64,000 nt of DNA from assembly GCA_005889135.1 (NCBI GenBank), contig VBEK01000143.1, positions 1 through 64,000 on the forward strand, written 5' to 3'. The position numbers and the translations under genes are program-made. This DNA comes from Chloroflexota bacterium. Its GTDB lineage: Bacteria; Chloroflexota; Dormibacteria; Dormibacterales; Dormibacteraceae. Of the stretch, positions 1-64,000 are shown piece by piece (the first letter of the stretch is position 1; each line of letters starts with the position of its first letter). The notes beneath the pieces are model-generated. The model saw only the letters and a program-made list of their open reading frames with translations, was not told where the DNA came from and did not search any database.

Positions 1-2
1 CG

Positions 3-68
3 CATCGAGGGCCGCTGACCCTAGACGACGTCCACGGCTATGTCAAGCGAATGTTCACCGCCGGTTAA
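3..68 (+). CDS. C-terminal end of a gene cut by the window edge
   Basis: The reading frame entering from the left edge gives HRGPLTLDDVHGYVKRMFTAG and then a TAA stop. Only about 21 residues are visible, so no function can be assigned. The next gene lies on the opposite strand, so this is the tail of a plus-strand gene or operon. The frame could also be open by chance; low GC drift or frameshifts cannot be judged from so little sequence. Confidence 0.35.
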   Translation, partial: HRGPLTLDDVHGYVKRMFTAG

Positions 69-100
69 TCGGGCCCTCTGGCCAGACGGAAGAAGCGAGC

Positions 101-165
101 CGGCCGCGAGTGCCGGCAGTGGCGGCCTACGGTGGCTCGGGTAGGCCGCGAGCGCCGGCAGTGGA
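101..165. repeat. short direct repeat, two 21-bp copies
   Basis: Two near-identical copies of GGCCGCGAGYGCCGGCAGTGG start 44 bases apart (first at about 101, second at about 145) and differ at one base. They fill the gap between the left-edge gene and the small ORF after the HAD gene. No function is evident. Confidence 0.5.
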
Positions 166-168
166 GGC

Positions 169-240
169 TTAATTCACCCGCAGCTGGTTCACGAAGGCGA
201 GGGATCTTAGGCGCCGGTCCATGCGGTACTCGAGCTGCAT
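169..240 (-). CDS. possible 23-residue ORF coupled to the HAD gene
   Basis: Its ATG overlaps the TAA of the upstream HAD gene (TAATG), the usual arrangement for translational coupling. It encodes MQLEYRMDRRLRSLAFVNQL plus three residues and then a TAA. It is basic, has no recognisable domain, and may be only the truncated start of a lost gene. Low confidence as a real protein. Confidence 0.2.
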   Translation of the reverse strand: MQLEYRMDRRLRSLAFVNQLRVN

Positions 241-905
241 TACAGGCCCTGTTCGAGGCTTTTGACGGCCGCGGGAAGCTCCCCCAACCCCCGGATCACC
301 GCGTCGGCCAGCGCCGGATCATCCTTCTCTCCCTGGCGGTTGACCCAGATGCGCGTGATGCCCAGCTCGTGCGTCGGCCGGATGTCGTGGAAGTAGCTCT
401 GGGCGACGTGGATCCACGCCTTTGCGGACGACCCGAACGTCGACTGGAACAGCTTGAAGTGGGCGTGGTTGGGCTTGTACGCGGAGACGTCCTCGGCGGT
501 GACGACCGCGTCGAACGACGCGGGAAGCCGGCGCTGCGTCTGCGCGATGAGGTCGCGGTCGCAGTTGGTCAGCAGCGCCAGCTTCCAGCCTTCCCGGCGC
601 AGTGTCGACAGCGCCGGCCCGACGTCGCCGAACGGCGGCCAGTGGGGGATCGTCGAGACCAGCGCGGTCGCGTCGTCAAGCTTGAGGTCTACGTCGAGCT
701 TCTTCGCGGCACGGCGGGCGGTCTCGGTCAGGACCGCACGGTAGCGCTTGAACGGGCCTTCCTCGACCTCGGCCTCCAGCGCGATGTACGCCTCGAGGAA
801 AGCTTCGCCCCGTCCAGGAAACAGAAGCTCCCCGGTCGTACGGATCCCGTGCCGCCAGTCCACGAGCGTGCCGAAGCAGTCGAACGTAAGCCACCTGTCG
901 GTCAC
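240..905 (-). CDS. HAD-superfamily hydrolase, haloacid dehalogenase type II-like
   Basis: The 221-residue protein has HAD motif I near the N-terminus (FDCFGTLVDW, residues 8-17, with the nucleophile Asp9 and Asp/Trp at the type II position), motif II (LLTNCD) and a motif III lysine (SAYKPNHAHFKL), followed by a late acidic segment. This matches 2-haloacid dehalogenase or related phosphatase members of subclass I. The length is typical. The substrate cannot be told from sequence; a small phosphate ester or haloacid is possible. It is the last clear gene of a minus-strand run that begins at GreA. Confidence 0.85.
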   Translation of the reverse strand: MTDRWLTFDCFGTLVDWRHGIRTTGELLFPGRGEAFLEAYIALEAEVEEGPFKRYRAVLTETARRAAKKLDVDLKLDDATALVSTIPHWPPFGDVGPALSTLRREGWKLALLTNCDRDLIAQTQRRLPASFDAVVTAEDVSAYKPNHAHFKLFQSTFGSSAKAWIHVAQSYFHDIRPTHELGITRIWVNRQGEKDDPALADAVIRGLGELPAAVKSLEQGL

Positions 906-911
906 CGACAG

Positions 912-1232
912 CTACTGGCCGGCGGCGCGGAACGCGAGCGTCTTCTTGGTCGCCTGGTCGATCTCCTCGGGCGTGAGCAGCACGGTCGTCCTTGTGCCGA
1001 CCGTCCCGGTGGAGGAGATCCCGATGGCCAGCGCCGCGGCGGTCACGCTGTCCGGCACGTCGACGATGGTGACCACGTCGTTGTCACCGAACGCGAAGTA
1101 GTACGCCTCGAGATGACCGCCCATGTGCTTGACGGCGTCTTCGACCGCCTTGCGCCGGCCGGTCCCGCCCTCCTTGAGCAGGCCCCTCAGCCCTTCGGTC
1201 GTGTAAGAGCCGGTGACGAGGTACTTCGGCAT
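912..1232 (-). CDS. GYD domain protein
   Basis: A 106-residue protein beginning MPKYLVTGSYTTEGLRGLL, the hallmark of the GYD family (PF08734). These are small ferredoxin-fold proteins of unknown function often annotated as GYD domain-containing. The AYYFAFGDNDVV segment is the conserved core strand. The ATG is preceded by AGGAGGGAAGCG, a good ribosome binding site. It lies 6 bases upstream of the HAD gene and 17 bases after AIM24, so all three are probably co-transcribed. Confidence 0.85.
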   Translation of the reverse strand: MPKYLVTGSYTTEGLRGLLKEGGTGRRKAVEDAVKHMGGHLEAYYFAFGDNDVVTIVDVPDSVTAAALAIGISSTGTVGTRTTVLLTPEEIDQATKKTLAFRAAGQ

Positions 1233-1249
1233 CGCTTCCCTCCTTGTGA

Positions 1250-1945
1250 CTAGCCCGCCTTGGGCAGGTACTCCTGGATCGCATGCGCCAGGTGGTGCAT
1301 GCTCATCGACTGCAGCCACACCCTCCCGGGTCCGGTGAGCGCGGCCAGGAACAGGCCCGAGCCGCCGAAGAACATGTTCTGGATCCCGGGCACGGTGACG
1401 ATGTTGAACTGGACCGACTCCTGGTACATGCCGACCTGGCCCGGATGGACGCGCAGGGTGTTGCCCGGCTGCAGGTCGTAGACGACGACCTCGCCGTGCA
1501 GCTCGACCCAGGCCCGGCCCTGTCCCGTCAGGCGCTGCATGCGGAAACCGGTGCCGCCGAAGACACCGGCGCCCAGGCGCTGCTGAAAGCCGATCGAGAA
1601 CTGGACGCCGATGGTGCCGCACATGAACCCGTGCCTGTGGACCATGTAGCCGTGGCCGGGCGCGATGTCGAGGGGCACGATCTGGCCCGGCAGCTTGGCC
1701 GCGAAGGCGAGCAGGCCCTCGCCGCCGGCCGCCGTGTACTCGGTCATGAACAGCGTGCCGCCCGCCATCGCCCGGCCGAGCGCGCCGAGGAAACCGCCCT
1801 GCTGCCCGCCGACCGACGTACCCGTCTGCATCTGGATCGCCATCGACATCCAGGAAAGCTCGCCGGACTCGGCGAAGACCTTGTCGTTCGGCTGCATGCT
1901 CAGCTCGAGGACGGGCATGACGGTGCCCACGATTTTCGATTCCAT
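1250..1945 (-). CDS. AIM24 family protein
   Basis: The 231-residue protein matches the bacterial AIM24/TIGR00266 family: an early strand-rich segment, a glycine-rich loop around residues 44-60 (GTSVGGQQGGFLGALG), LPGQIVPLDI in the middle and a late FFGGSGLFLAALTGPGRVWLQS. Fungal AIM24 is a mitochondrial inner-membrane organising protein; bacterial members have no established biochemical role. The start is ATG with an AGGAGCGG-type site just upstream. It lies between the Fur-like regulator and the GYD gene. Confidence 0.85.
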   Translation of the reverse strand: MESKIVGTVMPVLELSMQPNDKVFAESGELSWMSMAIQMQTGTSVGGQQGGFLGALGRAMAGGTLFMTEYTAAGGEGLLAFAAKLPGQIVPLDIAPGHGYMVHRHGFMCGTIGVQFSIGFQQRLGAGVFGGTGFRMQRLTGQGRAWVELHGEVVVYDLQPGNTLRVHPGQVGMYQESVQFNIVTVPGIQNMFFGGSGLFLAALTGPGRVWLQSMSMHHLAHAIQEYLPKAG

Positions 1946-1954
1946 GACCGCTCC

Positions 1955-2398
1955 TTAGTGTCTGTGGTGAGGGTCGATGACGCGCCGGCGCGAGGGATGC
2001 GGCGCCGGGTTGCGCGAGCAATCGTCGCAGACCCCCACCACAAGCACCTCGGTGCGGACCGGCTTGAAGCCGTGCCCCTCCTCCAGGTGGTGCTCGAGGT
2101 CGTGCACCAGCTCTTCCTGGATGTGCATGACGCCACCACACACCTGGCAGACCGCGTGGTGATGATCGCCGCTCGCCAGCTCGTAGTGCGTCGGACCTTC
2201 GCCGAGGTGCACGGCGTAGACCGAGCCTGAGGCGGTCAGAGCCTCGAGCGCGCGGTAGACCGTGCTGCGCGGGAAAGCGGGCCTGGTCTTCTGCAGCTCG
2301 TCGGTGATCTGCTCGGCTGTGCAGTGGCCGCCGAGGCGGACGATGACGTTGTAGACCATCTCGCGCTGAGCGGTGTGCCGCATGCCGGGCGCGAGCAT
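1955..2398 (-). CDS. Fur-family metal-responsive transcriptional regulator
   Basis: A 147-residue Fur/PerR/Zur-type repressor. The winged-helix recognition segment (FPRSTVYRALEAL) is at about residues 42-54. The metal site follows as a His cluster (DHHHAVCQVCG) with Cys84 and Cys87, and a second CxxC (Cys124, Cys127) gives the structural zinc site. It starts at ATG 2398, 3 bases after the TGA of the M24 peptidase. The C-terminus is basic and His-rich (DPHHRH). The metal (Fe, Zn or peroxide sensing) cannot be decided from this sequence alone. Confidence 0.9.
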   Translation of the reverse strand: MLAPGMRHTAQREMVYNVIVRLGGHCTAEQITDELQKTRPAFPRSTVYRALEALTASGSVYAVHLGEGPTHYELASGDHHHAVCQVCGGVMHIQEELVHDLEHHLEEGHGFKPVRTEVLVVGVCDDCSRNPAPHPSRRRVIDPHHRH

Positions 2399-2400
2399 CT

Positions 2401-3495
2401 TCACACCACCCTCAGGGAGCGGTCCGCCTGCGTCAGCACTCGACACCCGCCTTCGGTGACGACGACGTCGTCTTCGATGCGCACACCGCCGAAGCCGGGG
2501 ATGTAGATGCCGGGCTCGACGGTGAAGACCATCCCGGGCTCGAGCGCGGTGCGCGATCCGGGGTCCATGCTCGGGTCCTCGTGATCCTCGAGGCCGAGGC
2601 CATGGCCGATGCGGTGGAAAAAGTTCTCGCCGTAGCCGGCGGCATCGATCACCCGCCGCGCCGCCGCGTCGACGTCGCCGGTGGTCACGCCCGGCCGCAC
2701 CGCCGCGATCGCGGCGTCGTGCGCCTCGAGAACGACCTTGTGGATCTCCCGCTGCTTCGGGTTCGGCTCCCCGACGACGGCCACGCGGGTCATGTCCGCC
2801 TTGTAGCCGGCGAAGGCGGCCCCGAAATCGAGGAGCACGAAGTCGCCGCGCGCCAGCTTCCGGTTCGAGGGCTCCAGGTGGGGCAGCGCGGAGTTCGGCC
2901 CGGACTGGACTAGCGACGGGAAGGCGAGCGCGCCGCCGAGCTCGCCGATCACCGATCCGATCATGAACGCCGCGTCCACCTCGCTCTGCCCGGCGCGCAG
3001 CCTGGCCAGGACCTGCTCCCCCGCCGCGTCGGTGATCGCGGCCGCGCGGGCCAGCTTTTCGACCTCGTCGTCGTTTTTGGTCAGTCTCAAGCGCCGGATC
3101 TCGCCGCCGACGTCCACGAGCTCGCTCGCTCCGGTGCGCGTGGTGATGACCTCCGCGGCATGGAGGCTCAGGTGTTCCTTCTCGACGCCTATCTCGACCG
3201 CCCCTCCCAGTGCCTCCGCGACGAGCGCGTAGGGATCCTCCCCATCGCGCCACGACTCGACCTCCGCGTGCTGGGCGCGCTCGGCCGCCTTCTGCCTTTC
3301 CAGGGCGGGGACGATGAGAGTCGCGCGTTCGCCTCGGATCGCCAGGCCCATGAGGCGTTCGTGCGGATTGGCGAACAAGCCGGTGAGGTAGGCGATCGAC
3401 ACGGGACTCGAGAGGTACAGCGCGTCGAGGTGGCGGTTGGCCATCCAGCGGCGCAGCTCGGCGAGCGGGCTGGCGACGGCGGCCGGCTTACTCAA
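2401..3495 (-). CDS. Xaa-Pro aminopeptidase/dipeptidase (M24B)
   Basis: The 364-residue protein has a creatinase-type N-terminal domain and a pita-bread M24 catalytic domain. The metal ligands are in place: Asp in VLLDFGAAFAGYKADMTR (two Asp), His in FHRIGHGLG, Glu in TVEPGIYIP and Glu in VRIEDDV. It removes residues ahead of proline in peptides in the cytoplasm. The start appears to be TTG at 3495, overlapping the last 8 bases of greA, so the two are translationally coupled. Confidence 0.9.
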   Translation of the reverse strand: MSKPAAVASPLAELRRWMANRHLDALYLSSPVSIAYLTGLFANPHERLMGLAIRGERATLIVPALERQKAAERAQHAEVESWRDGEDPYALVAEALGGAVEIGVEKEHLSLHAAEVITTRTGASELVDVGGEIRRLRLTKNDDEVEKLARAAAITDAAGEQVLARLRAGQSEVDAAFMIGSVIGELGGALAFPSLVQSGPNSALPHLEPSNRKLARGDFVLLDFGAAFAGYKADMTRVAVVGEPNPKQREIHKVVLEAHDAAIAAVRPGVTTGDVDAAARRVIDAAGYGENFFHRIGHGLGLEDHEDPSMDPGSRTALEPGMVFTVEPGIYIPGFGGVRIEDDVVVTEGGCRVLTQADRSLRVV

Positions 3496-3961
3496 TCGCG
3501 GTGATGCGCACGCTGTAGGCGCCGCCGGGAGTCTTGATCTGGACCTCGTCGCCGACCCTGCGTCCCAGGAGAGCCTTGCCGACCGCGGACTCGAAGCTGA
3601 CGCGTCCGTCCTTGGGGTTCGCCTCGGCAGAGCCCACGATGCGGTAGGTCTCCTCGCCGTCCTCCCCTTCTTCGACGAAGCGCACCGTGCTGCCCATGCC
3701 CACCACGCCTTTCGCAGCCGTGGTCTGGATCAAGACGTGGTTCTTGACTATCGCCTCGAGCTCGCGGATGCGGGCCTCCATCATTCCCTGCTCGTTCTTG
3801 GCGGCGTGGTACTCGAAGTTCTCGGACAGGTCGCCGAGCTCGCGGGCAGCCTTGATCTTGGCCACGATCGCCGGGCGGTTCTTGCTGGTCAGCTCCTGCA
3901 GCTCGCGCTCGACGGCCTTCAGGCCTTCGGGAGTGATCGGGACGTCATTGGGGATCGACAC
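3488..3961 (-). CDS. greA: transcription elongation factor GreA
   Basis: 157 residues, the normal GreA length. The N-terminal coiled coil carries the acidic tip (ELGDLSENFEYHAAKNEQ), which enters the RNA polymerase secondary channel to stimulate transcript cleavage. The C-terminal FKBP-like domain ends with the typical ALLGRRVGDEVQIKTPGG. The start is taken as GTG at 3961 (VSIPNDVPITPEGL). It is the first gene of the minus-strand run and is divergent from the membrane protein at 4016. Confidence 0.95.
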   Translation of the reverse strand: MSIPNDVPITPEGLKAVERELQELTSKNRPAIVAKIKAARELGDLSENFEYHAAKNEQGMMEARIRELEAIVKNHVLIQTTAAKGVVGMGSTVRFVEEGEDGEETYRIVGSAEANPKDGRVSFESAVGKALLGRRVGDEVQIKTPGGAYSVRITAIE

Positions 3962-4002
3962 TGATTCGAGTCTAATCCGTGACCAGGCCCGGTCCCGGCA
4001 TA

Positions 4003-4008
4003 TACAGT
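4003..4008 (+). promoter_or_regulatory. -10 box of a probable leaderless transcript
   Basis: TACAGT followed by 7 bases and then the GTG start of the membrane protein at 4016. With the usual 6-8 base spacing to +1, the transcript would begin at or next to the start codon. No Shine-Dalgarno sequence is present. No convincing -35 hexamer is seen. Confidence 0.5.
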
Positions 4009-4015
4009 CGCGAGC

Positions 4016-4447
4016 GTGAGACCGCTGATCCTGCGCGTAGGCCTGCTGCTGATGGGCATCGGTCTGCTCGGGGGCGCCGTCGGCACCGTCCTGGTCGCCT
4101 CTTTCAAGGCGATCGACGAGCAGGTTGGCACCAACGGCTCGGCCGCCGCCGCCGTGCTCGGGATCGGCCTGATCGTCGCCGCCATCAACCCCTCGGGCTC
4201 GGTCGCGTGGGTTCGCGCCGGCATCCTCTACGGGCTGGTCGTCCTGGTCTTCGAGATCGTCTCCGCGCTCAGCCATAAGGGCTTCCACCTCGGTCCGGTG
4301 ATCTTCGGGCTGGCGTTCACGCTGCTCCTGATCGCCTCCTACCCGGAGCGCAAGAAGCTCCTTCCGGATAGACCGTCAGCCGCGACGGAGGCCGAACCAG
4401 CCAGGAGCGAACCTGATGAGGTCAGGGAGCCGGAGAAAGCTTCCTAG
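4016..4447 (+). CDS. small integral membrane protein of unknown function
   Basis: 143 residues with four hydrophobic segments (about 5-28, 42-62, 66-86 and 92-107) and a charged, Glu/Pro-rich cytoplasmic tail. No family is recognised with confidence. The GTG start sits 7 bases after a TACAGT box. It overlaps the end of the convergent gene at 4444 by 4 bases. Confidence 0.7.
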   Translation: MRPLILRVGLLLMGIGLLGGAVGTVLVASFKAIDEQVGTNGSAAAAVLGIGLIVAAINPSGSVAWVRAGILYGLVVLVFEIVSALSHKGFHLGPVIFGLAFTLLLIASYPERKKLLPDRPSAATEAEPARSEPDEVREPEKAS

Positions 4448-5268
4448 GTCTTCGGGATCAGGGACTGGACCTCTTCCATCATCCGGCGCTGGAGCAGGTA
4501 GCTGACTCCGTAGACGGCCGCCCCCAGCGCGGTGCCGGCCACGACGGCGAGGCCCGCGTGCAGCGCCGACGGCTCGATCGGCGCCAGGGCCACGGCGTCG
4601 TCACCGATGATCGCGGCGACCGCCAGCGCGAGCGGCGTCAGCACCGGTAGGAGCTGGAGGCGCCGCATCACCGGCGGCACCGGCGGCTCGACGCGGCCGA
4701 CCATCCGCTGCCCCATGACCCCGACCGATTTCACGTGCTTCAGGTTCGGCGTGACCGTGAGGACGACGTTGACCTGGTTGCCGGGCACCTGCTTCAACCG
4801 CGCGGGCGGGACCAGGTACTGCTCCACCCCGCCGCGGGTCTGAACCATCATCATCCCCAGCCCGATCGAGGTGCTGACGGAGCTGGCGCCGACAAGCTGT
4901 CCCTGCACGAGCCGGGGCTCGGTCCTGCGGTCTTTCAGCGCCAGCCGGAATCCTGGACCGACGAAGCTGGCGAGCAGCGCGATCGGGAGCACCCACGCGA
5001 GCGACGCGGCGACGGCGACCGGCCACCCATAGATCGGGGGGATGACGAGCAGGCAGGCGGCGATGACCAGCGCGCACAGGACCGCGATGCCGATCGAGAC
5101 GTAGCCGATCCGGATCACGTAGTCCGGCGCGTAGCCCTGGAGCATGCCGCCGGACTGGACGTAGCGCTCGCGCTGCTTGCGCGTCGCCCCGGGGGCGTTC
5201 GACGCAGCCGTCTTGGGCTGGACCTTCCGCATCTGCTGCCGAACCTGCCGGACCTGCTTTTTGCCCAT
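4444..5268 (-). CDS. membrane protein, DUF4191-like
   Basis: 274 residues: a basic N-terminus (MGKKQVRQVRQQMRKVQP), two transmembrane helices around residues 50-105, a soluble middle region with many short strands (GQLVGASSVSTSIGLGMMMV) and two more helices near residues 210-255. The layout resembles actinobacterial DUF4191 proteins, but the assignment is tentative. It starts 5 bases after the DUF488 gene ends, so the two are likely co-transcribed. Confidence 0.6.
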   Translation of the reverse strand: MGKKQVRQVRQQMRKVQPKTAASNAPGATRKQRERYVQSGGMLQGYAPDYVIRIGYVSIGIAVLCALVIAACLLVIPPIYGWPVAVAASLAWVLPIALLASFVGPGFRLALKDRRTEPRLVQGQLVGASSVSTSIGLGMMMVQTRGGVEQYLVPPARLKQVPGNQVNVVLTVTPNLKHVKSVGVMGQRMVGRVEPPVPPVMRRLQLLPVLTPLALAVAAIIGDDAVALAPIEPSALHAGLAVVAGTALGAAVYGVSYLLQRRMMEEVQSLIPKT

Positions 5269-5273
5269 CCCTC

Positions 5274-5804
5274 TTAGAGGGCGAGTGTATCCGGCGGTGG
5301 ATAGGTGATGCGCCCCGCCTCGACGCGCGCGAAGGGTGTCAGCGAGTGGGCGGTCGGCGCCGACTTGCCGGTGATGTGCATCACCCTGTCGCCCCTGACG
5401 GTGAGCGCGTCGGCGATCAGCGAGCGGTGGCACCGCCAGGGCACCGCTTCGGCGCACATGACGGCAACGCGTCTGGCCCCGGCCAGGCCCTCGAGCCGCG
5501 CGATCGCGTCCCAGAATTCGTCGGTCTGCATGTAGTCGGCGTAGCCGCGAAAGCCAACGTTGCGCCAGCCCAGATTGGTCGAATCGGGTCTCGGCTTGCG
5601 CAGGCCTCCGAGGTCCGGCATGTGCTCGTAGGCGATCCCGTGGGCGGGCAGAGATTGCTCCAGCGCCGCCCTGGCGAAGTGCGGCATGCGCCGCGACGCG
5701 GGCACGCTGCGCACGTCGACCAACAGCTCGACGCCGTGGTGTCGCAGCAGCTCGACCAGCTCCGCGAGGGTGCGGGTCGAGTGCCCGACGGTCAGGACGG
5801 TTAC
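5274..5804 (-). CDS. DUF488 domain protein, probable GTA start
   Basis: DUF488 proteins typically begin with a short strand and the GHSTR motif. Here TVLTVGHSTRTLAELVELL is encoded upstream of every ATG, GTG or TTG in the frame; the first of those (TTG at 5723) would delete the motif. The codon giving the family-typical N-terminus is GTA at 5804, which overlaps the TAA of the preceding gene as GTAA. Later conserved pieces are LLVDVRSVPASRRMPHF, YEHMPDLGG, GYADYM and CAEAVPWRCHRSLIADAL. Expected length from GTA is 176 residues. The biochemical role of the family is not established. Confidence 0.8.
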   Translation of the reverse strand, partial: VTVLTVGHSTRTLAELVELLRHHGVELLVDVRSVPASRRMPHFARAALEQSLPAHGIAYEHMPDLGGLRKPRPDSTNLGWRNVGFRGYADYMQTDEFWDAIARLEGLAGARRVAVMCAEAVPWRCHRSLIADALTVRGDRVMHITGKSAPTAHSLTPFARVEAGRITYPPPDTLAL

Positions 5805-7012
5805 GGGTTGCGCTGGGAGGGGTCGACCGCGGCCACGAGGATTCGTTTCGTGTACATCTTGCCCCCGACCTGCACCTTGCCGGAGAAGAGGTAGGCCGGC
5901 TCGTAGAAGCTGTGGTCGCCCGCGGCCACGAGCACGTAGACGAGCTCCGCCTGGGTTAGCTGGGCCACCGGCGGTGTCGACGGACTGTCGTTGGGACGCG
6001 CGCTGGTGAGCGTCTGCACGGCCACGTCGGGGGACACGATCGGGTACTCGGCGGCGTCCATGCGGACGGGAAGCATGCCCGCGACCAGGATGGGACGGTT
6101 GCCCTGGAGGTCGACCTCGATGCCGTAGCGGTCGCCGTTGGCGTCGACCAGGAAGGCGGATGGCGTGCCCGCCGCCACCTCGAACTGGCGCTGGAACACG
6201 ACCCTGATCGGATCGCCGGTGGTCGTGAACATGACCGCGTTCGCCCAGTCGGGGTAAAGGCTGTGCTGGCTGAGGAAGATGGTTGCCACGTCGGCGGGGC
6301 TCGCGCCCGCGGCGTCGACGGGGGGCATCGAAGCCGACGAGATGACGTAGTACGTCGGGCTGGAGAGCGGCCGCTGCACCGTCGGCCGGATGTTCAGGTT
6401 GTACGTGGCCGCAGAGTAAGAACCGAGCAGGCCCTCCGGCCTCTCGCGGAGGACCGCGCCGAGCGCCGACGCGAACTGGTCCGCGTCAGTGGTCGACGGC
6501 TCGCGGTAGCGGTACACGCGCGCGGACGCCGTGCTCACGGTGAGCCTGCCCGACCACACGAACTGTGCCGGACCGAAGTACTCGTCGCCCGTGATGGTCG
6601 GGGCGACCGGTTGACTCGTCTTGGTGCCGTCGCCGAACACGGGCGAAGGGAGGCGGCCGAATGCGACCGCGGCCATGTCGGCGCCCGCACCGCGCGTCGA
6701 CTGCTCGGCGTTGTAGTTCGACGTCGCGGCCCCGCCGCCGCCTAGGCGCGGATGCATGGACGCAAACAGTCCGACGCCGAGGATGACGACGAGCAGCGTC
6801 GCGACCGCAGCCGCCGGCACTGCCGGCACCTCGCGGATCCCCTGCAGAAGCCCGGCGATCGCGTCGCGAAGTCGATTGGTCGCAGGTCGCGCGGCCTGCA
6901 TCCGCAGCCACAGCTCGTCCTCGAAGTCGCGCCGCGGCCGCGTCGTGGCAAACGCGTCGTCGAGCTCGCGCTGCAGCGCCTGGAGCTCGAGGTCGTCGTC
7001 GCGCTCGCTCAT
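5801..7012 (-). CDS. membrane-anchored anti-sigma-like protein
   Basis: 403 residues: a cytoplasmic N-terminal part of about 60 residues rich in acidic/basic residues, one transmembrane helix (about residues 63-85, VPAVPAAAVATLLVVILGVG) and a large extracytoplasmic domain rich in beta-strand-like sequence. It starts 7 bases after the ECF sigma gene. This is the standard layout of a sigma factor followed by its membrane-bound regulator. No zinc-binding HxxxCxxC motif is present, so any sigma binding would be of another type. The function is inferred from position and topology. Confidence 0.65.
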   Translation of the reverse strand: MSERDDDLELQALQRELDDAFATTRPRRDFEDELWLRMQAARPATNRLRDAIAGLLQGIREVPAVPAAAVATLLVVILGVGLFASMHPRLGGGGAATSNYNAEQSTRGAGADMAAVAFGRLPSPVFGDGTKTSQPVAPTITGDEYFGPAQFVWSGRLTVSTASARVYRYREPSTTDADQFASALGAVLRERPEGLLGSYSAATYNLNIRPTVQRPLSSPTYYVISSASMPPVDAAGASPADVATIFLSQHSLYPDWANAVMFTTTGDPIRVVFQRQFEVAAGTPSAFLVDANGDRYGIEVDLQGNRPILVAGMLPVRMDAAEYPIVSPDVAVQTLTSARPNDSPSTPPVAQLTQAELVYVLVAAGDHSFYEPAYLFSGKVQVGGKMYTKRILVAAVDPSQRNP

Positions 7013-7019
7013 CGCGTGA

Positions 7020-7523
7020 TCAAACCCCCTCCCTCTGGACGGCCTCTTTCAGCGCCTTGAGCGCACGGTGATACAGCATCTTCGCCGCGTCCTCGCTGCA
7101 GCCGATCAGCTTGCCGACCTCGTCGAAGCTCAGGCCGGAGTGGCGAAGCGAGATCGCGTCGCGCTGCCGCTCCGGAAGCTCGGCCACGCGGGCCATCAGC
7201 GCCTGGTACTGGATGCGCTCTTCTGCCTGCCCGGCCGGGTCCTCCTCGACGACGGGCTGGTGCTGGATCGTGCGCCGCAGCCGCTCCCGCCGGCCCGACG
7301 CGCGGAAGTGGTCGAGCGTCGCGTTGCGGGCGATGCGAAACAACCAGGCCGCCGGGGTCGTGTGCCTGGCCTCGAAGCGGCCGTAGGCCTGGTAGGCGTT
7401 CATGAACACCTGGGCCGTGATGTCCTCGGCATCCGCGGACGTGCCGACCTGAGAGCGGACGTAGGCGTAGATGCGTCCCAGGAACTCCCGGTAAAGGTCT
7501 TCGAAGGCTGGCCGCTCGACCAC
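7020..7523 (-). CDS. RNA polymerase sigma factor, ECF type
   Basis: About 167 residues. Region 2 runs from AFEDLYREFLGRIYAYVRSQVG through AEDITAQVFMNAYQAYGRF and AWLFRIARNATLDHFR. Region 4 is at about residues 108-160 (ALMARVAELPERQRDAISLR, LSFDEVGKLIGCSEDAAKML), with the helix-turn-helix that reads the -35 element. The GTG at 7523 is chosen; TTG at 7544 is an alternative that adds seven residues. It is paired with the membrane protein that follows, so it probably responds to an envelope signal. Confidence 0.88.
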   Translation of the reverse strand: MVERPAFEDLYREFLGRIYAYVRSQVGTSADAEDITAQVFMNAYQAYGRFEARHTTPAAWLFRIARNATLDHFRASGRRERLRRTIQHQPVVEEDPAGQAEERIQYQALMARVAELPERQRDAISLRHSGLSFDEVGKLIGCSEDAAKMLYHRALKALKEAVQREGV

Positions 7524-7576
7524 GGCCGGTTCATGTTGAGGCAACGCCCGGTCGAGCGGACCTGTAACGGTGCCGG

Positions 7577-8335
7577 CTAGACGACCGCCCAGTTGCGCAG
7601 CGCGGCCCCGACCTCCCTGGGCCGGTTGCTGAAGATCGCGTCCGGCTGGACGTACCGGCACCAGGCGATGCCCTGCTCGTCGTCGACCGGCCATACCGCC
7701 ACCGCACCGCCGGCGGCATGCACGTCCTTGACGACCTGCGGGTCCGACGCTCCCCAGTGCGGCGAATAGACGTCTGCGCCGGCCTCGCGGAGCATCCGCG
7801 CAGGGTCCATCGGCCGCGCGCCCTCGAGTATGCCGAGCTGCAGGGACGGCTCCATCTGGCGCAGCTCGTGGATGACGGCGTGGTTGAAGGAGACCGCCGC
7901 GCACTCCTGGACGGCGCCGAGCTGACGAAGCATGTTGACGAGCTTCTCCTCCAGCCCCGGGTAAAGCGGCGGCACCTGCTTGATCTCGATCACGAGCCCG
8001 ACCTTGCCGATGGCCAGCTCGACGACCTCCTGCAGGAGCGGAATCTTCTCCCCGTCGCCGGCGTCGAGCTTGCGCAGCTCGGCCGCGGTGTACTCGCGCA
8101 CCAGGCCGACGCCGTTGGTGGTGCGCTCGAGCGTGTGGTCGTGGATGACGACCAGCCTGCCGTCCGACGCCAGGTGGACGTCGCACTCGATGAGGTCGCA
8201 GCCCGCGGCGATCGCCGACCGGAACGACCTCATTGTGTTCTCCGGATGCTCGGCAGGGTTGCCGCGATGGCCGCCCAGGAGCGGCCGTCCCTCGTCGTGC
8301 GCAGCCTCGTAACGAGAGCGAATCGATTGAGTCAA
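7577..8335 (-). CDS. glycerophosphodiester phosphodiesterase
   Basis: 252 residues with the GDPD TIM-barrel signature: GGHRGNPAEHPENTM (catalytic His and Glu region), DLIECDVHLASDGRLVVIHDHTLERTTNG (metal-binding Glu/Asp and the second catalytic His), and a late SNRP. It hydrolyses deacylated phospholipid head-group diesters to glycerol-3-phosphate and an alcohol. There is no signal peptide, so it is cytoplasmic. The start appears to be TTG at 8335, with no ATG nearby. The sigma gene follows 32 bases further on. Confidence 0.9.
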   Translation of the reverse strand: MTQSIRSRYEAAHDEGRPLLGGHRGNPAEHPENTMRSFRSAIAAGCDLIECDVHLASDGRLVVIHDHTLERTTNGVGLVREYTAAELRKLDAGDGEKIPLLQEVVELAIGKVGLVIEIKQVPPLYPGLEEKLVNMLRQLGAVQECAAVSFNHAVIHELRQMEPSLQLGILEGARPMDPARMLREAGADVYSPHWGASDPQVVKDVHAAGGAVAVWPVDDEQGIAWCRYVQPDAIFSNRPREVGAALRNWAVV

Positions 8336-8371
8336 GACGCGTCGTCAGTCTAACTTCCGGAGGGCCTTGTC

Positions 8372-8377
8372 TATAGT
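8372..8377 (+). promoter_or_regulatory. -10 box of a probable leaderless transcript
   Basis: TATAGT, then 6 bases, then the GTG of the AAA+ ATPase at 8384. A leaderless mRNA is expected. The divergent TTG of the GDPD gene lies 37 bases upstream, so this short gap must serve both directions. Confidence 0.5.
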
Positions 8378-8383
8378 GCAGGG

Positions 8384-9781
8384 GTGACCACGCCACGGCC
8401 TCGCACCATCGCCGAGCTTCGCGCGACCGGGCACAGGCGCGAGACCGTCAAGCAGGAGATGCGCCGCAACCTGCTCGCCCGCCTGCGCGCCGGTGAGCCT
8501 CTTCTGCCCGGCATCGTCGGCTACGACGAAACCGTCCTGCCGCAGCTCTCCAACGCGGTGATCTCGGGGCACGACATCATTCTTCTCGGCGAGCGCGGCC
8601 AGGCGAAGAGCCGGATCATGCGCTCGCTGGTCAGCCTCCTCGACGAGTCGGTGCCCGCCATCGCCGGATGCGAGATCAACGACCATCCCTACGACCCAAT
8701 CTGCCGTCGCTGCCTTGACCTGGTGGCAAGGGAAGGCGATGCGGTCGAGGTCGCGTGGATCAAGCGCGACCACCGCTACGGCGAGAAGCTGGCGACACCC
8801 GACATCTCGATCGCCGACCTGATCGGCGAGGTCGATCCGATCAAGGTCGCAGAGGGCCGCTACCTGGCGGACGAGCTCACCATCCACTACGGCCTGTTGC
8901 CGCGCACCAACCGCGGCATCTTCGGCATCAACGAGCTCCCCGACCTCGCGGAGCGCATCCAGGTCGGGCTGCTCAACATCATGGAAGAGAAGGACGTCCA
9001 GATCCGCGGCTACCGAGTGCGTCTTCCCCTCGACCTCTTTGTCATCGCCAGCGCCAACCCCGAGGACTACACCTCACGCGGCCGCATCATCACACCGCTC
9101 AAGGACCGCTTCGGCTCGCAGGTGCGCACGCACTACCCGCTGAGCATCAGCGAGGAGATGCAGATCATGGAGGCGGAGCGGCATTCCGTCCCCGAGGACT
9201 TCGAGCTGATCTTCCCGACCTTTATGAAGGAGATCGTCGCCGAGCTGACGCACCTCGCCCGCCGCAGCCCGCACATCTCACAGTCGTCGGGCGTCTCCGT
9301 GCGCATGTCCATCGCCAACGTCGAGAACCTGGCGAGCAACGCGGTGCGCCGCGCCGCGCGCCTGGGCGAAGGGCTGGCGGTGCCGCGCATCACCGACCTC
9401 GCGTTTCTCGCCTCTTCGACCGCGGGCCGCGTCGAGATCGAGGCCCTGGACGAAGGGAAAGAGGAGCAGGTGCTCGCCCGCCTCGAGCGGGGCGCCATCA
9501 GCTCCGTGTTCAGCCGCCACTTCTCGGCGTCGCAGTTCGAAGGCGTGGTCTCACGGTTCGAGGAGGGCAACATGCTCGAGGTCGGCGAGGGCATCCCCGC
9601 CCGCGCCTACACGCGGGCGATCGGCGAAGTGCCGGAGCTGGCGACGGCGCTGAAGCGGCTGGGGCTTGCGGACCGGCCGGAGGTCCGCGCCTCGGTCATC
9701 GAGTTCATCCTCGAGGGCCTGCACCTGAACAAGCGGCTGAACAAAGACGAAGTCGAAGGGCGAGCCATCTACCGGCGGTAG
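8384..9781 (+). CDS. MoxR/magnesium chelatase-like AAA+ ATPase
   Basis: 465 residues. The Walker A motif is degenerate but present (LLGERGQAKS, residues 67-76), the Walker B region is GIFGINELPDL, and sensor 1 is FVIASANPEDYTSRGRI. The order and the DRFG after it match the chelatase/MoxR AAA+ clade. A Cys motif near residues 110-123 (CEINDHPYDPICRRC) could bind a metal. These ATPases usually act with a von Willebrand A-domain partner, which is not adjacent here. GTG start, leaderless. Confidence 0.82.
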   Translation: MTTPRPRTIAELRATGHRRETVKQEMRRNLLARLRAGEPLLPGIVGYDETVLPQLSNAVISGHDIILLGERGQAKSRIMRSLVSLLDESVPAIAGCEINDHPYDPICRRCLDLVAREGDAVEVAWIKRDHRYGEKLATPDISIADLIGEVDPIKVAEGRYLADELTIHYGLLPRTNRGIFGINELPDLAERIQVGLLNIMEEKDVQIRGYRVRLPLDLFVIASANPEDYTSRGRIITPLKDRFGSQVRTHYPLSISEEMQIMEAERHSVPEDFELIFPTFMKEIVAELTHLARRSPHISQSSGVSVRMSIANVENLASNAVRRAARLGEGLAVPRITDLAFLASSTAGRVEIEALDEGKEEQVLARLERGAISSVFSRHFSASQFEGVVSRFEEGNMLEVGEGIPARAYTRAIGEVPELATALKRLGLADRPEVRASVIEFILEGLHLNKRLNKDEVEGRAIYRR

Positions 9782-9791
9782 AGGCAGGCTC

Positions 9792-9810
9792 CCTCTCCGT
9801 TGAGGAGAGG
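9792..9810. repeat. CCTCTCC/GGAGAGG hairpin
   Basis: CCTCTCC, a 5-base loop GTTGA, then GGAGAGG. It is a shortened relative of the perfect hairpins at 21012 and 22828. It lies just after the AAA+ stop codon and before the 42-bp array, so it may act as a weak terminator. Confidence 0.55.
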
Positions 9811-9820
9811 TGCAGAACCA

Positions 9821-9965
9821 TCGATAGTCGCGACTAACGGGGGTTGCGGAGGTGCAGCACCATCGATAGTCGCGACTAACGAGGGTGGCGGAGGCGCTGA
9901 AGCGTGGATAGTCGCGACTAACGCGGGTTGCGGAGGCGCTGAAGCACGGATAGTCGTGACTAACC
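9821..9965. repeat. 42-bp tandem array with TAGTCGCGACTA palindrome, locus 1
   Basis: Four units. The palindromic core TAGTCGCGACTA starts at 9825, 9867, 9909 and (one base changed, TAGTCGTGACTA) at 9951, a constant 42-base period. Each core is followed by AACG and a GGGTTGCGGAGG-type linker. The same family occurs at 38491-38632. It lies between convergent genes (AAA+ and the zinc-ribbon protein). The period equals 14 codons and both strands stay open, but nothing suggests translation. Confidence 0.9.
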
Positions 9966-9985
9966 GGGGTTGGCCGCGCGGAAGA

Positions 9986-10183
9986 CTACTTCTGGACGGC
10001 GTAAACCCACACGAACCCGGCGACCAGCAGCACGATGCCCAGGAAGAAGACGAGCTCGACGCGAATCGCAAGCCTCACCAACCGGCGCGCCCGGCGCGTG
10101 CGCGCGCCGCACCTCTCGCAGTACGCCGCGTTCGCCACCAGCTCCGCGCCGCAGTTGTCGCACGCGACCTGGAAGTGTTCCAC
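9986..10183 (-). CDS. small zinc-ribbon membrane protein
   Basis: 65 residues. An N-terminal zinc ribbon with two CxxC knuckles (CDNCGAELVANAAYCERCG, residues 8-26) is followed by a basic stretch and one transmembrane helix (about 43-63). This is the common layout of short membrane-tethered zinc-ribbon proteins; the function is unknown. It ends about 20 bases from the first repeat array. Confidence 0.75.
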   Translation of the reverse strand: MEHFQVACDNCGAELVANAAYCERCGARTRRARRLVRLAIRVELVFFLGIVLLVAGFVWVYAVQK

Positions 10184-10211
10184 CGCAACGAGTATGCGAC
10201 CAACACAGGCT

Positions 10212-10217
10212 TAAGCT
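10212..10217 (+). promoter_or_regulatory. -10 box of a probable leaderless transcript
   Basis: TAAGCT, 7 bases, then the ATG at 10225. No ribosome binding site. It supports choosing this ATG as the start of the DinB-like gene rather than an upstream codon. Confidence 0.45.
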
Positions 10218-10224
10218 GGAACCG

Positions 10225-10749
10225 ATGGAACTCCAGGAAGATTTGTCCACGGCCGACGTGGTCCTCCTCCTCAGCTCGGTCCCGGAGCGGACAAGCGACC
10301 TCGTCCACTGGCTGGACGAGAACCAGCTGAAGTACCGCCACGGTCCCGCGTTCCCCACCCTCGGCGGCCTGATCGCCCACCTGGTGGACGCCGCGCCGCG
10401 CGTCGACTCGCTCCTCCGCCGGGCCCACCTCGACGGGCAGACCACCGCCGACGTCCGGAACGCCATCGACCCGGGCCACGATGCCGAGCTGAGCCGCCCC
10501 CTGCAGGAGGCGCTCGAGGACTTCAGCCGGGTGCGCCGGCGCACCGTCGACCTTCTCCACGGCTGGGGCAAGGCCGAGTGGGACCGCGCCATCACCGATC
10601 CGCGCGGCGGCGAGGCCACGCTGCTCGACGTCTGCCGCATGGTCGCGCGCCACGAGATGGCGCACGTGGTCCAGATCCGCAACCTTAGCGCCCTCCTGCC
10701 CGAGCCGCAGGACCTCGGGCCGGCGCCGCCGGGAGCGAACGGCCAGTAA
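10225..10749 (+). CDS. DinB-like four-helix protein
   Basis: 174 residues, nearly all helical. An early LIAHLVDAAPRVDSLLRR carries a His at the first DinB metal position. A late LLDVCRMVARHEMAHVVQIR carries His residues typical of DinB/YfiT putative metalloenzymes. These proteins are often thiol-dependent transferases or have unknown substrates. The match is by pattern only. The EVE-domain gene starts 9 bases downstream. Confidence 0.65.
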   Translation: MELQEDLSTADVVLLLSSVPERTSDLVHWLDENQLKYRHGPAFPTLGGLIAHLVDAAPRVDSLLRRAHLDGQTTADVRNAIDPGHDAELSRPLQEALEDFSRVRRRTVDLLHGWGKAEWDRAITDPRGGEATLLDVCRMVARHEMAHVVQIRNLSALLPEPQDLGPAPPGANGQ

Positions 10750-10758
10750 CCTTCAGGC

Positions 10759-11319
10759 GTGTCCGAGCAACAAGTCCAGGCGCAAAAGTCGGAGGCTGAG
10801 CGCCCGGTCCGGTCACGGTCGCGCCGCAAGCGCAAGTCCGGCGAGGGCGGACGTTCGGCCCAGTACTGGATGGTCGTCAGCTCGCCTGAGAACTTCCGCA
10901 AGACCCGCGAGCACGGCTTCACGATCCAGGGCCTGAAGAGCCGGCACCGACGGCGCGTGGAGACCATGCGCGCCGGCGACCGCCTCCTCTACTACGTCAC
11001 CGGGCGCATGGGCTTCGCCGCCACCGTGACGGTGGCCTCGCCGATGTACGAGGACCACACGCCGATCTGGCGCTCCTCCCGCCGCGACGAGGACTACCCG
11101 TGGCGGGTCCACATCCGCGCGGACCACGTCCTCGACGAGGCCGACTGGGTCCCGGCCAAGGAGCTCGCGTACCGCCTCGACTACGTCCGCAAGTGGCCGC
11201 CCGAGCACTGGACGCTCGCCTTCCAGGGTCACATCCACGCGCTGCCGCGCGCCGACTTCACAGTCATCGAGGACGAGATCTCTCGGACCTCCCGCCGCCG
11301 CAAATCTCTGGCCGGCTGA
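10759..11319 (+). CDS. EVE domain protein
   Basis: 186 residues. A basic, disordered-looking N-terminus (about 1-33) precedes an EVE fold: QYWMVVSSPENFRKTREHGF, the pocket strand RVETMRAGDRLLYYVTG and a late HWTLAFQGHIHALPRADF. EVE (PUA-like) domains bind modified bases in DNA or RNA. The GTG lies 6 bases after TAACCT at 10747, another leaderless arrangement. The stop overlaps the next gene as ATGA, so the two are coupled. Confidence 0.82.
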   Translation: MSEQQVQAQKSEAERPVRSRSRRKRKSGEGGRSAQYWMVVSSPENFRKTREHGFTIQGLKSRHRRRVETMRAGDRLLYYVTGRMGFAATVTVASPMYEDHTPIWRSSRRDEDYPWRVHIRADHVLDEADWVPAKELAYRLDYVRKWPPEHWTLAFQGHIHALPRADFTVIEDEISRTSRRRKSLAG

Positions 11320-11807
11320 TGGCCGCGCTCGTCAAGGACCTCTACCGGCTGCACTTTCGCGACGAGCGGCGGGAGCGGCTGTTCCTGGCCTCGGCGGGCT
11401 TCCTCGTCACCTTCGCCATCGTCCGCCTCATCACCTACCTGATACGCACCAGCACCGGACCGGTGCACAACGTCACCGTCGGCACGCTGCACGTCCACCA
11501 TCTGGTGTGGGGCATCCTCCTGCTGATCCTGGTGGGCTACGTCTGGTTGCTGGAGATCGGCGTCGGCTCGAGCTGGGTTGCCGCGCTGACCGCCATCGCC
11601 TTCGGCGTCGGCGCCGCGCTCACGCTTGACGAGTTCGCGCTGTGGCTGAACCTCCAGGACGTCTACTGGGAGCGGCAGGGCCGCGAGAGCATCGACGCCG
11701 TCCTCATCTTCGCGGGGCTGCTTTCAGTTGGATTCTGGGGGTGGCCGTTCTTCCGCGCCCTTGCCCGGTTCGAGCGTCACAATCCGGCTTCCGGCGGTGC
11801 TTCATGA
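11319..11807 (+). CDS. integral membrane protein, possible His-containing
   Basis: 162 residues with four predicted helices (about 21-42, 56-80, 86-106 and 123-141). A short HVHHLVWG motif opens the second helix, and DEFALWLNLQDVYW follows the third. The pattern resembles integral membrane proteins of unknown function found in actinobacteria. It is translationally coupled to the EVE gene. Confidence 0.65.
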   Translation: MAALVKDLYRLHFRDERRERLFLASAGFLVTFAIVRLITYLIRTSTGPVHNVTVGTLHVHHLVWGILLLILVGYVWLLEIGVGSSWVAALTAIAFGVGAALTLDEFALWLNLQDVYWERQGRESIDAVLIFAGLLSVGFWGWPFFRALARFERHNPASGGAS

Positions 11808-11810
11808 GCG

Positions 11811-12350
11811 GTGGGATTGAATCTCGGTGCGCGCCGCTTGACCGCCGTCAGGACTGACGAAGAGGCGTTCGAGGCCCTCTTCACGGCTGAATACGCGCGC
11901 GTCGTCAGGATCGCCAACCGCGTCCTCGCCGACCCGCACGAGGCCGAGGACGTGGCGCAGGAGGTCTTCGTCGACTTCCACCGGCTCCACTCCGCGACCG
12001 CGCAGTACGGGCCCGCGTGGCTGCATCGAGCCGCCGCCCACGCGTCCCTGAACCGGCTGCGCGGATCGAGGCGCCGTCAGAAGCGCGAGCTCGCGCAGGC
12101 CCTCGACGAGGGCGACAAGATGCTCGACCCACAGAAGCAGGCCGAGCTGGAGGAGGACCGGCGCCGGCTGCGCCAGGCCCTTGGCCGGATGGCACCCAAA
12201 CCCGCGGCGGTGCTCGTGCTGCGAGCCAGCGGGCTCAGCTACGCCGAGGTCGCGCAAGCGCTCGGCGTGGGCATCGGACAGATCGGAACTTTGTTGAGGC
12301 GCGCGGAGGCAACGCTGCGCAAGGAGGTAACCCGTGGCACATCTGAGTGA
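11811..12350 (+). CDS. RNA polymerase sigma-70 family factor (ECF)
   Basis: 179 residues. Region 2 is EEAFEALFTAEYARVVRIAN with DPHEAEDVAQEVFVDFHRL. Region 4 is RRLRQALGRMAPKPAAVLVL with LSYAEVAQALGVGIGQIGTLLRRAEATLR. GTG start. Its last 17 bases overlap the anti-sigma gene that follows, so the two products are made together. The target promoters are unknown. Confidence 0.88.
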   Translation: MGLNLGARRLTAVRTDEEAFEALFTAEYARVVRIANRVLADPHEAEDVAQEVFVDFHRLHSATAQYGPAWLHRAAAHASLNRLRGSRRRQKRELAQALDEGDKMLDPQKQAELEEDRRRLRQALGRMAPKPAAVLVLRASGLSYAEVAQALGVGIGQIGTLLRRAEATLRKEVTRGTSE

Positions 12351-13416
12351 AGGCGCCCTGCGCCGGATGTTCGACGACCCGGACGCGAGGGTCGGCGCCG
12401 ACGCGGCGCACCTGGAGACATGCAGCGAATGCAAGGCCAATTTCCAAGTCATCGCCGACGACGCGCGCGCGGTGGCGACGCTGCTCGCCGTGCCCGACCC
12501 CCGCGTCGACGTCGATGGCGCCTTCGCGCGCGTGATGCGCGAGCCCAAGGCGCAGCCCGCGCTTGGCCTCCGCTTCCCGATCCTCCGTCCGGCCCGCCGG
12601 CCGGCCCTGGCCCTGGTGGCGGCGCTCGCCACCGCCGCGGTCGTGGTGGTGGCCTTCGCTGCGGGCGGGTTCTTCTTCCAGCCGACCAAGGTCCAGGCCG
12701 TGCCGATCACGCTCAGCGACCTGCAGGCTCTGTCGCAGCTCGCCGACTACGGCACGTTCAACTGGACCAAGGAGCCGCAGTTCCAGATCAGCCCGACCGC
12801 GCCCGAGGGCGACCTCCAGCCGCCGGTGGTGTCGAAGCTTCCGGCCGGCGTGTCGACGACCGTCACCTACGGCCAGATGTCGCAGGCCGTGGCCACCTTC
12901 AAGTTCAGCGCCGAGAAGGCCGCGGCAGCAGCAGCCGCGCAGGGCAAGTCCCTGCCCAAGATGCCCGCGAACATGGACGGCGCGACGCTGACCATCACCG
13001 TCGGCCCGGCGGTGGGCGAGGTCTATGGCAACCTCGAACAGCCGTCCGGCGCGAGCGGCAACGACATCAACCTGCCCCAGCTCATCGTCGCCAAGTCCAT
13101 ATCTCCGACGGTGACGGCGACTCAGGTCAGCGTGACCGAGATCGAGGACTACATCGTCCAGCTGCCGGGCATCTCAGACGAGCTGAAGAAGACCATCGGC
13201 GCCATCGGCGACCCCACCAAGACCCTCTTCATCCCCGTCCCGGTCGAGTACGGTACCTCGAAGGCCGTGAACGTGCAGGGCGTCGACGGCGTGGCGCTCG
13301 GCGACAACACCGGCGTCGGCTCCGCGGTCGTCTGGATCAAGGGCGGCCACGTCTGGGTCGTGGCCGGGAGCATCAAGCAGTCGGACGCGCTCGACATCGC
13401 GAATAACCTCAAGTAG
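12334..13416 (+). CDS. zinc-binding anti-sigma factor with extracytoplasmic domain
   Basis: 360 residues. The N-terminal anti-sigma domain has the zinc motif HLETCSEC (His26, Cys30, Cys33). One transmembrane helix spans about residues 90-114. The remaining 245 residues would be outside, beginning with a DUF4367-like beta-rich region (TLSDLQALSQLADYGTF). The known role of such proteins is to hold the cognate ECF sigma at the membrane until a signal frees it. It overlaps the sigma gene. Confidence 0.85.
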   Translation: MAHLSEGALRRMFDDPDARVGADAAHLETCSECKANFQVIADDARAVATLLAVPDPRVDVDGAFARVMREPKAQPALGLRFPILRPARRPALALVAALATAAVVVVAFAAGGFFFQPTKVQAVPITLSDLQALSQLADYGTFNWTKEPQFQISPTAPEGDLQPPVVSKLPAGVSTTVTYGQMSQAVATFKFSAEKAAAAAAAQGKSLPKMPANMDGATLTITVGPAVGEVYGNLEQPSGASGNDINLPQLIVAKSISPTVTATQVSVTEIEDYIVQLPGISDELKKTIGAIGDPTKTLFIPVPVEYGTSKAVNVQGVDGVALGDNTGVGSAVVWIKGGHVWVVAGSIKQSDALDIANNLK

Positions 13417-13440
13417 CCGGCCGCCGTTAGCGTTGTGCTG

Positions 13441-14406
13441 ATGGCCGGCGTAGCGGAGCAAACACAGGCGGCCGTCGCCACCGAGACGGCGGCCGCCACC
13501 CTCGCGGTCAAGACGGTCGAGCTGCGCAAGACCTTCGGTCGCACGGTCGCGCTGGCCGGCCTGACGATGACAGTGCCCCGCGGCGAGGTGTTCGGCTTCC
13601 TCGGTCCCAACGGCGCGGGCAAGACGACAGCCGTCAAGCTGCTGCTCGGCCTTCTGAAGCCGACGTCCGGACAGGGCTGGCTGCTGGGCCGGCCGCTCGG
13701 CGACCTGGGCGCGCGGCGACGCATCGGCTACCTGCCCGAGCTATTCCGCTACCAGAGCTGGCTGACCGCGACCGAGGTCCTCGCCCTCCACTGCGAGCTC
13801 GCCCCGCTGCCTCGGTCCAGCTGGAAGGACGAGATCCGCAACGTGCTCGACACCGTCGGCCTGACCGAACGCGCGCACGACCGGGTGAACACCTTTTCCA
13901 AGGGCATGCAGCAGCGGCTCGGCCTGGGCGCCGCGTTGTTGGGCGAGCCCGAGCTGGTCTTCCTGGACGAGCCGACGTCGGCACTCGACCCCGTGGGCCG
14001 GCACGACGTGCGCGAGATCATTCGCGGCCTGGCCGCCCGCGGCTCGGCCGTGTTCTTGAACTCCCACCTGCTGAGCGAGGTGGAGCAGGTCTGCGACCGC
14101 GTGGCGGTCGTCGACCACGGGCGCGTGATCGCCGAGGGGACGATGAACCAGCTGCTCGGCGGCACCTCTGTGCGCGTCCGCGCCGGCGGGCTCACGCTGG
14201 CGGACAAGAACAAGCTCGCGACGTTCGGCCGCCTCGACGACGAGGGCGAGCACCTCACCTTTGCGGGCCTCGACCCGGACCGCGTCCCGGAGCTGGTGGC
14301 CACGATCGTCTCCCTTGGCGGCCGCGTCTACGAGGTGGCGCCGCGCCACCAGACCCTGGAGGACAGATTCCTGCAGCTGCTCGAGGACGAGGAGGACAAG
14401 ACGTAG
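13441..14406 (+). CDS. ABC transporter ATP-binding protein
   Basis: 321 residues. Walker A GPNGAGKTT, signature FSKGMQQRL, Walker B LVFLDEPTSALDP and the H-loop NSHLL are all intact. A C-terminal extension of about 90 residues is typical of NatA/CcmA-like exporters. The ATG at 13441 is chosen over the GTG 6 bases upstream, because TAGCGT ends 7 bases before it. Its stop overlaps the permease start (TAGTG). Confidence 0.92.
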   Translation: MAGVAEQTQAAVATETAAATLAVKTVELRKTFGRTVALAGLTMTVPRGEVFGFLGPNGAGKTTAVKLLLGLLKPTSGQGWLLGRPLGDLGARRRIGYLPELFRYQSWLTATEVLALHCELAPLPRSSWKDEIRNVLDTVGLTERAHDRVNTFSKGMQQRLGLGAALLGEPELVFLDEPTSALDPVGRHDVREIIRGLAARGSAVFLNSHLLSEVEQVCDRVAVVDHGRVIAEGTMNQLLGGTSVRVRAGGLTLADKNKLATFGRLDDEGEHLTFAGLDPDRVPELVATIVSLGGRVYEVAPRHQTLEDRFLQLLEDEEDKT

Positions 14407-15269
14407 TGCCTCCCGTGCTCGTGATCGCGCGACTCACGATCCAGGAGTCGTCTCGGCGCCGGCTGCTGCTCGCGCTCCTGATCCTGACGCTGCTGGTGGT
14501 CGGATTTTCGGCGTGGGGCTTCAACAAGATCACAACGGTGACGCGCTCCGACGGTTCACCGCTGCCGCCCGAGCAGGTGTCGTTGATCACCTCGCAGCTC
14601 TTGATCGTCGTCGTGTTCATGTTCAGCGGCGTGCTCGCGCTGAGCGCCGCCGTGGTGGCGGGGCCGCTCATCTCGAGCGAGGTCGAGAGCGGGCTCCTGC
14701 TGGCGATGCTCGCCCGGCCGGTGCGCCGCAGCGAGGTCGTCATCGGCAAATGGCTTGGCCTCGCCGCCCTGGTCGCGATCTACGCCGCCGGCGCGGGGTC
14801 GCTCGAGCTCGGCGCGGTGGACTGGGCGACCGGGTACCTGCCACCCCATCCCGTCGAGCTCCTCGCGCTCGTCGCGGCCCAGGGGCTGGTGCTCCTGTCG
14901 CTGGGGCTGCTGCTGTCCACCCGCCTGTCCGGGGTCACAGGCGGCGTCATCGCCCTGGTCGCATGGTTGATGGCCTGGATCGCGGGGGTGGTGGGCGACA
15001 TCGGGACGGCGCTGCAGAATCAGCCGCTCCAGAACGTCGGCCTGGTAAGCCATCTGCTGGTCCCGTCGGACGCGCTGTGGCGGGGCGCGATCTACACCAT
15101 GGAGCCCGAGGCATTTCTGGCGACCATGCGCGCCCTCGGCACCGCGGCGCGCGCCAACCCCTTCGTGGCCGTGGACCCGCTGCCCCTGGCTTTCGTGGGG
15201 TGGGTCGTGGTCTGGTTCGCGCTGGTGCTGGGCCTGAGCATCCTGAGCTTCCGCCGGCGCGAGATCTGA
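14406..15269 (+). CDS. ABC-2 type permease
   Basis: 287 residues with six hydrophobic segments (about 20-37, 62-85, 110-130, 145-170, 175-195 and 255-280). An ISSEVESGLLLAMLARPVRRSEVVIGKW segment after the second helix matches ABC-2/NosY-type permeases. It forms a transporter with the preceding ATPase; the substrate is unknown. GTG start in a TAGTG overlap. Confidence 0.85.
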   Translation: MPPVLVIARLTIQESSRRRLLLALLILTLLVVGFSAWGFNKITTVTRSDGSPLPPEQVSLITSQLLIVVVFMFSGVLALSAAVVAGPLISSEVESGLLLAMLARPVRRSEVVIGKWLGLAALVAIYAAGAGSLELGAVDWATGYLPPHPVELLALVAAQGLVLLSLGLLLSTRLSGVTGGVIALVAWLMAWIAGVVGDIGTALQNQPLQNVGLVSHLLVPSDALWRGAIYTMEPEAFLATMRALGTAARANPFVAVDPLPLAFVGWVVVWFALVLGLSILSFRRREI

Positions 15270-15286
15270 GGCCCGCATAAAGCGCG

Positions 15287-15338
15287 TTTTGCGCAAAAAC
15301 CCGTCCTTAACGGCACCACATGCGGTGTTTTGCGCAAA
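15287..15338. repeat. pair of TTTTGCGCAAA(A) palindromes
   Basis: TTTTGCGCAAAA at 15287-15298 and TTTTGCGCAAA at 15328-15338, 41 bases apart, in the convergent gap between the ABC permease and gdhA. CACCACATGCGGTG between them can fold into a short imperfect hairpin. They could mark a bidirectional terminator or a protein-binding site. Confidence 0.6.
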
Positions 15339-15354
15339 GGGGGGTCTGGCGACG

Positions 15355-16626
15355 TCAGGGGTAGAGGCCGCGCTCCCTCGTCGCCCCCGCGACCCGTGAG
15401 ACCGCCTGCACGTACGCCGCCATCCGCATGTCGACCTTCTTCTCCTTGTGCGTCTTGAGCACCTCACCGAACGCTCGGGAGAGGATCGCCTTCAGCTTCT
15501 GATTGACCTCGTGCTCGGACCAGAAGAACGACTGCAGGTCCTGCACCCACTCGAAGTACGACACCGTCACGCCCCCGGCGTTGGCCAGGATGTCCGGCAC
15601 CAGGAAGATCCCGCGCTCGCGGAAGATCGCGTCCGCCTCCGGCGTGGTCGGGCCGTTCGCGCCCTCGACGATTAGCTTCGCCTTCACGTCGCGCGCGTTG
15701 CGCGACGTCAGCTGGTTGCCGATCGCGGCCGGGACGAGCAAATCGCAATCCACGGTCAGCAGCTCCTGGTTGCCGATCTCCTGCGCGCCCGGAAAGCCCT
15801 TCAAAGTCTTCTCCCGCGCGCGGTACTCCAGCACGCGTTTGATGGAGAGCCCCAGTGGGTTGTAGATGCCGCCGTAGTCCTCGGACACGGCGACGACGGT
15901 GCACCCCGCCTCCTCGAGGAGCTTGGCGCTGACGCTGCCGACGTTGCCGAACCCTTGCACCGCCACCTTGGTCTGGTGCGGCGCGCGGCCGAGGTGCTCC
16001 AGGGCCGCGATCGAGCAGATCATCACGCCGCGCCCGGTCGCCTCGATGCGACCCGCCGAGCCGCCAACCTCCAGCGGCTTGCCCGTCACCGACGCGGGCA
16101 CCGAGTAGCCGAGGTGCATCGACAGCGTGTCCATGATCCAGGCCATGACCTGCCCGTCCGTGTTGACGTCCGGCGCGGGGATGTCGCGGTCGCTGCCAAT
16201 CAGGATCGAGATCTCCGTGGCGAACCGCCGCGTCATGTGCTCGAGCTCGTTGGGTGAGAGCTCGCGGGGGTTGACGATGATCCCGCCCTTGGCGCCGCCG
16301 AACGGGATGTTGACCACCGCGCACTTCCACGTCATCCACATCGCGAGCGCCTTCACCTCGTTCAGGGAGACGTCGGGGTGGTAGCGGATGCCGCCCTTGG
16401 CCGGACCGCGGTTGATGTTGTGCTGCACCCGGTAGCCGGTGAAGATCCGCGTGTGCCCGTTGTCCAGCTTGACGGGGAAATGGCACGTGAACTCGCGCTG
16501 CACCTCGCGCAAGACCTCGCGCAGCCAGGGCTCGAGCTTGATCAGCTCCGCCGCCTCGTCGAACTGCGACTGGGCCGTTCTCCATTCGTCTGCTTCGATG
16601 ACGGGCTTCAATGCACTAGCTGTCAC
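15355..16626 (-). CDS. glutamate dehydrogenase (Glu/Leu/Phe/Val dehydrogenase family)
   Basis: 423 residues, the hexameric GDH length. Substrate-binding and catalytic lysines are in NRGPAKGGIRYHP and PFGGAKGGI. The dinucleotide-binding loop is VAVQGFGNVGSVSAKLL. It converts glutamate to 2-oxoglutarate and ammonia, linking nitrogen and carbon metabolism. The GTG at 16626 begins MTASALKPVIEADEW. A second copy of this N-terminal coding sequence lies just upstream (see 16616-16735). Last gene of a long minus-strand operon. Confidence 0.93.
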   Translation of the reverse strand: MTASALKPVIEADEWRTAQSQFDEAAELIKLEPWLREVLREVQREFTCHFPVKLDNGHTRIFTGYRVQHNINRGPAKGGIRYHPDVSLNEVKALAMWMTWKCAVVNIPFGGAKGGIIVNPRELSPNELEHMTRRFATEISILIGSDRDIPAPDVNTDGQVMAWIMDTLSMHLGYSVPASVTGKPLEVGGSAGRIEATGRGVMICSIAALEHLGRAPHQTKVAVQGFGNVGSVSAKLLEEAGCTVVAVSEDYGGIYNPLGLSIKRVLEYRAREKTLKGFPGAQEIGNQELLTVDCDLLVPAAIGNQLTSRNARDVKAKLIVEGANGPTTPEADAIFRERGIFLVPDILANAGGVTVSYFEWVQDLQSFFWSEHEVNQKLKAILSRAFGEVLKTHKEKKVDMRMAAYVQAVSRVAGATRERGLYP

Positions 16627-16735
16627 GTCGGTCTCTGAATGCGGGGGGCAGTCCCCCCTGATGCGCCAGTTGAGCGAAGCCCAACTGGCGCCCCCCCTGT
16701 GCTTCGATGACGGGCTTGAGCTGTGCGGCGCTCAC
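16616..16735 (-). pseudogene. duplicated N-terminus of the glutamate dehydrogenase gene
   Basis: A 39-codon frame starting at GTG 16735 (GTGA overlap with the stop of the TPP enzyme) reads MSAAQLKPVIEA and then runs out of homology. The real GDH starts MTASALKPVIEA. Eighteen bases are identical between 16591-16608 and 16700-16717, 109 bases apart. The simplest reading is a duplication of the gene start with an inserted hairpin between the copies, leaving a vestigial, coupled mini-ORF. Confidence 0.7.
16643..16691. other. two adjacent perfect hairpins inside the duplicated gdh start
   Basis: GGGGGG-CAGT-CCCCCC (16643-16658) and GCGCCAGTTG, a 9-base loop, CAACTGGCGC (16663-16691). Both stems are perfect. 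They sit between the two copies of the GDH start. They could attenuate or stabilise the operon mRNA, or be the remains of a small inserted element. Confidence 0.75.
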
Positions 16736-18336
16736 ATCAGCACTGATGATCGCGGATATTCCGCGTCTGGATCACAGATCACGTTGATGCACGCGGGGAG
16801 TCCGGACTTGAACGCCCGCTCCAGCGCCGGCCGGATCTCGGACGGCCGCTCGACCAACTCGCCGTACCCGCCCAGCGCCTCCACCACCTTGTCGTAGCGC
16901 GTCTTCTGGCCGAGGTCGGCGGCGATGCTGGTCCCGAGCATGGTCTGCATCGGGTGCTTCTCCAGCGCCCAGATTCCGTTGTTGCCGACCACGCACACGA
17001 CCGGGATATGGTGCCGGACCATGGTGTCGAACTCCATCGCGGCGAACCCGAAGGCGCCGTCGCCAGAAAGTAGGATCACCTGCCTGTCGGGGCGCGCCAG
17101 CTTGGCCGCCATGGCGTAGCCCGGGCCCGAGCCAAGGCATCCGAACGGCCCCGGGTCGATCCACAGTCCCGGCGCATCGCGCTCGATGAGCCGGCCGGCG
17201 AAGGAGACGAAGTCGCCGCCGTCCCCGACGATGATCGCGTCGCGGTCGGCGAAGCGGTCGACCTCGGCGATGAGGCGCGCGGGGTGGACCGGCGACGAGT
17301 CGGAGGCGGTAATCGTCTCGTCCCGCTTGCGCGCGGCGGTCTCGGTCTCGCGCAGCGCCTCCGCCCACGAAACGTCTCCGGCGCGTCCCTCCATCGCGGC
17401 GGCGAGCTCCGCGGTGGCGGCCTTGAGCCGGCCGACAATCGGAGCCCTGTCGACGTCGACGTGGACGATCCGGGTGTCGTCGCCGAAGACCGGCGGCTGG
17501 CCGAAGTTGAGCCGGAAGTCGAGGCGGGCGCCAAGCACTAGGACGAGGTCAGCCTCGCGCAGCGCTCTCGACCGCGCGCGGGAGAAGTACAGAGGATGCG
17601 ACGGCGGCAGCATCCCGCGCGCCATGCCGTTGACGATCAGCGGCAGCCGACCCGCCTCCACCAGCTCGCGCAGCTCCGCTTCGGCGTGCGCCCACCAGAC
17701 GCCGCCGCCGGCCATCACGACCGGCCTGTCGGCCTCGCCCAGGGCGCGGGCGGCCTCGGCGAGCTGCCCGTGGTCCGGCGGCGGACCCAGGTCCGGCGTC
17801 AGGTGCTCGGTCGCCTCCGGATAGTCGGCGGCGCCGAAGAAGACGTCTATCGGGATGTCCATGAAGACCGGGCCCGTGCGCCGGCTCAGCGCGGTGCGCA
17901 CGCACTCGGCGGCGATCGCGTACGCGTCCTCCGCGTCGGTCACCGTCACCGCCTTCTTGGTCAAGCTGCGCGTGACCTCGACGTGGTCCATCTCCTGCAG
18001 CGAGCCCATGCCCCACCGGGAGATCGGCGCGCGGCCGCCGATGACGAGCAGCGGGCTGTCGCCGCCCTGCGCCTGGGCGAGCGCGGTCACCGAATTCGTC
18101 ACGCCCGGGCCCGCCGTGACGGCGGCGACGCCCACCTCGCGCGTGACCTTGGCCCAACCCTCGGCGGCGAAGGCCGCGGACTGCTCGTGTCGGACGTCGA
18201 TGAGGCGGATGCCGTGCTCAGTCGCGCCCATCAGCACCGGCCAGATGTGGCCTCCGTTCAAGGTGAAGAGGTGGCTCACCCCGGCGCGCTCGAGGGCGAG
18301 GGCGATGAGCTCGCCGGCGTTGCCTGAGTCGCTCAC
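16732..18336 (-). CDS. thiamine-diphosphate-dependent enzyme, acetolactate synthase-like
   Basis: 534 residues with the three TPP-enzyme domains. The activating Glu lies in IDVRHEQSAAFAAEGWAK. The central FAD/ADP-type domain follows. The diphosphate/Mg motif is SGDGAFGFAAMEFDTMVRHH...NN. The sequence resembles acetolactate synthase large subunits and also 2-hydroxyacyl-CoA lyases and oxalyl-CoA decarboxylases; no small subunit is adjacent. The exact substrate is not determined. GTGA overlaps link it to the isoaspartyl peptidase upstream and the GDH-like fragment downstream. Confidence 0.8.
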   Translation of the reverse strand: MSDSGNAGELIALALERAGVSHLFTLNGGHIWPVLMGATEHGIRLIDVRHEQSAAFAAEGWAKVTREVGVAAVTAGPGVTNSVTALAQAQGGDSPLLVIGGRAPISRWGMGSLQEMDHVEVTRSLTKKAVTVTDAEDAYAIAAECVRTALSRRTGPVFMDIPIDVFFGAADYPEATEHLTPDLGPPPDHGQLAEAARALGEADRPVVMAGGGVWWAHAEAELRELVEAGRLPLIVNGMARGMLPPSHPLYFSRARSRALREADLVLVLGARLDFRLNFGQPPVFGDDTRIVHVDVDRAPIVGRLKAATAELAAAMEGRAGDVSWAEALRETETAARKRDETITASDSSPVHPARLIAEVDRFADRDAIIVGDGGDFVSFAGRLIERDAPGLWIDPGPFGCLGSGPGYAMAAKLARPDRQVILLSGDGAFGFAAMEFDTMVRHHIPVVCVVGNNGIWALEKHPMQTMLGTSIAADLGQKTRYDKVVEALGGYGELVERPSEIRPALERAFKSGLPACINVICDPDAEYPRSSVLM

Positions 18337-19154
18337 TCGGCGATGGCGAAAGGCATCGCCGGCGTGTTGAACGCCGCCTGCGGCGAGCCCTCGCGCCCGA
18401 CGACGATCACCCCACCCGACGCGCGCAGCGTCTTGGCGAGGTGGTCGACCGCGCCCTTGGCGACTGAGGCGGGGTCCATGCCGTGCTGCAGCTCGACGAC
18501 CATCAGGCGCGCCAGACCGAGCCGGATGTATGCCTCACCCTGCCCCGTGCCGCACACTCCTCCGAACCGGTCGTCGGCGTAGAAGCCCGCGCCCGCGATG
18601 GGCGAGTCGCCGACGCGGCCGGGCAGCTTGCCAGTCCGGCCGCCGGTCGAAACCGCGACCGCGATGCGGCCGTCCGCATCGCGCGCCACCGCGCCGACTG
18701 TGTCCGCGCCCTCGAGCAGCTGCTGCCGCTTGCGGTCGGTGATGAAGAGCGAGGGATCGGCCATCTCCAGGCCGTGCTCGCGCGCGAAGCGTGACGCACC
18801 GGACGCGGCCAGGAGGACGTGCCGGCCGTCCTCCATCACGGCGACGGCGAGGTCGATGGGATGGCGGACGTCACGCAGGCACGCGGCCGCGCCGACGCGC
18901 AGGCCATCGCCCTCCATGACGCCTGCGTCCAGCTCGACTTCGCCGTCGCTGTTGAGGCAGGCGCCAATGCCCGCGTTGAGCAGGGGCTCGTCCTCCATGC
19001 GCCGAACGGCTGCCACCACCGCCGCGAGCGCGCCTGCGCCGATGCGCGCCCAGCCCTCGTCCCGGGAACGCTCCACCGCCGCCTGGCGATCCCCGCGTTC
19101 GTTCTCGGGTATGGAGCCCGCGCCGCCGTGGACGATCAGGGCCGGGCGGGCCAA
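18333..19154 (-). CDS. isoaspartyl peptidase/L-asparaginase (Ntn hydrolase)
   Basis: 273 residues. The N-terminal strand is ALIVHGGAGSIPENERGD, followed by NAGIGACLNSDGEVELDAGVM. The autocleavage and catalytic Thr is in ADTVGAVARDADGRIAVAVSTGG. It is made as a precursor that cleaves itself before that Thr. It hydrolyses isoaspartyl dipeptides or asparagine. The start is TTG at 19154, the only start codon in frame near the first strand. Its asparagine/aspartate chemistry fits a nitrogen-metabolism operon with GDH. Confidence 0.88.
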   Translation of the reverse strand: MARPALIVHGGAGSIPENERGDRQAAVERSRDEGWARIGAGALAAVVAAVRRMEDEPLLNAGIGACLNSDGEVELDAGVMEGDGLRVGAAACLRDVRHPIDLAVAVMEDGRHVLLAASGASRFAREHGLEMADPSLFITDRKRQQLLEGADTVGAVARDADGRIAVAVSTGGRTGKLPGRVGDSPIAGAGFYADDRFGGVCGTGQGEAYIRLGLARLMVVELQHGMDPASVAKGAVDHLAKTLRASGGVIVVGREGSPQAAFNTPAMPFAIAE

Positions 19155-19170
19155 ATGGTCCGGGGGTGGC

Positions 19171-19380
19171 TTAGTAGGCCAGCGTTTCGGGCTCGGGCCA
19201 AAGCCCGCGCCGCTCGACGAAGCGGCGCTCGGCGACGCGGCGCTCGAAGGGAGAGACGATCCGCCGGTTGGCGGCGGCCCGCTCCGGGCTGCGGCGCTCG
19301 CCAAACCGCCTCTCCACGCCGACCCGCCGATCGGCCTGACGACGCTCCGGGCCGCGTTCCACCTTCTCGCGCTCGACCAT
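19171..19380 (-). CDS. small Arg/Glu-rich protein with repeated ERR motifs
   Basis: 69 residues, with more than a third Arg plus Glu and at least six ERR triplets (PERRQADRRVGVERRFGERR and later). No hydrophobic segment. The ATG is preceded by an AGAGGACGG site at suitable distance. It sits between the ThyX-like gene (31 bases) and the isoaspartyl peptidase (16 bases), so it is probably expressed. Likely an intrinsically disordered nucleic-acid-binding or partner-binding peptide; unrecognised family. Confidence 0.55.
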   Translation of the reverse strand: MVEREKVERGPERRQADRRVGVERRFGERRSPERAAANRRIVSPFERRVAERRFVERRGLWPEPETLAY

Positions 19381-19411
19381 TTCCACCGTCCTCTTCTCCG
19401 GAGCGCTGATG

Positions 19412-21004
19412 CTAGCGCACCTTGCGATCGAGCGCCTGCAACTTTTCGTCCATGCGGCGTTCCGAGGCCCTTCGCTCGAGCTCGTCCCGTTCGCCCAGGT
19501 CGACGAAGCGGGCGTAGCCCGCCAGGCGGGGGTGGACCTCCTGGACGCGCAGGAACATCTGCTGGGCGACCCAGCGGTACTCGGGGTGACCCTGCGGCGT
19601 CGTCCGCAGCTCGCACAGGTGGAAGACCTCGCGCAGGTTGGCGCGGAAGTACCAGCGCACGTGGAAGGCGATCGGCACCACGTACTGGGCCAGCGCTGCA
19701 CCGAGGTCCCGCTCGAGCCTGTCGTGCGCCGTCGCCGCAGCCTCGACCGCGCTCGCGAAGTCGCCCCCCAATCCCAGCTCCTCGAGGCCTGGCGGGAGGT
19801 CGTAGCCCAGAGCCGTGCCCAGAGACTGGCGGTCCTGGGTGAGCATTCGATGCCGGTGCAGGTCGCGGTAGGCGCCGAAGTTGGCCGTGATCTCGAACAG
19901 GTACTGCGCGTGCTCGAGCGCCCGCGGCGCGCGCTGGCGCCGGTTCGCACGGCCGGCGAAGAGGGTGTCCAGCACGGTCCCTGGGTCCCCTGCCTGCTCG
20001 CCGAGCGGCAGGTTGGAGTTCGGGAAGAGCGCAGCCTGGACGACCTTGCGCTCGGCGTCGGGGTCGAACTCGACCAGGCGCACCGCGGGCGTCGTCGCCG
20101 CCGGCTCTCCCCGCCTGGCCAGACTCGCCATGGCGTCGCGCACCCCAGCGATGCGCTCCGCCGAAGGCCGCCCGTACTTCTCGTCGAGAGCACGCCGAAC
20201 GAAGGCAGGAATCACGAGGGAGAGCTCACGGTGCAGGTCGGTCGCCAGCTGCCGGCATTCAGGCAGCTCGTGGGCAGCCATCTTCGTGATCAGGTACTCG
20301 AACGCGCGCCCATTGCCGAACAGGCCGAGGTTGGTGAGCGTGCCCGCCGGGAGCAGCCCGCGCAGCAGGTCAAGCGCCTTCGCCCGGGTCGCGGACTTCC
20401 AGGCCCGGTCGCTCTCGCCCTCCTCCTGCGGAAACTTCTCCCGGATCGCGCTCGTCACCGGCTCGACGAGCCGGCTGTAGGTGGCGAACAGGGCGTCGGC
20501 GGCCGGCTCGTAGTCGGAATGGCGAAGCTCGAGCCCGCGGTGGTACAGATACCGGCCATCCCGGCCCGGCCTGTCGAAGCGCACATAGCGCGTCGACTTC
20601 TCCAGGGGCGAGATCCCGATCCGGCTGTCCTCGAGCGCCTTGGCGGCGAGGATCGACGCCTCCTCCACGGCGACGTGGGCGCCCGCAAGCTCGGCCACGG
20701 AGTCGTCGCCATAGCCCACCAGCACGCGCTCATAGAACTCTTCCGCCCGCCGCACCGCGACCATGTCGTCGTCGGTCGACGCCGGCCCGCCGGCGAGGCG
20801 TTCGAAGCCCGATTCGGGCTCGTTGATGAACTCGTCCAGGAGGACGCGACGAAGGCTCTTCTCGGTTCTCGAATAACGAGAGAACAGGGCCCCTTTCACC
20901 ACCTCGGGCAGGTTGCGCAGGGCGAACACCGGTCGGTCGAGGTTGGTGAAGTAACGACCAAGAGCCTCGGCTTCCGCCTCGGTGAACTGAGCATTCACGC
21001 GCAT
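19412..21004 (-). CDS. two-domain ThyX-like protein
   Basis: 530 residues, about twice a normal flavin-dependent thymidylate synthase. Both halves look like ThyX domains: YSRTEKSLRRVLLDEF and ISPLEKSTRYVRFD in the first, and LHRHRMLTQDRQSLGTALGY in the second. The canonical FAD/dUMP motif RHRxxS...SxRY is split and degenerate, with RHR kept in the second half. Such long proteins are known as ThyX-family members in related phyla, but activity is uncertain. It is the first gene of the operon that runs to gdhA. Confidence 0.8.
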   Translation of the reverse strand: MRVNAQFTEAEAEALGRYFTNLDRPVFALRNLPEVVKGALFSRYSRTEKSLRRVLLDEFINEPESGFERLAGGPASTDDDMVAVRRAEEFYERVLVGYGDDSVAELAGAHVAVEEASILAAKALEDSRIGISPLEKSTRYVRFDRPGRDGRYLYHRGLELRHSDYEPAADALFATYSRLVEPVTSAIREKFPQEEGESDRAWKSATRAKALDLLRGLLPAGTLTNLGLFGNGRAFEYLITKMAAHELPECRQLATDLHRELSLVIPAFVRRALDEKYGRPSAERIAGVRDAMASLARRGEPAATTPAVRLVEFDPDAERKVVQAALFPNSNLPLGEQAGDPGTVLDTLFAGRANRRQRAPRALEHAQYLFEITANFGAYRDLHRHRMLTQDRQSLGTALGYDLPPGLEELGLGGDFASAVEAAATAHDRLERDLGAALAQYVVPIAFHVRWYFRANLREVFHLCELRTTPQGHPEYRWVAQQMFLRVQEVHPRLAGYARFVDLGERDELERRASERRMDEKLQALDRKVR

Positions 21005-21011
21005 ATTCTCT

Positions 21012-21034
21012 CCCTCTCCCCGTTGGGGAGAGGG
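21012..21034. repeat. CCCTCTCCCC/GGGGAGAGGG hairpin
   Basis: A perfect 10-base stem with a GTT loop, followed by GCCGGGGTGAGGGG. It lies 8 bases upstream of the ThyX-like ATG. This type of intergenic hairpin recurs at 22828 (CTCTCCCGC/GCGGGAGAG) and, degenerate, at 9792. Confidence 0.8.
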
Positions 21035-21176
21035 CCGGGGTGAGGGGCAAGAAAGCAGATATTGTGCCCCGCGGGGCGAAGACCACCACCTATTGGCGCT
21101 GTAGCGGAAGTTGTCCCCCGCTTGTCCCCAGCTGTGTTAAAAACCGGCGGCGAAACGCCGACTCAGGCTCGCGCCT

Positions 21177-21182
21177 TAGTCT
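21177..21182 (+). promoter_or_regulatory. -10 box of a probable leaderless transcript
   Basis: TAGTCT, 7 bases, then GTG at 21190. This fixes the start of the methyltransferase at the GTG rather than at the upstream frame extension. The 185-base gap before it also holds the hairpin at 21012 and a GCCCCGCGGGGC palindrome. Confidence 0.5.
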
Positions 21183-21189
21183 GCATGAC

Positions 21190-21978
21190 GTGACGCAGAT
21201 CGATTGGGTCGAACGGTGGAAGCGCCTCGTCGCCGACCGGGCGACCCTGGCCTCGGGCCACGCCGACTCCGGCTACTGGGACCGCCGGGCGCGCAGCTAC
21301 GCCGCCTCTACCCACGGCCGCAGCGACGAGTTCCTGCAGGTCCTCGAGCCCTACCTCTCGCCGAGCAAGACCTTGATCGACGTCGGCGCCGGCACCGGTC
21401 GCCACGCCACGCCGCTCGCCGAGCGCCTGGAGTGGGTGACCGCCGTCGAGCCCTCGGAGGGCATGCGTGCACACATCCCGCCGCGCGACAACATGACCGT
21501 CATCGCGAGCACGTGGGAGGACGCCGAGGTCGCGCCGGCCGACCTCGTCGTCTGCAGCCACGTGATGTACGGGGTCGGGGAGCCGGTTCCGTTTCTCGAC
21601 AAGCTGCAGGCGGCGGCGCGGGAGCGCGTCTTCGTGATGATGCGCGAGACGGACCTGCCTCACCCCGCGGCCGAGCTGCGGCGACGCCTCGCCGGCGACG
21701 CCGGACCACGGCTCCCGAAGTTCAGCGAGCTCTTCATGCTTTTGCTCCAGGTCGGCGTCGCGCCCGACGTCGACTTCATCCGCTACCCGATCGTCACGCG
21801 CTACGCGAGCATGGAGGAGGCGCTCACCGACTGCCGCGCGCTGTTCGGCGACGGATGGGATGAGGCGAAGGCGACGCAGATCCTCGACCAGCTCCTGCGC
21901 AGGGAGGGCGACGAGCTGGTCTTTGACGGCGGCGTCGCGCTCTCGGGAGTCGCGCATTGGCGACCGCAGAGGACCTGA
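21190..21978 (+). CDS. class I SAM-dependent methyltransferase
   Basis: 262 residues. The SAM-binding glycine loop is TLIDVGAGTGRHATPLAERL, followed by an acidic residue (VTAVEPSEGM) and VCSHVMYGVGEPVPFLDKL, the motif IV region. The substrate is unknown. GTG start, leaderless. Its last 22 bases overlap the GNAT gene. Confidence 0.85.
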   Translation: MTQIDWVERWKRLVADRATLASGHADSGYWDRRARSYAASTHGRSDEFLQVLEPYLSPSKTLIDVGAGTGRHATPLAERLEWVTAVEPSEGMRAHIPPRDNMTVIASTWEDAEVAPADLVVCSHVMYGVGEPVPFLDKLQAAARERVFVMMRETDLPHPAAELRRRLAGDAGPRLPKFSELFMLLLQVGVAPDVDFIRYPIVTRYASMEEALTDCRALFGDGWDEAKATQILDQLLRREGDELVFDGGVALSGVAHWRPQRT

Positions 21979-22808
21979 CCCTTCGGCCGGTGAGGCCGGC
22001 CGACGAGGCCCGCGTCCTGGAGCTCACCAGGGATGTGTGGGAGGGTCGAGACTACATCCCGCGCGTTTTCGACCGCTGGGTCTCTGACGCGGGCGCGGAG
22101 TTTCAGGCGGCGGAGGTCGACGGCGTCGTGGTCGGTGTGCAGCGCATCCGGCCGTACGCGCCGGGGCTGGTCTGGTACGAGGGCCTGCGCGTGGCAAGCT
22201 CGCATCGCCGTCGAGGCATCGCGCGCGCGATGCTCGAGGCGGCGATCGAGGAGGCGCGCCAGCAGGGGTTCCGGGAGATGCGCCTGGCGACGCGCGACCA
22301 GCCCGCGGTCAACCTGTTCGAGTCTGCGTCCTTCCGCCGCATGGTCGAGGTCAAGTGGTGGCGGGGACTGCGCGTCGAGGGCGGTGAGCCGGCGCGCATC
22401 CCCGACCCGTCTGAGGCCTCGCGCCTGTGGAGCCTCGTCGCCGCGAGCCCAGGGATCGAACGGTACGGCGGCCTGGTGCCCGACCTCGACGGCGCCAGGG
22501 AGCACGACGCCACGGAGATAGAGCGCCTCGCGACCCAGGGGCTGGTCCGCGTCGGACCGGGCGGCCGCGCCGTCGCGCTGCTGCGCGAGCCGTGGGGCCA
22601 GAACATCGCCGTATCGCTCCTCGCCGGCGGCGGCGGCGCCCTGCGCGAGCTGCTGATGGCCCTGCGGTTCGAGGCCGACGCCGACGGCCTCCGCCACGTC
22701 ACGGTCAACCTTCCGCCCGGTCACCCGGCCGAGGAAGACCTGAAGGCCAGCGGATACGATTTCGCGGATGCGGAAAGAAGCGCCTACATCTACGCCTTGA
22801 TTCTTTGA
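21957..22808 (+). CDS. GNAT family N-acetyltransferase
   Basis: 283 residues. The N-terminal GNAT fold has the acetyl-CoA loop RVASSHRRRGIARAMLEAAI (motif A Q/RxxGxG/A type), preceded by LVWYEGL. The C-terminal 130 residues may be a second, weaker GNAT-like half. TTG start inside the end of the methyltransferase gene. Substrate unknown. Confidence 0.85.
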   Translation: MATAEDLTLRPVRPADEARVLELTRDVWEGRDYIPRVFDRWVSDAGAEFQAAEVDGVVVGVQRIRPYAPGLVWYEGLRVASSHRRRGIARAMLEAAIEEARQQGFREMRLATRDQPAVNLFESASFRRMVEVKWWRGLRVEGGEPARIPDPSEASRLWSLVAASPGIERYGGLVPDLDGAREHDATEIERLATQGLVRVGPGGRAVALLREPWGQNIAVSLLAGGGGALRELLMALRFEADADGLRHVTVNLPPGHPAEEDLKASGYDFADAERSAYIYALIL

Positions 22809-22827
22809 CGGCCCTCACCCCCCACCT

Positions 22828-22847
22828 CTCTCCCGCAAGCGGGAGAG
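22828..22847. repeat. CTCTCCCGC/GCGGGAGAG hairpin
   Basis: A perfect 9-base stem with an AA loop, followed by GGG and the ATG of the flavoprotein at 22852. Its 3' arm supplies the purine-rich GGGAGAGGGG in the ribosome-binding position, so folding would hide the binding site. Related to the hairpin at 21012. Confidence 0.75.
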
Positions 22848-22851
22848 GGGC

Positions 22852-24072
22852 ATGACAAAGCGCTTCGTCATTCTCGGCAACGGCATCGCTGGTCAGACGT
22901 GCGCTGAAGATTTGCGCAAGGCCGACAGCGAGGCGTCGATCACGATCATCGCCGCCGAGAAGCATCCGCTCTACAACCGCGTCGCCCTGCCGCGCTACCT
23001 GCGCGGCCAGGTGCGCCGGGAAAAGGTCTTCATGCGCACGGCCGAGCAGTCCGCGCAGCAGAGCATCGAGATTCATTTCGAGACGTGGGCGACTGAGGTC
23101 GACCTGCGCGACAAGGTCGTCCACACGAACCGCGGCCAGAGGTTCGAGTACGACGCGATCCTGATCGCCACGGGCGGCCGGCCCAAGCCGCCGCCCTGGC
23201 CCGGCTCCGCGGACGTGTCCGCGTGCGTCGGCTTCCAGACACTCGACGACACGGACGCGATCATCGAGAAGGCCGACGCGTCGCAGCGTGTGCTGGTGAT
23301 GGGCGGAAGCTTCATCGGCTACGAGCTCGCCGAGGGCGTGAGCTACCGCAAGAAGGCCCAGGTCACCTGGATCATGCGCGGGCCGTGGTTTCTCCGCTAC
23401 GTCCTGGACGAGGAAGGCGGCAAGCTCTGCCGGCAGCTGGGCGAGGAGCAGGGCGTGCAGTTCATCACCTCCGACGAGGTGCAGAAGTTCAGCCGCAGCA
23501 ACGGCCGCTACACGGCCGAAACCGTCAACGGCGAGAAGGTCGAGTTCGACCTGCTCACCTACGGCGTGGGCCTCGATTACTACACCGAGCCGGTGCGCGA
23601 CCGGGTCGAGATGAACAAGGGCATCGTCACCGACGCCAAGCTGCGCACCTCGGCGCCGGACGCTTACGCGGCCGGCGACATCGCCGTCTTCTACGACCTT
23701 ATGGTCGAGCGCCACAACCAGATGGGGACGTGGGACAACGCGGAGGCGCACGGACGCGTGGCGGCGCGCAATATGGCCGGCGCGAACGAAGATTTCTTCG
23801 ACGTGCCGACGTACACGACCACGATGTTCGGCTCCACGCTCGCGGTGATGGGCGTGACACCGGACGTGCAGCCCGGGCTCGAGTCCGTGCGCACGTTCAG
23901 CTTCGAGGAGAAGTTCTACCGCAAGCTTTTCTTCAAGGACGACCGGCTCGTCGGCGCGATCATGATCGGACCGCCGAAGGGGCGGAAGAAGCTGATCGAG
24001 ATCATGCGCTCCAGGCAGAAGATCGAGCGCCCGAAGCAGGAGCTGCTCGACCCCGCAAACCTCAAAGACTGA
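22852..24072 (+). CDS. FAD/NAD(P)-dependent oxidoreductase
   Basis: 406 residues. Two Rossmann motifs (VILGNGIAGQTCAEDLRK at the N-terminus; VLVMGGSFIGYELAEG near residue 148) and the FAD signature YAAGDIAVF. It resembles ferredoxin reductase or the NirB-type flavin domain. The electron acceptor is not shown by context. Its stop overlaps the SRPBCC gene as TGATG. Confidence 0.85.
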   Translation: MTKRFVILGNGIAGQTCAEDLRKADSEASITIIAAEKHPLYNRVALPRYLRGQVRREKVFMRTAEQSAQQSIEIHFETWATEVDLRDKVVHTNRGQRFEYDAILIATGGRPKPPPWPGSADVSACVGFQTLDDTDAIIEKADASQRVLVMGGSFIGYELAEGVSYRKKAQVTWIMRGPWFLRYVLDEEGGKLCRQLGEEQGVQFITSDEVQKFSRSNGRYTAETVNGEKVEFDLLTYGVGLDYYTEPVRDRVEMNKGIVTDAKLRTSAPDAYAAGDIAVFYDLMVERHNQMGTWDNAEAHGRVAARNMAGANEDFFDVPTYTTTMFGSTLAVMGVTPDVQPGLESVRTFSFEEKFYRKLFFKDDRLVGAIMIGPPKGRKKLIEIMRSRQKIERPKQELLDPANLKD

Positions 24073-24590
24073 TGGCCCCCGAGTACGCCTTCCTCACCCG
24101 CTGGCGCGTCCGGGGCACCGCCGAGGAAGTTTTCGACGTCCTGGCCGACCCGCTCGCCCTCAAGCGCTGGTGGCCGTCGGTGTACCTCGAAGTGCGCGAG
24201 CTCAAGCCGGGCGCGCAGCCGAGCGGCGTCGGCCGTGTGATCGACCTGTACACCAAGGGCTGGCTGCCCTACACCCTCCGCTGGAACTTCACGGTCACCG
24301 AGTCGACGCGACCTTCCGGGTTCAAGCTCACGGCGCATGGCGACTTCGAGGGCACCGGCGTGTGGACGATCAGGCAGGACGCCGACTTCGTCGAGGCCAC
24401 CTACGACTGGCGGATCTCGGCTGAAAAGCCGCTGCTGCGCTACGGCACGCCCGTACTGCGCCCGATCTTCGCCGCCAACCACCGCTGGGCCATGGCCCGC
24501 GGGCTGGAAAGCCTGGAGCTCGAGCTGCGCCGGCGCCGCGGCGAGACCGGCGTGCCCGAGCCGCCGGGGGCGACTTTCGCGCGCCGCTGA
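24072..24590 (+). CDS. SRPBCC family protein
   Basis: 172 residues. A START/Bet v 1-type pattern: VRGTAEEVFDVLADPLALKRWWPSV at the N-terminus, a beta sheet region and a long C-terminal helix (HRWAMARGLESLELELRRR). These bind hydrophobic ligands or act as polyketide cyclase-like proteins. Coupled to the flavoprotein by the TGATG overlap. Confidence 0.85.
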   Translation: MAPEYAFLTRWRVRGTAEEVFDVLADPLALKRWWPSVYLEVRELKPGAQPSGVGRVIDLYTKGWLPYTLRWNFTVTESTRPSGFKLTAHGDFEGTGVWTIRQDADFVEATYDWRISAEKPLLRYGTPVLRPIFAANHRWAMARGLESLELELRRRRGETGVPEPPGATFARR

Positions 24591-24623
24591 GCGCCAGTTC
24601 GTCGTATCGTTTGCCCAAGACAA

Positions 24624-25046
24624 ATGGCTTTCGCCTACAGCGAAACCGCCCAGCAGATCCGCCGTGCGCTCGGATCGGTCCTGCGGGCCCGCCGCGAGGC
24701 GGCGCGCCGAACTCTGAGCGAGATCGCGGCCGAGGCCGGGCTCTCGCCCGCCCACCTCTCCGAGGTGGAGCGCGGCCGCAAGGAGGTCTCGACCGAGCGC
24801 CTGATCGCCGTCGCCCACGCCCTGGGCGTGCATCCGGCCGACATCTACGCCGAGCTGGCCCGCCTGCTGGGGGCCGAGTCCGAGCGGCGGACGTGGCCCG
24901 ACGACCCGCCCGTCAAGCTCCGCCTGGCCACGGCTTCGCTACCGTTGGAGGCGCTGCGTAGCGTGGCCGACTTCAGCGCCTACCTGGCGATGGCCAACCC
25001 ACCGCCGAAACCGAAGGACCGCATCGGGTTTTTGCCCAGGAGGTAA
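24624..25046 (+). CDS. XRE-family regulator, ClgR-like
   Basis: 140 residues. An N-terminal helix-turn-helix ([25 protein letters not shown]) is followed by a short C-terminal region. The HTH is very close to actinobacterial ClgR, an activator of clp protease and stress genes. The next gene, 8 bases downstream, is clpP. A TATCGT box lies about 14 bases before the ATG. Direct control of clpP by this protein is an inference from synteny. Confidence 0.8.
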
Positions 25047-25053
25047 GGGGGAC

Positions 25054-25701
25054 ATGCACCTGATCCCGACAGTCATCACCAACGACGGGCGCGGCGAGCG
25101 CGCGTACGACATCTACTCGCGACTCCTGAAGGACGGGGTGATTTTCGTCCGCGGGGTCATCGACGACGACATGGCGAGCACGGTCACGGCGCAGCTCCTG
25201 TTCCTCGAGAACGAGGCGCCGGACCGCGACATCCAGATCTACATCAACAGCCCGGGCGGCTCGCTCACGGCCGCGCTCTCCATCTACGACGCGATGCAGT
25301 ACGTCGGCCCGAAGGTCGCAACCCTGTGCACTGGTCTGGCGGCGAGCGGCGCCTCGATCCTGCTCGCGGGCGGCGACCCGGGGATGCGCATGTCGCTGCC
25401 GCACGCGCAGATCCTCATCCACCAGCCGTTCACGCAAGGGATCCAGGGCCAGGCGTCGGACATCCAGATCCACGCCCAGGAGATCCTCCGCCAGCGCGAG
25501 CAGGTGGCGCGCATCTATGCCAAGCACTGCAAGCGACAGCTCGAGGACGTCGAGCGCGCGATGGAGCGCGACTTCTTCATGACGCCGGAGCAAGCGAAGG
25601 ACTGGGGGCTCGTCGACCTGATCGTGGAGAAGAACCCCCACTTCGGCGCCCAGCAGGCGGAGCAGGAAAAGGAAAAGGCACCGAGCAAGGCCAAGGCTTG
25701 A
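25054..25701 (+). CDS. clpP: ATP-dependent Clp protease proteolytic subunit
   Basis: 215 residues. Catalytic triad in place: Ser98 (LAASGAS), His123 (LIHQP), Asp173 ([17 protein letters not shown]). The usual AASMGA around Ser98 reads AASGAS. The degradation chamber is built from two heptamers and fed by ClpC/ClpX, which are not in this window. Preceded by AGGAGGTAAGGGG, a strong ribosome binding site. The last bases overlap the epimerase start (TTGA). Confidence 0.95.
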
Positions 25702-26663
25702 GGGTCTTGGTCCTCGGCGGGACGCGGTTCATCGGCCGCGCCACCGTCGAGGAGCTCGTCGCCTCTGGCGACGAGGTTCTGGTCGTGCATCGCGGCGTGC
25801 TCGAGCCGGACGACATGACGCCGGTCAGTCACCTCCACTGCGAGCGTGCCGAGCTGGGGAAGCATCGGGCGGAGTTGGAAGACTTCGCGCCCGACGCGGT
25901 GATCGACTACCGGGCGCTGACACGCAGGGACGCCGAGACCGCGCTGGAGGCCCTCCCAGACGTGGCGCGCTGGATCGTCATCTCCAGCGTCGACGTCTAC
26001 CGGGCGTTCGGGGCGCTGAACAGCGATGACGAGACCGACCCAGTGCCTCTGGACGAGGAGTCGCCGCTGCGGTCGGAGCGCTACCCGTACCGGGGCAAGA
26101 TGCCCGGCATGGACGATTACGACAAGCTCGACGTCGAGGACGTGTACCTGCCGCGCGGTGCGACCGTGCTGCGCCTGCCGATGGTCTACGGCGAGCACGA
26201 TTACCAGCGGCGCGAGGAGTTCCTGCTCCGGCGGATCCGCGCCGGCCGCAAGCGCATCCCCTTTGGGAGCGGGCAGTGGCTCACGTGCCGCATCTACGTG
26301 CGCGACGTCGGACGCGCGGTGAGGCTGGCTCTGGAGAAGCCGCTTACCGGCGAGGTGCTGAACGTCTGCGAGGACCGCAGCTTTTCGATGGGCATGTGGT
26401 CGCGGATGATCCTCGAGGCCGCGGAGTCCGACGCCGCGCTGGTTCGTGTCGCCGACGAGGCGCTGCCCGAGGACCTGAAGTTCACGGGCACCGTGACCCA
26501 GCACATCGCGGCCAGCGCGCGCAAAGCGCGCTCGCTGCTCGCGTGGACGACGTCAGACCCGCACGAGACTTTGCGCAAGACGGTGCGCTGGCATCTCGCC
26601 CACCCGCCGGAGGACGCGAGCGACGACTTCGCGCCGGACGACCGCGCGTTAGGCACGCTCTAG
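25698..26663 (+). CDS. NAD-dependent epimerase/dehydratase
   Basis: 321 residues. Extended SDR: NAD loop [18 protein letters not shown], then [11 protein letters not shown], and a YPYRGKM segment at the usual YxxxK position. TTG at 25698 overlaps the clpP stop. Substrate not evident; resembles nucleotide-sugar epimerase-like proteins of unknown role. Confidence 0.83.
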
Positions 26664-26666
26664 AGT
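26661..26666 (+). promoter_or_regulatory. -10 box of a probable leaderless transcript
   Basis: TAGAGT, 7 bases, then the ATG at 26674. It overlaps the stop codon of the epimerase gene. Confidence 0.45.
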
Positions 26667-26673
26667 TCTCCGC

Positions 26674-29520
26674 ATGGCGCGGAGGTACCGGCCTTTCGAT
26701 TTCGAGCGCGGCGGGCCATTCGAGCCTGGGCGCCCCTTCCGCGTCCCACCGCCGTCGCGACGCTTCTGGGCGGGCGTGTCCCTCTTCGTCCTCGCGATCT
26801 TCGTCTTCGTCGCCGCCAGCCCGGTCGTGACCTTCATCACCGACATCGAGTGGTATGACGCGCTTGGCCTGCGCGGCGTGTTCCTCACGCGGGTCGCCCT
26901 GGAGTGGGCGATGTGGCTCGGCAGCTTCGCCCTCGCCTTCCTTTACCTCGCCGTCAACGTCTTCATCGCCCAGCGCGTGCGCTCGGGGGGAGCCCTGCGC
27001 GCGGTCGGAATCCGCCGCTCCGTGATCCGCAGCCCGGCCGGTTGGGTGAGCCTCGGCGCCGCGGTCGCGGTCGCCCTCATCCTCTCGTTCGGCGCCTCCG
27101 CCCAGTGGCAGTCGCTCGCGCTCTTCATGCACTCCACGCCCACCGGCACAACTGACCCGGTGCTGGGCCAGGACATCTCCTTTTATCTGTTGACGCTGCC
27201 GTTCCTGCACGTCGTCGGCAACTGGGCGCTCGGGCTTGACTTCCTCGCCATCCTGCTCATCGCCGCTCTGTACGCGTGGCGCGGCGACGCCTTCGACTTC
27301 CGCCCGACCGTCGGCGCCCTGGCCCACGTCTCGGTCCTGATCGCGGCGTTCGCCGTGACCCTCGCCGCGACGGCCTGGATCGGGCGCTACGACCTGCTCT
27401 TCGCCCACAACAGCACCGTGGTGTGGGGCGCCGCGTACACCGACATCAACGCCCGCCTTCCGCTTTACACGTTCCAGGCCGGGCTTGGCGTCGTGCTCGC
27501 GGGCGCGCTGGTCGCGAACGCCTGGCTGCGCCGGCTCTGGGTGCCGGCCGCGGCTGCCGCCGTCTGGATCGCGGTCGCGGTCGTTGGCCAGGCCTACCCG
27601 GGGCTCATCCAATCCCTCTCCGTAACCCCGAACGCCCAGGCCTACGAGCTGCCCTACATCCAGCGTGAGATCGCCGGCACCCAGGCCGCCTACGGCCTGT
27701 CCGACGTCAAGGTGAGCAACTTCAGCGGCGACCAGCCGCTGACCGCCAAGGACGTGCAGGCCGACCAGGTCACGGTCAACAACCTCCGGTTGTGGGACTA
27801 CACGCAGCTAGCCGAGACCTACCAGCAGCAGCAGGCCATCCGCACCTACTACGCGTTCCACGACATCGACATCGACCGCTACACGATCAACGGCCAGTAC
27901 CAGCAGCTGGAGATCAGCGGCCGCGAGATCGACACCTCCAAGCTGTCGGCGGCGGCCCAGAACTGGACCAACGACCACCTCCAGTACACGCACGGCTACG
28001 GCGCCGCCGCGAGCCCGGTCAACGCCGTGGTGGGCGAGGGCCTGCCGGCCTCGGTCGTCGGCGACCTTCCGCCGTCCGGGCCCCTGAAGATCACGCAGCC
28101 GGCGATCTACTTCGGCGAGGTTCCCGGCGCCGACGACTACGACATCGCACCGTCGAGCGTGAAGGAGTTCGACTACCCGCTAGGCAGCGGCGACGCGTTC
28201 ACGAATTACGCCGGGACGCACGGCGTCCCGCTCAACGCCACGAACCGCGCGCTGTGGGCGCTGCGGCTGGGGGACAAGGACCTGCTCGTGACCCAGCAGC
28301 TGACGGAGAAGAGCCAGATGCTGTACCGACGCAACATCCGCGAGCGCGCCCAGGAGCTGGCGCCCTTCTTGACCTTCGATTCCGACCCGTACATCGTCAT
28401 CGTCGACGGCAGGATCTACTGGGTCCTCGACGCGTATACGACGGCTGACACCTACCCGTACGCGCAGGCCGAAGACCTGACCAGTGACTTCAGGATCAAC
28501 TACATCCGCAACTCGGTGAAGGTCGTCATCGACGCCTACGAGGGCACCGCCGACTTCTACATCGTCGACGCGAAGGACCCGATCATCAAGGCCTACCAGG
28601 CGACGTTCCCGGCTCTGTTCAAGCCCATCGACTCGATGCCGGCGGGACTGCGCGCGCACCTGCGCGTGCCCGAAGGACTGTTCAACCTCCAGGTCATCAT
28701 CTACGCGACCTACCACGTCACCCCCGACGCGGCGGGCGCCAAGGTGCTGTTCGCGCGCGAGGACGTGTGGGCGGTGCCGACGACGCAGAGCGGACCTCGC
28801 AGCCAGGCGACGACCATGACCCCTTACTACGTGCTGTTCCGCCTGCCGGGCGAGGACAACCCCGAGTTCCTCTTGATCATGCCGTACACGCCGCTGAACA
28901 AGAGCAACCTGGTCTCCTGGCTCGCGGCGCGCAGCGACGGCACCCACTACGGCCAGTACACCGCCTACGTGTTGCCCAAGGACAAGACGATCTTCGGCCC
29001 GCAGCAGGTGGCCAACCGGATCAACGCCAACACTCAGATCTCTAGCGACTTCACGCTCTTCGACCAGGCCGGGTCGGAGGTGCAGCAGGGCAACCTCCTG
29101 GTCGTGCCGATCGGCAACTCCTTCCTCTACTTCGAGCCCGTCTACCTGCGCGCCAAGCAAACGGCGAGCCTCCCCGAGCTGAAGCGCATCATCCTCGTCG
29201 ACCAGGACACGGTCGCCTACGCGACCAACCTCGACCAGGCGATCCAGCAGCTGGTGGGAGGGGCCGCGCCACCGACCAACCAGCCGCCGGTAACGACCTA
29301 CACGCCGCAGCAGGTGGCCCAGATCCAGGGCCTGATCGCGCAGGCGAACGAGCACTACCAGGCGGCCTACAACGCGCTGAAGCGCGGCGACCTGACGACG
29401 TTCTCGACCGAGATGGCCAAGGTCGGCCAGATCCTGCAGCAGCTGCAGGCCATCACGGGTGGCACCACGTCGCCGACGCCCTCACCCAGTCCCTCGCCGA
29501 AGGCCTCGCCCTCGCCTTAG
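26674..29520 (+). CDS. UPF0182 family membrane protein
   Basis: 948 residues. The N-terminal third has about seven transmembrane helices. The soluble remainder carries the conserved UPF0182 (COG1615) segments IQREIAGTQAAYGL, NNLRLWD, GVGAAASPVN-type and YYVLFRLPGE. The extreme C-terminus is a Ser/Pro-rich linker (TSPTPSPSPSPKASPSP). The family is frequent in actinobacteria, cyanobacteria and Chloroflexota; the function is unknown. It ends with stop codons overlapping those of convergent pcm. Confidence 0.92.
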   Translation: MARRYRPFDFERGGPFEPGRPFRVPPPSRRFWAGVSLFVLAIFVFVAASPVVTFITDIEWYDALGLRGVFLTRVALEWAMWLGSFALAFLYLAVNVFIAQRVRSGGALRAVGIRRSVIRSPAGWVSLGAAVAVALILSFGASAQWQSLALFMHSTPTGTTDPVLGQDISFYLLTLPFLHVVGNWALGLDFLAILLIAALYAWRGDAFDFRPTVGALAHVSVLIAAFAVTLAATAWIGRYDLLFAHNSTVVWGAAYTDINARLPLYTFQAGLGVVLAGALVANAWLRRLWVPAAAAAVWIAVAVVGQAYPGLIQSLSVTPNAQAYELPYIQREIAGTQAAYGLSDVKVSNFSGDQPLTAKDVQADQVTVNNLRLWDYTQLAETYQQQQAIRTYYAFHDIDIDRYTINGQYQQLEISGREIDTSKLSAAAQNWTNDHLQYTHGYGAAASPVNAVVGEGLPASVVGDLPPSGPLKITQPAIYFGEVPGADDYDIAPSSVKEFDYPLGSGDAFTNYAGTHGVPLNATNRALWALRLGDKDLLVTQQLTEKSQMLYRRNIRERAQELAPFLTFDSDPYIVIVDGRIYWVLDAYTTADTYPYAQAEDLTSDFRINYIRNSVKVVIDAYEGTADFYIVDAKDPIIKAYQATFPALFKPIDSMPAGLRAHLRVPEGLFNLQVIIYATYHVTPDAAGAKVLFAREDVWAVPTTQSGPRSQATTMTPYYVLFRLPGEDNPEFLLIMPYTPLNKSNLVSWLAARSDGTHYGQYTAYVLPKDKTIFGPQQVANRINANTQISSDFTLFDQAGSEVQQGNLLVVPIGNSFLYFEPVYLRAKQTASLPELKRIILVDQDTVAYATNLDQAIQQLVGGAAPPTNQPPVTTYTPQQVAQIQGLIAQANEHYQAAYNALKRGDLTTFSTEMAKVGQILQQLQAITGGTTSPTPSPSPSPKASPSP

Positions 29521-30143
29521 CCGGGGCGCAGAGGGACGAACAGCACCGGGAACATCGAGCGGTAGCTCACCTCGGCGCCGGCGCGCGTGTACAGGCGCAG
29601 GTCCTGCGGCTCCTCGGCGGAGAACGCGACCGGGATGACCAGCCTCCCGCCGTCCGCCAGCTGGTCGACGAGCGGCTGCGGCACGCCCCGCGCCGCGGCG
29701 GCGACGAGGATCACCGCGTAAGGCGCGCCGGCCGGCCAGCCGAGGCTGCCGTCGCCGACCGCCACCTCGACGTTGTCGTAACCGAGACGGCGAAGCGTCT
29801 CCGACGCGTGCTCCGCCAGTGCGGGCTCGCGCTCGACGGTGACGACGAGGCGGCACATCCGGCTCAATACCGCGGCCGCGTATCCCGAACCGGTGCCGAC
29901 CTCGAGCGCGACGTCGTCGGGCTGTGGAGCGGCCGCCTGAACCATCAGCGCGACGACCAGCGGCTGGGAGATCGTCTGGCCGCAATCGATGGCGAGGGCG
30001 CGGTCTTCATAGGCGTGGCGGCGCATCCGCGGCGAGAGGAACTCTTCGCGGGGCACCGACGCCATCGCCTGCAGCACGCGCTCGTCGGTGACGCCGTGCG
30101 GGCGCAGCTGCTCGGCCACCATCCGCTGCGCGGGTGTGCTCAT
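29517..30143 (-). CDS. pcm: protein-L-isoaspartate O-methyltransferase
   Basis: 208 residues. Motif I ALEVGTGSGYAAAVL, an early FLSPRMRRHAYEDRALAIDCGQTISQP typical of PIMT and a late GGRLVIPVAF. It repairs L-isoaspartyl damage in proteins with SAM. The ATG at 30143 is chosen; it is divergent from the HPRT-fusion gene. Together with the isoaspartyl peptidase at 18.3 kb, the window holds two isoaspartate-handling enzymes. Confidence 0.93.
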   Translation of the reverse strand: MSTPAQRMVAEQLRPHGVTDERVLQAMASVPREEFLSPRMRRHAYEDRALAIDCGQTISQPLVVALMVQAAAPQPDDVALEVGTGSGYAAAVLSRMCRLVVTVEREPALAEHASETLRRLGYDNVEVAVGDGSLGWPAGAPYAVILVAAAARGVPQPLVDQLADGGRLVIPVAFSAEEPQDLRLYTRAGAEVSYRSMFPVLFVPLRPG

Positions 30144-30166
30144 CCGGACGTCCCCGACCCCGAGAG

Positions 30167-30172
30167 TACAAT
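30167..30172 (+). promoter_or_regulatory. -10 box upstream of the HPRT-fusion gene
   Basis: TACAAT in the short divergent gap between pcm and the fusion gene, 13 bases before TTG 30186. Probably the plus-strand promoter, with a very short leader. Confidence 0.4.
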
Positions 30173-30185
30173 CACCATCGTTTCC

Positions 30186-31178
30186 TTGGCGTCGTCCGTC
30201 TCCTCCACAGTCCCGCAAAAATGGCGCCGCCCCGTCCGCCAGCGGTCGCGCCTGGTCCGGCGAACCGGACCGGCTCACTCCCGCGTCGAGTTTGCGCATC
30301 CGTCCGAGCAGGAGTTCGCGCGCTTCCTCGACTACTACCGCATTCGCTGGCAGTACGAGCCGGTCTCGTTCCCGATCGCATGGGAGGCCATGCGCGTGGC
30401 CGAGATGTTCACGCCCGACTTCTACCTCCCCGAGCACGACCTCTACATCGAGCTGACGACGATGAAGCAGTCGCTCGTCACGCCCAAGAACCGCAAGCTG
30501 CGGCTGGTGCGCGAGCTGTACCCCGAGCTCAATGTCCGCCTGCTTTACCGCAAGGACTACCAGCAGCTGCTGGCCAAGGCCGGCTACGGCGCGCTGGAGG
30601 TCATCGACCTCCGCAAGGAGGACATCGGCGAGATCCTCATCTCACCCGTCGAGCTGGAGACACGTATACGCTCGCTCGGGCGCAAGATCTCGCGCGACTA
30701 CCGCGGCCAGTCCCTGGTCGTGGTCGGCGTGCTCAAGGGCGTCACCTTCTTCCTCGCCGACCTGGCGCGGCAGATCAAGGTCCCCTTCGTCCTCGATTAC
30801 GTGGACCTGCAGCGCTTCGCCGGCGCGCTTCCGCAAGACCGCGTCCGCATCGTGCGCGACATCGACTACCCGATCGAGGGCCGGCACGTACTCCTGGTCG
30901 AGGACATCATCAACACCGGCTTCACCGTCGACTACGTCCTCGGCGAGCTCCGGCGCCGCCAGCCGGCGTCCCTCGAGGTCGCGACCCTGCTCGACCGCCC
31001 ACTGCGCCGCCTTGTCAAGATCCCGCTCAAGTACGTGGGCTTCCAGATCCCGAACGACTACGTCGTCGGCTACGGCCTCGACTACCGCGAGCTCTACCGC
31101 AACCTGCCGTTCATCTGCACCCTGCGGGCGAGCGTCCTCGACCTGCCGGCCCGCCTCGAAAGCCCGCGCCAAGCCTGA
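30186..31178 (+). CDS. nuclease-like domain fused to hypoxanthine phosphoribosyltransferase-like domain
   Basis: 330 residues. Residues about 35-130 resemble a PD-(D/E)xK nuclease fold: EQEFARFLDYYRIRWQYEP, FTPDFYLPEHDLYIELTT (Asp78, Glu89) and VRLLYRKDYQQLLAKAG. Residues about 145-325 are an HPRT: VVVGVLKGVTFFLADLAR, LLVEDIINTGFTVDYVL and YVGFQIPNDYVVGYGLDYRE. At the PRPP loop the usual catalytic Asp (human Asp137, EDIIDTG) is Asn243. TTG 30186 is the only start near the domain edge. Whether it salvages purines, cuts nucleic acid, or both is unknown. Confidence 0.75.
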   Translation: MASSVSSTVPQKWRRPVRQRSRLVRRTGPAHSRVEFAHPSEQEFARFLDYYRIRWQYEPVSFPIAWEAMRVAEMFTPDFYLPEHDLYIELTTMKQSLVTPKNRKLRLVRELYPELNVRLLYRKDYQQLLAKAGYGALEVIDLRKEDIGEILISPVELETRIRSLGRKISRDYRGQSLVVVGVLKGVTFFLADLARQIKVPFVLDYVDLQRFAGALPQDRVRIVRDIDYPIEGRHVLLVEDIINTGFTVDYVLGELRRRQPASLEVATLLDRPLRRLVKIPLKYVGFQIPNDYVVGYGLDYRELYRNLPFICTLRASVLDLPARLESPRQA

Positions 31179-31474
31179 GCCCCGCCTCGCGTCTGGCCCG
31201 CCTCCTGGACTGGATGGCCGGGCGTGACTTCGACGACCTCGTCGGCTCGGGATTGTTAAAGGAAGTGGAAGAGGTCGTGGTCGACGCCTACCTCTCGGTC
31301 CATCCCGGCGCGGCGCGGCCGGACGCCTATCGGTGGCTTCGCTACGAGGATCCCGAGCCGGTGGCGCGGCTGGCGGACGGCGTCAGGAGGCTGCGGACAA
31401 AGGGTGCAGATTTCGACGCCCGGGCTGTGGACAAAGCTTGCGCAAAGGCCGGCGAACGGGGGCTTTCGAACTGA
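31175..31474 (+). CDS. conserved-looking hypothetical protein, probable CTG start
   Basis: From CTG 31175, which overlaps the HPRT-fusion stop as CTGA, it is 99 residues: MSPASRLARLLDWMAGRDF and on. The first ATG is 31214 (86 residues). The sequence is helical and charged (LKEVEEVVVDAYLSVHPG) with no domain recognised. Expression with the fusion gene is likely. Confidence 0.55.
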   Translation: MSPASRLARLLDWMAGRDFDDLVGSGLLKEVEEVVVDAYLSVHPGAARPDAYRWLRYEDPEPVARLADGVRRLRTKGADFDARAVDKACAKAGERGLSN

Positions 31475-31756
31475 GCCCGCCGTGTGGAGGTTCTGGGGAA
31501 AAGTAATGCCCCAAGAGACCTTCCTGTTTACCCTGAAGTCCCCTATGCGTTTTTCGGTTTCCATCCCGGGTTGCCCCGGACCTTCCACCTACTCGACGTT
31601 CGGTATCCTCAGGTTTACCGTACTCAGCCGCTTGGGGCGTCGCGAAAGTTAACAGGGGCCAAAGAACACGTCAACAAAGAAAAAAATCGAATCGCCAGGC
31701 AAATCCTGGTGGCTTGACACAGTGATGTCGGAGTCGTTAGAGGAGGCACCGAACGC
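31475..31756. other. 282-base non-coding gap, lower GC, before the thiolase
   Basis: No convincing gene. The right part contains an A-rich run (GAAAAAAATCG), a CCAGG/CAAAT/CCTGG hairpin (31695-31709) and a TTGACA at 31714-31719 with TTAGAG 17 bases further, which would place +1 very close to the AGGAGG at 31741. A plausible promoter region for the thiolase, perhaps with an earlier start in the gap. No known riboswitch was recognised. Confidence 0.5.
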
Positions 31757-32917
31757 ATGCGAGAGGTAGTGATCGTAGAGGCGGTCCGCACGCCCATCGC
31801 GCGCGGAAAGAGCAGCGGCAAGCTCCACGAGGTCCATCCCGTGGTCCTCGGCTCACTGGTGCTGAAAGAGGTCGTGCGCCGAGCGGGCATCGAGCCCGAC
31901 CAGGTCGAGGACGTCGTCTTCGGGTGCGTGGGCCAGGCCGGCGAGCAGAGCCTCAACATAGGGCGCAACGCGTGGCTGACCGCGGGTTTTCCCGTGACCA
32001 CGCCCGCGACGACCGTCGACCGCCAGTGCGGCTCGAGCCAGCAGGCCATCCACTTCGCGGCCAACCTCATCCAGTCGGGCGTGTGCGACATCACGATCGC
32101 CGGCGGTGTCGAGTCGATGAGCCGCGTGCCCATGGGCTCCAACGCGGTCTCGCCCGGCACGCCGTTTCCGCCCGAGCTGATGGAGCTCTACGACCTGGTG
32201 CCGCAGGGCATCTCCGCGGAGCTGATGGCGCGGAAGTACGGGGTCTCGCGTCGGGAGATGGACGAGCTCAGCGTCGAGAGCCACCACCGCGCGCACGAGG
32301 CGACGGAGATGGGCTACTTCGCGTCCCAGATCCTGCCCGTCGACATCTCGAACGGGCAGCACGAGATCTTCAGCCGCGACGAGGGCATCCGCGGCAACGC
32401 CACCTACGAGTCGACCGCCGCGCTCGCCCCGGCCTTCAACCCCGAGCACTCGATCACCGCCGGCAACTCGAGCCAGATCTCGGACGGCGCCGCGGCGGTG
32501 ATGCTGATGTCGCTCGACAAGGCGAAGGAGCTCGGCATCAAGCCGCGGGCGCGCATTCGCGCCCAGGCCGTCGTCGGCACCGACCCTGTTCTCATGCTCG
32601 AGGGGCCGATCCCCGGCACGGCCGCGGTCCTGAAGCGGGCCGGCCTCGAGCTGCACAGCATCGACCTGTTCGAGGTCAACGAGGCGTTCGCGTCGGTGGT
32701 GCTCGCCTGGCAGAAGGAGACGGGCGCCGACCTGAAGAAGACCAACGTCAACGGCGGCGCGATCGCGATGGGCCATCCGTTGGGCGCCTCGGGGGCGATC
32801 CTGATGACGCGCCTGCTGCACGAGCTGGAGCGGCGCGACGGGCGCTACGGCCTGGAGACGATGTGCTGCGGCGGGGGACTGGGAACGGCCACGATCATCG
32901 ATCGCGAAGTTGAGTAA
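31757..32917 (+). CDS. acetyl-CoA C-acyltransferase (thiolase)
   Basis: 386 residues. Active-site Cys in TVDRQCGSSQQAIH, catalytic His in NVNGGAIAMGHPLGASG and second Cys in MCCGGGLGTA. It cleaves or condenses acyl-CoAs in fatty-acid or steroid-type beta-oxidation. AGGAGG 10 bases before the ATG makes this one of the few genes here with a strong Shine-Dalgarno. The cupin gene begins inside its last 8 bases. Confidence 0.93.
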   Translation: MREVVIVEAVRTPIARGKSSGKLHEVHPVVLGSLVLKEVVRRAGIEPDQVEDVVFGCVGQAGEQSLNIGRNAWLTAGFPVTTPATTVDRQCGSSQQAIHFAANLIQSGVCDITIAGGVESMSRVPMGSNAVSPGTPFPPELMELYDLVPQGISAELMARKYGVSRREMDELSVESHHRAHEATEMGYFASQILPVDISNGQHEIFSRDEGIRGNATYESTAALAPAFNPEHSITAGNSSQISDGAAAVMLMSLDKAKELGIKPRARIRAQAVVGTDPVLMLEGPIPGTAAVLKRAGLELHSIDLFEVNEAFASVVLAWQKETGADLKKTNVNGGAIAMGHPLGASGAILMTRLLHELERRDGRYGLETMCCGGGLGTATIIDREVE

Positions 32918-33278
32918 CACCTTCCGGGCGCTGGGCGAACTCAGGCCGTACGTGCTCCTCGACGGCATCACCGCGCGGGCCGTCAACGGCGAGCGGATGA
33001 CGATGGCAGTGGTGGACCTGGATCCTGGTCTCGTCATGCCCGAGCACCACCACGAGAACGAGCAGCTCGGTTTCATCATCACCGGGTCGCTCACGTTTCA
33101 CATCGGCGAAGAGGTGCGAGAGCTTGGCCCGGGGGACACGTACTCGATCCCCAGCCATGTGCCGCACCACGTTGTCGTTGGGCCCGATGGCTGCACCGTC
33201 CTCGACGTGTTCGCGCCCGTCCGTGCCGACTGGGAGTCGGCGAAGCGACTAGCGCCCTCGCCGGGCCGATGGCCGTAG
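32910..33278 (+). CDS. cupin domain protein
   Basis: 122 residues. Metal-binding cupin motif 1: MPEHHHENEQLGFIITG; motif 2: PSHVPHHVVVGPDG. A small single-domain cupin, perhaps an enzyme or ligand sensor. TTG start overlapping the thiolase stop. Its end overlaps the convergent DNA glycosylase by 30 bases. Confidence 0.85.
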   Translation: MSNTFRALGELRPYVLLDGITARAVNGERMTMAVVDLDPGLVMPEHHHENEQLGFIITGSLTFHIGEEVRELGPGDTYSIPSHVPHHVVVGPDGCTVLDVFAPVRADWESAKRLAPSPGRWP

Positions 33279-33884
33279 ATGTCTGGACAGGGCGGGCGAG
33301 TCGACCACGTAGCGCAGTAGCCGCTTCTCCCACACACCGGTGCCGCCGACGCCGACCCGGGCCGTGACGTATACGTGGCGCTTCGGCGCCCCGTCGTCGA
33401 CGACGTAGAGGTCGGGAGGCAGCAGCGCCGCCCCGTTCAGCGCGGCGTCGATGCCGAGGGCGCGGGTGAGGAGTCCAGGCCCGCCGCACCGACCAACCCC
33501 AGGGCCGGGCTCCAGCGCGCGCACCAGCACGGCCTGGGGCATTCCGGCCTCGCGGGTGACGAAGTTGAGGCACCAGTGCATGCCGTAAGTGAAGTAGACG
33601 TACGCGTGGCCTGGCGGCCCGAACATGACCTCGGTCCGCGCCGTCCGCCTTCCTCCCCGCGAGTGCGCGGCTAGGTCGTCGGGGCCGAGGTAAGCCTCGA
33701 CCTCCACAAGCCGCCCCCAGAGCACGCGTCCGTCCACCTCGCGCACGAGCACCTTGTCGAGGAGGTCGCGCGCGACCTCGCGCGTGTCGCGGGCGAAGAA
33801 CGAGGCGTCGAGAATCTCCCCGTCAGGACGTGGGGGTCTTCTCTCGCTCAGGCTCTCGCTTCTCCAGCCTCTTGCGGGCGGCAT
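33249..33884 (-). CDS. 3-methyladenine DNA glycosylase (MPG/AAG family)
   Basis: 211 residues as drawn. Core MPG segments: RDLLDKVLVREVDG, VEVEAYLGPDDLAAHSRGG and MFGPPGHAYVYFTYGMHWCLNFV, with the catalytic Glu in VEVEAY. It flips and removes alkylated purines. The start is uncertain: ATG 33884 overlaps the GGDEF gene by 62 bases, while the family N-terminus (ILDASFFARDT) would fit an ATT start just after that gene's stop. Confidence 0.88.
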   Translation of the reverse strand: MPPARGWRSESLSERRPPRPDGEILDASFFARDTREVARDLLDKVLVREVDGRVLWGRLVEVEAYLGPDDLAAHSRGGRRTARTEVMFGPPGHAYVYFTYGMHWCLNFVTREAGMPQAVLVRALEPGPGVGRCGGPGLLTRALGIDAALNGAALLPPDLYVVDDGAPKRHVYVTARVGVGGTGVWEKRLLRYVVDSPALSRHLRPSARRGR

Positions 33885-35274
33885 GCCGGCGGCGCTTGTC
33901 GACGTACAGCGCCTTGTCCGCGGCCTGGTACATCGCCTGCCAGTCGAGTCCCTGCCGCCAGGCGGTGATACCGATGCTGAACTCCACCGGCACAGGGAGC
34001 TTGGACGTCCGGTTCAGGTGCTCGAGCGCCTCGCGGACGCGGAGGCCGACCTCGCGCGCGTCGCGCTCGTCCGCGTCGGGCATGGCGACGCCGAACTCGT
34101 CGCCACCGAGCCGGCCGCACGTGTCGGTCGCGCGCACGGCTCGCTGCAGCTCCGAGGCGAGGACGCGGATCGCCTCGTCGCCGACGTGGTGGCCGTAGGT
34201 GTCGTTGATCTCCTTGAGGTTGTCGAGGTCGATCATCATCAGCGCCAGCCGCCGCTTGTGCCTCTCCGCGGAGGCCACGGCGCGGTCGATCGCGCGCTCG
34301 AACTCGGGCCGGTTGGCAAGCCCGGTGAGATAGTCGGTCCGGGCCTCCTTGGTGTGCTGGCGCGCACGGTCGAGCGCGACGGCGATCTGGTCGGCCACGG
34401 CGGCGACGAACTCGAGGTCGCTCGACTCAAAGGTGCGCGGGAGCCGCGTTGCCACCGTCATCGCCCCGAGGAGCACACCCTTGGTCCGCAGCTCGGCGCG
34501 GATGGCGCTCCACTCGCCGGCGATGCGGTCGACGCGCGACTCCGCCGGGCCGGAGGAGGTCTCGACGACCCGGCTCGGCCCGTCGCGGCCGGTCTGGGAG
34601 AACTCCTCCTCCTCGCCCTGCTGCATCCCGATCGTCTTCGCCAGCTTGAGCCGGGCGCCCTCGCGCACCCACACCGCGCCCGCCTGGAGGCCGAGCACCT
34701 TCAAGGTCTCGCGCAAGCCGACCTCGGCGATCTCGTTGACGTCCAGCGAGCGGCCGAGCGCGCTGGCGATGTGATACAGGCCGTGCAGCTCTGTCTGCCG
34801 GGCGCGGTGCTTGGTCTCGGTGTAGTCGAGATAGCCGCGGATGAAGCTTGAGTTCATGTGCTCGATGACGTCGCCCACCCGGCTCTGGGCCAGGAGCATC
34901 ACCTCGTCGGCGTACTGGTTGTCCCCAACCTCCTCCGTCACCCGCGCCACGACGGTCCGGCGGAAGACGTTCAGGCCTTCGATGAGCGACTCCAGGGGCA
35001 CGCCGCGCTCGGCGTAGCGGCGGGCGAAGTCGCGAGCCTGGGTGTAGTACTCGGGCCAGGGGATCTTGGCGTCCAGGCGGAGGGAGCGGAAGAGCGCCTG
35101 GAGGAGGGTCCTGGACATCCTGGCCAGCTCGTCGATGGAGCCGTCCTTGTAGCCGGCGAGGAGCTCCGGCTCGATCGCGTGGATGGCCTCCGCGGCCACG
35201 ATCCCGCTCTCGGTGGCGTCCTCGGCAAGGCGGTCGGCCACCTCCCCGAGGAGATCACTCGCCCGCTGGGTCAT
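33823..35274 (-). CDS. GAF-GGDEF diguanylate cyclase
   Basis: 483 residues. An N-terminal helical RsbRD/globin-like sensor (about 1-160), a GAF domain (about 165-315) and a C-terminal GGDEF domain with the active-site motif GRLGGDEFGV intact. It should make cyclic di-GMP in response to a signal bound by the N-terminal part. The ATG lies 8 bases after TATAGT (35283-35288), so it is probably leaderless. No TM segment. Confidence 0.9.
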   Translation of the reverse strand: MTQRASDLLGEVADRLAEDATESGIVAAEAIHAIEPELLAGYKDGSIDELARMSRTLLQALFRSLRLDAKIPWPEYYTQARDFARRYAERGVPLESLIEGLNVFRRTVVARVTEEVGDNQYADEVMLLAQSRVGDVIEHMNSSFIRGYLDYTETKHRARQTELHGLYHIASALGRSLDVNEIAEVGLRETLKVLGLQAGAVWVREGARLKLAKTIGMQQGEEEEFSQTGRDGPSRVVETSSGPAESRVDRIAGEWSAIRAELRTKGVLLGAMTVATRLPRTFESSDLEFVAAVADQIAVALDRARQHTKEARTDYLTGLANRPEFERAIDRAVASAERHKRRLALMMIDLDNLKEINDTYGHHVGDEAIRVLASELQRAVRATDTCGRLGGDEFGVAMPDADERDAREVGLRVREALEHLNRTSKLPVPVEFSIGITAWRQGLDWQAMYQAADKALYVDKRRRHAARKRLEKREPEREKTPTS

Positions 35275-35350
35275 ATCGGCGCACTATAGAGTGACTGATG
35301 GTAATTCGAGCACTGGCGAGACGTGCTAACCAAATATGTAAGAGGCAGTG

Positions 35351-36423
<1,073 letters not shown>

Positions 36424-36427
<4 letters not shown>

Positions 36428-37113
36428 AGCTCGCGTTCCTGGGTAGCGGCGCGGCCTTCTCGCTGGACCGCTACAACGGGGCCGTCGTGGTCGACGGCCG
36501 CGTGCTCCTGGACGGCGGTGCGCCGCTGCTGCCGGACATGCACCGCCTGGGCGTCGAGCCGGGGGACATCCAGGTCGTCTTCCTCACCCACTTTCACGGC
36601 GACCACACGCTCGGCTTGCCGCCCTTCGTGCTGCACCGCGTCTTCGTGGATCGCCGGCCAATCACCTTCGTCGGGCCTTCGGGCGTGGAGGAGCACCTGG
36701 AGAAGCTGTGGGAGGTCAGCTGGGGACCCGACTGGAAGCGCGTCATGCGCCCGCAGTTCAAGGTCAGGTACGTGACCGCCAAGGCATCGGGCACGGCAGT
36801 GGGCGTGAAGTACGAGACGGTTCGCCTCGACCACGGCACGATGGGAAGCACGGGTTACCGCATCCACGTCAACGGGAAGGTGGTGGCCTACTCCGGCGAC
36901 ACCGAGCCGACCGCGCCGCTCGACAAGCTCGTCGACAACGCCGACGTCGCGATCGTCGAGGCGACCGGGCCCGGCGACGTCTTCAGCCACATGAGCTGGG
37001 AGTCGGCGCGGAAGCTGCGACGGCGCCACCCCGGCACGCGTTTCTTCTTCAACCACGTTTATTCGGGGTCAGTCATCGGCGCGGTGAAAGACCTGCAGGT
37101 GGTCGAAGTCTGA
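36424..37113 (+). CDS. MBL-fold metallohydrolase, probable GTA start
   Basis: 229 residues from GTA 36424, which overlaps the aldolase stop as GTAA. The family-typical N-terminus [20 protein letters not shown] lies upstream of the first ATG/GTG/TTG (GTG 36487), and no such codon exists in frame between it and the aldolase. Metal ligands follow in [12 protein letters not shown], with later His/Asp residues (LDHGT, YSGDTEP). Resembles RNase Z-like beta-lactamase-fold hydrolases. Substrate unknown. Confidence 0.85.
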
Positions 37114-37340
37114 GGCCGAAGGTCACCCCGGCGGCGCTGATCGGCGCGGCCGCGGGCGGCATCGCCGGCGCGGTCGTCTTCGGGGCCCTGGTGGGTTTCG
37201 GCAGCCTGCTGTCGAGCCGGGTCGGCAACCCGCTCCCCCTCGTGGTCCTGGTGATCGCCGGCGCCTACGCCGGGTGGCTGCTGGGCGTGATCGTCTTCGG
37301 AGCTGTGCGTGGCGGAAACGACAACAAAACCTCTCCTTGA
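37110..37340 (+). CDS. small two-helix membrane protein, probable CTG start
   Basis: 76 residues from CTG 37110 (CTGA overlap with the MBL stop): [20 protein letters not shown] and on, with helices at about 10-33 and 42-65. The only other start codon in frame is a GTG inside the first helix. Overlaps the DUF3052 gene by 32 bases. Function unknown. Confidence 0.6.
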   Translation: MRPKVTPAALIGAAAGGIAGAVVFGALVGFGSLLSSRVGNPLPLVVLVIAGAYAGWLLGVIVFGAVRGGNDNKTSP

Positions 37341-37707
37341 CCGGCTCGGCGTCAAACCCGGGGCGAAGGTCGCGTTGGTGAACCTCGACGACCCTGGGTT
37401 CGTCAAGCTGCTGCGGCAGCGCACGTCCGACATCGTCAAACGCAAGCCACGCACGCCATGCGACGTGGTCTTCGTCGGTGCGGAAGAAGTGCGCGACCTC
37501 GAGCGCCTGGCCGAGGTCAAGGCCTGGATCGAGCCCAACGGCGCCGTCTGGGTCATCCGGCCGAAAGGCGGACGCGGCGCGCTTCGCGAGCTCGAAGTGA
37601 TGGGCGCGGGGCTCGCGGCGGGGCTGGTCGACAACAAGATCGCGAGCTTCTCCGACACGCACAGCGCGATGCGATTTGTGTTTCGCTTGAAGGACCGACC
37701 CAGATGA
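37309..37707 (+). CDS. DUF3052 family protein
   Basis: 132 residues. KPLLDRLGVKPGAKVALVNLDDPGF at the N-terminus and AWIEPNGAVWVIRPKGGRG in the middle match DUF3052. The family has no defined role. GTG start. Its stop overlaps the GNAT start as ATGA. Confidence 0.82.
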   Translation: MAETTTKPLLDRLGVKPGAKVALVNLDDPGFVKLLRQRTSDIVKRKPRTPCDVVFVGAEEVRDLERLAEVKAWIEPNGAVWVIRPKGGRGALRELEVMGAGLAAGLVDNKIASFSDTHSAMRFVFRLKDRPR

Positions 37708-38192
37708 AGATGACCCTGCGGATCCGCGCCGGCGAGCCTACAGACGTACCCCTGATCGCGGAGCTGATCCGCGCCCTGGCCCAGTACGAGCGGCTCGAGC
37801 GCGAGGTGACGATGACCGAGGAGAAGCTCGACCGCGCGCTCTTCGGGCCCAGGCCCTACGCGGAGACGCTGATCGCCGAGGACGGGGGCGGCAAGGCCGT
37901 CGGGTTCGCTCTCTTCTTTCACAACTTCTCGACGTTTCTCGCCCAGCCGGGGATCTACCTGGAGGACCTCTTCGTCCTGCCGGAGCACCGCGGCGCCGGC
38001 ATCGGCCGGGCGCTGCTGGAGCGACTCGCCCAGATCGCGGTCGAGCGCGGGTGCGGGCGCATGGAGTGGGCGGTGCTGGACTGGAACGAAAGCGCCATCA
38101 AGTTCTACGAGCGGCTGGGGGCCAGGCCGAACTCCGACTGGACGATTTACCGCCTGACCGGCGAGCCCCTGCGGGCAGTTGCCGGAAAATAG
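37704..38192 (+). CDS. GNAT family N-acetyltransferase
   Basis: 162 residues. Acetyl-CoA loop DLFVLPEHRGAGIGRALLERL and a late NESAIKFYERLGARP, both classic for GNAT (spermidine/amino-acid acetyltransferase-like members). ATG in an ATGA overlap with the DUF3052 gene. Substrate unknown. Confidence 0.9.
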   Translation: MKMTLRIRAGEPTDVPLIAELIRALAQYERLEREVTMTEEKLDRALFGPRPYAETLIAEDGGGKAVGFALFFHNFSTFLAQPGIYLEDLFVLPEHRGAGIGRALLERLAQIAVERGCGRMEWAVLDWNESAIKFYERLGARPNSDWTIYRLTGEPLRAVAGK

Positions 38193-38199
38193 CTCCCGC

Positions 38200-38493
38200 A
38201 TGGGCGTCGACGTGCGCCGGCCGAAGCCGCTCGACACGCACCCGGGGGAAGAGATCCTCGCGTGGGCGCGGTCCCAGCTCGAGATTGCGCGCTCGATCCT
38301 CGACAACCCCGGCGGCGGCCTGCTGTTCGCGACCCAGACCATCGGCCAGGTGCGTTCCGGTCTCGCCGAGCGCGACGAGGCGCGCTGGAGTGAGGTCGTC
38401 GGGCTGCTTGGGCGCGCCGAGGACGCCGCCGTGCACCGCGAGTTCGTGACCGCGCGCAAGCTCCTGGACGACGCCGCCGCGGGGATCGGTTAG
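38200..38493 (+). CDS. hypothetical protein
   Basis: 97 residues from ATG 38200; a TTG at 38179 inside the GNAT gene would add seven. Mostly helical (EEILAWARSQLEIARSIL, FVTARKLLDDAAAG). No family recognised. Last gene of the aldolase operon; its stop touches the second 42-bp repeat array. Confidence 0.6.
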   Translation: MGVDVRRPKPLDTHPGEEILAWARSQLEIARSILDNPGGGLLFATQTIGQVRSGLAERDEARWSEVVGLLGRAEDAAVHREFVTARKLLDDAAAGIG

Positions 38494-38632
38494 ACCGCGA
38501 CTGACCGGCATGTTGGAGGCGCCAAGCCCTCGATAGTCGCGACTAACGCGCATGCCGCCGGCGCTAAACCCTCGATAGTCGCGACTAACGCGCATGTTGG
38601 CGGCGCTAAACCCTCGATAGTCGCGACTATCA
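38491..38632. repeat. 42-bp tandem array with TAGTCGCGACTA palindrome, locus 2
   Basis: Three perfect cores at 38534, 38576 and 38618 (period 42) and a degenerate unit at the left (TAGACCGCGACTGA), whose TAG is the stop of the preceding gene. Linkers read AACGCGCATG...GGCGGCGCTAAACCCTC, related to locus 1. Also between convergent genes (the hypothetical protein and the LLM oxidoreductase). Confidence 0.9.
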
Positions 38633-38638
38633 GACCCC

Positions 38639-39583
38639 TTAGGAGGCCGCGGCCTCCAGCGTCGCCTCGAATCCCTTCGCGCCCTCGTGCCCTGAGAACG
38701 GACCGACGCCGGGCAGCGTGACCCCCGCCTCGCGGTAGCGCCGGACCGCGTCGCGCACCCGCTCCTCGTCGCCGATCCCGGCCAGCTCGTCCAGCACGCG
38801 CTCGCCGACCTTCTCGGCGTCGAGCTCGTCCTTCAGGCCGCTCGCGTCCATCATCTTTCGGTAGTAGGGAAGGCCCGCGTACCGCGCCACCGTCTTGCGG
38901 AAGACTTCGTTGGCCGCGGCGCGGTCGGTTGTGAGGCAGACCGGCACCGCGGAGACCACCTCGAAGCCGTCCATCGACCTGCCCACCTTCTGCCGCCCCC
39001 GGGCGATCGTCGGCACCACCACGTCGCGCACGTACGCGGGTGTGCACATCCAGAGCACGACCCCGTCTGCGATCTCGCCCGCGAGCTCCAGCATGCGCGG
39101 GTTGAGGGCCGAGATCATGATCGGCAGGTCGGCCCGGTGCGGCCCGGAGTAGGCGCTGCGCGCGGTGAAGTGGCGGCCGTCGAAGCCGGCTCCGCCGTCG
39201 CGAAGCGTCGTGCGCACGATGGTCAGGTACTCGCGCATCGCCTCGACCGGGTCCTCGAGCTTCAGGCCCCACATCCCTTCGACGGTGACCTTGTGGCTGA
39301 TTCCGATGCCAAGGATGAACCGTCCGTGGGAGACCTCGTCGAGGGTCGCCGCCATCTGCGCCATCGCGGTCGGGTGGCGCGTGTAGATCGGCAGCACGCC
39401 GGTGCCGAGCTTGACGCGCGCAGTGGCGTGGGCGTAGGCCGCGAGCACGAGCGCGGCGTCGCGCGCGTCGGGCATCTGCGTCGTCCACACCGATTCGTAG
39501 CCGAGCTTCTCCGCGGCCTTGGCACGCGCGATCGATTCGTCGAGGGTCCGGACGGCGGGGTTGAAGGCGGCAAGCCTGGTCAT
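38639..39583 (-). CDS. LLM class, probable F420-dependent oxidoreductase
   Basis: 314 residues. Luciferase-like TIM barrel: AEKLGYESVWTTQMPDARD, VKLGTGVLPIYTRHPTAMAQMAATLDEVSHGRFILGIG and LPIMISALNPRMLELAGEIADG. The cofactor (F420 or FMN) is inferred. ATG 39583, with TAGATT 8 bases upstream, suggests a leaderless mRNA; the upstream in-frame ATG is less likely. Confidence 0.88.
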   Translation of the reverse strand: MTRLAAFNPAVRTLDESIARAKAAEKLGYESVWTTQMPDARDAALVLAAYAHATARVKLGTGVLPIYTRHPTAMAQMAATLDEVSHGRFILGIGISHKVTVEGMWGLKLEDPVEAMREYLTIVRTTLRDGGAGFDGRHFTARSAYSGPHRADLPIMISALNPRMLELAGEIADGVVLWMCTPAYVRDVVVPTIARGRQKVGRSMDGFEVVSAVPVCLTTDRAAANEVFRKTVARYAGLPYYRKMMDASGLKDELDAEKVGERVLDELAGIGDEERVRDAVRRYREAGVTLPGVGPFSGHEGAKGFEATLEAAAS

Positions 39584-39669
39584 TCCCGGACAATCTAGCC
39601 CGTGCACCTAGAGTCAGGGAACGCGGATCTGCCGCCTGTGCACCGAATCTCTAGCCGAGGCCCGCGCCC

Positions 39670-40527
39670 CTGACTCTTGCGCAGGCATTGTTCATGGGCC
39701 TGCTGCAGGGCGCGAGCGAACTGTTCCCGGTTTCCTCGTTGGGCCATGCGGTGCTCGTCCCGAGCCTCCTCCACTGGAGCTTTCGCCAATCCGACCCATC
39801 GTTCGTGCCCTTCCTCGTCCTCCTCCACCTCGGCACGGCCACCGCGCTGCTCGTCCTCTACCGGACGCAGTGGGTCGCCATCATCCGCGGCTTTTTTCTG
39901 GCCGCGATCGCGGGCCGAATCCGCAACGACTCGGAGCGCCTCGCGATGCTGCTGCTCGTTGGCACCATCCCGGCGGCGGTGCTCGGGGTCTTCCTCGAGA
40001 GCAGGATCAAGAGCCTCTTCGCCTCGCCCTACGTGGCGGCGATCTTCCTGATCGTCAACGGGCTCTTGATGCTCGGCTTTGAGATCATGCGGCGCCGGGC
40101 CGAGCGGGGAGCGTCGCGCGCGGAGCAGGAGTCGCATTTCGGCGATGCCGAGCGCATCAGCTTTCTCGCCGCAGCGATCGTCGGCGCGTGCCAGGCGTTG
40201 GCGTTCGTGCCTGGCATCTCGCGCTCGGGCATCACCATCGGCGGCGGGCTGGTTGCGGGCCTGCGTCACCAGGAGGCGGCTAGGTTCTCCTTCCTGCTCG
40301 CGACGCCGGTCATCCTGGGCGCCGGCCTCGTCGAGGTGCCTGAGCTCTTCAAGAGCGGCATCCCGCTCGCCGAGTACTTCGCCGCCGCGGTGCTGTCCGG
40401 CATCGCCGCCTACGCGAGCGCGCGGTTCCTGCTCCGCTACTTCCGCTCGGGCCGGCTCGACCCGTACGGGTTCTACTGCGTCGCCGCCGGCCTAGTCGGC
40501 CTGGCTTTGTTACATTTCAATCCGTGA
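39670..40527 (+). CDS. uppP: undecaprenyl-diphosphatase (UppP/BacA), probable CTG start
   Basis: 285 residues from CTG 39670: MTLAQALFMGLLQGASELFP and VSSLGH follow, the exact family N-terminus with the QxxxE metal motif (Gln13, Glu17). TTG 39688 or ATG 39694 would cut the first helix. The second motif, FVPGISRSGITIGGGL, is intact. Eight helices. It recycles undecaprenyl diphosphate for cell-wall synthesis. Divergent from LLM across a short gap. Confidence 0.92.
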   Translation: MTLAQALFMGLLQGASELFPVSSLGHAVLVPSLLHWSFRQSDPSFVPFLVLLHLGTATALLVLYRTQWVAIIRGFFLAAIAGRIRNDSERLAMLLLVGTIPAAVLGVFLESRIKSLFASPYVAAIFLIVNGLLMLGFEIMRRRAERGASRAEQESHFGDAERISFLAAAIVGACQALAFVPGISRSGITIGGGLVAGLRHQEAARFSFLLATPVILGAGLVEVPELFKSGIPLAEYFAAAVLSGIAAYASARFLLRYFRSGRLDPYGFYCVAAGLVGLALLHFNP

Positions 40528-40730
40528 CCAGGTCGAGCCCGGTCGCAGTCGCGCTGGGGGTGCTCGGGGTCGTGTTCATCATCGTCGCGGCGCTCTACGC
40601 GCTCGGCGTGCTGCAGATCGCGACGTCGTCCACCTCGGGGCCGCACTACAAGCACGCGATCCTGTTCGCCGTGCTGGCGGTCGCGAGCTTCGTCGCCGCG
40701 AACTTCGCCCGACCGAAAACCGCGGCTTAG
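40524..40730 (+). CDS. small two-helix membrane protein
   Basis: 68 residues; helices at about 8-30 and 43-61 with a short loop containing SSTSGPHYKH. GTGA overlap with uppP, so they are co-translated. Function unknown; perhaps accessory to UppP. The stop overlaps that of the convergent flavoprotein. Confidence 0.65.
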   Translation: MTRSSPVAVALGVLGVVFIIVAALYALGVLQIATSSTSGPHYKHAILFAVLAVASFVAANFARPKTAA

Positions 40731-42235
40731 ACGTTCGCCGGGATCCGCTCCGGGACCTGACGCCCCGTAAGGTCGCGCTCGCCGACCTTGACGTCCTCGT
40801 GGTACACGGCGTCGGCGTTGACCTTCCATGGATCGAGCACCGAGCCGGTGGCGATGCGCCGTGCCACGAGCAGCGCGGTCATCATCGAGTGGTCCTGGTT
40901 GTTGTACTTGTGCATGCCGTTACGGCCGGCCAGGTGCAGGTTGGGAAGCTCGCGCGCGAGGTAGTCGCGGACCACGCCGACGTTGACCTGGTACGCGTCG
41001 TCATAGACGGGATAGGCCTTCTGCTGGCGCACGACGACTCCGTCGAACACCTCGCTGGCCTGGCAGATGCCGAGCTGCGCCAGCTCTTTCTTCGCCAGGT
41101 CGATGAGATCCGCGTCCGGCGCCGCCCACAGGCCGTCGCCCTCGAAGCAGAAGTACTCGAGGCCGAGGCAGGTCTTGGCGTGGTCGGGAACCATGTCCGG
41201 GCTCCAGTTCTTGAAGTTCTGAATCCGGCCCACACGCACCGTGGGGTCGTGGATGTAGATCCAGTTGTCGGGGAAGACCGACGCCCGGTCGATCATCAGC
41301 GCGACGCTGATGAAGTCGCGATAGCCGAGACTGTCCGCAGCCTTGCGCACGTGCTCGGGCGCGGGCGGGTCGAGGCGCGCGACGAGCTCGCGGATCGGGA
41401 TGCTGGAGATGAAATCAGTACCCTGGTGCCGCTCCTCACCGCTCGATCCGGCCGTCACGACCGACGTGACCGCGCCGGCCGAGTGCTCGACCCGCGCGAC
41501 CGCCAGCCCCAGCAGGACAGGGTGTCCCTTGCCGGCGGTGATCTCCGCCACCCGCTCCCACATCTGCCCGGGACCCAGGCGCGGGTACCGAAACCGGTCG
41601 ATCAGGGTGGTCACGATCTCGCCGCGCTTGCGCGGTTTGCGACGCGGCAGAAGCGCGGTGCGGATGACCGTCCACAGGTCGAGGCTCTTGATCCGCTGCG
41701 CCGCCCAGTCCGCGGACAGCTCCCTGGTGCTGATCCCCCAAACCTTTTCGGTGTAGGTCTTGAAGAAGATGCTGTAGAGCCGCCAGCCGAACTGGTTGCG
41801 GACCCATTCCTCGAGCGTCCTGGGGTTCTTGATCGGCGTCAGGCGCGCCCTGGTGTAGCTTCCCAGGCACCGCACGGCCTCCACGGGCCCGAGGTTCCAG
41901 AGTGCGTCGAAGGCCTGGATCGGGTAGCGGAAGAACCGGCCGCGGTAGTAGATGCGCGACAGCCGGCCGCGGTTCAGCATCTCATCGCCGAGGATCTCGG
42001 TCCAAAGCGACTCGACCTCCTCGTTCTTGGAGAAGAAGCGGTGGCCGCCGATGTCGAACCGGTAGCCGTGGTGCTCGACCGTCCGGGCCAGGCCCCCGAC
42101 CTGCCTGGCGTCCTTCTCGACGACGGTGACCGGCACATCGTGCTTGAGCAGCTCGTAGGCGGCGGTCAGGCCCGCGGGGCCCGCGCCCATGATCACGACG
42201 TGCTTATGTCCCCCGGCGGCGATCAAGGTGGCCAA
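40727..42235 (-). CDS. FAD-dependent amine oxidase-like/UDP-galactopyranose mutase-like protein
   Basis: 502 residues. FAD loop VVIMGAGPAGLTAAYELLKHD, then VEKDARQVGGLARTVEHHGYRFDIGGHRFFSKN, the second flavin motif. A late LPNLHLAGRNGMHKYNNQDHSMMTA. Resembles protoporphyrinogen-oxidase/UDP-galactopyranose-mutase-type NAD(P)-binding proteins, often in cell-wall sugar loci. TTG start. Substrate not shown. Confidence 0.82.
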   Translation of the reverse strand: MATLIAAGGHKHVVIMGAGPAGLTAAYELLKHDVPVTVVEKDARQVGGLARTVEHHGYRFDIGGHRFFSKNEEVESLWTEILGDEMLNRGRLSRIYYRGRFFRYPIQAFDALWNLGPVEAVRCLGSYTRARLTPIKNPRTLEEWVRNQFGWRLYSIFFKTYTEKVWGISTRELSADWAAQRIKSLDLWTVIRTALLPRRKPRKRGEIVTTLIDRFRYPRLGPGQMWERVAEITAGKGHPVLLGLAVARVEHSAGAVTSVVTAGSSGEERHQGTDFISSIPIRELVARLDPPAPEHVRKAADSLGYRDFISVALMIDRASVFPDNWIYIHDPTVRVGRIQNFKNWSPDMVPDHAKTCLGLEYFCFEGDGLWAAPDADLIDLAKKELAQLGICQASEVFDGVVVRQQKAYPVYDDAYQVNVGVVRDYLARELPNLHLAGRNGMHKYNNQDHSMMTALLVARRIATGSVLDPWKVNADAVYHEDVKVGERDLTGRQVPERIPANV

Positions 42236-42314
42236 CAGTATCGAGGGGTATGACTCGTTCGGAAGCCCCCTTACTGCGGATTTAGGCGCGGAAGAGGACT
42301 CCTACCCTCGCGTG

Positions 42315-42821
42315 TTAGTTCAGAGGCCCCTTGCTCCGGACTTCGTCCACTTTGACCAGGGCGTCGCGAAGCCCCTTGATCCAGTCCGCCTGGTGCATGC
42401 CCACCAGGCGTACGCACCAGGCCAGGGCCTCGCTGCGGCTACGCGCCACCCCTCCCGCGACCAGGGTGTCCAGGATCGACCGCTCGTTCATGCGCAGACG
42501 CGTCATGACCGGGACGCTCAGCGTGGTGAACACCTTCGCCTGGTCGCCGCACCGGGCGCCCCACGCGACCTTGCGCCGGAAGTGGTGCTCGGCCTCGCGG
42601 GCGATCCGGATCCGGTCCTCGCGCGTCTCCTCCCGGAAGCGGTCGATCCGGGCCAGGCGCGCGGCCGCCCGGCCCCCAGAGGCGGTGCCTCCGGCGAGCT
42701 CCACGTCGGGCAGCGTGCCCATGACGAGGATCTCATCCCCGTCCGCGCTCACGTCCGGCGGGCCGGTGAACCAGCTGGACGGAACTCGGGAGGCGAACCA
42801 GGCGCCGACGTCCTCGGCCAT
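42315..42821 (-). CDS. hypothetical protein co-transcribed with ssb
   Basis: 168 residues, acidic to basic, with a C-terminal helix segment (NERSILDTLVAGGVARSRSEALAWCVRLV) like a ribbon-helix-helix or MftR-type end. No family is recognised with confidence. It starts 42 bases after ssb. A TAATGT lies 8 bases before its ATG, so it may also have its own leaderless transcript. Confidence 0.65.
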   Translation of the reverse strand: MAEDVGAWFASRVPSSWFTGPPDVSADGDEILVMGTLPDVELAGGTASGGRAAARLARIDRFREETREDRIRIAREAEHHFRRKVAWGARCGDQAKVFTTLSVPVMTRLRMNERSILDTLVAGGVARSRSEALAWCVRLVGMHQADWIKGLRDALVKVDEVRSKGPLN

Positions 42822-42863
42822 CGATTACAACATTACGTGGGCAACCCCGGGGCTGTCTTTGCG

Positions 42864-43208
42864 TTAGGCCGCTTCCTCCTTCGGCTTGTTGCCCGTGAAC
42901 CTGATCTCCTCGGCGACCACCTCGGTGCGGTACCGCTTCTGGCCGTTGTCCTCCCAGGAGCTCGTGTGCAGCCGGCCTTCGACCCAGAACTGCCGGCCCT
43001 TCTTCATGTACTGCCCGGCGAACTCCGCGAGCTTGCCGAACGCGACCACGTTGTGGAACTCGCTGTGCTCCTTGCGGTTGCCGCTCTCGTCCTTGCCGGC
43101 GTAGGAGTGCGTCGCCAGCCGAATCTTGGCCACGTACATGCCGTTGGGCGTCGCCTTGACGTCCGGGTCCGCGGCCAGGTTGCCGATGAGTAAGACTTTG
43201 TTGACCAT
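42864..43208 (-). CDS. ssb: single-stranded DNA-binding protein, short form
   Basis: 114 residues. OB fold with MVNKVLLIGNLAADPDVKATPNG, RLATHSYAGKDESGNRKEHSEFHNVVAFGKLAEFAGQYMKKG and VEGRLHTSSWED. It lacks the acidic tail ending in DDDIPF-like residues that recruits other proteins. Size and missing tail resemble Bacillus SsbB, the competence-induced form. Preceded by GGAGGTGA and by the first 43-base promoter motif. Confidence 0.92.
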   Translation of the reverse strand: MVNKVLLIGNLAADPDVKATPNGMYVAKIRLATHSYAGKDESGNRKEHSEFHNVVAFGKLAEFAGQYMKKGRQFWVEGRLHTSSWEDNGQKRYRTEVVAEEIRFTGNKPKEEAA

Positions 43209-43234
43209 CGCATCACCTCCGTGAGATGCGTTTC

Positions 43235-43277
43235 AGGCTAGGGGCGCGAAGGGCCGGTGCCTACCCAGCCTGTTAAG
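43235..43277 (-). promoter_or_regulatory. regulon promoter, copy 1 (upstream of ssb)
   Basis: Reading on the minus strand: CTTAACAGGCTGGGT, 22 bases, then TAGCCT as -10. The stop TAA of the M23 gene lies inside the box. Copies 2 (44950-44992) and 3 (56128-56170) share the same 15-base box and the same 22-base spacing. No -35 consensus follows the box, which suits an activator site. Confidence 0.8.
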
Positions 43278-43761
43278 AGCCGAGAAACGCCTCGGGGTCG
43301 ACTGGCCGGCCGTCGACGTCGACCTCGAGGTGGACGTGAGGACCGGTGGCGAGGCCAGTCGCGCCTACAAAGCCGATGAGCTCGCCCGCGGTGACTGGAT
43401 CGCCTGACTGGACCGCAAACCTCGACAGGTGGCAGTAGAGGACGCGCACGTGCGCGTCGACCAGGACGGCGACGTAGTTGCCCGCGCCGTCGGGATCGAA
43501 TCCCGTCCGCGCCTCGCCCGCGGTCGCCGAGCGGACCTCAGACCCTGCGCCCGCTGCCAGGTCGACGCCGGTGTGGATGTGGTGCGATGGGCATGCCGGG
43601 TCGAACGGCTCGAGCTCGAGCCACGTGCAGCCGAAAGGCTGTGTCACCGTCGCTCCCACCACCACCGTAGCCATTGGCAGGCGGACATGGCTCGGCACCT
43701 GCGTCGCGCCGATCAGAAAGACCGCGAGCACACCGCCGCCCGCGGCCCCAAATCGGATCAC
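43273..43761 (-). CDS. M23 family peptidase
   Basis: 162 residues. An N-terminal hydrophobic segment (about 5-20) acts as signal or anchor. The LytM domain has HHIHTGVDLAAG (HxxxD) and TGLATGPHVHLEV (HxH), with VRVLYCHLSRF between. It would cut peptidoglycan cross-bridges, as a VirB1-like opener of the cell wall might. GTGA overlap with the VirB6-like gene. Confidence 0.85.
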   Translation of the reverse strand: MIRFGAAGGGVLAVFLIGATQVPSHVRLPMATVVVGATVTQPFGCTWLELEPFDPACPSHHIHTGVDLAAGAGSEVRSATAGEARTGFDPDGAGNYVAVLVDAHVRVLYCHLSRFAVQSGDPVTAGELIGFVGATGLATGPHVHLEVDVDGRPVDPEAFLGS

Positions 43762-44651
43762 GCCTTGGCCGCCGCGTGCACGAGCTGCTTGAACGCGCCG
43801 TGCACCGTCGACTCCAGGCGGTGGGCCGCCTTCTCCGCGCCGCCGATCGCACCTGGCACCTTCAACACGATCAACAGGGACGCGAGCGCGAAGAGGTGAT
43901 GGACGGGACTGATGCCGTCGCGCTCCAGGGCCAGCCCGACAGCCAGCACGAAGAGCTGCGCCGGCTGCATCAAGAGGTTGGTCGTGAAATGGGTCGTCCA
44001 CATCTTCGCCAGGTGATTGGTCTCGGGCAGCATGAAGAACAGCGCCGCCAGCGGCGCGGTCACGGCGAGCACGATCAGGACCGCGTAGCGCACGAGGTAC
44101 GCGAGCGCGAGCACGCCATAGCCGCCGGCCAGGAGGGCAGTCGTGATCACCTCCCACGTCCCCGTGCTCGGATCGCCCCGCTTCATGGCAGCGACGAACA
44201 TGGACAGGTCGTCGGTCACGGCAAGGGTCTGCACCGAGTGGCTGACGGTGTTGGTCGCCGTCACCATCATCTGGAAGAGCGGCATGGCGAAGTTGATGAG
44301 CACGGCGGCCATGAACAGGCGCGGCAGAAGAGTGCGCGCGGTGTACTGCGTGAACAGGCTGTGCCCCCACATGATCCGGTACGACGCCCAGAGCGCCACG
44401 AGCACCAGCGCGGCGTTGGCGATGAGCTGCACCTTCGGTTCGAAGCGCTGGATCGTCGCGCTGGTCACGAAGTCGCCGCCGGTCTCGAAGTCGGTGGTGC
44501 TGAGGATGAACTTGAACCACACGTTCAGGAGGAGACCGACGCTGTCGTCCAGGATCTTGGCCACGACCAGGTTGGGGTGGACGATCGTGTAGAGGTAGCC
44601 CTCGATCCGGCCGAGCTCTTCGTAGAGGGCCTTGAGCCACGCCAGGTCCAT
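43758..44651 (-). CDS. VirB6/TrbL-like multi-spanning membrane protein
   Basis: 297 residues. Six or so helices (about 78-97, 112-137, 170-195, 197-215, 228-250 and 255-275) with an N-terminal extracytoplasmic region. LMQPAQLFVLAVGLAL and a conserved-looking LPETNHLAKMWTTHF are like TrbL/PrgL channel proteins of type IV secretion. The assignment is by topology and neighbours, VirB2-like upstream and M23 downstream. Starts 12 bases after the VirB2-like gene. Confidence 0.7.
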   Translation of the reverse strand: MDLAWLKALYEELGRIEGYLYTIVHPNLVVAKILDDSVGLLLNVWFKFILSTTDFETGGDFVTSATIQRFEPKVQLIANAALVLVALWASYRIMWGHSLFTQYTARTLLPRLFMAAVLINFAMPLFQMMVTATNTVSHSVQTLAVTDDLSMFVAAMKRGDPSTGTWEVITTALLAGGYGVLALAYLVRYAVLIVLAVTAPLAALFFMLPETNHLAKMWTTHFTTNLLMQPAQLFVLAVGLALERDGISPVHHLFALASLLIVLKVPGAIGGAEKAAHRLESTVHGAFKQLVHAAAKA

Positions 44652-44663
44652 CTGCGCGGTTGC

Positions 44664-44924
44664 CTAGCGGGTCGGGACCGAGCTGGTGAGGATGCCGACG
44701 AGCGAGCTCGCGACCTCGACCCCGATGGTGCCGACGACGATGCGCTGGATCCACTGCTTGGCGGCGAGGGCGGACTTCGACTCCACCGCCGTGATCTTCC
44801 AGATGAACGCGAAGATAAAAGCCAGCGCGCCGATCGAGCCGACGAGCGCCTGGCCGATGTGGATCCAGGTCTGGATCAGGTTGGTGATGGGCGTGATGTC
44901 GGGGTCCCCCGCGAGAAAGAGCAT
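44664..44924 (-). CDS. VirB2/TrbC-like pilin
   Basis: 86 residues; two hydrophobic helices (about 25-44 and 62-80) with a short positively charged loop (WKITAVESKSALAAKQWIQR), the plan of TrbC/VirB2 pilins. No clear signal peptide. First gene of the three-gene module and preceded by promoter copy 2, with GGAGGCGAAC before the ATG. Confidence 0.7.
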   Translation of the reverse strand: MLFLAGDPDITPITNLIQTWIHIGQALVGSIGALAFIFAFIWKITAVESKSALAAKQWIQRIVVGTIGVEVASSLVGILTSSVPTR

Positions 44925-44949
44925 GTTCGCCTCCAGGTCTTTTCGACCG

Positions 44950-44992
44950 AGAGTAGGAATCCCAGACGCGCGTGAGAACCCAGCCTGTTAAG
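44950..44992 (-). promoter_or_regulatory. regulon promoter, copy 2 (upstream of the VirB2-like gene)
   Basis: Minus strand: CTTAACAGGCTGGGTTC, 22 bases from the T of GGGT to TACTCT. The TAA of the TetR-fusion gene lies inside the box. The transcript would have a 25- to 30-base leader with GGAGG. Confidence 0.8.
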
Positions 44993-46154
44993 AGCGGGCT
45001 CGCACCTCCACGCCGTCGAGCAGGATCTCCAGCGCCGACCTCGCCATGCCTGACGGCGACGGCAGGGCCTCGGCCGCGGCCGGCGGGCGCATCCGAGGCA
45101 CGTAGGTGTCGAGCTTGAAGTCGACCACGCCGCTGCTCACGTCGAGCTCGTAGCGGTCGGCCGCTCCGAGCGCGCCCTTGCTCTGCCAGTGCACGTCGAA
45201 CACCGCGACCCTGGTCGAGAACTCTTCGAGGCGCAGCTTCACCGCACCGGTGTGAACGGTGGCGACCACCGCAGCGTCCTCCGGCCGGTGCACCGCAACG
45301 TTGACCACACCGCTCGAGATGTGGATCGGCACCACGCCTCGCGGGGCGGGCAGGGAGCATTCGATGTTCGCCGCCCCGCTGTCGACCCAGATCTCACGGA
45401 CGTCTAGACCCGCCAGATCCAGGACGGTGTTCCATGTCGGAGCCTGGAGCCTGAACCTCCATGGCCGGCGCGGATTCAGCTCGATCTCGCCGCGGCCGCC
45501 GCCCCGAAGGCGGCGCACCACGACAGTTTCCCCACTGACCACGGCGGGCGAGGCGCCGCTGCGCTCGTGGGGAATCTGGATCAGCTCGCGCATGTCCGGG
45601 CCGCCTGCGCGCAAGACGACGCCGCGTGAGCCGCTGTCGATGGCGATGAGGGCCGGCTCCCCGGCTGGTCTCGAGTCGACGGCGGGCCGGTCGGCCGGGG
45701 CCGGGCCGGTGACGACGTAGACCATGGCCAGGCGGGCAAGGTCGGCCGCCTCGGCGGCTGGCAAGCCCGCGGCCTGGAGCTGAGCCCGCAGGTCGGCGTA
45801 CGTGTCGCTCCGCTCGAGGGCGTCAGGCACCTCGAGGAGGATGCGGTTCGCGTCCTTTTGCGCCTGGACGCGGCTGCGCAGCGCATCCGTGAGGGCAAGG
45901 ACGGTTTGCCTCCACGTGGCGCGGGCCCGCGGTCGGGCGACCCCCTCCAGGATCGACTCGGCCAGAAGCTCGAGCAGCTCGCGGCGATCGCGGACGTGCC
46001 AGTACAGGGAGGCCGCCTTGACCTCAAGCCGGTCGGCCAGGGCGCGCATGGACAGCGCCTCCAGCCCCTCCTCGTGGATCAGCTCGAGGGCGGCGACGAC
46101 GAGCCGCTCCCGAGTCAGCGCGCTTCGCTGCTTCTCCTCTTCAGGGCTCAACAT
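44988..46154 (-). CDS. TetR-family regulator fused to a beta-rich domain
   Basis: 388 residues, far longer than TetR (about 200). The N-terminal HTH is LTRERLVVAALELIHEEGLE with LSMRALADRLEVKAASLYWHV. A TetR ligand-binding region continues to about residue 155. Residues about 180-370 are strand-rich (VSGETVVVRRL, DSGAANIECSLPAPRG, ISSGVVNVAVHRP, VSSGVVDFKLDT), like DUF4097-type beta-helix domains. It is divergent from DUF998 and the MFS gene, with two inverted repeats between; those are probably its operators. Confidence 0.82.
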   Translation of the reverse strand: MLSPEEEKQRSALTRERLVVAALELIHEEGLEALSMRALADRLEVKAASLYWHVRDRRELLELLAESILEGVARPRARATWRQTVLALTDALRSRVQAQKDANRILLEVPDALERSDTYADLRAQLQAAGLPAAEAADLARLAMVYVVTGPAPADRPAVDSRPAGEPALIAIDSGSRGVVLRAGGPDMRELIQIPHERSGASPAVVSGETVVVRRLRGGGRGEIELNPRRPWRFRLQAPTWNTVLDLAGLDVREIWVDSGAANIECSLPAPRGVVPIHISSGVVNVAVHRPEDAAVVATVHTGAVKLRLEEFSTRVAVFDVHWQSKGALGAADRYELDVSSGVVDFKLDTYVPRMRPPAAAEALPSPSGMARSALEILLDGVEVRARS

Positions 46155-46193
46155 CGTGAATTCTCCTCTAAAAGGTGTAGTGGTGCTTGCATT

Positions 46194-46208
46194 CCTAACG
46201 TCGTTAGG
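46194..46208. promoter_or_regulatory. probable TetR operator 1
   Basis: CCTAACGTCGTTAGG, a perfect 6-base inverted repeat (CCTAAC/GTTAGG) around GTC, in the gap between the TetR-fusion and DUF998 genes. Confidence 0.75.
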
Positions 46209-46230
46209 CGTAACCTTACCACCGAGGTAA

Positions 46231-46243
46231 CTAACATTGTTAG
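46231..46243. promoter_or_regulatory. probable TetR operator 2
   Basis: CTAACATTGTTAG, the same CTAAC/GTTAG half-sites as operator 1; centres are 36 bases apart. It lies just before the AGAAGGAGAG ribosome site of the DUF998 gene, so binding would block that promoter. Confidence 0.75.
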
Positions 46244-46259
46244 AGAAGGAGAGATCGAA

Positions 46260-46916
46260 GTGAGCGAGCAGATCACGCGCTGGGCGGCTCTGGCGGCGGT
46301 GGCCGGTCCCGTCCTGATGACGGTCGCATGGCTAGGGCTGGGGTTCGTCAGCCCGGGCTACAACCTCTGGGGCACGCTGGTCGCCCCGTACTCGCCGATC
46401 AGTCAGCCGATCAGCGGACTCGGGCTGGGACAGACCGGGCCCTACATGAACTCGGCCTTCGTTATCTCCGGGCTCTTGATTGTCGTGGGCGCGTATGGCG
46501 CGTTCGAGCGCCTGCCCAACCTGCGTTTCCGCCACGTCTTAGCACCCCTGCTCGCACTGCCCGGGCTCGGAAGCATCATCGACGGCCTCTTCACCTTCCA
46601 GTCGTTCTTGATGCACTTCGCCGGGTTCGCGCTCGCCCTCACGACGGTCGCGACGTTTCCGGTCACTGGCTTCTTTCTTCGTCGAGTGCCCGGATGGCGT
46701 GGTTTCGGAACGGCGCTCATCGCCGCCGGGCCGGCGACGCTCGTCCTAGCAGCCCTCTACTTCGCAACCTTCACACCGACCGTCCAGGGCATCCAGACCG
46801 GAGTCGCGGGCGTGACCGAACGAGTCCTCGTGGTCGAGATCGAGAGCTGGTACGTCGCCCTGGGCTGGCTGGCCTTCCGCAGGCCAGCGCGCGCATCCAC
46901 GTACGCATTCAGCTGA
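46260..46916 (+). CDS. DUF998 family membrane protein
   Basis: 218 residues; six helices. DUF998-type features are NLWGTLVAPYSPISQPISGLGLGQTGPYMNSAFVISG in the first half and FTFQSFLMHFAGFAL in the third helix. GTG start after GAAGGAGAG. Lies between the TetR operators and the MFS gene; the three should be one regulated unit. Function unknown. Confidence 0.8.
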   Translation: MSEQITRWAALAAVAGPVLMTVAWLGLGFVSPGYNLWGTLVAPYSPISQPISGLGLGQTGPYMNSAFVISGLLIVVGAYGAFERLPNLRFRHVLAPLLALPGLGSIIDGLFTFQSFLMHFAGFALALTTVATFPVTGFFLRRVPGWRGFGTALIAAGPATLVLAALYFATFTPTVQGIQTGVAGVTERVLVVEIESWYVALGWLAFRRPARASTYAFS

Positions 46917-46930
46917 TTCAAAAGGAGTTG

Positions 46931-48535
46931 ATGACCGTGACCCGCATTCGCAACCACCCAATGACCGCGCTGAGCGTGCTCGTGCTCGGCCTGTTCATGA
47001 CCCTGCTCGACCTGACGATCGTCAACATCGCCATCCCGTCGCTCGTCGACGGCCTGCACGCCAGCCTCGACCAGGTGCTGTGGGTGCTGAACGCCTACAG
47101 CCTCCTCTACGCCGTCCTCCTCATCACTTCGGCAAGGCTCGGTGACATCTACGGACCGCGCAACCTCTTCGCGGCGGGAGTGGTGATCTTCACCGTCGCC
47201 TCCGCGTTGAGCGCCCTCGCGCAGGACCCCACGCAGCTCATCGTCTCGCGCGCGCTGCAGGGTCTTGGCGCGGCGGTGCTCGCGCCGCAGGGGCTGCCCC
47301 TGATGATGTCGCTCTTCCCGGTCGAGAAGCGCGGCGGCGTATTCGCCGTCTACGGCGTCATCGCCGGGCTCGCCGTCATCGCCGGCCCGACCGTCGGCGG
47401 CTTCCTCGTCACCCACTTCGGCTGGCGATCGATCTTCACCGTCAACCTGCCGATCGGCGTCCTGACGTTGGCCCTCGCGCTCCTGCTGATCCCGGACCTG
47501 CGCCCTGGCCGCCGCCACCGGCTCGACCTCCTCGGCGTCGCGCTCGCCACGGCCGGCCTGCTCGGGGTGATCTACGGCCTGATCGAAGGCCAGCGCTACG
47601 ACTGGGGCGTCGTGACGGGCGTGATCACGATCCCCGAGATCATCGCCGCCGGCGCAGTGCTGCTGGCGCTCTTCCTCTACTACCAGGCGCGGCGTCAGTC
47701 CACCGAGCCGCTCCTCCCATTCGCCGTCTTCAAGGACCGCAACTTCACCCTCATGACGTTCGTCATGGCGGCGATGGGCTTCGCCATCCTGGGCATCTAC
47801 CTGCCTCTCACGATCTACATGCAGTCGGTGCTCGGGCTGAGCGCCATCGACGCCGGCGTCACGCTCGCGATCCAGCCCGTGGCGATGTTCCTCTCCTCGG
47901 GCTTTGCCGGTGCGCTCGCGCAGAAGATCAATGGCAAGTACCTGCTGATCCCCGGGCTGCTCGCGCTTGCGGCTGGAACCGGCTACATCGACTGGGCGGC
48001 CCACGCGGGCGCCGGCCGCTGGGACTTCACCGCTGGGCTGGTGCTCAGTGGGCTCGGCATGGGCTGCATCTGGACCCCCGTGTTCAGCATCGGCACCCGG
48101 GACCTGCCTGCGCACCTCGGCGGCGTCGCGTCCGGCGTCATCAACACGATCCAGGAGCTGGGCGGCGTTCTCGCCAGCGCCGTCGTGGGTGCCTTCCTGC
48201 AGAACCGCCTCGCCCTCGCCCTGCACGACCGGGCGGTGGAAGCCTCTGGGCAGCTGCCCGCGCAGTACCGCCCGCAGTTCGTCGACGGCTTCAGCAACGC
48301 GGCCCACAGCGGCTTCGAGGTGGGCGCCGGCCAGACCGGGGCGAGCCTGGACCTTCCGGCCCAGGTCCACGCGATCGCCGAGTACGTCTTCACCCACGCG
48401 TTCGTCGACGCCATGCACCCAACGCTGGTCCTGCCAATGGCAGTCCTCGTGGCGGCGGCCGTCGCGTCTGTGTGGGTGCGCGGGCCGCGAGAGGCCGTGA
48501 GCGCGCTTCAGGAGCAGGAGGCGGCCGTGGCCTAA
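46931..48535 (+). CDS. MFS transporter, DHA2 (14-TM) drug exporter
   Basis: 534 residues, 14 helices. Motif A region ARLGDIYGPRNLF, an early MTLLDLTIVNIAIPSL (motif D1) and motif C GLAVIAGPTVGGFLV. EmrB/QacA-type proton-driven exporter. AAAGGAG lies 5 bases before the ATG. Regulation by the adjacent TetR fusion is the usual plan. Confidence 0.92.
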   Translation: MTVTRIRNHPMTALSVLVLGLFMTLLDLTIVNIAIPSLVDGLHASLDQVLWVLNAYSLLYAVLLITSARLGDIYGPRNLFAAGVVIFTVASALSALAQDPTQLIVSRALQGLGAAVLAPQGLPLMMSLFPVEKRGGVFAVYGVIAGLAVIAGPTVGGFLVTHFGWRSIFTVNLPIGVLTLALALLLIPDLRPGRRHRLDLLGVALATAGLLGVIYGLIEGQRYDWGVVTGVITIPEIIAAGAVLLALFLYYQARRQSTEPLLPFAVFKDRNFTLMTFVMAAMGFAILGIYLPLTIYMQSVLGLSAIDAGVTLAIQPVAMFLSSGFAGALAQKINGKYLLIPGLLALAAGTGYIDWAAHAGAGRWDFTAGLVLSGLGMGCIWTPVFSIGTRDLPAHLGGVASGVINTIQELGGVLASAVVGAFLQNRLALALHDRAVEASGQLPAQYRPQFVDGFSNAAHSGFEVGAGQTGASLDLPAQVHAIAEYVFTHAFVDAMHPTLVLPMAVLVAAAVASVWVRGPREAVSALQEQEAAVA

Positions 48536-48546
48536 CCTACTTCTAG

Positions 48547-49983
48547 ATGCCGACGAAGAAGCTCGCCGAGTACGAGGCCAAGCGAGACTTCAAAAAGACA
48601 CCGGAACCAGGCGCCCGGGTGCCCAAGAAAGCGGCCCGGGCGCTTCGGTTTGTCGTCCAGGAGCACCACGCCCGGCGTCTGCACTGGGACTTTCGCCTGG
48701 AGAAGGACGGCGTCGGCGTGTCCTGGGCGGTGCCCAAAGGCATCCCGCCCGACCCGAAGAAGAACCACCTCGCGGTCCACGTCGAGGACCACCCGCTCGA
48801 GTACTTCAAGTTCGCGGGCGAGATCCCGAAGGGCGAGTACGGCGGCGGGACGGTGAAGATCTGGGACGAAGGCACATACGAGCCGGTCAAGTGGTCCAAC
48901 CGCGAGGTGATGGTCGACCTCAAGGGCAAGCGGCTGCAGGGGCGGTACGTGCTCTTCCAGACGCGCGGCAACGACTGGATGATCCATCGCATGGATCCAC
49001 CCCAGGATCCAGACCGGAAACCGATGCCGTCGGGGATCGTGCCCATGATGGCCAAGCTCGTCGCTCGCCTGCCGACCCCTGACGACGCGTGGGGATTCGA
49101 GTTCAAGTGGGATGGCATCCGCGCCCTCGCCTACGTCGACGGCGGACGTGTGCGCCTGCAGAGCCGTACCGGTGAGGACATCACGGCCCGCTACCCCGAG
49201 GTCCACCCCATGGGCCGCGCGCTCGGCTCCAGCGAGGTGATCCTCGACGGCGAGATCGTGGCCCTCGACGACAAGGGACGCCCGAGCTTCGAGGAGATCC
49301 AGCAGCGCATGGGCCTGACGGCGGAGAACGAGATCCGGCGGAAGATGAAGGACGTGCCCGTCACCTACATGGTCTTCGACCTCATCTGGAAGGACGGCCA
49401 CTCGCTCATGGAGCGGCCTTACGCCGACCGGCGCAAGGCGCTCGCCGAGCTCAAGCTCACAGACGCGTCGTGGCAGACCCCTCCCTACGAGAGAGGTGGC
49501 GGGGCGACGATGAAGGATGCGAGCCGCAGGGCTGGCCTCGAGGGCGTGATGGCCAAGCGCCTCGACTCCCGGTACGAGCCCGCGCGGCGCAGCGGCTCGT
49601 GGCAAAAGATCAAGAACAAGAACCGCCAGGAGCTGGTCATCGGCGGCTGGCTCGAGGGCGAGGGCAAGCGGCGGGGCTACCCGGGCGCTCTGCTCGTCGG
49701 CTACTACAAGGACGGCAAGCTCGTCTACGCCGGCAAGGTGGGCACGGGCTTCACGGACACGACGCTGGACAAGCTCAACGCCAGGCTGAAGAAGCTCGCC
49801 GTCGACAAGAGCCCGTTCGAGGCCGGCGCGTCGTCGCCGCGAGGAGCGCATTTCGTCAGGCCCGAGGTGGTCGCCGAGTTCGAGTTCGTCGAGTGGACGC
49901 GCGGCGGCCAGCTGCGGGCGCCGGCGTTCAAAGGCTTCCGCATCGACAAGCCGGCGCGGGAGGTGATCCGCGAAGGTGGCTAA
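48547..49983 (+). CDS. ligD: LigD-type ATP-dependent DNA ligase with phosphoesterase domain
   Basis: 478 residues. The N-terminal 3'-phosphoesterase domain (about 30-160: RFVVQEHHARRLHWDFRLEKDG) is followed by the ATP-dependent ligase domain with the nucleotidyl Lys in FEFKWDGIRA and the C-terminal OB part (RSGSWQKIKNKNRQELVIGGW). The polymerase domain is a separate gene next door. It joins broken ends in Ku-dependent repair; no ku gene is in the window. TAACCT lies 8 bases before the ATG. Confidence 0.92.
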   Translation: MPTKKLAEYEAKRDFKKTPEPGARVPKKAARALRFVVQEHHARRLHWDFRLEKDGVGVSWAVPKGIPPDPKKNHLAVHVEDHPLEYFKFAGEIPKGEYGGGTVKIWDEGTYEPVKWSNREVMVDLKGKRLQGRYVLFQTRGNDWMIHRMDPPQDPDRKPMPSGIVPMMAKLVARLPTPDDAWGFEFKWDGIRALAYVDGGRVRLQSRTGEDITARYPEVHPMGRALGSSEVILDGEIVALDDKGRPSFEEIQQRMGLTAENEIRRKMKDVPVTYMVFDLIWKDGHSLMERPYADRRKALAELKLTDASWQTPPYERGGGATMKDASRRAGLEGVMAKRLDSRYEPARRSGSWQKIKNKNRQELVIGGWLEGEGKRRGYPGALLVGYYKDGKLVYAGKVGTGFTDTTLDKLNARLKKLAVDKSPFEAGASSPRGAHFVRPEVVAEFEFVEWTRGGQLRAPAFKGFRIDKPAREVIREGG

Positions 49984-51001
49984 GGAAACATCGGTCGAGG
50001 TCCAGATCGAGGGCCGGACCCTGAAGCTCTCGAACCTGGATAAGGTCCTCTATCCGGACGTTGGGTTCACCAAGGCGCAGGTCATCGACTACTACACGCG
50101 CATCGCGCCCACGCTGCTGCCTCACACCCGCGACCACCCGCTGACGCTCAAGCGCTACCCCAACGGGGTGTACGGCGAGTTCTTCTACGAGAAGAACTGC
50201 CCGAAGCACCGTCCGCCATGGGTGCAGACGGCCACGGTGTGGAGCGGTGGCAACAACCGCGACATGTACTACTGCCTCTGTCAGGACCTGCCCACGCTCG
50301 TGTGGCTTGCCAACCTCGCCACCCTGGAGATGCACACGTCGCTCTCCTACGCGGACGCGCTCGCGGAGCCGCGGTCGCTGGTGTTCGACCTCGACCCCGG
50401 CCCTCCGGCGACGATCGTCGAGTGCTGCCGGATCGGCCTGATGCTCCGCGACCTCTTCGCGCAGCACGGTCTCGAGTGCTGCGCCAAGACGTCGGGATCG
50501 AAGGGGCTGCAGCTTTACGTGCCCCTGAACACAAAGGTCGACTACACCCAGACGAAGGTCGTGTCCAAGGGCCTGGCGCAGCTGTTCGAAGAGAAGTATC
50601 CGGACCTTGCCGTCCACAAGCAGCTGAAGGAGCTGCGCGGCGGCAAGGTGCTCATCGACTGGAGCCAGAACGATCAGTACAAGACGACGGTGAATGTCTA
50701 CTCGCTGCGCGCCCGCAAGCGTGCGACGGTGTCCACGCCCGTGTCGTGGGACGAGGTCGAGAAGTGCTTCAAGAAGAAGGATCCTGACCTCCTCGTCTTC
50801 GACTCCGACCAGGTCCTCAAGAGGGTCGAGAAGCTGGGCGACCTCTTCGAGCCCGTGGTCAAGAAGAAGCAGAAGCTGCCGAAGTCGCTCGTCGACGCTA
50901 CCGGGGGCAAGGGCGCACTGGAGACCATGGCCAACCGCCGCCGCGGCTCCGGAGGGGGCCGCTACCCGCCGCAGAAGGGACAGCGCAACGTCCCGACATG
51001 A
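49976..51001 (+). CDS. ligD: LigD-type primase-polymerase domain protein
   Basis: 341 residues. The AEP polymerase motifs are FDLDPGPPATIVECC (catalytic Asp pair), KTSGSKGLQLYVPL and KVLIDWSQN. Adds nucleotides at ends during NHEJ. GTG start 8 bases inside the ligase gene. Polymerase and ligase, fused in Mycobacterium and Pseudomonas LigD, are split here. Confidence 0.92.
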   Translation: MAKETSVEVQIEGRTLKLSNLDKVLYPDVGFTKAQVIDYYTRIAPTLLPHTRDHPLTLKRYPNGVYGEFFYEKNCPKHRPPWVQTATVWSGGNNRDMYYCLCQDLPTLVWLANLATLEMHTSLSYADALAEPRSLVFDLDPGPPATIVECCRIGLMLRDLFAQHGLECCAKTSGSKGLQLYVPLNTKVDYTQTKVVSKGLAQLFEEKYPDLAVHKQLKELRGGKVLIDWSQNDQYKTTVNVYSLRARKRATVSTPVSWDEVEKCFKKKDPDLLVFDSDQVLKRVEKLGDLFEPVVKKKQKLPKSLVDATGGKGALETMANRRRGSGGGRYPPQKGQRNVPT

Positions 51002-51008
51002 GGCCTCG

Positions 51009-52250
51009 ATGCGTCCGCGTGTAGTCATCGCGGGCGCGGGCTTCGGCGGTCTCACGTGCGCGCGAGCTCTGAAGCACGCGCTCGTCGACGTCCTGCTCGT
51101 CGACCGCAACAACTACCACCTCTTCACGCCGCTGCTCTACCAGGTTGCGTCGGCGCTGCTCGACCCCGGTGAGATCGCGCGCCCGGTGCGTCAGCTCATC
51201 CGCCCGCTTCGCAACGCCGACTTCCTCCAGGCGTCGATCACCGGCGTCGACCTCGACGGCCGCCGCCTGCTCACCGATCACGGCCCGATCCCCTACGACT
51301 ACCTCGTCCTGGCCACCGGCGCCCAGAGCGACTACTTCGGCAACCCATCGCTCGCCGCCCACACCATCGGCCTCAAGGACCTGGACGAGGGCCTGGCCGT
51401 GCGCAACCGGATCCTTGCCCAGTTCGAGGCGTCGCGCTGGACCGACGACCCCGGGCGGCGGCGAATGCTGCTGACCTTTGTCATCGTCGGCGGCGGCCCG
51501 ACCGGGGTGGAGATGGCGGGTGCCGTCTCGGAGCTGATCCGCCTCGTCCTCCGCAAGGACTACAAGGACCTGGACACAAACGAGGTCCGGGTGGTGCTTA
51601 TAGAGGCGGCGCCATATGTACTCGGAGCATTCGTGCCCTCGCTGCGCGCGGCGGCCCTCCGCTCGCTCGAGCACAAGGGGATCGAGGTGATGCTGAACGC
51701 CAAGGTGGAGGCGGTCACGCAAAGCAGCGTGAAGCTGGAGGGCGGCGAAGAGTTCCCGGCGGGGATGGTGATCTGGACGGCGGGTGTCAAGGCCTCGGCC
51801 GTGGGCAAGGCGACAGGCGCGCAGCTCGTGCGCCAGGACCGGATCAAGGTCGACCCGACTCTGCAGGTGCCCGGCCACCCGGTCGTGTTCGTGATCGGCG
51901 ACCTCGCCGGCGCCGAGAACGGACACGCGCGCCTGCCGATGCTGATCCCTGTCGCCATGCAGGCAGGCCGGCACGTGGCGGAGTCGATCAAAGGCCTGGC
52001 GGGCACCGGCGGAGCCAGTGCCTTCCGCTACAAAGACCCCGGCATCATGGCCACCATCGGACGCAACTCGGCCGTCGCCCAGATCCGGGGGCTCCATTTC
52101 TCCGGCTTCATCGGCTGGGTCATCTGGCTGACGGTGCACCTGATCAACGTGATCAGCTTCCGCAGCCGGCTCGTGGTCCTCATCAACTGGGCCTGGGAGT
52201 ACCTCTTCTACGATCGGCCGGTCCGCATCATCGTCCGGGCGCGCGAATGA
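51009..52250 (+). CDS. ndh: type II NADH dehydrogenase
   Basis: 413 residues. FAD loop VVIAGAGFGGLTCARALKH, then NYHLFTPLLYQVA; NAD loop FVIVGGGPTGVEMAGAVSEL; second FAD motif VFVIGDLAG. A C-terminal amphipathic helix (SFRSRLVVLINWAWEYLFYDRP) binds the membrane. It passes electrons from NADH to quinone without pumping. ATG; ends with ATGA overlap with the LprG-like gene. Confidence 0.92.
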   Translation: MRPRVVIAGAGFGGLTCARALKHALVDVLLVDRNNYHLFTPLLYQVASALLDPGEIARPVRQLIRPLRNADFLQASITGVDLDGRRLLTDHGPIPYDYLVLATGAQSDYFGNPSLAAHTIGLKDLDEGLAVRNRILAQFEASRWTDDPGRRRMLLTFVIVGGGPTGVEMAGAVSELIRLVLRKDYKDLDTNEVRVVLIEAAPYVLGAFVPSLRAAALRSLEHKGIEVMLNAKVEAVTQSSVKLEGGEEFPAGMVIWTAGVKASAVGKATGAQLVRQDRIKVDPTLQVPGHPVVFVIGDLAGAENGHARLPMLIPVAMQAGRHVAESIKGLAGTGGASAFRYKDPGIMATIGRNSAVAQIRGLHFSGFIGWVIWLTVHLINVISFRSRLVVLINWAWEYLFYDRPVRIIVRARE

Positions 52251-52945
52251 GAGGCAACCTCGCGGTCGTCCCCGCCCTTGCGCTGATGGCCATCGTCGCC
52301 TGCTCGGGCAGCCAGCCCGCGGGCGATGCGAACAAGATCCTGCGCGAGAGCGCGAATGCGATGGCCCAACTTCAGACCGTGAGCGCAACCCTCAAGCTGA
52401 CAAAGGGAACGATCTCCATCCAGGGCTTCACGCTCGTGAGCGCGAAGACTGCCGTTCGCATGCCAAATGACAGCGACACGACCTACACCGTCAAGCAGCA
52501 GGACGTGTCGTTCAAACTCCAGATCCTCATCGTCGGCGGCCACGTTTACGAACACATCCCTTTCACGCCGATGCGCGAGATCACCGGCCCCGAGGCGGAG
52601 GCGTTTCCCAACATGGCGAAGCTCTTCGACCCGACCACCGGCTTTCCCGCCGTGATCCCCGCCGGCACCGCCAAGAAGTACGTCGCCAGCGAGCAGCTCG
52701 ACGGCGTGACCGTCGACCACGTGTCGACGCTCTACACGCCAGAGCAGGTGCGCGGCCTTCTCGCCGCGCTCAACTCGAGCGGACCCGTTGCCGCCGACGT
52801 CTGGGTCCGGAGCTCCGACCACCTGATCCCCAAGGCGGTGCTCGCCGGCGCCTTCGGCGACGCGGGCGCTCAAGCCGCGATCGAGGTCGACATCTCCAGC
52901 TTCAACGCCGCGGTGAGCATCGCGTCCCCGTCGCCTTCTCAGTGA
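52247..52945 (+). CDS. LprG/LppX-like lipoprotein
   Basis: 232 residues. Signal peptide with lipobox LMAIVAC (Cys19). The mature part matches the LppX_LprAFG family: ILRESANAMAQLQTVSATLKLTKG and a late TTGFPAVIPAGTAKKY. In mycobacteria LprG carries triacylated lipids and is co-transcribed with the P55 MFS exporter, exactly the arrangement here (GTGA overlap with the next gene). Confidence 0.85.
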   Translation: MRGNLAVVPALALMAIVACSGSQPAGDANKILRESANAMAQLQTVSATLKLTKGTISIQGFTLVSAKTAVRMPNDSDTTYTVKQQDVSFKLQILIVGGHVYEHIPFTPMREITGPEAEAFPNMAKLFDPTTGFPAVIPAGTAKKYVASEQLDGVTVDHVSTLYTPEQVRGLLAALNSSGPVAADVWVRSSDHLIPKAVLAGAFGDAGAQAAIEVDISSFNAAVSIASPSPSQ

Positions 52946-54453
52946 CCTTCCGGCGCGCGCTGGTCGGATTGGCCGGCGCGGGCCTCTTCGTGGCGGCGCT
53001 GGACGCGTACGTCGTCGTGACCCTCCTGCCGGCGATGACCGGCGACGTGGGCGTGACGATCGAGAACTTCGAGCAGGCGACGCCGATCGTCACCGGCTTC
53101 CTCGCCGGCTACGTGGTGGCGATGCCCCTCCTCGGCGCCTACTCGGATGTGCGTGGCCGCATCCCCGTCTACCTGGCGTGCCTCGGAGCCTTCGCTCTCG
53201 GTTCGGTCATCACCGCGACCTCGGGCCTGTGGACCTTTGCCGGGCTGCCGTGGATGGTGGCCGGGCGCTTCGTCCAGGGCATCGGTGGGGGCGGCATGGT
53301 ACCGCTCGCGCTCGCGCTCGCCGCGGATCTCTATCGCGACCGGGCGCGCACGGTCGCGCTGGGCTCGGTCGCGGGGCTGCAGGAGGCGGGCAGCGTGCTC
53401 GGCCCGATCTACGGCGCGACCCTTGCCGCGGCCTCGGCAGGGGCGGGTGGGTGGCGCTTCGTGTTCTGGCTGAACGTCCCGCTTGCCGCTCTCTGCGGCC
53501 TGGGCCTGGTGCTCGCGACCGCCGGCCGCGCGGGCGAGCTCGCTTCAGCTCCCGGCGGGCGGTCGACGGTCGATTGGCCGAGCGCCGCTCTCCTCGGGGC
53601 CGGGCTGGGCGCGCTTGTCCTCGGCCTCTACCCCGACGACCCCGAGCACCGCGCGCTCAACGCGCTCTTCCCGCCGGCGGGACTGGTGGCGATGATCCTG
53701 CTGGGCGCGTACGCGTGGCGCCAGGTGCGGCAGCTAGAGCCTTTGATCCCGCGCGAGCTTTTACGCAGCAGGGCGTTCGCCGGCGTCACCGCGGCCAACG
53801 TCCTGGTCGGCGCAGCGCTGATCGTGACCCTGGTCGACGTCCCCATCCTCGGCCGGCTCGTCTTCGACCTCGAAGCCCTCGACTCCGGTCTGCTGCTGAC
53901 CCAGTTTCTGATCGGCGTGCCCGTCGGTGCGGTGGCGGGCGGATTGCTGGGAGCGCGGGTAGGCAACCGCATCACGGCCGCCGCCGGCGTCGTGCTTTCT
54001 GCGCTGGCCTTTGTCCAGATGTCCACCTGGAGCGCGAATGAGCTGACGATCCACGCCGGCCCGATCCGGCAGGCTGACGTCGCGCTCGCGCTCTGCGGCG
54101 TCGGGTTCGGCCTGGTGATCGCGCCGCTGACCGCCGGCGTGCTCGCGCTGACGCGCGGCGAGAGCCACGGCCTCGCCACCAGCCTTGTCGTCCTGGCGCG
54201 AACGATGGGCATGCTCGTGGGCCTGTCGGCGCTGACGGCGTTCGGCCTCTACCGGTTCCACCAGATCCTCGGCACGCCGGTGCTCACCGACCCCGACCTG
54301 CGTGACCGCGTGAAGCACCTGGAGCAGCTCGTGGCCGCGGCCTTCCTGCAGGAGTACCGGGAGATCTTCCTGATCGCCGCGGCGCTGTGCGCGCTCGCGG
54401 CGGCGGTCATCGCCTGGTCGCTAGCACCAGCACGTACGAGTGGTGGTACCTGA
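52942..54453 (+). CDS. MFS transporter, P55-like
   Basis: 503 residues, 14 helices. Motif D1 FVAALDAYVVVTLLPAM and motif A AYSDVRGRIPVYLA. The LprG partner upstream and the operon order match mycobacterial lprG-P55 (Rv1411c-Rv1410c), which moves triacylglycerides to the envelope. Its last 47 bases overlap the convergent methyltransferase gene. Confidence 0.85.
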   Translation: MTFRRALVGLAGAGLFVAALDAYVVVTLLPAMTGDVGVTIENFEQATPIVTGFLAGYVVAMPLLGAYSDVRGRIPVYLACLGAFALGSVITATSGLWTFAGLPWMVAGRFVQGIGGGGMVPLALALAADLYRDRARTVALGSVAGLQEAGSVLGPIYGATLAAASAGAGGWRFVFWLNVPLAALCGLGLVLATAGRAGELASAPGGRSTVDWPSAALLGAGLGALVLGLYPDDPEHRALNALFPPAGLVAMILLGAYAWRQVRQLEPLIPRELLRSRAFAGVTAANVLVGAALIVTLVDVPILGRLVFDLEALDSGLLLTQFLIGVPVGAVAGGLLGARVGNRITAAAGVVLSALAFVQMSTWSANELTIHAGPIRQADVALALCGVGFGLVIAPLTAGVLALTRGESHGLATSLVVLARTMGMLVGLSALTAFGLYRFHQILGTPVLTDPDLRDRVKHLEQLVAAAFLQEYREIFLIAAALCALAAAVIAWSLAPARTSGGT

Positions 54454-55255
54454 ACGCGTCGTCCGGATCGCCGAGGCTGGCCATCGCCGCCTCGACCTCG
54501 GCCTCCAGCTCGTCCCGATAGCGCGGGCCTAGGGCCCGGATGAGCGTGTAGGGCCGCGGTCCGGCGCCGGCCATCAGCTCCGTCCACTCGCGCGCGTCGC
54601 GCGCGCGCCCGCCCGTCACCATGTCGGTCAACCTCTCGACCTCGAATCCCGCCCCGGCCAGGATCTTCGGCAGCACGTCCGGCTCGCCGAACCTCGAGCG
54701 CTCCGAGCTGTAGCGGGGAAGGCTCAGGTAGTGGCGGCGAGCGAGCGGCGTGAGGCCCTGGAAGAAGAGCTCCTGGGCCCGGGTGTTGAGGCTGCGGCGC
54801 TGACACGAGGCCGCCAGCCGGCCGCCCGGCCGCAAGACTCGATGCGCCTCAGCCAGGGCCTCGCTGGGGTCGGCGAAATACGTCAGCGCCTCGCCCATCG
54901 TGACCAGGTCGAACGTCCCCGGCCGGAAGACGAGGTGCTCCGCCGCCATGCCCACGAACTGCACGTTCTTCTGCTTCTTCGCCCGGGCGATCGAGAGCAT
55001 GTTCTCCGACAGGTCGATGCCGAGGACCATGCCTGGACTGACCTTCGGCGCGACCAGGTGCGCGACCAGTCCGGTGCCCGTGCCCACGTCCAGCACGTGC
55101 TCGTTCTTGACCGGCGCGGCCAAGTCGGCAAGGCGCGTCGCGACCCTCGCGTGCTGCCCGCCCGCCCAGGCGTCGTAGAGCGGAGCGATGCGGTCGAAGA
55201 AGTCGACCACATGGTCGACCATCCCGTCGGACGAATCAGGATCCATGAGAGCCAC
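54407..55255 (-). CDS. class I SAM-dependent methyltransferase (UbiE/MenG-like)
   Basis: 282 residues. HVVDFFDRIAPLYDAWAGGQHARV, then motif I HVLDVGTGTGLVAHLVAPKV and LSENMLSIARAKKQKN; motif III DPSEALAEAHRVLRPGGRLAAS. UbiE-like, but no quinone genes are adjacent. ATG 55255; ATG 55243 is an alternative start. Confidence 0.85.
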   Translation of the reverse strand: MALMDPDSSDGMVDHVVDFFDRIAPLYDAWAGGQHARVATRLADLAAPVKNEHVLDVGTGTGLVAHLVAPKVSPGMVLGIDLSENMLSIARAKKQKNVQFVGMAAEHLVFRPGTFDLVTMGEALTYFADPSEALAEAHRVLRPGGRLAASCQRRSLNTRAQELFFQGLTPLARRHYLSLPRYSSERSRFGEPDVLPKILAGAGFEVERLTDMVTGGRARDAREWTELMAGAGPRPYTLIRALGPRYRDELEAEVEAAMASLGDPDDAFRYHHSYVLVLATRR

Positions 55256-55354
55256 GGCCGGTGTTCAACCTTGGGGGACGATTTGGGGCACGGCTGCTAC
55301 GATGCTAGCTCCCTGAAAACCACTCGCACCCTCATTACGTAGTGGAGGACCTTA

Positions 55355-55732
55355 ATGGCTCAAGCTGAAAAGACCGCCGCTCCGGCCTCGACCACCCAGA
55401 ACGGCGGCGCCAACGTCGTCAGTCTCGGCCCGCGCGACATCCTGCAGGGCCGGCTCGAGATCCAGGGCGACCTGCGGATCGCCGGTAACGTCGAGGGCGA
55501 CCTCAAAGCCAGCGGCGACGTGACCATCGACTCCGGCGCCACCATCCAGGCGGCCGTCGAGGGCGCCAACATCGCCGTCCGCGGCCAGGTCACCGGCAAC
55601 GTCACCGCCCGCAAGCGGCTGACCCTCGGGGGCTCCGGCCGCCTCAACGGTGACGTCAAGGTGGGGCGCCTGACCGTCGAGGACGGCGCCACCCTGAACG
55701 GCAACGTCACGATGCAGTCGGAGCGGGGCTAG
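55355..55732 (+). CDS. bactofilin (polymer-forming protein)
   Basis: 125 residues. A right-handed beta-helix of about six turns from residue 28 to 118 with ILQGRLEIQGDLRIAGNVEG and TVEDGATLNGNVTM. Bactofilins build filaments that set cell shape or position enzymes. A disordered N-terminus of about 25 residues. Preceded by GTGGAGGACCT. Stop codon overlaps that of the convergent gene. Confidence 0.9.
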   Translation: MAQAEKTAAPASTTQNGGANVVSLGPRDILQGRLEIQGDLRIAGNVEGDLKASGDVTIDSGATIQAAVEGANIAVRGQVTGNVTARKRLTLGGSGRLNGDVKVGRLTVEDGATLNGNVTMQSERG

Positions 55733-56121
55733 CTCAGACCAACCTCCGCCCGCCGGATCGCCGGGAGGACGACCGTCTCGAGGTAGGCCCGCGCGGCGTC
55801 CATTCCCGAGTGGATGACGCGCCACTGGATGGCTACCGCCCACGCCTCGTCGCGGTTCAACTCGGCCAGGCGCTCGCGCCAGAAGGCAGGGCTCAGGTTG
55901 AGAGCGGGCAGCGGGCCGCGAGACGCCTGGCTTGTCGCGGAAGGGAGGTCAGCCAGGGACGTGTCCTCAGGGGCCGCCTCGGGCGTGGCGATGCCGGGGA
56001 GCGCGACCGCCTGCCGCGCCGCCGTGCCGACGGCGTTCCAAGCCAGCACGAGCAGCGCGCCGACCACGACGAACTCGGCGACGATCATCCAGGTAAGCGG
56101 AGAGCGAATGAGTTTGCGCAT
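55729..56121 (-). CDS. small single-pass membrane protein under promoter copy 3
   Basis: 130 residues. A basic N-terminus (MRKLIRSPL), a TM helix at about 8-30 (LTWMIVAEFVVVGALLVLAW), then a Pro/Ala-rich linker and a helical outside domain (LSPAFWRERLAELNRDEAWAVAI). No family recognised. It has promoter copy 3 directly upstream, with TAGCCT only 6 bases from the ATG, so it is leaderless. Sharing this promoter with ssb and the VirB-like genes suggests a role in the same process. Confidence 0.75.
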   Translation of the reverse strand: MRKLIRSPLTWMIVAEFVVVGALLVLAWNAVGTAARQAVALPGIATPEAAPEDTSLADLPSATSQASRGPLPALNLSPAFWRERLAELNRDEAWAVAIQWRVIHSGMDAARAYLETVVLPAIRRAEVGLS

Positions 56122-56127
56122 GAGCCG

Positions 56128-56170
56128 AGGCTAGGCGCGGACTGGCGCGAAAGGAACCCAGCCTGTTAAG
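56128..56170 (-). promoter_or_regulatory. regulon promoter, copy 3
   Basis: Minus strand: CTTAACAGGCTGGGTTCC, 22 bases from the T of GGGT to TAGCCT. The stop TAA of the aminotransferase gene lies inside the box, as with the other two copies. Confidence 0.8.
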
Positions 56171-57293
56171 CCGGTTTGATGCGGCGCAGCGCCTCCAGCC
56201 CTCGCTCGATGGTCTCGATCTTCTTTGGGAAGCTGAAGCGAATGTGCCCCCGACCGAGCTCGGGGTCGTGGTAGAAGCTCGAGGCCGGCACCGTCGCCAC
56301 CGCCACCTCCTCGATCAGGCGGCGGGCGAACGCGACGTCGTCCTCCGCGCCGAAGGCGGAGATGCCCGCCATCACGTAGTAGGCGCCGTCGGGCGCGGCC
56401 ACTTCGAAGCCGCACTCGCTCAGCCCGGAGACGATCGCGTCGCGCCGCTCCTGGTAGTCGCCGAGCAGCTCCACATAAAAGGACGGGGGAAGCTCGAGCG
56501 CCTGCGCGATCGCCACCTGCAGCGGATGCGCGGCGCCCACGGTGAGGAAGTCGTGGACCTTGCGAATGCCGGTGGTCAGCGACGGCGGGGCGATGAGCCA
56601 GCCGATGCGCCAGCCCGTCACGGAGTAGGTCTTGCTCGCGCCGCTGATGGTGATCGTGCGCTCGGCCATGCCCGGCAGCGTCGCCATGTTGATGTGGTTG
56701 CCCCGGTACACGAGGTGCTCGTAGATCTCGTCGGTGATCGCGATCGCGTCGTGCTCGACGCACAGCGAGGCGATGAGCGCGAGCTCCTCGCGGGAGTACA
56801 CCTTGCCGCTCGGGTTGTGCGGCGTGTTGACGATGATTGCGCGCGTCCGTGGCGTGAAGGCGGCGCGCAGCTGGTCGGGGTCGAACGACCAGTCAGGCGG
56901 CCGCAGCGTCACGTAGCGGGGCACGGCGCCGCTGATCACGCAGTCGGGGCCATAGTTCTCGTAGAACGGCTCGAAGACGATCACCTCGTCGCCGGGGTCG
57001 ACCGCCGCGAGCATGGCCGCGATCATCGCCTCCGTGGCGCCGCACGAGACGGTGACCTGGGCATCCGCGTCGACCGTCCGTCCCCAAGCCTCTGTGTATT
57101 TGCGCGCGACCGCCTGCCGGAGCGAGGGCGCGCCCCACGTCGTCGCGTACTGGTTGAAGCCTCCACGCAGCGCCTTCGCCGCCGCGTCGAGGATGCGCGG
57201 GTCGGGATCGAAGTCGGGGAATCCCTGGGCGAAGTTGACCGCCTTGTCCGGCCCGTGGAGCGCCAGATTGAGGCGCGTCATCTCCCGGATCAC
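56166..57293 (-). CDS. class I/II aminotransferase
   Basis: 375 residues as drawn. PLP Lys in SGASKTYSVTGWRIGW, NTPHNPSGKVY (Asn/Pro motif) and an Arg in GHIRFSFPKK. Kynurenine/methionine aminotransferase-like. The homologous N-terminus KAQSFTESVIREMTRL extends nine codons upstream of the GTG drawn here, to CTG 57320, so the true start is probably there or further up. Substrate not evident. Confidence 0.87.
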   Translation of the reverse strand: MIREMTRLNLALHGPDKAVNFAQGFPDFDPDPRILDAAAKALRGGFNQYATTWGAPSLRQAVARKYTEAWGRTVDADAQVTVSCGATEAMIAAMLAAVDPGDEVIVFEPFYENYGPDCVISGAVPRYVTLRPPDWSFDPDQLRAAFTPRTRAIIVNTPHNPSGKVYSREELALIASLCVEHDAIAITDEIYEHLVYRGNHINMATLPGMAERTITISGASKTYSVTGWRIGWLIAPPSLTTGIRKVHDFLTVGAAHPLQVAIAQALELPPSFYVELLGDYQERRDAIVSGLSECGFEVAAPDGAYYVMAGISAFGAEDDVAFARRLIEEVAVATVPASSFYHDPELGRGHIRFSFPKKIETIERGLEALRRIKPA

Positions 57294-57342
57294 GGACTCG
57301 GTGAAGCTCTGGGCTTTCAGCGACTGGCGGATCGCCGCGCCC

Positions 57343-57810
57343 TCAATGTCCGGGATCAGCCCTCTCCAGGCGAAGGTCGGTGCTCGAGCAGGAGAAGCAC
57401 TTGGGCGGCCGCTCGAGGCTTCTCTCCCACCAGCCGCAGACGTTGCAGGTCCAGCGCGTCTTGGCGAAGAAGTCGAGGACGTCGGACCGGCTCAAGAGGC
57501 CGACCATCTTGCCCCCGCGGATCACGGGGACGCGGCGTATGCGCTCACCGATCAGCAGCCGCGCCGCCTCGTCGATCCCGGTTTCCTCGGTGACGGAGAT
57601 GACTCGCGGGCTCATGATGTCGCGCGCCGTCTTGCCCTTCTTCGAGAAGACGTCCGTCTCGGAGACGATGCCGACGACGTGGCCCTCGTTGGCGATCACG
57701 GGCGCGCCGGTGATGCGCTTGGACGTCAGCGTCGTGGCGATCTCGTCGACCGGCGTGTCTTCGCGAAACGTGATCACGTTCCGCGTCATCACTTCCTTGA
57801 CCGGGATCAC
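57343..57810 (-). CDS. two-CBS-domain protein with zinc ribbon
   Basis: 155 residues. Two CBS motifs (VMTRNVITFREDTPVDEIATTL; IMSPRVISVTEETGIDEAARLL) fill residues 5-120. A C-terminal zinc ribbon has CNVCGWW and CFSCSS. CBS pairs bind adenylates or SAM; the ribbon may bind a partner. GTG directly after the TAG of the dehydratase gene. Confidence 0.85.
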   Translation of the reverse strand: MIPVKEVMTRNVITFREDTPVDEIATTLTSKRITGAPVIANEGHVVGIVSETDVFSKKGKTARDIMSPRVISVTEETGIDEAARLLIGERIRRVPVIRGGKMVGLLSRSDVLDFFAKTRWTCNVCGWWERSLERPPKCFSCSSTDLRLERADPGH

Positions 57811-58770
57811 CTATTTCAGGAGTGTAGCCACCGTCTGGAGGTTGGCGTTGCCGCCGCTGAGGATGAGGCCCGTCCTGCGACCCTCCGTCAGCTTGCCGGC
57901 CACATGGGCGGCGAGCGGCAGTGCACCCGTCGGCTCCAGGGCCAGGTGCAGGCGGGACCACGCCACCTTGACCGCGGCGGCGATCTCCTCCTCGGTGACC
58001 GTCACGACCTCGTCGACGAGGCCATGCTCGAACATCACCTCGAAGTTGCGCTTCCCGATCGCGGTCGTCCGCACACCGTCGGCGAGCGTCGAAGGCGACG
58101 CGCCGAGCGTCTGGATGCTGCCCGACCGCCACGACCGGTAGCCGTCGTCCGCGGCCGCCGGCTCGACCCCGACGACCTTGAGCGACGGTCGGTGACGCTT
58201 GGCCGCGATCGCCGTGCCCGACAGTAGGCCTCCCCCGCCCAGCGGCGCCGCCACGACCTCGAGGTCCGGCCCGTCCTCCAGGAGCTCGCGCGCGACCGTG
58301 CCCTGACCGTGGATCACGTCCCAGTCGTCGAAGGGGTGGACGAGCACGTACCCGCGCTCAGCCATCACCTCCCGCAGCCTCTGCTCGCGGTTGGCGAAGG
58401 TGATCCCTTCCTGGATCACCTCGGCGCCGAGCGCGCGCGTCGCGGCGACCTTGGCCGGGTTGGCGTCCTCTGGGATCAGGATCAGCGCCGGCACACCGAC
58501 CGACGAAGCGGCCAGCGCGACCGCCTGGGCGTGGTTGCCCGAGCTGACGGCGATCACGCCCGGCGGGCGCGCGCCGCGCGCGACCAGGGACAGGATCGCG
58601 TTGAAGGCGCCGCGCGGCTTGAACGAGCCGGTCACTTGAAAGCATTCAGGCTTGAGGCGCAGGGCCGGATCGAGGTCGGTCGTCATCGCAGGCGTGCGGC
58701 GGACATGGCCCTTGATCCGGGCTGCCGCCCGGCCGACCTGCTCGGCGTGCTCCTCCAGGAAGTTGGTCAA
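57811..58770 (-). CDS. threonine/serine dehydratase-like PLP enzyme
   Basis: 319 residues. PLP Lys in FQVTGSFKPRGAFNAI, phosphate loop PLGGGGLLSG and ISSGNHAQ-type VSSGNHAQAVAL. Deaminates threonine or serine, or acts as a racemase. No regulatory ACT domain, so of the catabolic or racemase type. TTG in a TTGA overlap with the EamA gene. Confidence 0.88.
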   Translation of the reverse strand: MTNFLEEHAEQVGRAAARIKGHVRRTPAMTTDLDPALRLKPECFQVTGSFKPRGAFNAILSLVARGARPPGVIAVSSGNHAQAVALAASSVGVPALILIPEDANPAKVAATRALGAEVIQEGITFANREQRLREVMAERGYVLVHPFDDWDVIHGQGTVARELLEDGPDLEVVAAPLGGGGLLSGTAIAAKRHRPSLKVVGVEPAAADDGYRSWRSGSIQTLGASPSTLADGVRTTAIGKRNFEVMFEHGLVDEVVTVTEEEIAAAVKVAWSRLHLALEPTGALPLAAHVAGKLTEGRRTGLILSGGNANLQTVATLLK

Positions 58771-59696
58771 GCCGCGGCCGAGTCGGCTTCGGCCGCGGCC
58801 TGCCGGCGCGGCATCCGACGCAGGTTGACCAGGACTATGCCCGCGAGGATGACCAGCATGCCGGCGATGATCGTGCCGCTCACGGTCTCGTGCAGGAGCA
58901 GCGCGCCCCAGAACACCGCGGTCACCGGCACGACGTATGTGACGCCGGCCGCGCGAACCGCGCCGAGTGTGTTCATCACGTAGTAGTAGAGGAGATAGGC
59001 GACCCCGGTCCCGACGGCGCCAAGCGCGATTACGGCCACCAGAGAGAGAGGCTGGAAGTGGATGTGCGGAAGCGACGGGCCGGCGATCGGAATCGCGAAG
59101 ACAACGCCGGCCGCCAGCTGGCCAATGCTGATCTCGACGACGCTGACGTTGCGCATCTTTCGCCGCTGGTACATCGCGTTCACCGAATAGGACAACGAGG
59201 CGAGGAGCACCGCGAGCGCCCCGAGGACGTCCCCCGAGATGCCGTGCGCGGCGAGGCTCGGATACACGAGGACCACGACGCCTGCGAATCCGACGATCAC
59301 CCCGAGGTAGTTGACCAGGCTCGGGCGCTCGCTCGGCATGACCCAGAAGATGAGGATCGCCGTCCACAGCGTGGTCGTGGAGTTCAGGATGCTTGCCAGG
59401 CCGCTCGAGATTCGCTCCTCGCCCCACCCGATGGAGATCCACGGAATGACCGCGTTGGTGACGGCCATGATCGCGAAGCCGATCACCCGCCCGCGCCATC
59501 CCGGCCCGAACAGCGGCTTGCCGAGGGCGAGCACGATCAGGGCGAGGGCGACCAACCCTGAGATCGAACGAAAGAGCAGGAGTGCGGTCGGGCTCATGTC
59601 CTGGACCGTCACCTTGATGGCCAGGAAGGACCCGCCCCAGATCAACGACAACGCGACGAATGCCGCGTATGGCAGCAGCGGCCGCCTACTAGACAC
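58767..59696 (-). CDS. EamA-family (DMT) transporter
   Basis: 309 residues, ten helices in two EamA repeats. GGSFLAIKVTVQDMSPTALLLFRS begins the first; ALAVLLASLSYSVNAMYQRR the second. Probable metabolite exporter, perhaps of amino acids given its dehydratase and aminotransferase neighbours. GTG start, overlapping dtd by 8 bases. Confidence 0.87.
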   Translation of the reverse strand: MSSRRPLLPYAAFVALSLIWGGSFLAIKVTVQDMSPTALLLFRSISGLVALALIVLALGKPLFGPGWRGRVIGFAIMAVTNAVIPWISIGWGEERISSGLASILNSTTTLWTAILIFWVMPSERPSLVNYLGVIVGFAGVVVLVYPSLAAHGISGDVLGALAVLLASLSYSVNAMYQRRKMRNVSVVEISIGQLAAGVVFAIPIAGPSLPHIHFQPLSLVAVIALGAVGTGVAYLLYYYVMNTLGAVRAAGVTYVVPVTAVFWGALLLHETVSGTIIAGMLVILAGIVLVNLRRMPRRQAAAEADSAAA

Positions 59697-60144
59697 GTGT
59701 CACCCACTCGTCGGTCGACAGCACGAGCGTGACCGGGCCGTCGTTCTCGATGGACACACGCATGACGGCTCCAAAGCTCCCGGTCTTCGTCTCTATTCCG
59801 CGCTCCCGAAACCGCTTCACGAACAGCTCGTAGAGCTGCTCGGCGCGCCCGGGATCGCCGGCCTTGAGCAAGCTTGGCCTGCGCCCCTTGCTCATGTCCG
59901 CGAACAGGGTGAACTGGGACACGATCAGGGCCGCGCCCTTGACGTCGGGCAGGCTCAGGTTCATGCGCCCGGCCTCGTCGGCGAAGACGCGCAGGTCGAT
60001 GATCTTGTCCGCGAGCCTCTGCACCGTGCCTTCGTCGTCATCGCCACCTGCTCCCACCAACAACACAAAGCCGGGGCCGATGGTTGCAGCCTCGCCGTCC
60101 CAGCTGACCGAGCCTGAAGCGACGCGCTGGGCGACTACCCTCAA
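59689..60144 (-). CDS. dtd: D-aminoacyl-tRNA deacylase
   Basis: 151 residues. MRVVAQRVASGSVSWDG is the family N-terminus, giving TTG 60144, with AAGGAG 7 bases upstream. SQFTLFAD (Ser/Gln/Thr motif) and ENDGPVTLVL (the Gly-Pro cross-subunit motif, here GP) are intact. It removes D-amino acids and glycine mischarged on tRNAs. Confidence 0.93.
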   Translation of the reverse strand: MRVVAQRVASGSVSWDGEAATIGPGFVLLVGAGGDDDEGTVQRLADKIIDLRVFADEAGRMNLSLPDVKGAALIVSQFTLFADMSKGRRPSLLKAGDPGRAEQLYELFVKRFRERGIETKTGSFGAVMRVSIENDGPVTLVLSTDEWVTRV

Positions 60145-60179
60145 CTCACCGCTCCTTCGCTGCTGCCGACGTCGCATTG

Positions 60180-60334
60180 GCGGCCGGATTCACTCCGGCC
60201 GCGACTTTGTTATCCGCGTCTCCCAGTCGTCGTACGTGGAATCTCATTCAAAAGAGCCAAACCTTATACCGGAGGGTGAGCAGCGCCTGCGGCGGAGCCG
60301 CCGTCCTTCCAGGGCTCCCGCGCGTCAGCGCGGG
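60180..60334. other. hairpin cluster between dtd and accA
   Basis: A gap of about 215 bases with no gene. GCGGCCGG/ATTCACT/CCGGCCGC (60180-60202), GGCGG/AG/CCGCC (60291-60302) and CCCGCGC/GTCA/GCGCGGG (60317-60334). The last two lie just downstream of accA on the minus strand and could be its terminator; the first lies just before dtd. No strong U-run follows any of them. Confidence 0.55.
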
Positions 60335-60359
60335 AACACCTCTGGGTTCCCGCTCATAC

Positions 60360-61181
60360 CTAGATCTTTGGTCCGAAGTGAGGCTCGGCGTGGATCAGGG
60401 AGTCGATGTAGCGGAAGCGGTCGTAGCGGTGCTGCAGGAGGTCGGCCGCGGTCTCTTCGAACAGCGGCTTCATGTGCCTGTACAGCGCCTCGTCGAGCGC
60501 TTCAGCCGCGGCATCGTAGTCGGCGCTGGCGCTTCCTTCCGGCTCGGCCACGACCTCTTCGACAACGCCCATGGCGATGATCTCGCGCGAGGTCAGCTGC
60601 AGCTGCTCGGCGGCCTCGACCTTGCGCGAGTTGTCCCGCCACACGATCGAGGCCGCTGCCTCCGGCGACGCGACCGAGTAGATCGAGTTCTCGAGCATGA
60701 TCACGCGGTCGGCGACGCCCATGCCGAGCGCCCCGCCGCTGCCGCCCTCGCCGATAACCGCGGCGACGATCGGCACAGGGATCCGGAACCACTGCATGAT
60801 CGAATCCGCGATCGCGGCCGCGATGCCACGCTCCTCCGCACCCGCCCCGGGGTAGGCACCAGGGGTGTCGATCAGGGACACGATCGGGAATCCGAACTTC
60901 GCCGCGTGACGAGCGAGGCGCAGGGCCTTGCGGTAGCCCTCGGGGTGCATCATCCCCCAGTTCCTGGCCACCCGCTCCTTCATGCTCCGCCCTTTCTGGT
61001 GGCCGAGAAAGATGGTCGTCCGGCCATGCCAGGTGCCGACGCCGCCGACCAGCGCCGGGTCGTCCGCCGACAGACGATCGCCGTGCAGCTCGATGAAGTC
61101 AGGCGCTAGCCGGCGGATGTAGTCGAGCGAGTAGGGCCGCTGCGGGTGCCGGGCCAGCTCGACGATCTCCCAGACGCTCAC
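60360..61181 (-). CDS. accA: acetyl-CoA carboxylase carboxyltransferase subunit alpha
   Basis: 273 residues. HPQRPYSLDYIRRLAPDFIELHGDR at the N-terminus, then ISLIDTPGAYPGAGAEERG-type VSLIDTPGAYPGAGAEERG and GEGGSGGALGMGVAD. Transfers CO2 from carboxybiotin to acetyl-CoA with AccD. The ATG-type start region follows accD by 37 bases. Last gene of the fatty-acid operon. Confidence 0.95.
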   Translation of the reverse strand: MSVWEIVELARHPQRPYSLDYIRRLAPDFIELHGDRLSADDPALVGGVGTWHGRTTIFLGHQKGRSMKERVARNWGMMHPEGYRKALRLARHAAKFGFPIVSLIDTPGAYPGAGAEERGIAAAIADSIMQWFRIPVPIVAAVIGEGGSGGALGMGVADRVIMLENSIYSVASPEAAASIVWRDNSRKVEAAEQLQLTSREIIAMGVVEEVVAEPEGSASADYDAAAEALDEALYRHMKPLFEETAADLLQHRYDRFRYIDSLIHAEPHFGPKI

Positions 61182-61218
61182 ATGGGCCCCCAGAAAATCC
61201 CCAGATGTTTTGGGGATT

Positions 61219-62052
61219 TCACGAATACATCTCCAGCAGGTGCGCGAGCAGCGGCCGCAGCTCGGTGCGCGACAGGACCATGTCGACCTGCCCGTGCGCG
61301 AGCTGGAACTCCGCGCTCTGGAAGCCCGGCGGCAAGTCGGCGTACGTGGCCTGCTTGATCACGCGCGGGCCGGTGAAACCGATCGACGCGCCCGGCTCGG
61401 CGATGTTGATGTCGCCCATCAGCGCCAGCGACGCCGCCGTGCCGCCGAACGTCGGGTCGGTGAGGACGGAGAAGTAGGGCACGCCAGAGTCGTGGAGCCT
61501 GCCCACGGCGGCGTTCACCTTGGCCAGCTGCATCAGGGCGAGCACCCCCTCCTGCATGCGCGCGCCGCCTGACGCGGAGACGAGCACGTACGGCGTGCCC
61601 GACGACGCGGCCTGCTCCATGCCGCGGGCAAGCCTTTCCCCGGCGACGATAGACAGGGTGCCGCCGACGAAGCCGAAGTCAAAGGCGGCGAGCCAGATCG
61701 GATGGCCGTCCAGCGTGCACGTGCCCGTGCGCACGGCCTCGTTGAGGCCCTCGGACAGCAGCTCCTCGACCATCTCCTGGTAGCGCTTCGGCACCGTCCA
61801 GTTGAGGAGGTCGTGGGAGCGGACGTCTGTCCACCGCTCTTCCCACGAGCCGGCGTCGGCGATGAGCGGGATCCACACGTCGGCGCCGAGGCGGAAGTGA
61901 TGGCCGCAGTTCGTGCAGACGTAGTTGTGTGCGCGCAGCTCCTGGAGCTCGAGCCCGATGCCGCACCCCGGGCAGTTGGTGGGCAGCAGGATCTCGGGCA
62001 GGTCGTCGCCCTGGATCGCGACCTCCTTCTGGTGCTGTTCGAGGATCGCCAT
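61219..62052 (-). CDS. accD: acetyl-CoA carboxylase carboxyltransferase subunit beta
   Basis: 277 residues. Zinc ribbon CPGCG...CTNCG (residues about 27-49) and crotonase fold with SASGGARMQEG and LTDPTFGGTAAS. ATG 62052 overlaps the stop of the small upstream ORF as TGATG. Confidence 0.95.
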   Translation of the reverse strand: MAILEQHQKEVAIQGDDLPEILLPTNCPGCGIGLELQELRAHNYVCTNCGHHFRLGADVWIPLIADAGSWEERWTDVRSHDLLNWTVPKRYQEMVEELLSEGLNEAVRTGTCTLDGHPIWLAAFDFGFVGGTLSIVAGERLARGMEQAASSGTPYVLVSASGGARMQEGVLALMQLAKVNAAVGRLHDSGVPYFSVLTDPTFGGTAASLALMGDINIAEPGASIGFTGPRVIKQATYADLPPGFQSAEFQLAHGQVDMVLSRTELRPLLAHLLEMYS

Positions 62053-62252
62053 CAGGAGCCTCCGTTCCCGGAGATCCGACGCAGGTTCGCGGCATAGACG
62101 GCCGGAGCCAAGGAAAGGGTGGCGCGACGAGGAGCGCATCGGTAGATGCGTGACGAGTGAGCGCCGGGCCCCTTGACGCGGGCTTCAGCGCCGCAGGCGC
62201 CCGGCCGTATAGGACGCGAAGATGCGAGGAGCTTCCGGGAGCGGAGGCTCAC
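62052..62252 (-). CDS. 66-codon ORF coupled at both ends between fabG and accD
   Basis: The frame starts at GTG in the GTGA overlap with the fabG stop and ends in the TGATG overlap with accD, so it fills the gap exactly. It encodes a basic, Arg-rich, Cys-containing peptide (MSLRSRKLLASSRPIRPGAC and on). No family recognised. It may be a ribosome bridge, a leader peptide or a real small protein. GCCGGGC and GCCCGGC arms inside can pair. Confidence 0.45.
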   Translation of the reverse strand: MSLRSRKLLASSRPIRPGACGAEARVKGPGAHSSRIYRCAPRRATLSLAPAVYAANLRRISGNGGS

Positions 62253-62977
62253 AGGGAGAGCCCTCCATCAACGGCGATCACCTGGCCGGTGATGAAGCCC
62301 GCCTTCTCGGAGCAGAGGAACGCCACCGTCGCCGCCACCTCTTCGGCGGTGGCCTCGCGCCTGATCGGCGTCATCTTCACGAGCTCCGCCACCATCTCGT
62401 CGGTCAGCGAACCCGTCGTCAGCTCGGTGCGCACGTAGCCTGGCGCGACCGCGTTGCACGTGATGTTGCGCGACCCGTACTCGCGGGCCACCGATTTTGT
62501 GAATCCGATCAGCCCCGCCTTCGCCGCCGCGTAGTTCGTCTGACCGGCGTTGCCCGTGATGCCGACGATGGACGAGATGTTCACGATGCGGCCCCAACGC
62601 GCGCGCATCATGCCGCTCATGATGGCAGCCTTGGTCGTGGCGAAGGCCGAGAGCAGGTCGGTGCGGATGAGATCCTCCCAGTCCGCCGGCGACATCTGGA
62701 TGAGCAGCTTGTCGCGCACCGCCCCGGCGTTGTTGACGAGCACGTCGACACGACCGATGGCCTTGACCATCGCCTCCACCTGGGCGGGATCGCCGACGTC
62801 GGCTTTGTGCGCGGTCGCGTTGGGCAGCGCGTTAGCGGTCTCCTCGGCCGCGGCCGCGTCCGACCGGTAGTTCACGACCACCTTTGCGCCCATACCCGCC
62901 AGGGTCTGGCTGATGGCGCGGCCGATGCCCTTGCCGCCGCCCGTGACGAGCGCGGTCTTGCCGTCGAGGTCTGCCAC
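62249..62977 (-). CDS. fabG: 3-oxoacyl-[ACP] reductase
   Basis: 242 residues. NAD(P) loop TGGGKGIGRA, VLVNNAGAV, catalytic Ser in VNISSIVG and YAAAK (Tyr, Lys). Reduces 3-ketoacyl-ACP. GTG start, 1 base after the fabD stop. Confidence 0.94.
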   Translation of the reverse strand: MADLDGKTALVTGGGKGIGRAISQTLAGMGAKVVVNYRSDAAAAEETANALPNATAHKADVGDPAQVEAMVKAIGRVDVLVNNAGAVRDKLLIQMSPADWEDLIRTDLLSAFATTKAAIMSGMMRARWGRIVNISSIVGITGNAGQTNYAAAKAGLIGFTKSVAREYGSRNITCNAVAPGYVRTELTTGSLTDEMVAELVKMTPIRREATAEEVAATVAFLCSEKAGFITGQVIAVDGGLSL

Positions 62978-62978
62978 C

Positions 62979-63926
62979 TTAGGCCGTCGTGGCCGGTCCT
63001 GCGAAGTCCACGAACAGCTCCTCTGCGTTCCAGGTGTCGACTCCCGGGATGTGCTTGGCAGCCAGGCTTGCCAGGACCCGGCCCGGACCCAGCTCGACCA
63101 CCGTGCGCACCTTCATCGCCCGCATCGCCACCATCGTCCGCGCCCAGTCGACCTGGCGCAGCATCTGCAGGCGCAGCTCCTCGCGCAGCGCGGCCACGGT
63201 GCGGAGCGCTTCCCCTGATGCGTTGGCCAGGATCGGGATCGACGGCGCCTTGAGCTGCAGACGGTCGACGGCGTTGCGAAACGCGGTCGCGGCGGCCTCC
63301 ATCAGCGGGGTGTGCGCGGCCAGCGGGATGGTGAGGATGAGCGCACGTCGCGCGCCCGCCGCGGTGGCGAGGCGCTCCGCCTCCTGCACCGCGGGCATCT
63401 CACCCGAGAGCACGAACTGGACGTCGGCGTTGCGGTTGGCGATCCACAGCCGGCCGCGCCGCGAAGCGTCGACCCGGATCTCCTCGACCTTCGCCTCGTC
63501 GAGGCCGACGATGGCGATCATCCCTACGTGCTCGCCGGCGGCCCGCGCCATGACGCGGCCACGCTCCTTGACGAGCAGCAGCGCGGTCTCCCAGGAGATG
63601 GAGCCGGCGGCCGCGAGCGAGGCGATCTCGCCGAGACTGTGGCCGGCGGTGACGCTGACGTTCTCGAGGCCGTAGCTCTCGCGCCAGACCTCGTACGCGG
63701 CCCAGCAGACCGTCATCACGCACGGCTGGATCACGTCGGTCCGGTTCAGCTCCTCGAGCGGGCCCTCGAAGCAGAGCTTGCGCACGGGCATCTCGAGCAC
63801 CTCCTCGGCGCGCTCGAACACCCGTCGCGCGGCGGGGTAGCGGTCGTAGAGGCTCTTGCCCATCCCCGGCTTCTGCACCCCCTGCCCGGGGAAGAGAAGC
63901 GCGATCGGGCCCGATAGGTCGATCAC
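62979..63926 (-). CDS. fabD: malonyl-CoA:ACP transacylase
   Basis: 315 residues. Active-site Ser in TAGHSLGEIASL, an early LLFPGQGVQKPGMG and a late His in IPLAAHTPLM. Loads malonyl onto ACP. GTG start 13 bases after the fabH stop. Confidence 0.94.
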   Translation of the reverse strand: MIDLSGPIALLFPGQGVQKPGMGKSLYDRYPAARRVFERAEEVLEMPVRKLCFEGPLEELNRTDVIQPCVMTVCWAAYEVWRESYGLENVSVTAGHSLGEIASLAAAGSISWETALLLVKERGRVMARAAGEHVGMIAIVGLDEAKVEEIRVDASRRGRLWIANRNADVQFVLSGEMPAVQEAERLATAAGARRALILTIPLAAHTPLMEAAATAFRNAVDRLQLKAPSIPILANASGEALRTVAALREELRLQMLRQVDWARTMVAMRAMKVRTVVELGPGRVLASLAAKHIPGVDTWNAEELFVDFAGPATTA

Positions 63927-63939
63927 CAGGTCATGCGCG

Positions 63940-64000
63940 CTACGCCCACTGCAGGAGCGTGGCGCCCCAGGTCAGTCCAGAACCAAAGCCCGCGAGCAGC
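63940..64000 (-). CDS. fabH: C-terminal end of 3-oxoacyl-ACP synthase III, cut by the window
   Basis: The last 19 codons read LLAGFGSGLTWGATLLQWA and then TAG, matching the end of FabH (FGxGLTWG). The rest lies to the right. It precedes fabD, giving the usual fabH-fabD-fabG order; no acpP lies between fabD and fabG. Confidence 0.85.
   Translation of the reverse strand, partial: LLAGFGSGLTWGATLLQWA

Follow-up and report, generated by a model that had tools for sequence, protein, structure and literature searches.

What is represented by four palindromes repeated in tandem, at steps of exactly 42 bp, between two convergent genes of a soil Chloroflexota? The array is located in the left part of the window (the whole analysed stretch of 64 000 nt). 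A preliminary description had proposed that it is a site for cooperative protein binding. The steps between the four cores were confirmed as 42, 42 and 42 bp, the last core having one mismatch (TAGTCGTGACTA versus TAGTCGCGACTA), and so was the presence of a second array of the same family 28.7 kb away (Table 1). When up to two mismatches to the core were allowed, nine matches were observed in the window with 1.7 expected; none of 100 shuffles reached nine. The gene to the left of array 1, read as coding for a MoxR/Mg-chelatase-like ATPase, has orthologs with 88–94% identity in most other genomes of the genus; the gene to the right codes for a small zinc-ribbon membrane protein and is kept as a neighbour in relatives. 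In array 2 the degenerate first unit provides the upstream gene with its stop codon, the TAG at 38491–38493.

Table 1. Palindromic units and flanking genes in the window, with the full element found elsewhere in the same genome
Feature	Coordinates	Strand	Remarks
Array 1, left gene	8384..9781	+	465 aa; stop 41 bp before array
Array 1, unit 1	9823..9838	+	GATAGTCGCGACTAAC; exact core TAGTCGCGACTA, start 9825
Array 1, unit 2	9865..9880	+	GATAGTCGCGACTAAC; exact core TAGTCGCGACTA, start 9867
Array 1, unit 3	9907..9922	+	GATAGTCGCGACTAAC; exact core TAGTCGCGACTA, start 9909
Array 1, unit 4	9949..9964	+	GATAGTCGTGACTAAC, one mismatch; core TAGTCGTGACTA, start 9951
Array 1, right gene (convergent)	9986..10183	-	stop 21 bp after array
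Array 2, left gene	38200..38493	+	short conserved protein
Array 2, degenerate first unit	38490..38505	+	
Array 2, unit	38532..38547	+	GATAGTCGCGACTAAC; core start 38534
Array 2, unit	38574..38589	+	GATAGTCGCGACTAAC; core start 38576
Array 2, last unit	38616..38631	+	GATAGTCGCGACTATC, fully palindromic; core start 38618
Array 2, right gene (convergent)	38639..39583	-	luciferase-like oxidoreductase (by reading)
Full parent element (L068)	G000:C200:5503-6647		array, AbiEi-DUF559 nuclease gene, array

The whole assembly (2.95 Mb, 221 contigs) contains 242 exact TAGTCGCGACTA cores, making up about 75 arrays, while the reversed control pattern does not occur at all. For array statistics of this genome we used 915 kb of stretches around the listed core matches, with 232 exact cores in 74 arrays. 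The core-to-core step was 42 bp in 144 of 158 cases, 41 or 43 bp in 10 and 84 bp in 4; an 84-bp step is a lost unit. With 242 cores against none for the control and 144 of 158 steps being exactly 42 bp, random spacing of cores at the frequency expected from composition does not hold. The arrays are tandem, mostly with three to four units and up to seven, and the unit consensus is GATAGTCSSGACTAWC. The conserved length of the unit should be corrected from 12 to 16 bp (GATAGTCGCGACTAWC). The remaining 26 bp form a variable spacer with a weak dyad about CGAGGGTTTTGGGGCNCGAAAACCCCG; its axis is situated exactly midway between cores, so that A/T-rich steps recur at roughly 10, 10, 10 and 12 bp.

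Gene calls, made by our own codon-usage script, placed 73 of the 74 arrays in intergenic regions. Among 71 arrays with two flanking genes, 32 were found at convergent junctions (background 14%, p = 3e-10) and 4 at divergent ones. The median distance to the array was 21 bp for facing gene 3′ ends and 70 bp for facing 5′ ends; for 74 of 111 facing 3′ ends the stop codon was at most 30 bp away. Genome-wide, 13 stop codons were located inside arrays, the TAG of the core being often used.

Comparison with relatives (draft MAGs of soil Chloroflexi) showed that the family is almost wholly limited to one genus. Among 110 genomes of the class, the pattern GATAGTCNNGACTAWC was found in 14 of the 17 that belong to this genus; outside it, only a single genome, of a sister genus, had the pattern, at one site. 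A class-wide distribution was therefore rejected. The core centre is mostly TAGTC-CG-GACTA in other species and TAGTC-GC-GACTA in the window's genome. The 86 arrays collected in other species were 74 doublets, 10 triplets and 2 singles, with 86 of 94 spacings equal to 42 bp; the copy number differed several-fold between species. In 67 doublets of relatives the inner core bases were T/T (28), T/A (20) and A/A (19) and never A/T, hence no more than one of the two inner half-sites departs from the palindrome, and the arrays have polarity.

For 26 arrays of relatives the flanking genes stand side by side in our stretches of the window's genome, and for 22 of them (14 distinct arrays) there is an array in the same junction, although this is not an unbiased rate as the stretches were chosen around arrays. 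At shared junctions the cores and the spacing are kept, the spacers are unrelated and the core centre is usually switched. Shared junctions indicate that some copies are old and vertically inherited. In the relatives that were read, the convergent junction orthologous to that of array 1 had no array, apart from a single CG core in G007, and array 2 was not found in any of the 13 relatives found; both arrays are, thus, recent gains of this lineage. Of 160 spacers in the window's genome, 56 agree with a spacer from elsewhere in the genome at 22 or more of the 26 positions (null 0.6), and spacers are more alike within a locus (18.5 versus 11.3 of 26). Therefore, units were copied between loci and duplicated in place. 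The array-1 junction is a hot spot for different repeat families: downstream of the ortholog of the left gene in other species (L099, L103, L107, L106 and L109) we saw unrelated palindromic repeats of CTCCCCGCTCGCCGGGGAGG type and CCCCATCCATGGGGAAG type, and in L102 (G014) a pair of ACCGCTGGATCCAGCGAG 42 bp apart is situated just past the junction.

Core pairs situated about 1.05 kb apart led us to a gene between them, with a protein product of ~300 aa. The full element (~1.1 kb) consists of a palindrome-26 bp-palindrome end, ~80 bp, the gene and a second palindrome-26 bp-palindrome end; the predicted gene product joins a DNA-binding domain resembling AbiEi to a nuclease of Vsr/EDxHD type (DUF559). 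Most genomes with the element have one clear copy of it, and many gene 3′ ends throughout the genus carry the 58-bp two-palindrome end by itself. A genus-wide search identified 13 genes in 12 genomes whose identity to the copy of G009 was about 56% or higher (clade A). All 13 have core pairs 42–43 bp apart on every side present, at about -135/-93 on the left and -29/+13 on the right of the gene; such cores were seen beside none of 17 other DUF559 homologs. The Fisher value for this linkage, 8e-9, ignores the kinship of the 13 genes, which occupy four chromosomal sites (beside proS, aconitase, the MerR-rsfS junction and an enoyl-CoA hydratase gene). As related genes at only four sites they do not represent 13 independent events, and their distribution points to largely vertical inheritance and several relocations. 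The centre of the gene-side cores is the one prevailing in the genome, GC in G000 and G009 and CG in the other clade-A loci read. The assembly of G008 (95% complete) has about 60 copies and no detected clade-A gene, so the gene is not needed for copies to persist.

All 20 proteins scanned matched PF04480 (DUF559), and PADLOC models of AbiEi matched the element protein with an E-value of 1e-15. The AlphaFold2 model built on the alignment had pLDDT 90 and pTM 0.84. In Foldseek searches its N-terminal part was similar to the AbiEi antitoxin (6y8q, E-value 3e-5) and to Rv2827c (1zel), and the C-terminal part to the catalytic domain of I-Bth0305I (3r3p, TM-score 0.79); 3hrl was a match by sequence. 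Residues E191, D224, E235, D237 and H241 are invariant in the nuclease domain. The predicted catalytic fold together with the conserved acidic residues is what one would expect of an EDxHD/Vsr-type nuclease.

Palindromes of other types are present near DUF559 genes outside clade A. With the pair distance left free from 25 to 60 bp, the best palindrome pair was 41–43 bp apart in 32 of 70 flanks; a flat distribution would give 5.8, and among 400 random windows from the same loci, which include real flanks, 49 also had such a pair. Examples are CCATTCGGGCACGAATGG, GCGAGTGCCGGCACTCGC, GCGTTAGGCGCCTAACGC and CCGATTGGTACCAATCGG. The palindromes change in parallel with the protein tree, the types being GCCGGC centre, TTGG(NN)CCAA type, CATTCGGGCACGAATG and TAGTC(SS)GACTA, and the two proteins with GC-centre cores make a pair with support 0.98, apart from the proteins with CG-centre cores. 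Next to this, after masking of the TAGTC core, three data sets were scanned for pairs of 18-mers that are repeated and palindrome-like. The distance of 42 bp had the highest count in each set: 10 pairs versus a mean of 0.70 for the other distances, 13 versus 0.34 and 4 versus 0.27, the last in 400 kb of G005 at relaxed thresholds; the strict scan yielded 0 pairs there. The masked scan includes gene-less pairs of GCGAGCGCCGGCACTCGC type in the window's genome, where a DUF559 gene (L288) has flanking palindromes similar to this type. Dispersed pairs of TTTTGCGCAAAA, 41–43 bp apart, were also seen in the window's genome (L046 9367, L048 6968 and L055 1435) and probably make another repeat family. 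One genome, G005, gave up to 15 matches of DUF559/AbiEi-like type, of which many were fragments or had frameshifts.

Several DUF559 genes had no 42-bp pair that we could find; these include one whole supported subclade (L248, L253, L286, L287, L300 and L304), in which such pairs were not detectable. The same was true for two actinobacterial homologs with 29% identity (Tsukamurella and Arthrobacter). In another family of the class an element-type protein was present in 1 of 18 genomes, and no clear 42-bp pair was found there.

Returning to the proposed cooperative binding site, the geometry fits well: species differ in the 26-bp spacers but keep a step of exactly 42 bp, the core hardly varies, RNA-type covariation is not seen, and unrelated palindromes beside related DNA-binding proteins repeat the same spacing. 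The proposal does not capture the function of the site: the arrays are situated at gene 3′ ends, not promoters, and match the ends of the DUF559-nuclease element, which favours the end of a mobile element over a regulatory site. The putative binder would be the nuclease of the element itself, not a cellular regulator.

We thus consider the arrays to be, with a probability of about 0.7, non-autonomous dispersed copies of the ends of the DUF559-nuclease element, resembling REPINs and their RAYTs with an unrelated enzyme in place of the RAYT. We propose that each palindrome would be bound by a dimer of the nuclease protein and that two such dimers, spaced by four helical turns, would interact; the functional unit would then need two palindromes at 42 bp. 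The nuclease might cut or nick DNA at such pairs, with subsequent repair copying the unit to new places and tandem duplication adding further units, and the position at gene ends may mostly reflect where insertions do least harm. Copying could also proceed by ordinary gene conversion, with the protein being only a self-repressor.

Among other explanations, it seems improbable that a cellular protein organizing the chromosome or acting in transcription (nucleoid-associated, ParB/Noc-like or a roadblock terminator) binds the arrays as sites functional for the host. A near-invariant core with exact 42-bp spacing, the convergent bias, the closeness to gene 3′ ends and the 14 arrays common to other species at the same gene junction would all agree with such a role; still, nearly every orthologous junction in the genus lacks the two arrays of the window, the copy number differs several-fold between species, and neither the linkage of cores to the DUF559 gene nor the parallel families would be explained. 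Even less probable is that the palindromes are only autoregulatory operators of AbiEi-like genes, with dispersed copies being passive duplications. It is known that AbiEi proteins bind pairs of inverted repeats and thereby repress themselves (PMC7319586), and one core pair is indeed upstream of the gene; however, the second pair is at the 3′ end, where an operator is not needed, and about 75 arrays have no gene.

We give an equally low chance to the arrays acting at RNA level, as long hairpins of transcribed palindromes that terminate transcription or protect the 3′ ends of mRNAs, similarly to REP/BIME. Location at gene ends is in line with this function, as is the folding of the array RNA, much stronger than in shuffles (z = -6.1), but strong folding is expected because the cores are palindromes. 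Spacer halves pair less than permuted halves, with no compensatory change found, and permuting the outer flanks did not lower their pairing; an RNA hairpin with covariation was therefore rejected. Also, mixed GC/CG pairs (7 of 67) break the helix between cores 1 and 2 while keeping each DNA palindrome, and neither a T-run terminator nor an Rfam family at cut-off was found.

Some other identities were rejected. The arrays are not REPs driven by RAYT, as the RAYT domain (Y1_Tnp, PF01797) was found in none of the 17 genomes of the genus, with positive controls matched. A CRISPR array was rejected because the spacers agree on a consensus column by column, recur at different loci and belong to about 75 short dispersed arrays. 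A phage origin was dismissed, as the doublet was not found in viral contigs. A MITE of a DDE or IS element does not belong with these rejected identities; when target-site duplications were looked for, the flanks of doublets were complementary, not direct repeats, and we identified neither a target-site duplication nor a clean excision, no close empty site being at hand for comparison.

Several known systems share features with the element. The sopC centromere of plasmid F has 12 tandem 43-bp repeats with an inverted repeat, close to our arrays in period and in the palindrome-per-unit layout; our arrays, however, are dispersed at about 75 places and linked to a nuclease rather than to a partition operon. 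The predicted N-terminal fold and the PADLOC matches relate the element protein to AbiEi/Rv2827c, the antitoxin of AbiE type IV toxin-antitoxin systems, and paired inverted repeats are a feature of AbiEi binding. Unlike AbiE, the protein has a C-terminal nuclease domain, candidate binding units are present on both sides of the gene as well as dispersed, and no adjacent gene of the AbiEii toxin (DUF1814) was found; the neighbours, read from translations, look like unrelated housekeeping genes, e.g. rsfS, proS and aconitase. With the EDxHD homing endonuclease I-Bth0305I the protein shares the predicted C-terminal catalytic fold; its gene, though, is not in an intron or intein and is flanked by palindrome pairs.

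The closest parallel is REPIN/RAYT, in which REP doublets are associated with an IS200-like tyrosine transposase (PMC3116915, PMC3733652). Common features are two palindromic units with a less conserved spacer of fixed length, dispersal in extragenic space adjoining gene 3′ ends, a parent gene between its own units, with each distinct gene in single copy, and the coexistence in a genome of several distinct genes that each have a repeat of their own. The prevalence of doublets with diverged spacers in other species and the intergenic location of nearly all arrays here agree with dispersal of REPIN type, and all 13 clade-A genes are flanked as a REPIN mobilizer would be, but the enzyme, predicted to combine AbiEi-like and EDxHD/Vsr-like parts, is different. 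The units are near-perfect palindromes at a fixed 42 bp, versus imperfect inverted REPs. Without a RAYT in the genus, a GTAG or CGTC tag at the ends of the unit consensus or covariation for a hairpin, the arrays are not a member of the REPIN/RAYT family.

In open-access text we found no paper linking DUF559 to repeats and none describing the core sequence, apart from one unrelated chance match. The combination of palindrome arrays and nuclease appears to be a class of bacterial mobile repeat not described before; what is new here is the enzyme and the fixed 42-bp geometry. We lean, with less assurance than for the arrays themselves, towards a broader view: a whole superfamily of mobile palindrome-pair elements, so far unrecognised, would have proteins with DUF559 and AbiEi-like domains as its enzymes. 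Palindrome and enzyme would co-evolve within each lineage, under a fixed 42-bp dimer-of-dimers geometry common to all, and bacterial gene ends would be seeded with short repeats in the absence of a RAYT. REP-type repeats are widespread, and RAYT is the only mobilizing enzyme family that we found described for them; the DUF559 nuclease is a second, unrelated candidate, which would also give a candidate role to a large 'domain of unknown function'. The elements offer a natural set of protein–palindrome pairs in which recognition evolves while the 42-bp geometry stays fixed, and the spread of such repeats becomes directly testable with one small protein.

Follow-up and report, generated by a model that had tools for sequence, protein, structure and literature searches.

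A 43-base box promoter shared by ssb, VirB-like and com genes in Dormibacterota and the competence regulon it may define

Why should an ssb gene, a set of VirB-like genes and the gene of a small membrane protein be preceded by the same 43-base unit? The question is raised by a stretch of 64,000 nucleotides from a Chloroflexota bacterium (GCA_005889135.1, VBEK01000143.1:1-64000), analysed here as a whole and called the window, in which CTTAACAGGCTGGGT-N22-TANNCT occurs in three exact copies. An initial annotation had proposed a candidate competence-type regulon and predicted further boxes before comEA/comEC, dprA, recA, virB4 or pilus genes. This interpretation was supported, and the regulator was not found. 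The best reading is an activator-dependent competence regulon extending across the family, which we consider likely (probability about 0.75) because its conserved core consists of DNA uptake and processing genes. The activator, the induction, the competence phenotype, the role of the T4SS-like genes and the mechanism of the RNAs are inferred, and no expression, binding or transformation data are available.

Dormibacterota is a phylum of mostly uncultured soil bacteria, and no paper on competence control in it was found in the literature searched. For Actinomycetota, little is known of competence control according to a 2026 paper (PMC12849477). In grassland soil, populations with ComEC and neighbouring recombination genes show the strongest recombination signal (PMC7305173).

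The box promoter and its distribution

The three window copies agree exactly with the positions, the strand and the box with 22-base spacing reported in the initial annotation (Table 1), and 0 copies of the 43-base unit are expected in the window by chance (100 dinucleotide shuffles). With ≤3 mismatches, a single further match with 3 mismatches was obtained at 52106, which is not a convincing copy. The source genome (2.95 Mb, 221 contigs) was searched with the 15-base box at ≤2 mismatches without using the -10, resulting in 23 sites compared to 1 for a reversed-pattern control; box sites are almost all intergenic. At a spacing of 22, NANNNT was present at 19 of the 23 sites and TANNNT at 11; the remaining spacings between 8 and 39 gave ≤4 and ≤2 sites, respectively. 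Due to the 23 sites against 1 and the unique spacing, box and spacing therefore represent one functional unit.

Table 1. Coordinates of promoters, genes and the repeat before abmR within the window
Feature	Position	Strand	Details
ssb box promoter	43235..43277	minus	box 43263-43277; weak -35 43258-43263; -10 TAGCCT 43235-43240
virB2-virB6-M23 operon box promoter	44950..44992	minus	-10 TACTCT 44950-44955
small membrane protein box promoter	56128..56170	minus	-10 TAGCCT 56128-56133; ATG 6 nt past -10 (leaderless)
ssb, single-strand DNA-binding protein, 114 aa	42864..43208	minus	Pfam SSB E 8.8e-34
M23 peptidase (peptidoglycan hydrolase; candidate VirB1-like role)	43273..43761	minus	Pfam Peptidase_M23 E 2.9e-24
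VirB6/TrbL-like polytopic membrane protein, 297 aa	43758..44651	minus	assigned solely by helices and gene order
VirB2-like small membrane protein, 86 aa	44664..44924	minus	assigned solely by size, hydrophobicity and position
small membrane protein, 130 aa, hydrophobic N-terminal segment	55729..56121	minus	family-conserved under the same box
abmR, family of M. tuberculosis AbmR (Rv1265)	42315..42821	minus	NCBIfam NF058631 E 5.8e-73, 244 bits vs cut-off 160
GTAATGTTGTAATC direct repeat before abmR, not the box	42823..42836	minus	predicted AbmR operator

Searching 84,980 species genomes, the exact 43-base pattern was matched 33 times, each time in Dormibacterota or Chloroflexi MAGs (named 'Candidatus Dormiibacterota/Dormibacteraeota' or 'Chloroflexi'). 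Among 61 relatives searched with ≤3 mismatches, the pattern was detected in 34 of the 37 that belong to the family of the source genome, with up to 24 copies each, and in 1 of the 24 from the remaining families of the class. With the reversed pattern, 0-2 matches per genome were obtained throughout. Also, the three-site arrangement of the window is syntenic in relatives (G001:C47, G004:C45, G014:C54, G026:C12). Alignments of orthologous promoters (ssb, virB2, comEA, small membrane protein, PLD gene) show that box and -10 are kept and that most of the spacer has diverged; for ssb, conservation is found mainly in box, -10 and RBS.

In genera without the canonical box, a dyad version, TTnAC-N7-GTT, precedes the same genes. 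Searching eight genomes, from genera that lack the canonical box or have few copies of it, for CTTMACANSSNNSGTT-N21-TANNNT yielded 33 sites (control 0). These include sites before comEA, comM, prgI, small membrane protein, virB2, PLD, parA and DUF559 genes, with differing middle bases. Since these variants precede the same genes, it can be inferred that the regulon is family-wide and that the middle sequence of the box has drifted. Neither box nor dyad site was found before comEA in families f2 and f3, which keep comEA. Conservation in relatives keeping the genes is thus shown within the family, in canonical or dyad form, and does not extend to f2 and f3. The initial annotation had named random sites, or the loss of sites from relatives retaining the genes, as refuting the regulon; inside the family neither was observed. 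Box matches inside genes (L123, L137, L045/L048) were taken as chance.

The promoter architecture is likewise shown by the sequences. The claim that no -35 is seen failed, as T15 T16 G17 n C19 R20 is enriched across all sites, 17 nt from the -10. The hexamer is weak in the three window copies (TAGGCA, TTCTCA, TTCCTT) and in the com promoters. The claim that the TAA of the upstream gene lies inside the box held for all three window copies (ORF ends at 43273, 44988 and 56166); stop codon overlap was found for a minority only of 81 sites in 4 genomes and is therefore attributed to closely packed genes and not regarded as a hallmark of the box.

Where the start codon follows the -10 by only 6-8 nt, the mRNA is inferred to be leaderless, with transcription beginning at the start codon itself; counted from there, the box spans about -49 to -35. 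Centred near -41 and adjoining the weak -35 (TTGnCR), which a 17-nt spacer separates from the -10, the box gives the unit the geometry of a class II activator promoter, as far as this can be inferred from sequence alone: such promoters have the activator site centred near -41.5 and 16-18 nt between -35 and -10, and here the box position judged by leaderless starts, the 17-nt spacer and the fixed spacing agree with this. The arrangement is most simply read as a dimeric activator bound at the class II position, which the dyad AAC-N7-GTT supports; such an activator is inferred, without binding data. The 43-base unit would then be an activator-dependent promoter of the housekeeping (sigma-A-like) type, at which an unidentified dimeric activator would bind CTTAACAGGCTGGG(TT), with TTnAC-N7-GTT as best-conserved core, and could touch sigma region 4.

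Alternatively, the box could be read by an alternative sigma factor replacing the housekeeping sigma, like ComX at the streptococcal cin-box. The rigid spacing of 22 between box and -10 and the weak hexamer in com promoters speak for this possibility. However, the box is 15-17 bp long and its dyad survives divergence, and TTGnCR is located at the normal 17 nt from the -10, so that the box lies upstream of the region 4 contact. Judged by the promoter sequences alone, an alternative sigma factor therefore appears unlikely, and the activator remains the preferred reading.

Genes preceded by the box

Clustering of the downstream genes of 175 distinct box sites showed the gene content of the regulon, with Pfam as basis for ComEA (HHH/SLBB), ComEC, ComM, DprA, PLDc and DUF559. 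The comEA-comEC genes were found at 21 loci, with the start codon always 6-8 nt past the -10, and the small membrane protein gene at 8 loci, mostly with 6 nt; this 130-aa protein has no Pfam or NCBIfam match. Longer distances apply to ssb (11 loci, 26-32 nt; 26 nt in the window copy) and virB2-virB6-M23 (9 loci, 24-39 nt). For comM-dprA the start lies 6-7 nt past the -10, and comM(-dprA) is boxed in all 7 box-genus genomes checked; in several genomes the comM box is CTTAACAACCTGGGC, found via comM upstream regions and not via the box search. Further boxed genes encode DUF559 proteins (11 loci, often leaderless), a 60-aa protein that looks ribbon-helix-helix-like by sequence (start 7 nt past the -10), a secreted PLD-family nuclease, parAB and prgI-virB4. 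A competence regulon is expected to place comEA, comEC and dprA under one regulatory signal, and this is met, with the box at the same place.

The prgI-virB4 genes are boxed in 5 genomes including the source genome, where the box reads CTTAACAACCTGAGT-N22-TAGCGT. VirB4 was identified by similarity to a solved VirB4 (PDB 4ag5, E 1.6e-29); NCBIfam VirB4 models also match (NF045971 with E 2.8e-68), but below their cut-offs, and PrgI reached 26.7 bits, just under its cut-off of 27. VirB2 and VirB6 were not confirmed by any Pfam or NCBIfam profile: the VirB6/TrbL-like protein has no informative match and its structure model is all-helical with low confidence (pLDDT 38), and the VirB2-like protein has no family match and is 85-95% identical across aligned relatives. 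No relaxase gene is located near the T4SS-like set (prgI-virB4; virB2-virB6-M23). That these parts import DNA is a possibility inferred from co-regulation, and their role may differ: virB4 is a core chromosomal gene of the box family and also occurs in other families without the box, so the set may have another job.

As side observations, genome G005 carries two tandem virB2-like genes, each boxed and the first truncated (L128:15415-16620), and a 405-aa leaderless gene lies under an exact box in two MAGs (L069:2016-3235, minus; L070), its product resembling DUF222/HNH endonucleases and weakly matching the HNH region of IscB. The gene immediately upstream of the virB2 promoter (window 44988-46154, minus) encodes a TetR-type N-terminal domain fused to a long C-terminal part of unknown family.

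Among the genes expected by the initial annotation, comEA-comEC, comM-dprA, prgI-virB4 and virB2-virB6, together with ssb, were thus found to carry the box, conserved across genera. For recA and pilus (T4P) genes the prediction failed: no box was detected before recA or before genes of PilB/PilT-type ATPases, and T4P-type ATPase genes (PF00437) are encoded.

A DNA-damage or general stress regulon with DNA-processing genes, and not competence, could also be considered. The membership of ssb, nucleases, parAB and many sRNAs supports it, and competence is stress-induced in some species. Against it, recA, lexA and uvr genes were not seen to carry a box, and the conserved core is dominated by comEA-comEC, comM-dprA and T4SS-like genes, making a stress regulon rather unlikely. 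On the other hand, parAB and an Ig-like lipoprotein described below are not classical competence genes and speak against the competence reading. Boxed parAB would link chromosome partitioning to the regulon, again as an inference from the sequences; chromosomal parAB carries the box or a dyad variant in several genera (L222:1036-2740, L141, L315, L338).

According to the preferred competence reading, the activator would turn on comEA-comEC, comM-dprA, ssb, the T4SS-like set and the small membrane protein across the family, together with the nucleases (DUF559, secreted PLD family), parAB and multi-copy short RNAs with matched GGGxGGG motifs. The predicted output would be inducible DNA uptake and transformation.

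A small RNA family under the same box

Small RNAs were absent from the predictions of the initial annotation. At 78 of the 175 sites, nearly half, a non-coding element lies just after the -10. It is composed of a GCCGG-type stem, the loop GGGGGxGGGA, the second stem arm, a linker and AGGGxGGGCCC, often followed on the 3′ side by a CCC...GGG hairpin and sometimes by a T-run. The hairpin is shown by the sequences, as stem 1 varies in sequence and keeps its pairing, with a mean score of 4.15; when the 3′ arms were shuffled 1000 times, the score was 2.82 (sd 0.13, maximum 3.22). RNAalifold on a MAFFT alignment was unsuitable due to misaligned G-runs, and an anchored stem analysis was used instead; plain MFE folding of the elements gave no significant stability. 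The base x in the two GGGxGGG motifs can be A, T or C and is the same in both motifs in 69 of 69 elements. Within one orthologous locus, x is T/T in two genomes (L116, L133) and A/A in two further ones (L150, L154). An anti-16S (Shine-Dalgarno-like) function for GGGxGGG was not retained as an explanation, since x is also T or C.

With a model of the RNA only, matches were obtained in 26 of 61 relatives, exclusively in genera with the canonical box, and all 29 matches examined have a box (≤3 mismatches) at the expected distance. The training elements had been picked by the box, so that matches in the genomes used for training do not count as independent; the majority of the 29 lie outside those genomes. 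None of the RNA elements tested matched an Rfam family above the gathering score.

Trans-action of the RNAs via the matched G-rich motifs appears likely, the mechanism being inferred: in the competence state, they would retune other genes by pairing with C-rich targets. At several loci the element runs straight into a protein gene, encoding a 534-aa Ig-like lipoprotein or a MerR/BldC-like TOBE protein, where it may possibly act as a 5′ leader.

The repeats could also be regarded as a mobile element or duplicated cassette that incidentally carries a promoter, which would agree with many copies per genome and with the repeated RNA part. However, spacers and flanks are unrelated between loci, the sites are orthologous and syntenic between species, and stem and x positions co-vary. 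Thereby, this explanation is all but excluded in favour of a regulon.

A second RNA type, a CCCCC/GGGGG hairpin around GGGxGGG, was found under the box just upstream of comEA in several genera, and a similar sequence lies behind a diverged box in g5. Its loci include L111:11484-11560, L162:7117, L232:5159, L235:7846, L322 and L323; where a small lipoprotein gene is called there, the RNA is antisense to it. Similar elements were observed near argB-argD (L223) and a PRC-barrel gene (L115).

Known systems and the question of the regulator

Competence regulons are a known kind of system; this promoter class, gene set, taxon and RNA family are undescribed in the literature searched, and the RNA family is absent from Rfam. 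Late competence in streptococci (cin-box/ComX) likewise uses one short promoter signal for comEA-comEC-type, dprA and ssb-type genes, but has no sequence relation to the box; here, a dyad is located upstream of the -35 in an activator position, many mRNAs are leaderless, and T4SS-like genes and an RNA family belong to the same regulon. Streptococci also possess CiaR-controlled csRNAs, several paralogous small RNAs under one competence-linked regulator. The present RNAs are alike in being paralogous under one regulator, here an inferred one, whereas promoter, taxa and RNA differ, and the box that drives the RNAs is also the one found before the com genes.

VirB-type parts are tied to ComEC-dependent DNA uptake in the ComB T4SS of Helicobacter pylori (PMC7366825, PMC13395361). 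In contrast, the link here is co-regulation only, the genes are of monoderm type (PrgI, CD1110-like VirB4), and T4P-type ATPase genes are also present. The patescibacterial T4SS (PMC12102498) is also chromosomal, of monoderm type and homologous to monoderm conjugation machinery, and in class ABY1 comF, recG and radA are found near T4SS genes (PMC12102498); unlike here, the relevant sections of that paper contain no shared promoter box or RNA family.

A bolder reading, for which we claim no more than possibility, is a competence system of new layout in a Chloroflexota-related phylum, in which one activator-driven promoter class would control a T4SS-like DNA-uptake machine together with ComEA/ComEC/DprA and about ten GGGxGGG RNAs per genome, the motifs evolving in concert via a common C-rich partner. 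Through the defined box, a whole gene set is named and start sites can be predicted to the base; the box also links a T4SS-like apparatus with DNA uptake in a way open to testing and exposes an undescribed multi-copy RNA family.

For the regulator, AbmR has to be considered, which is encoded beside ssb and might read the box and activate the small RNAs. In M. tuberculosis, the transcription factor AbmR activates the sRNA Mcr11 (PMC8628891). Also in support of this candidate, the abmR gene follows ssb in canonical-box genera, and the two genes are not linked in those genomes of g8, g10, g14 and f2 that were examined. Against AbmR, abmR has its own conserved GTAAT-N2-4-GTAAT repeat in several phyla, source DNA included, which is unlike the box, and family f2 possesses AbmR without a dyad before comEA. 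GTAAT repeats directly precede abmR in Dormibacterota, in Thermomicrobium and in several Actinomycetota, namely Nonomuraea, Tsukamurella and Nocardia (L373-L377), and Streptomyces abmR has a related, inverted-looking GTAAT/ATTAC variant. The GTAAT-N2-4-GTAAT(C) repeat is predicted to be an autoregulatory AbmR operator, without binding data. An AbmR regulon would require the AbmR operator upstream of the regulated genes, and the candidate AbmR repeat, itself an inferred operator, is GTAAT-N2-4-GTAAT and not the box. Due to its own repeat and the f2 genomes, we infer that AbmR is probably just encoded nearby and does not itself read the box, and its role as regulator is unlikely. The resemblance to AbmR/Mcr11 is limited to an AbmR-family gene in the ssb cluster and, in M. 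tuberculosis, an sRNA as regulated product; here, the likely AbmR operator is the GTAAT repeat and not the box, and the RNAs match no Rfam family. The predicted structure of AbmR is of low confidence (pLDDT 52).

Two minor observations are added. The parts of LigD are split over two adjacent genes in the window (48547-51001, plus; phosphoesterase-ligase and primase-polymerase). A half-length AbmR paralogue (~139 aa, with only the N-terminal 98 positions matched) is present in most genomes of the family (G000:C45:89633-89908 and counterparts).
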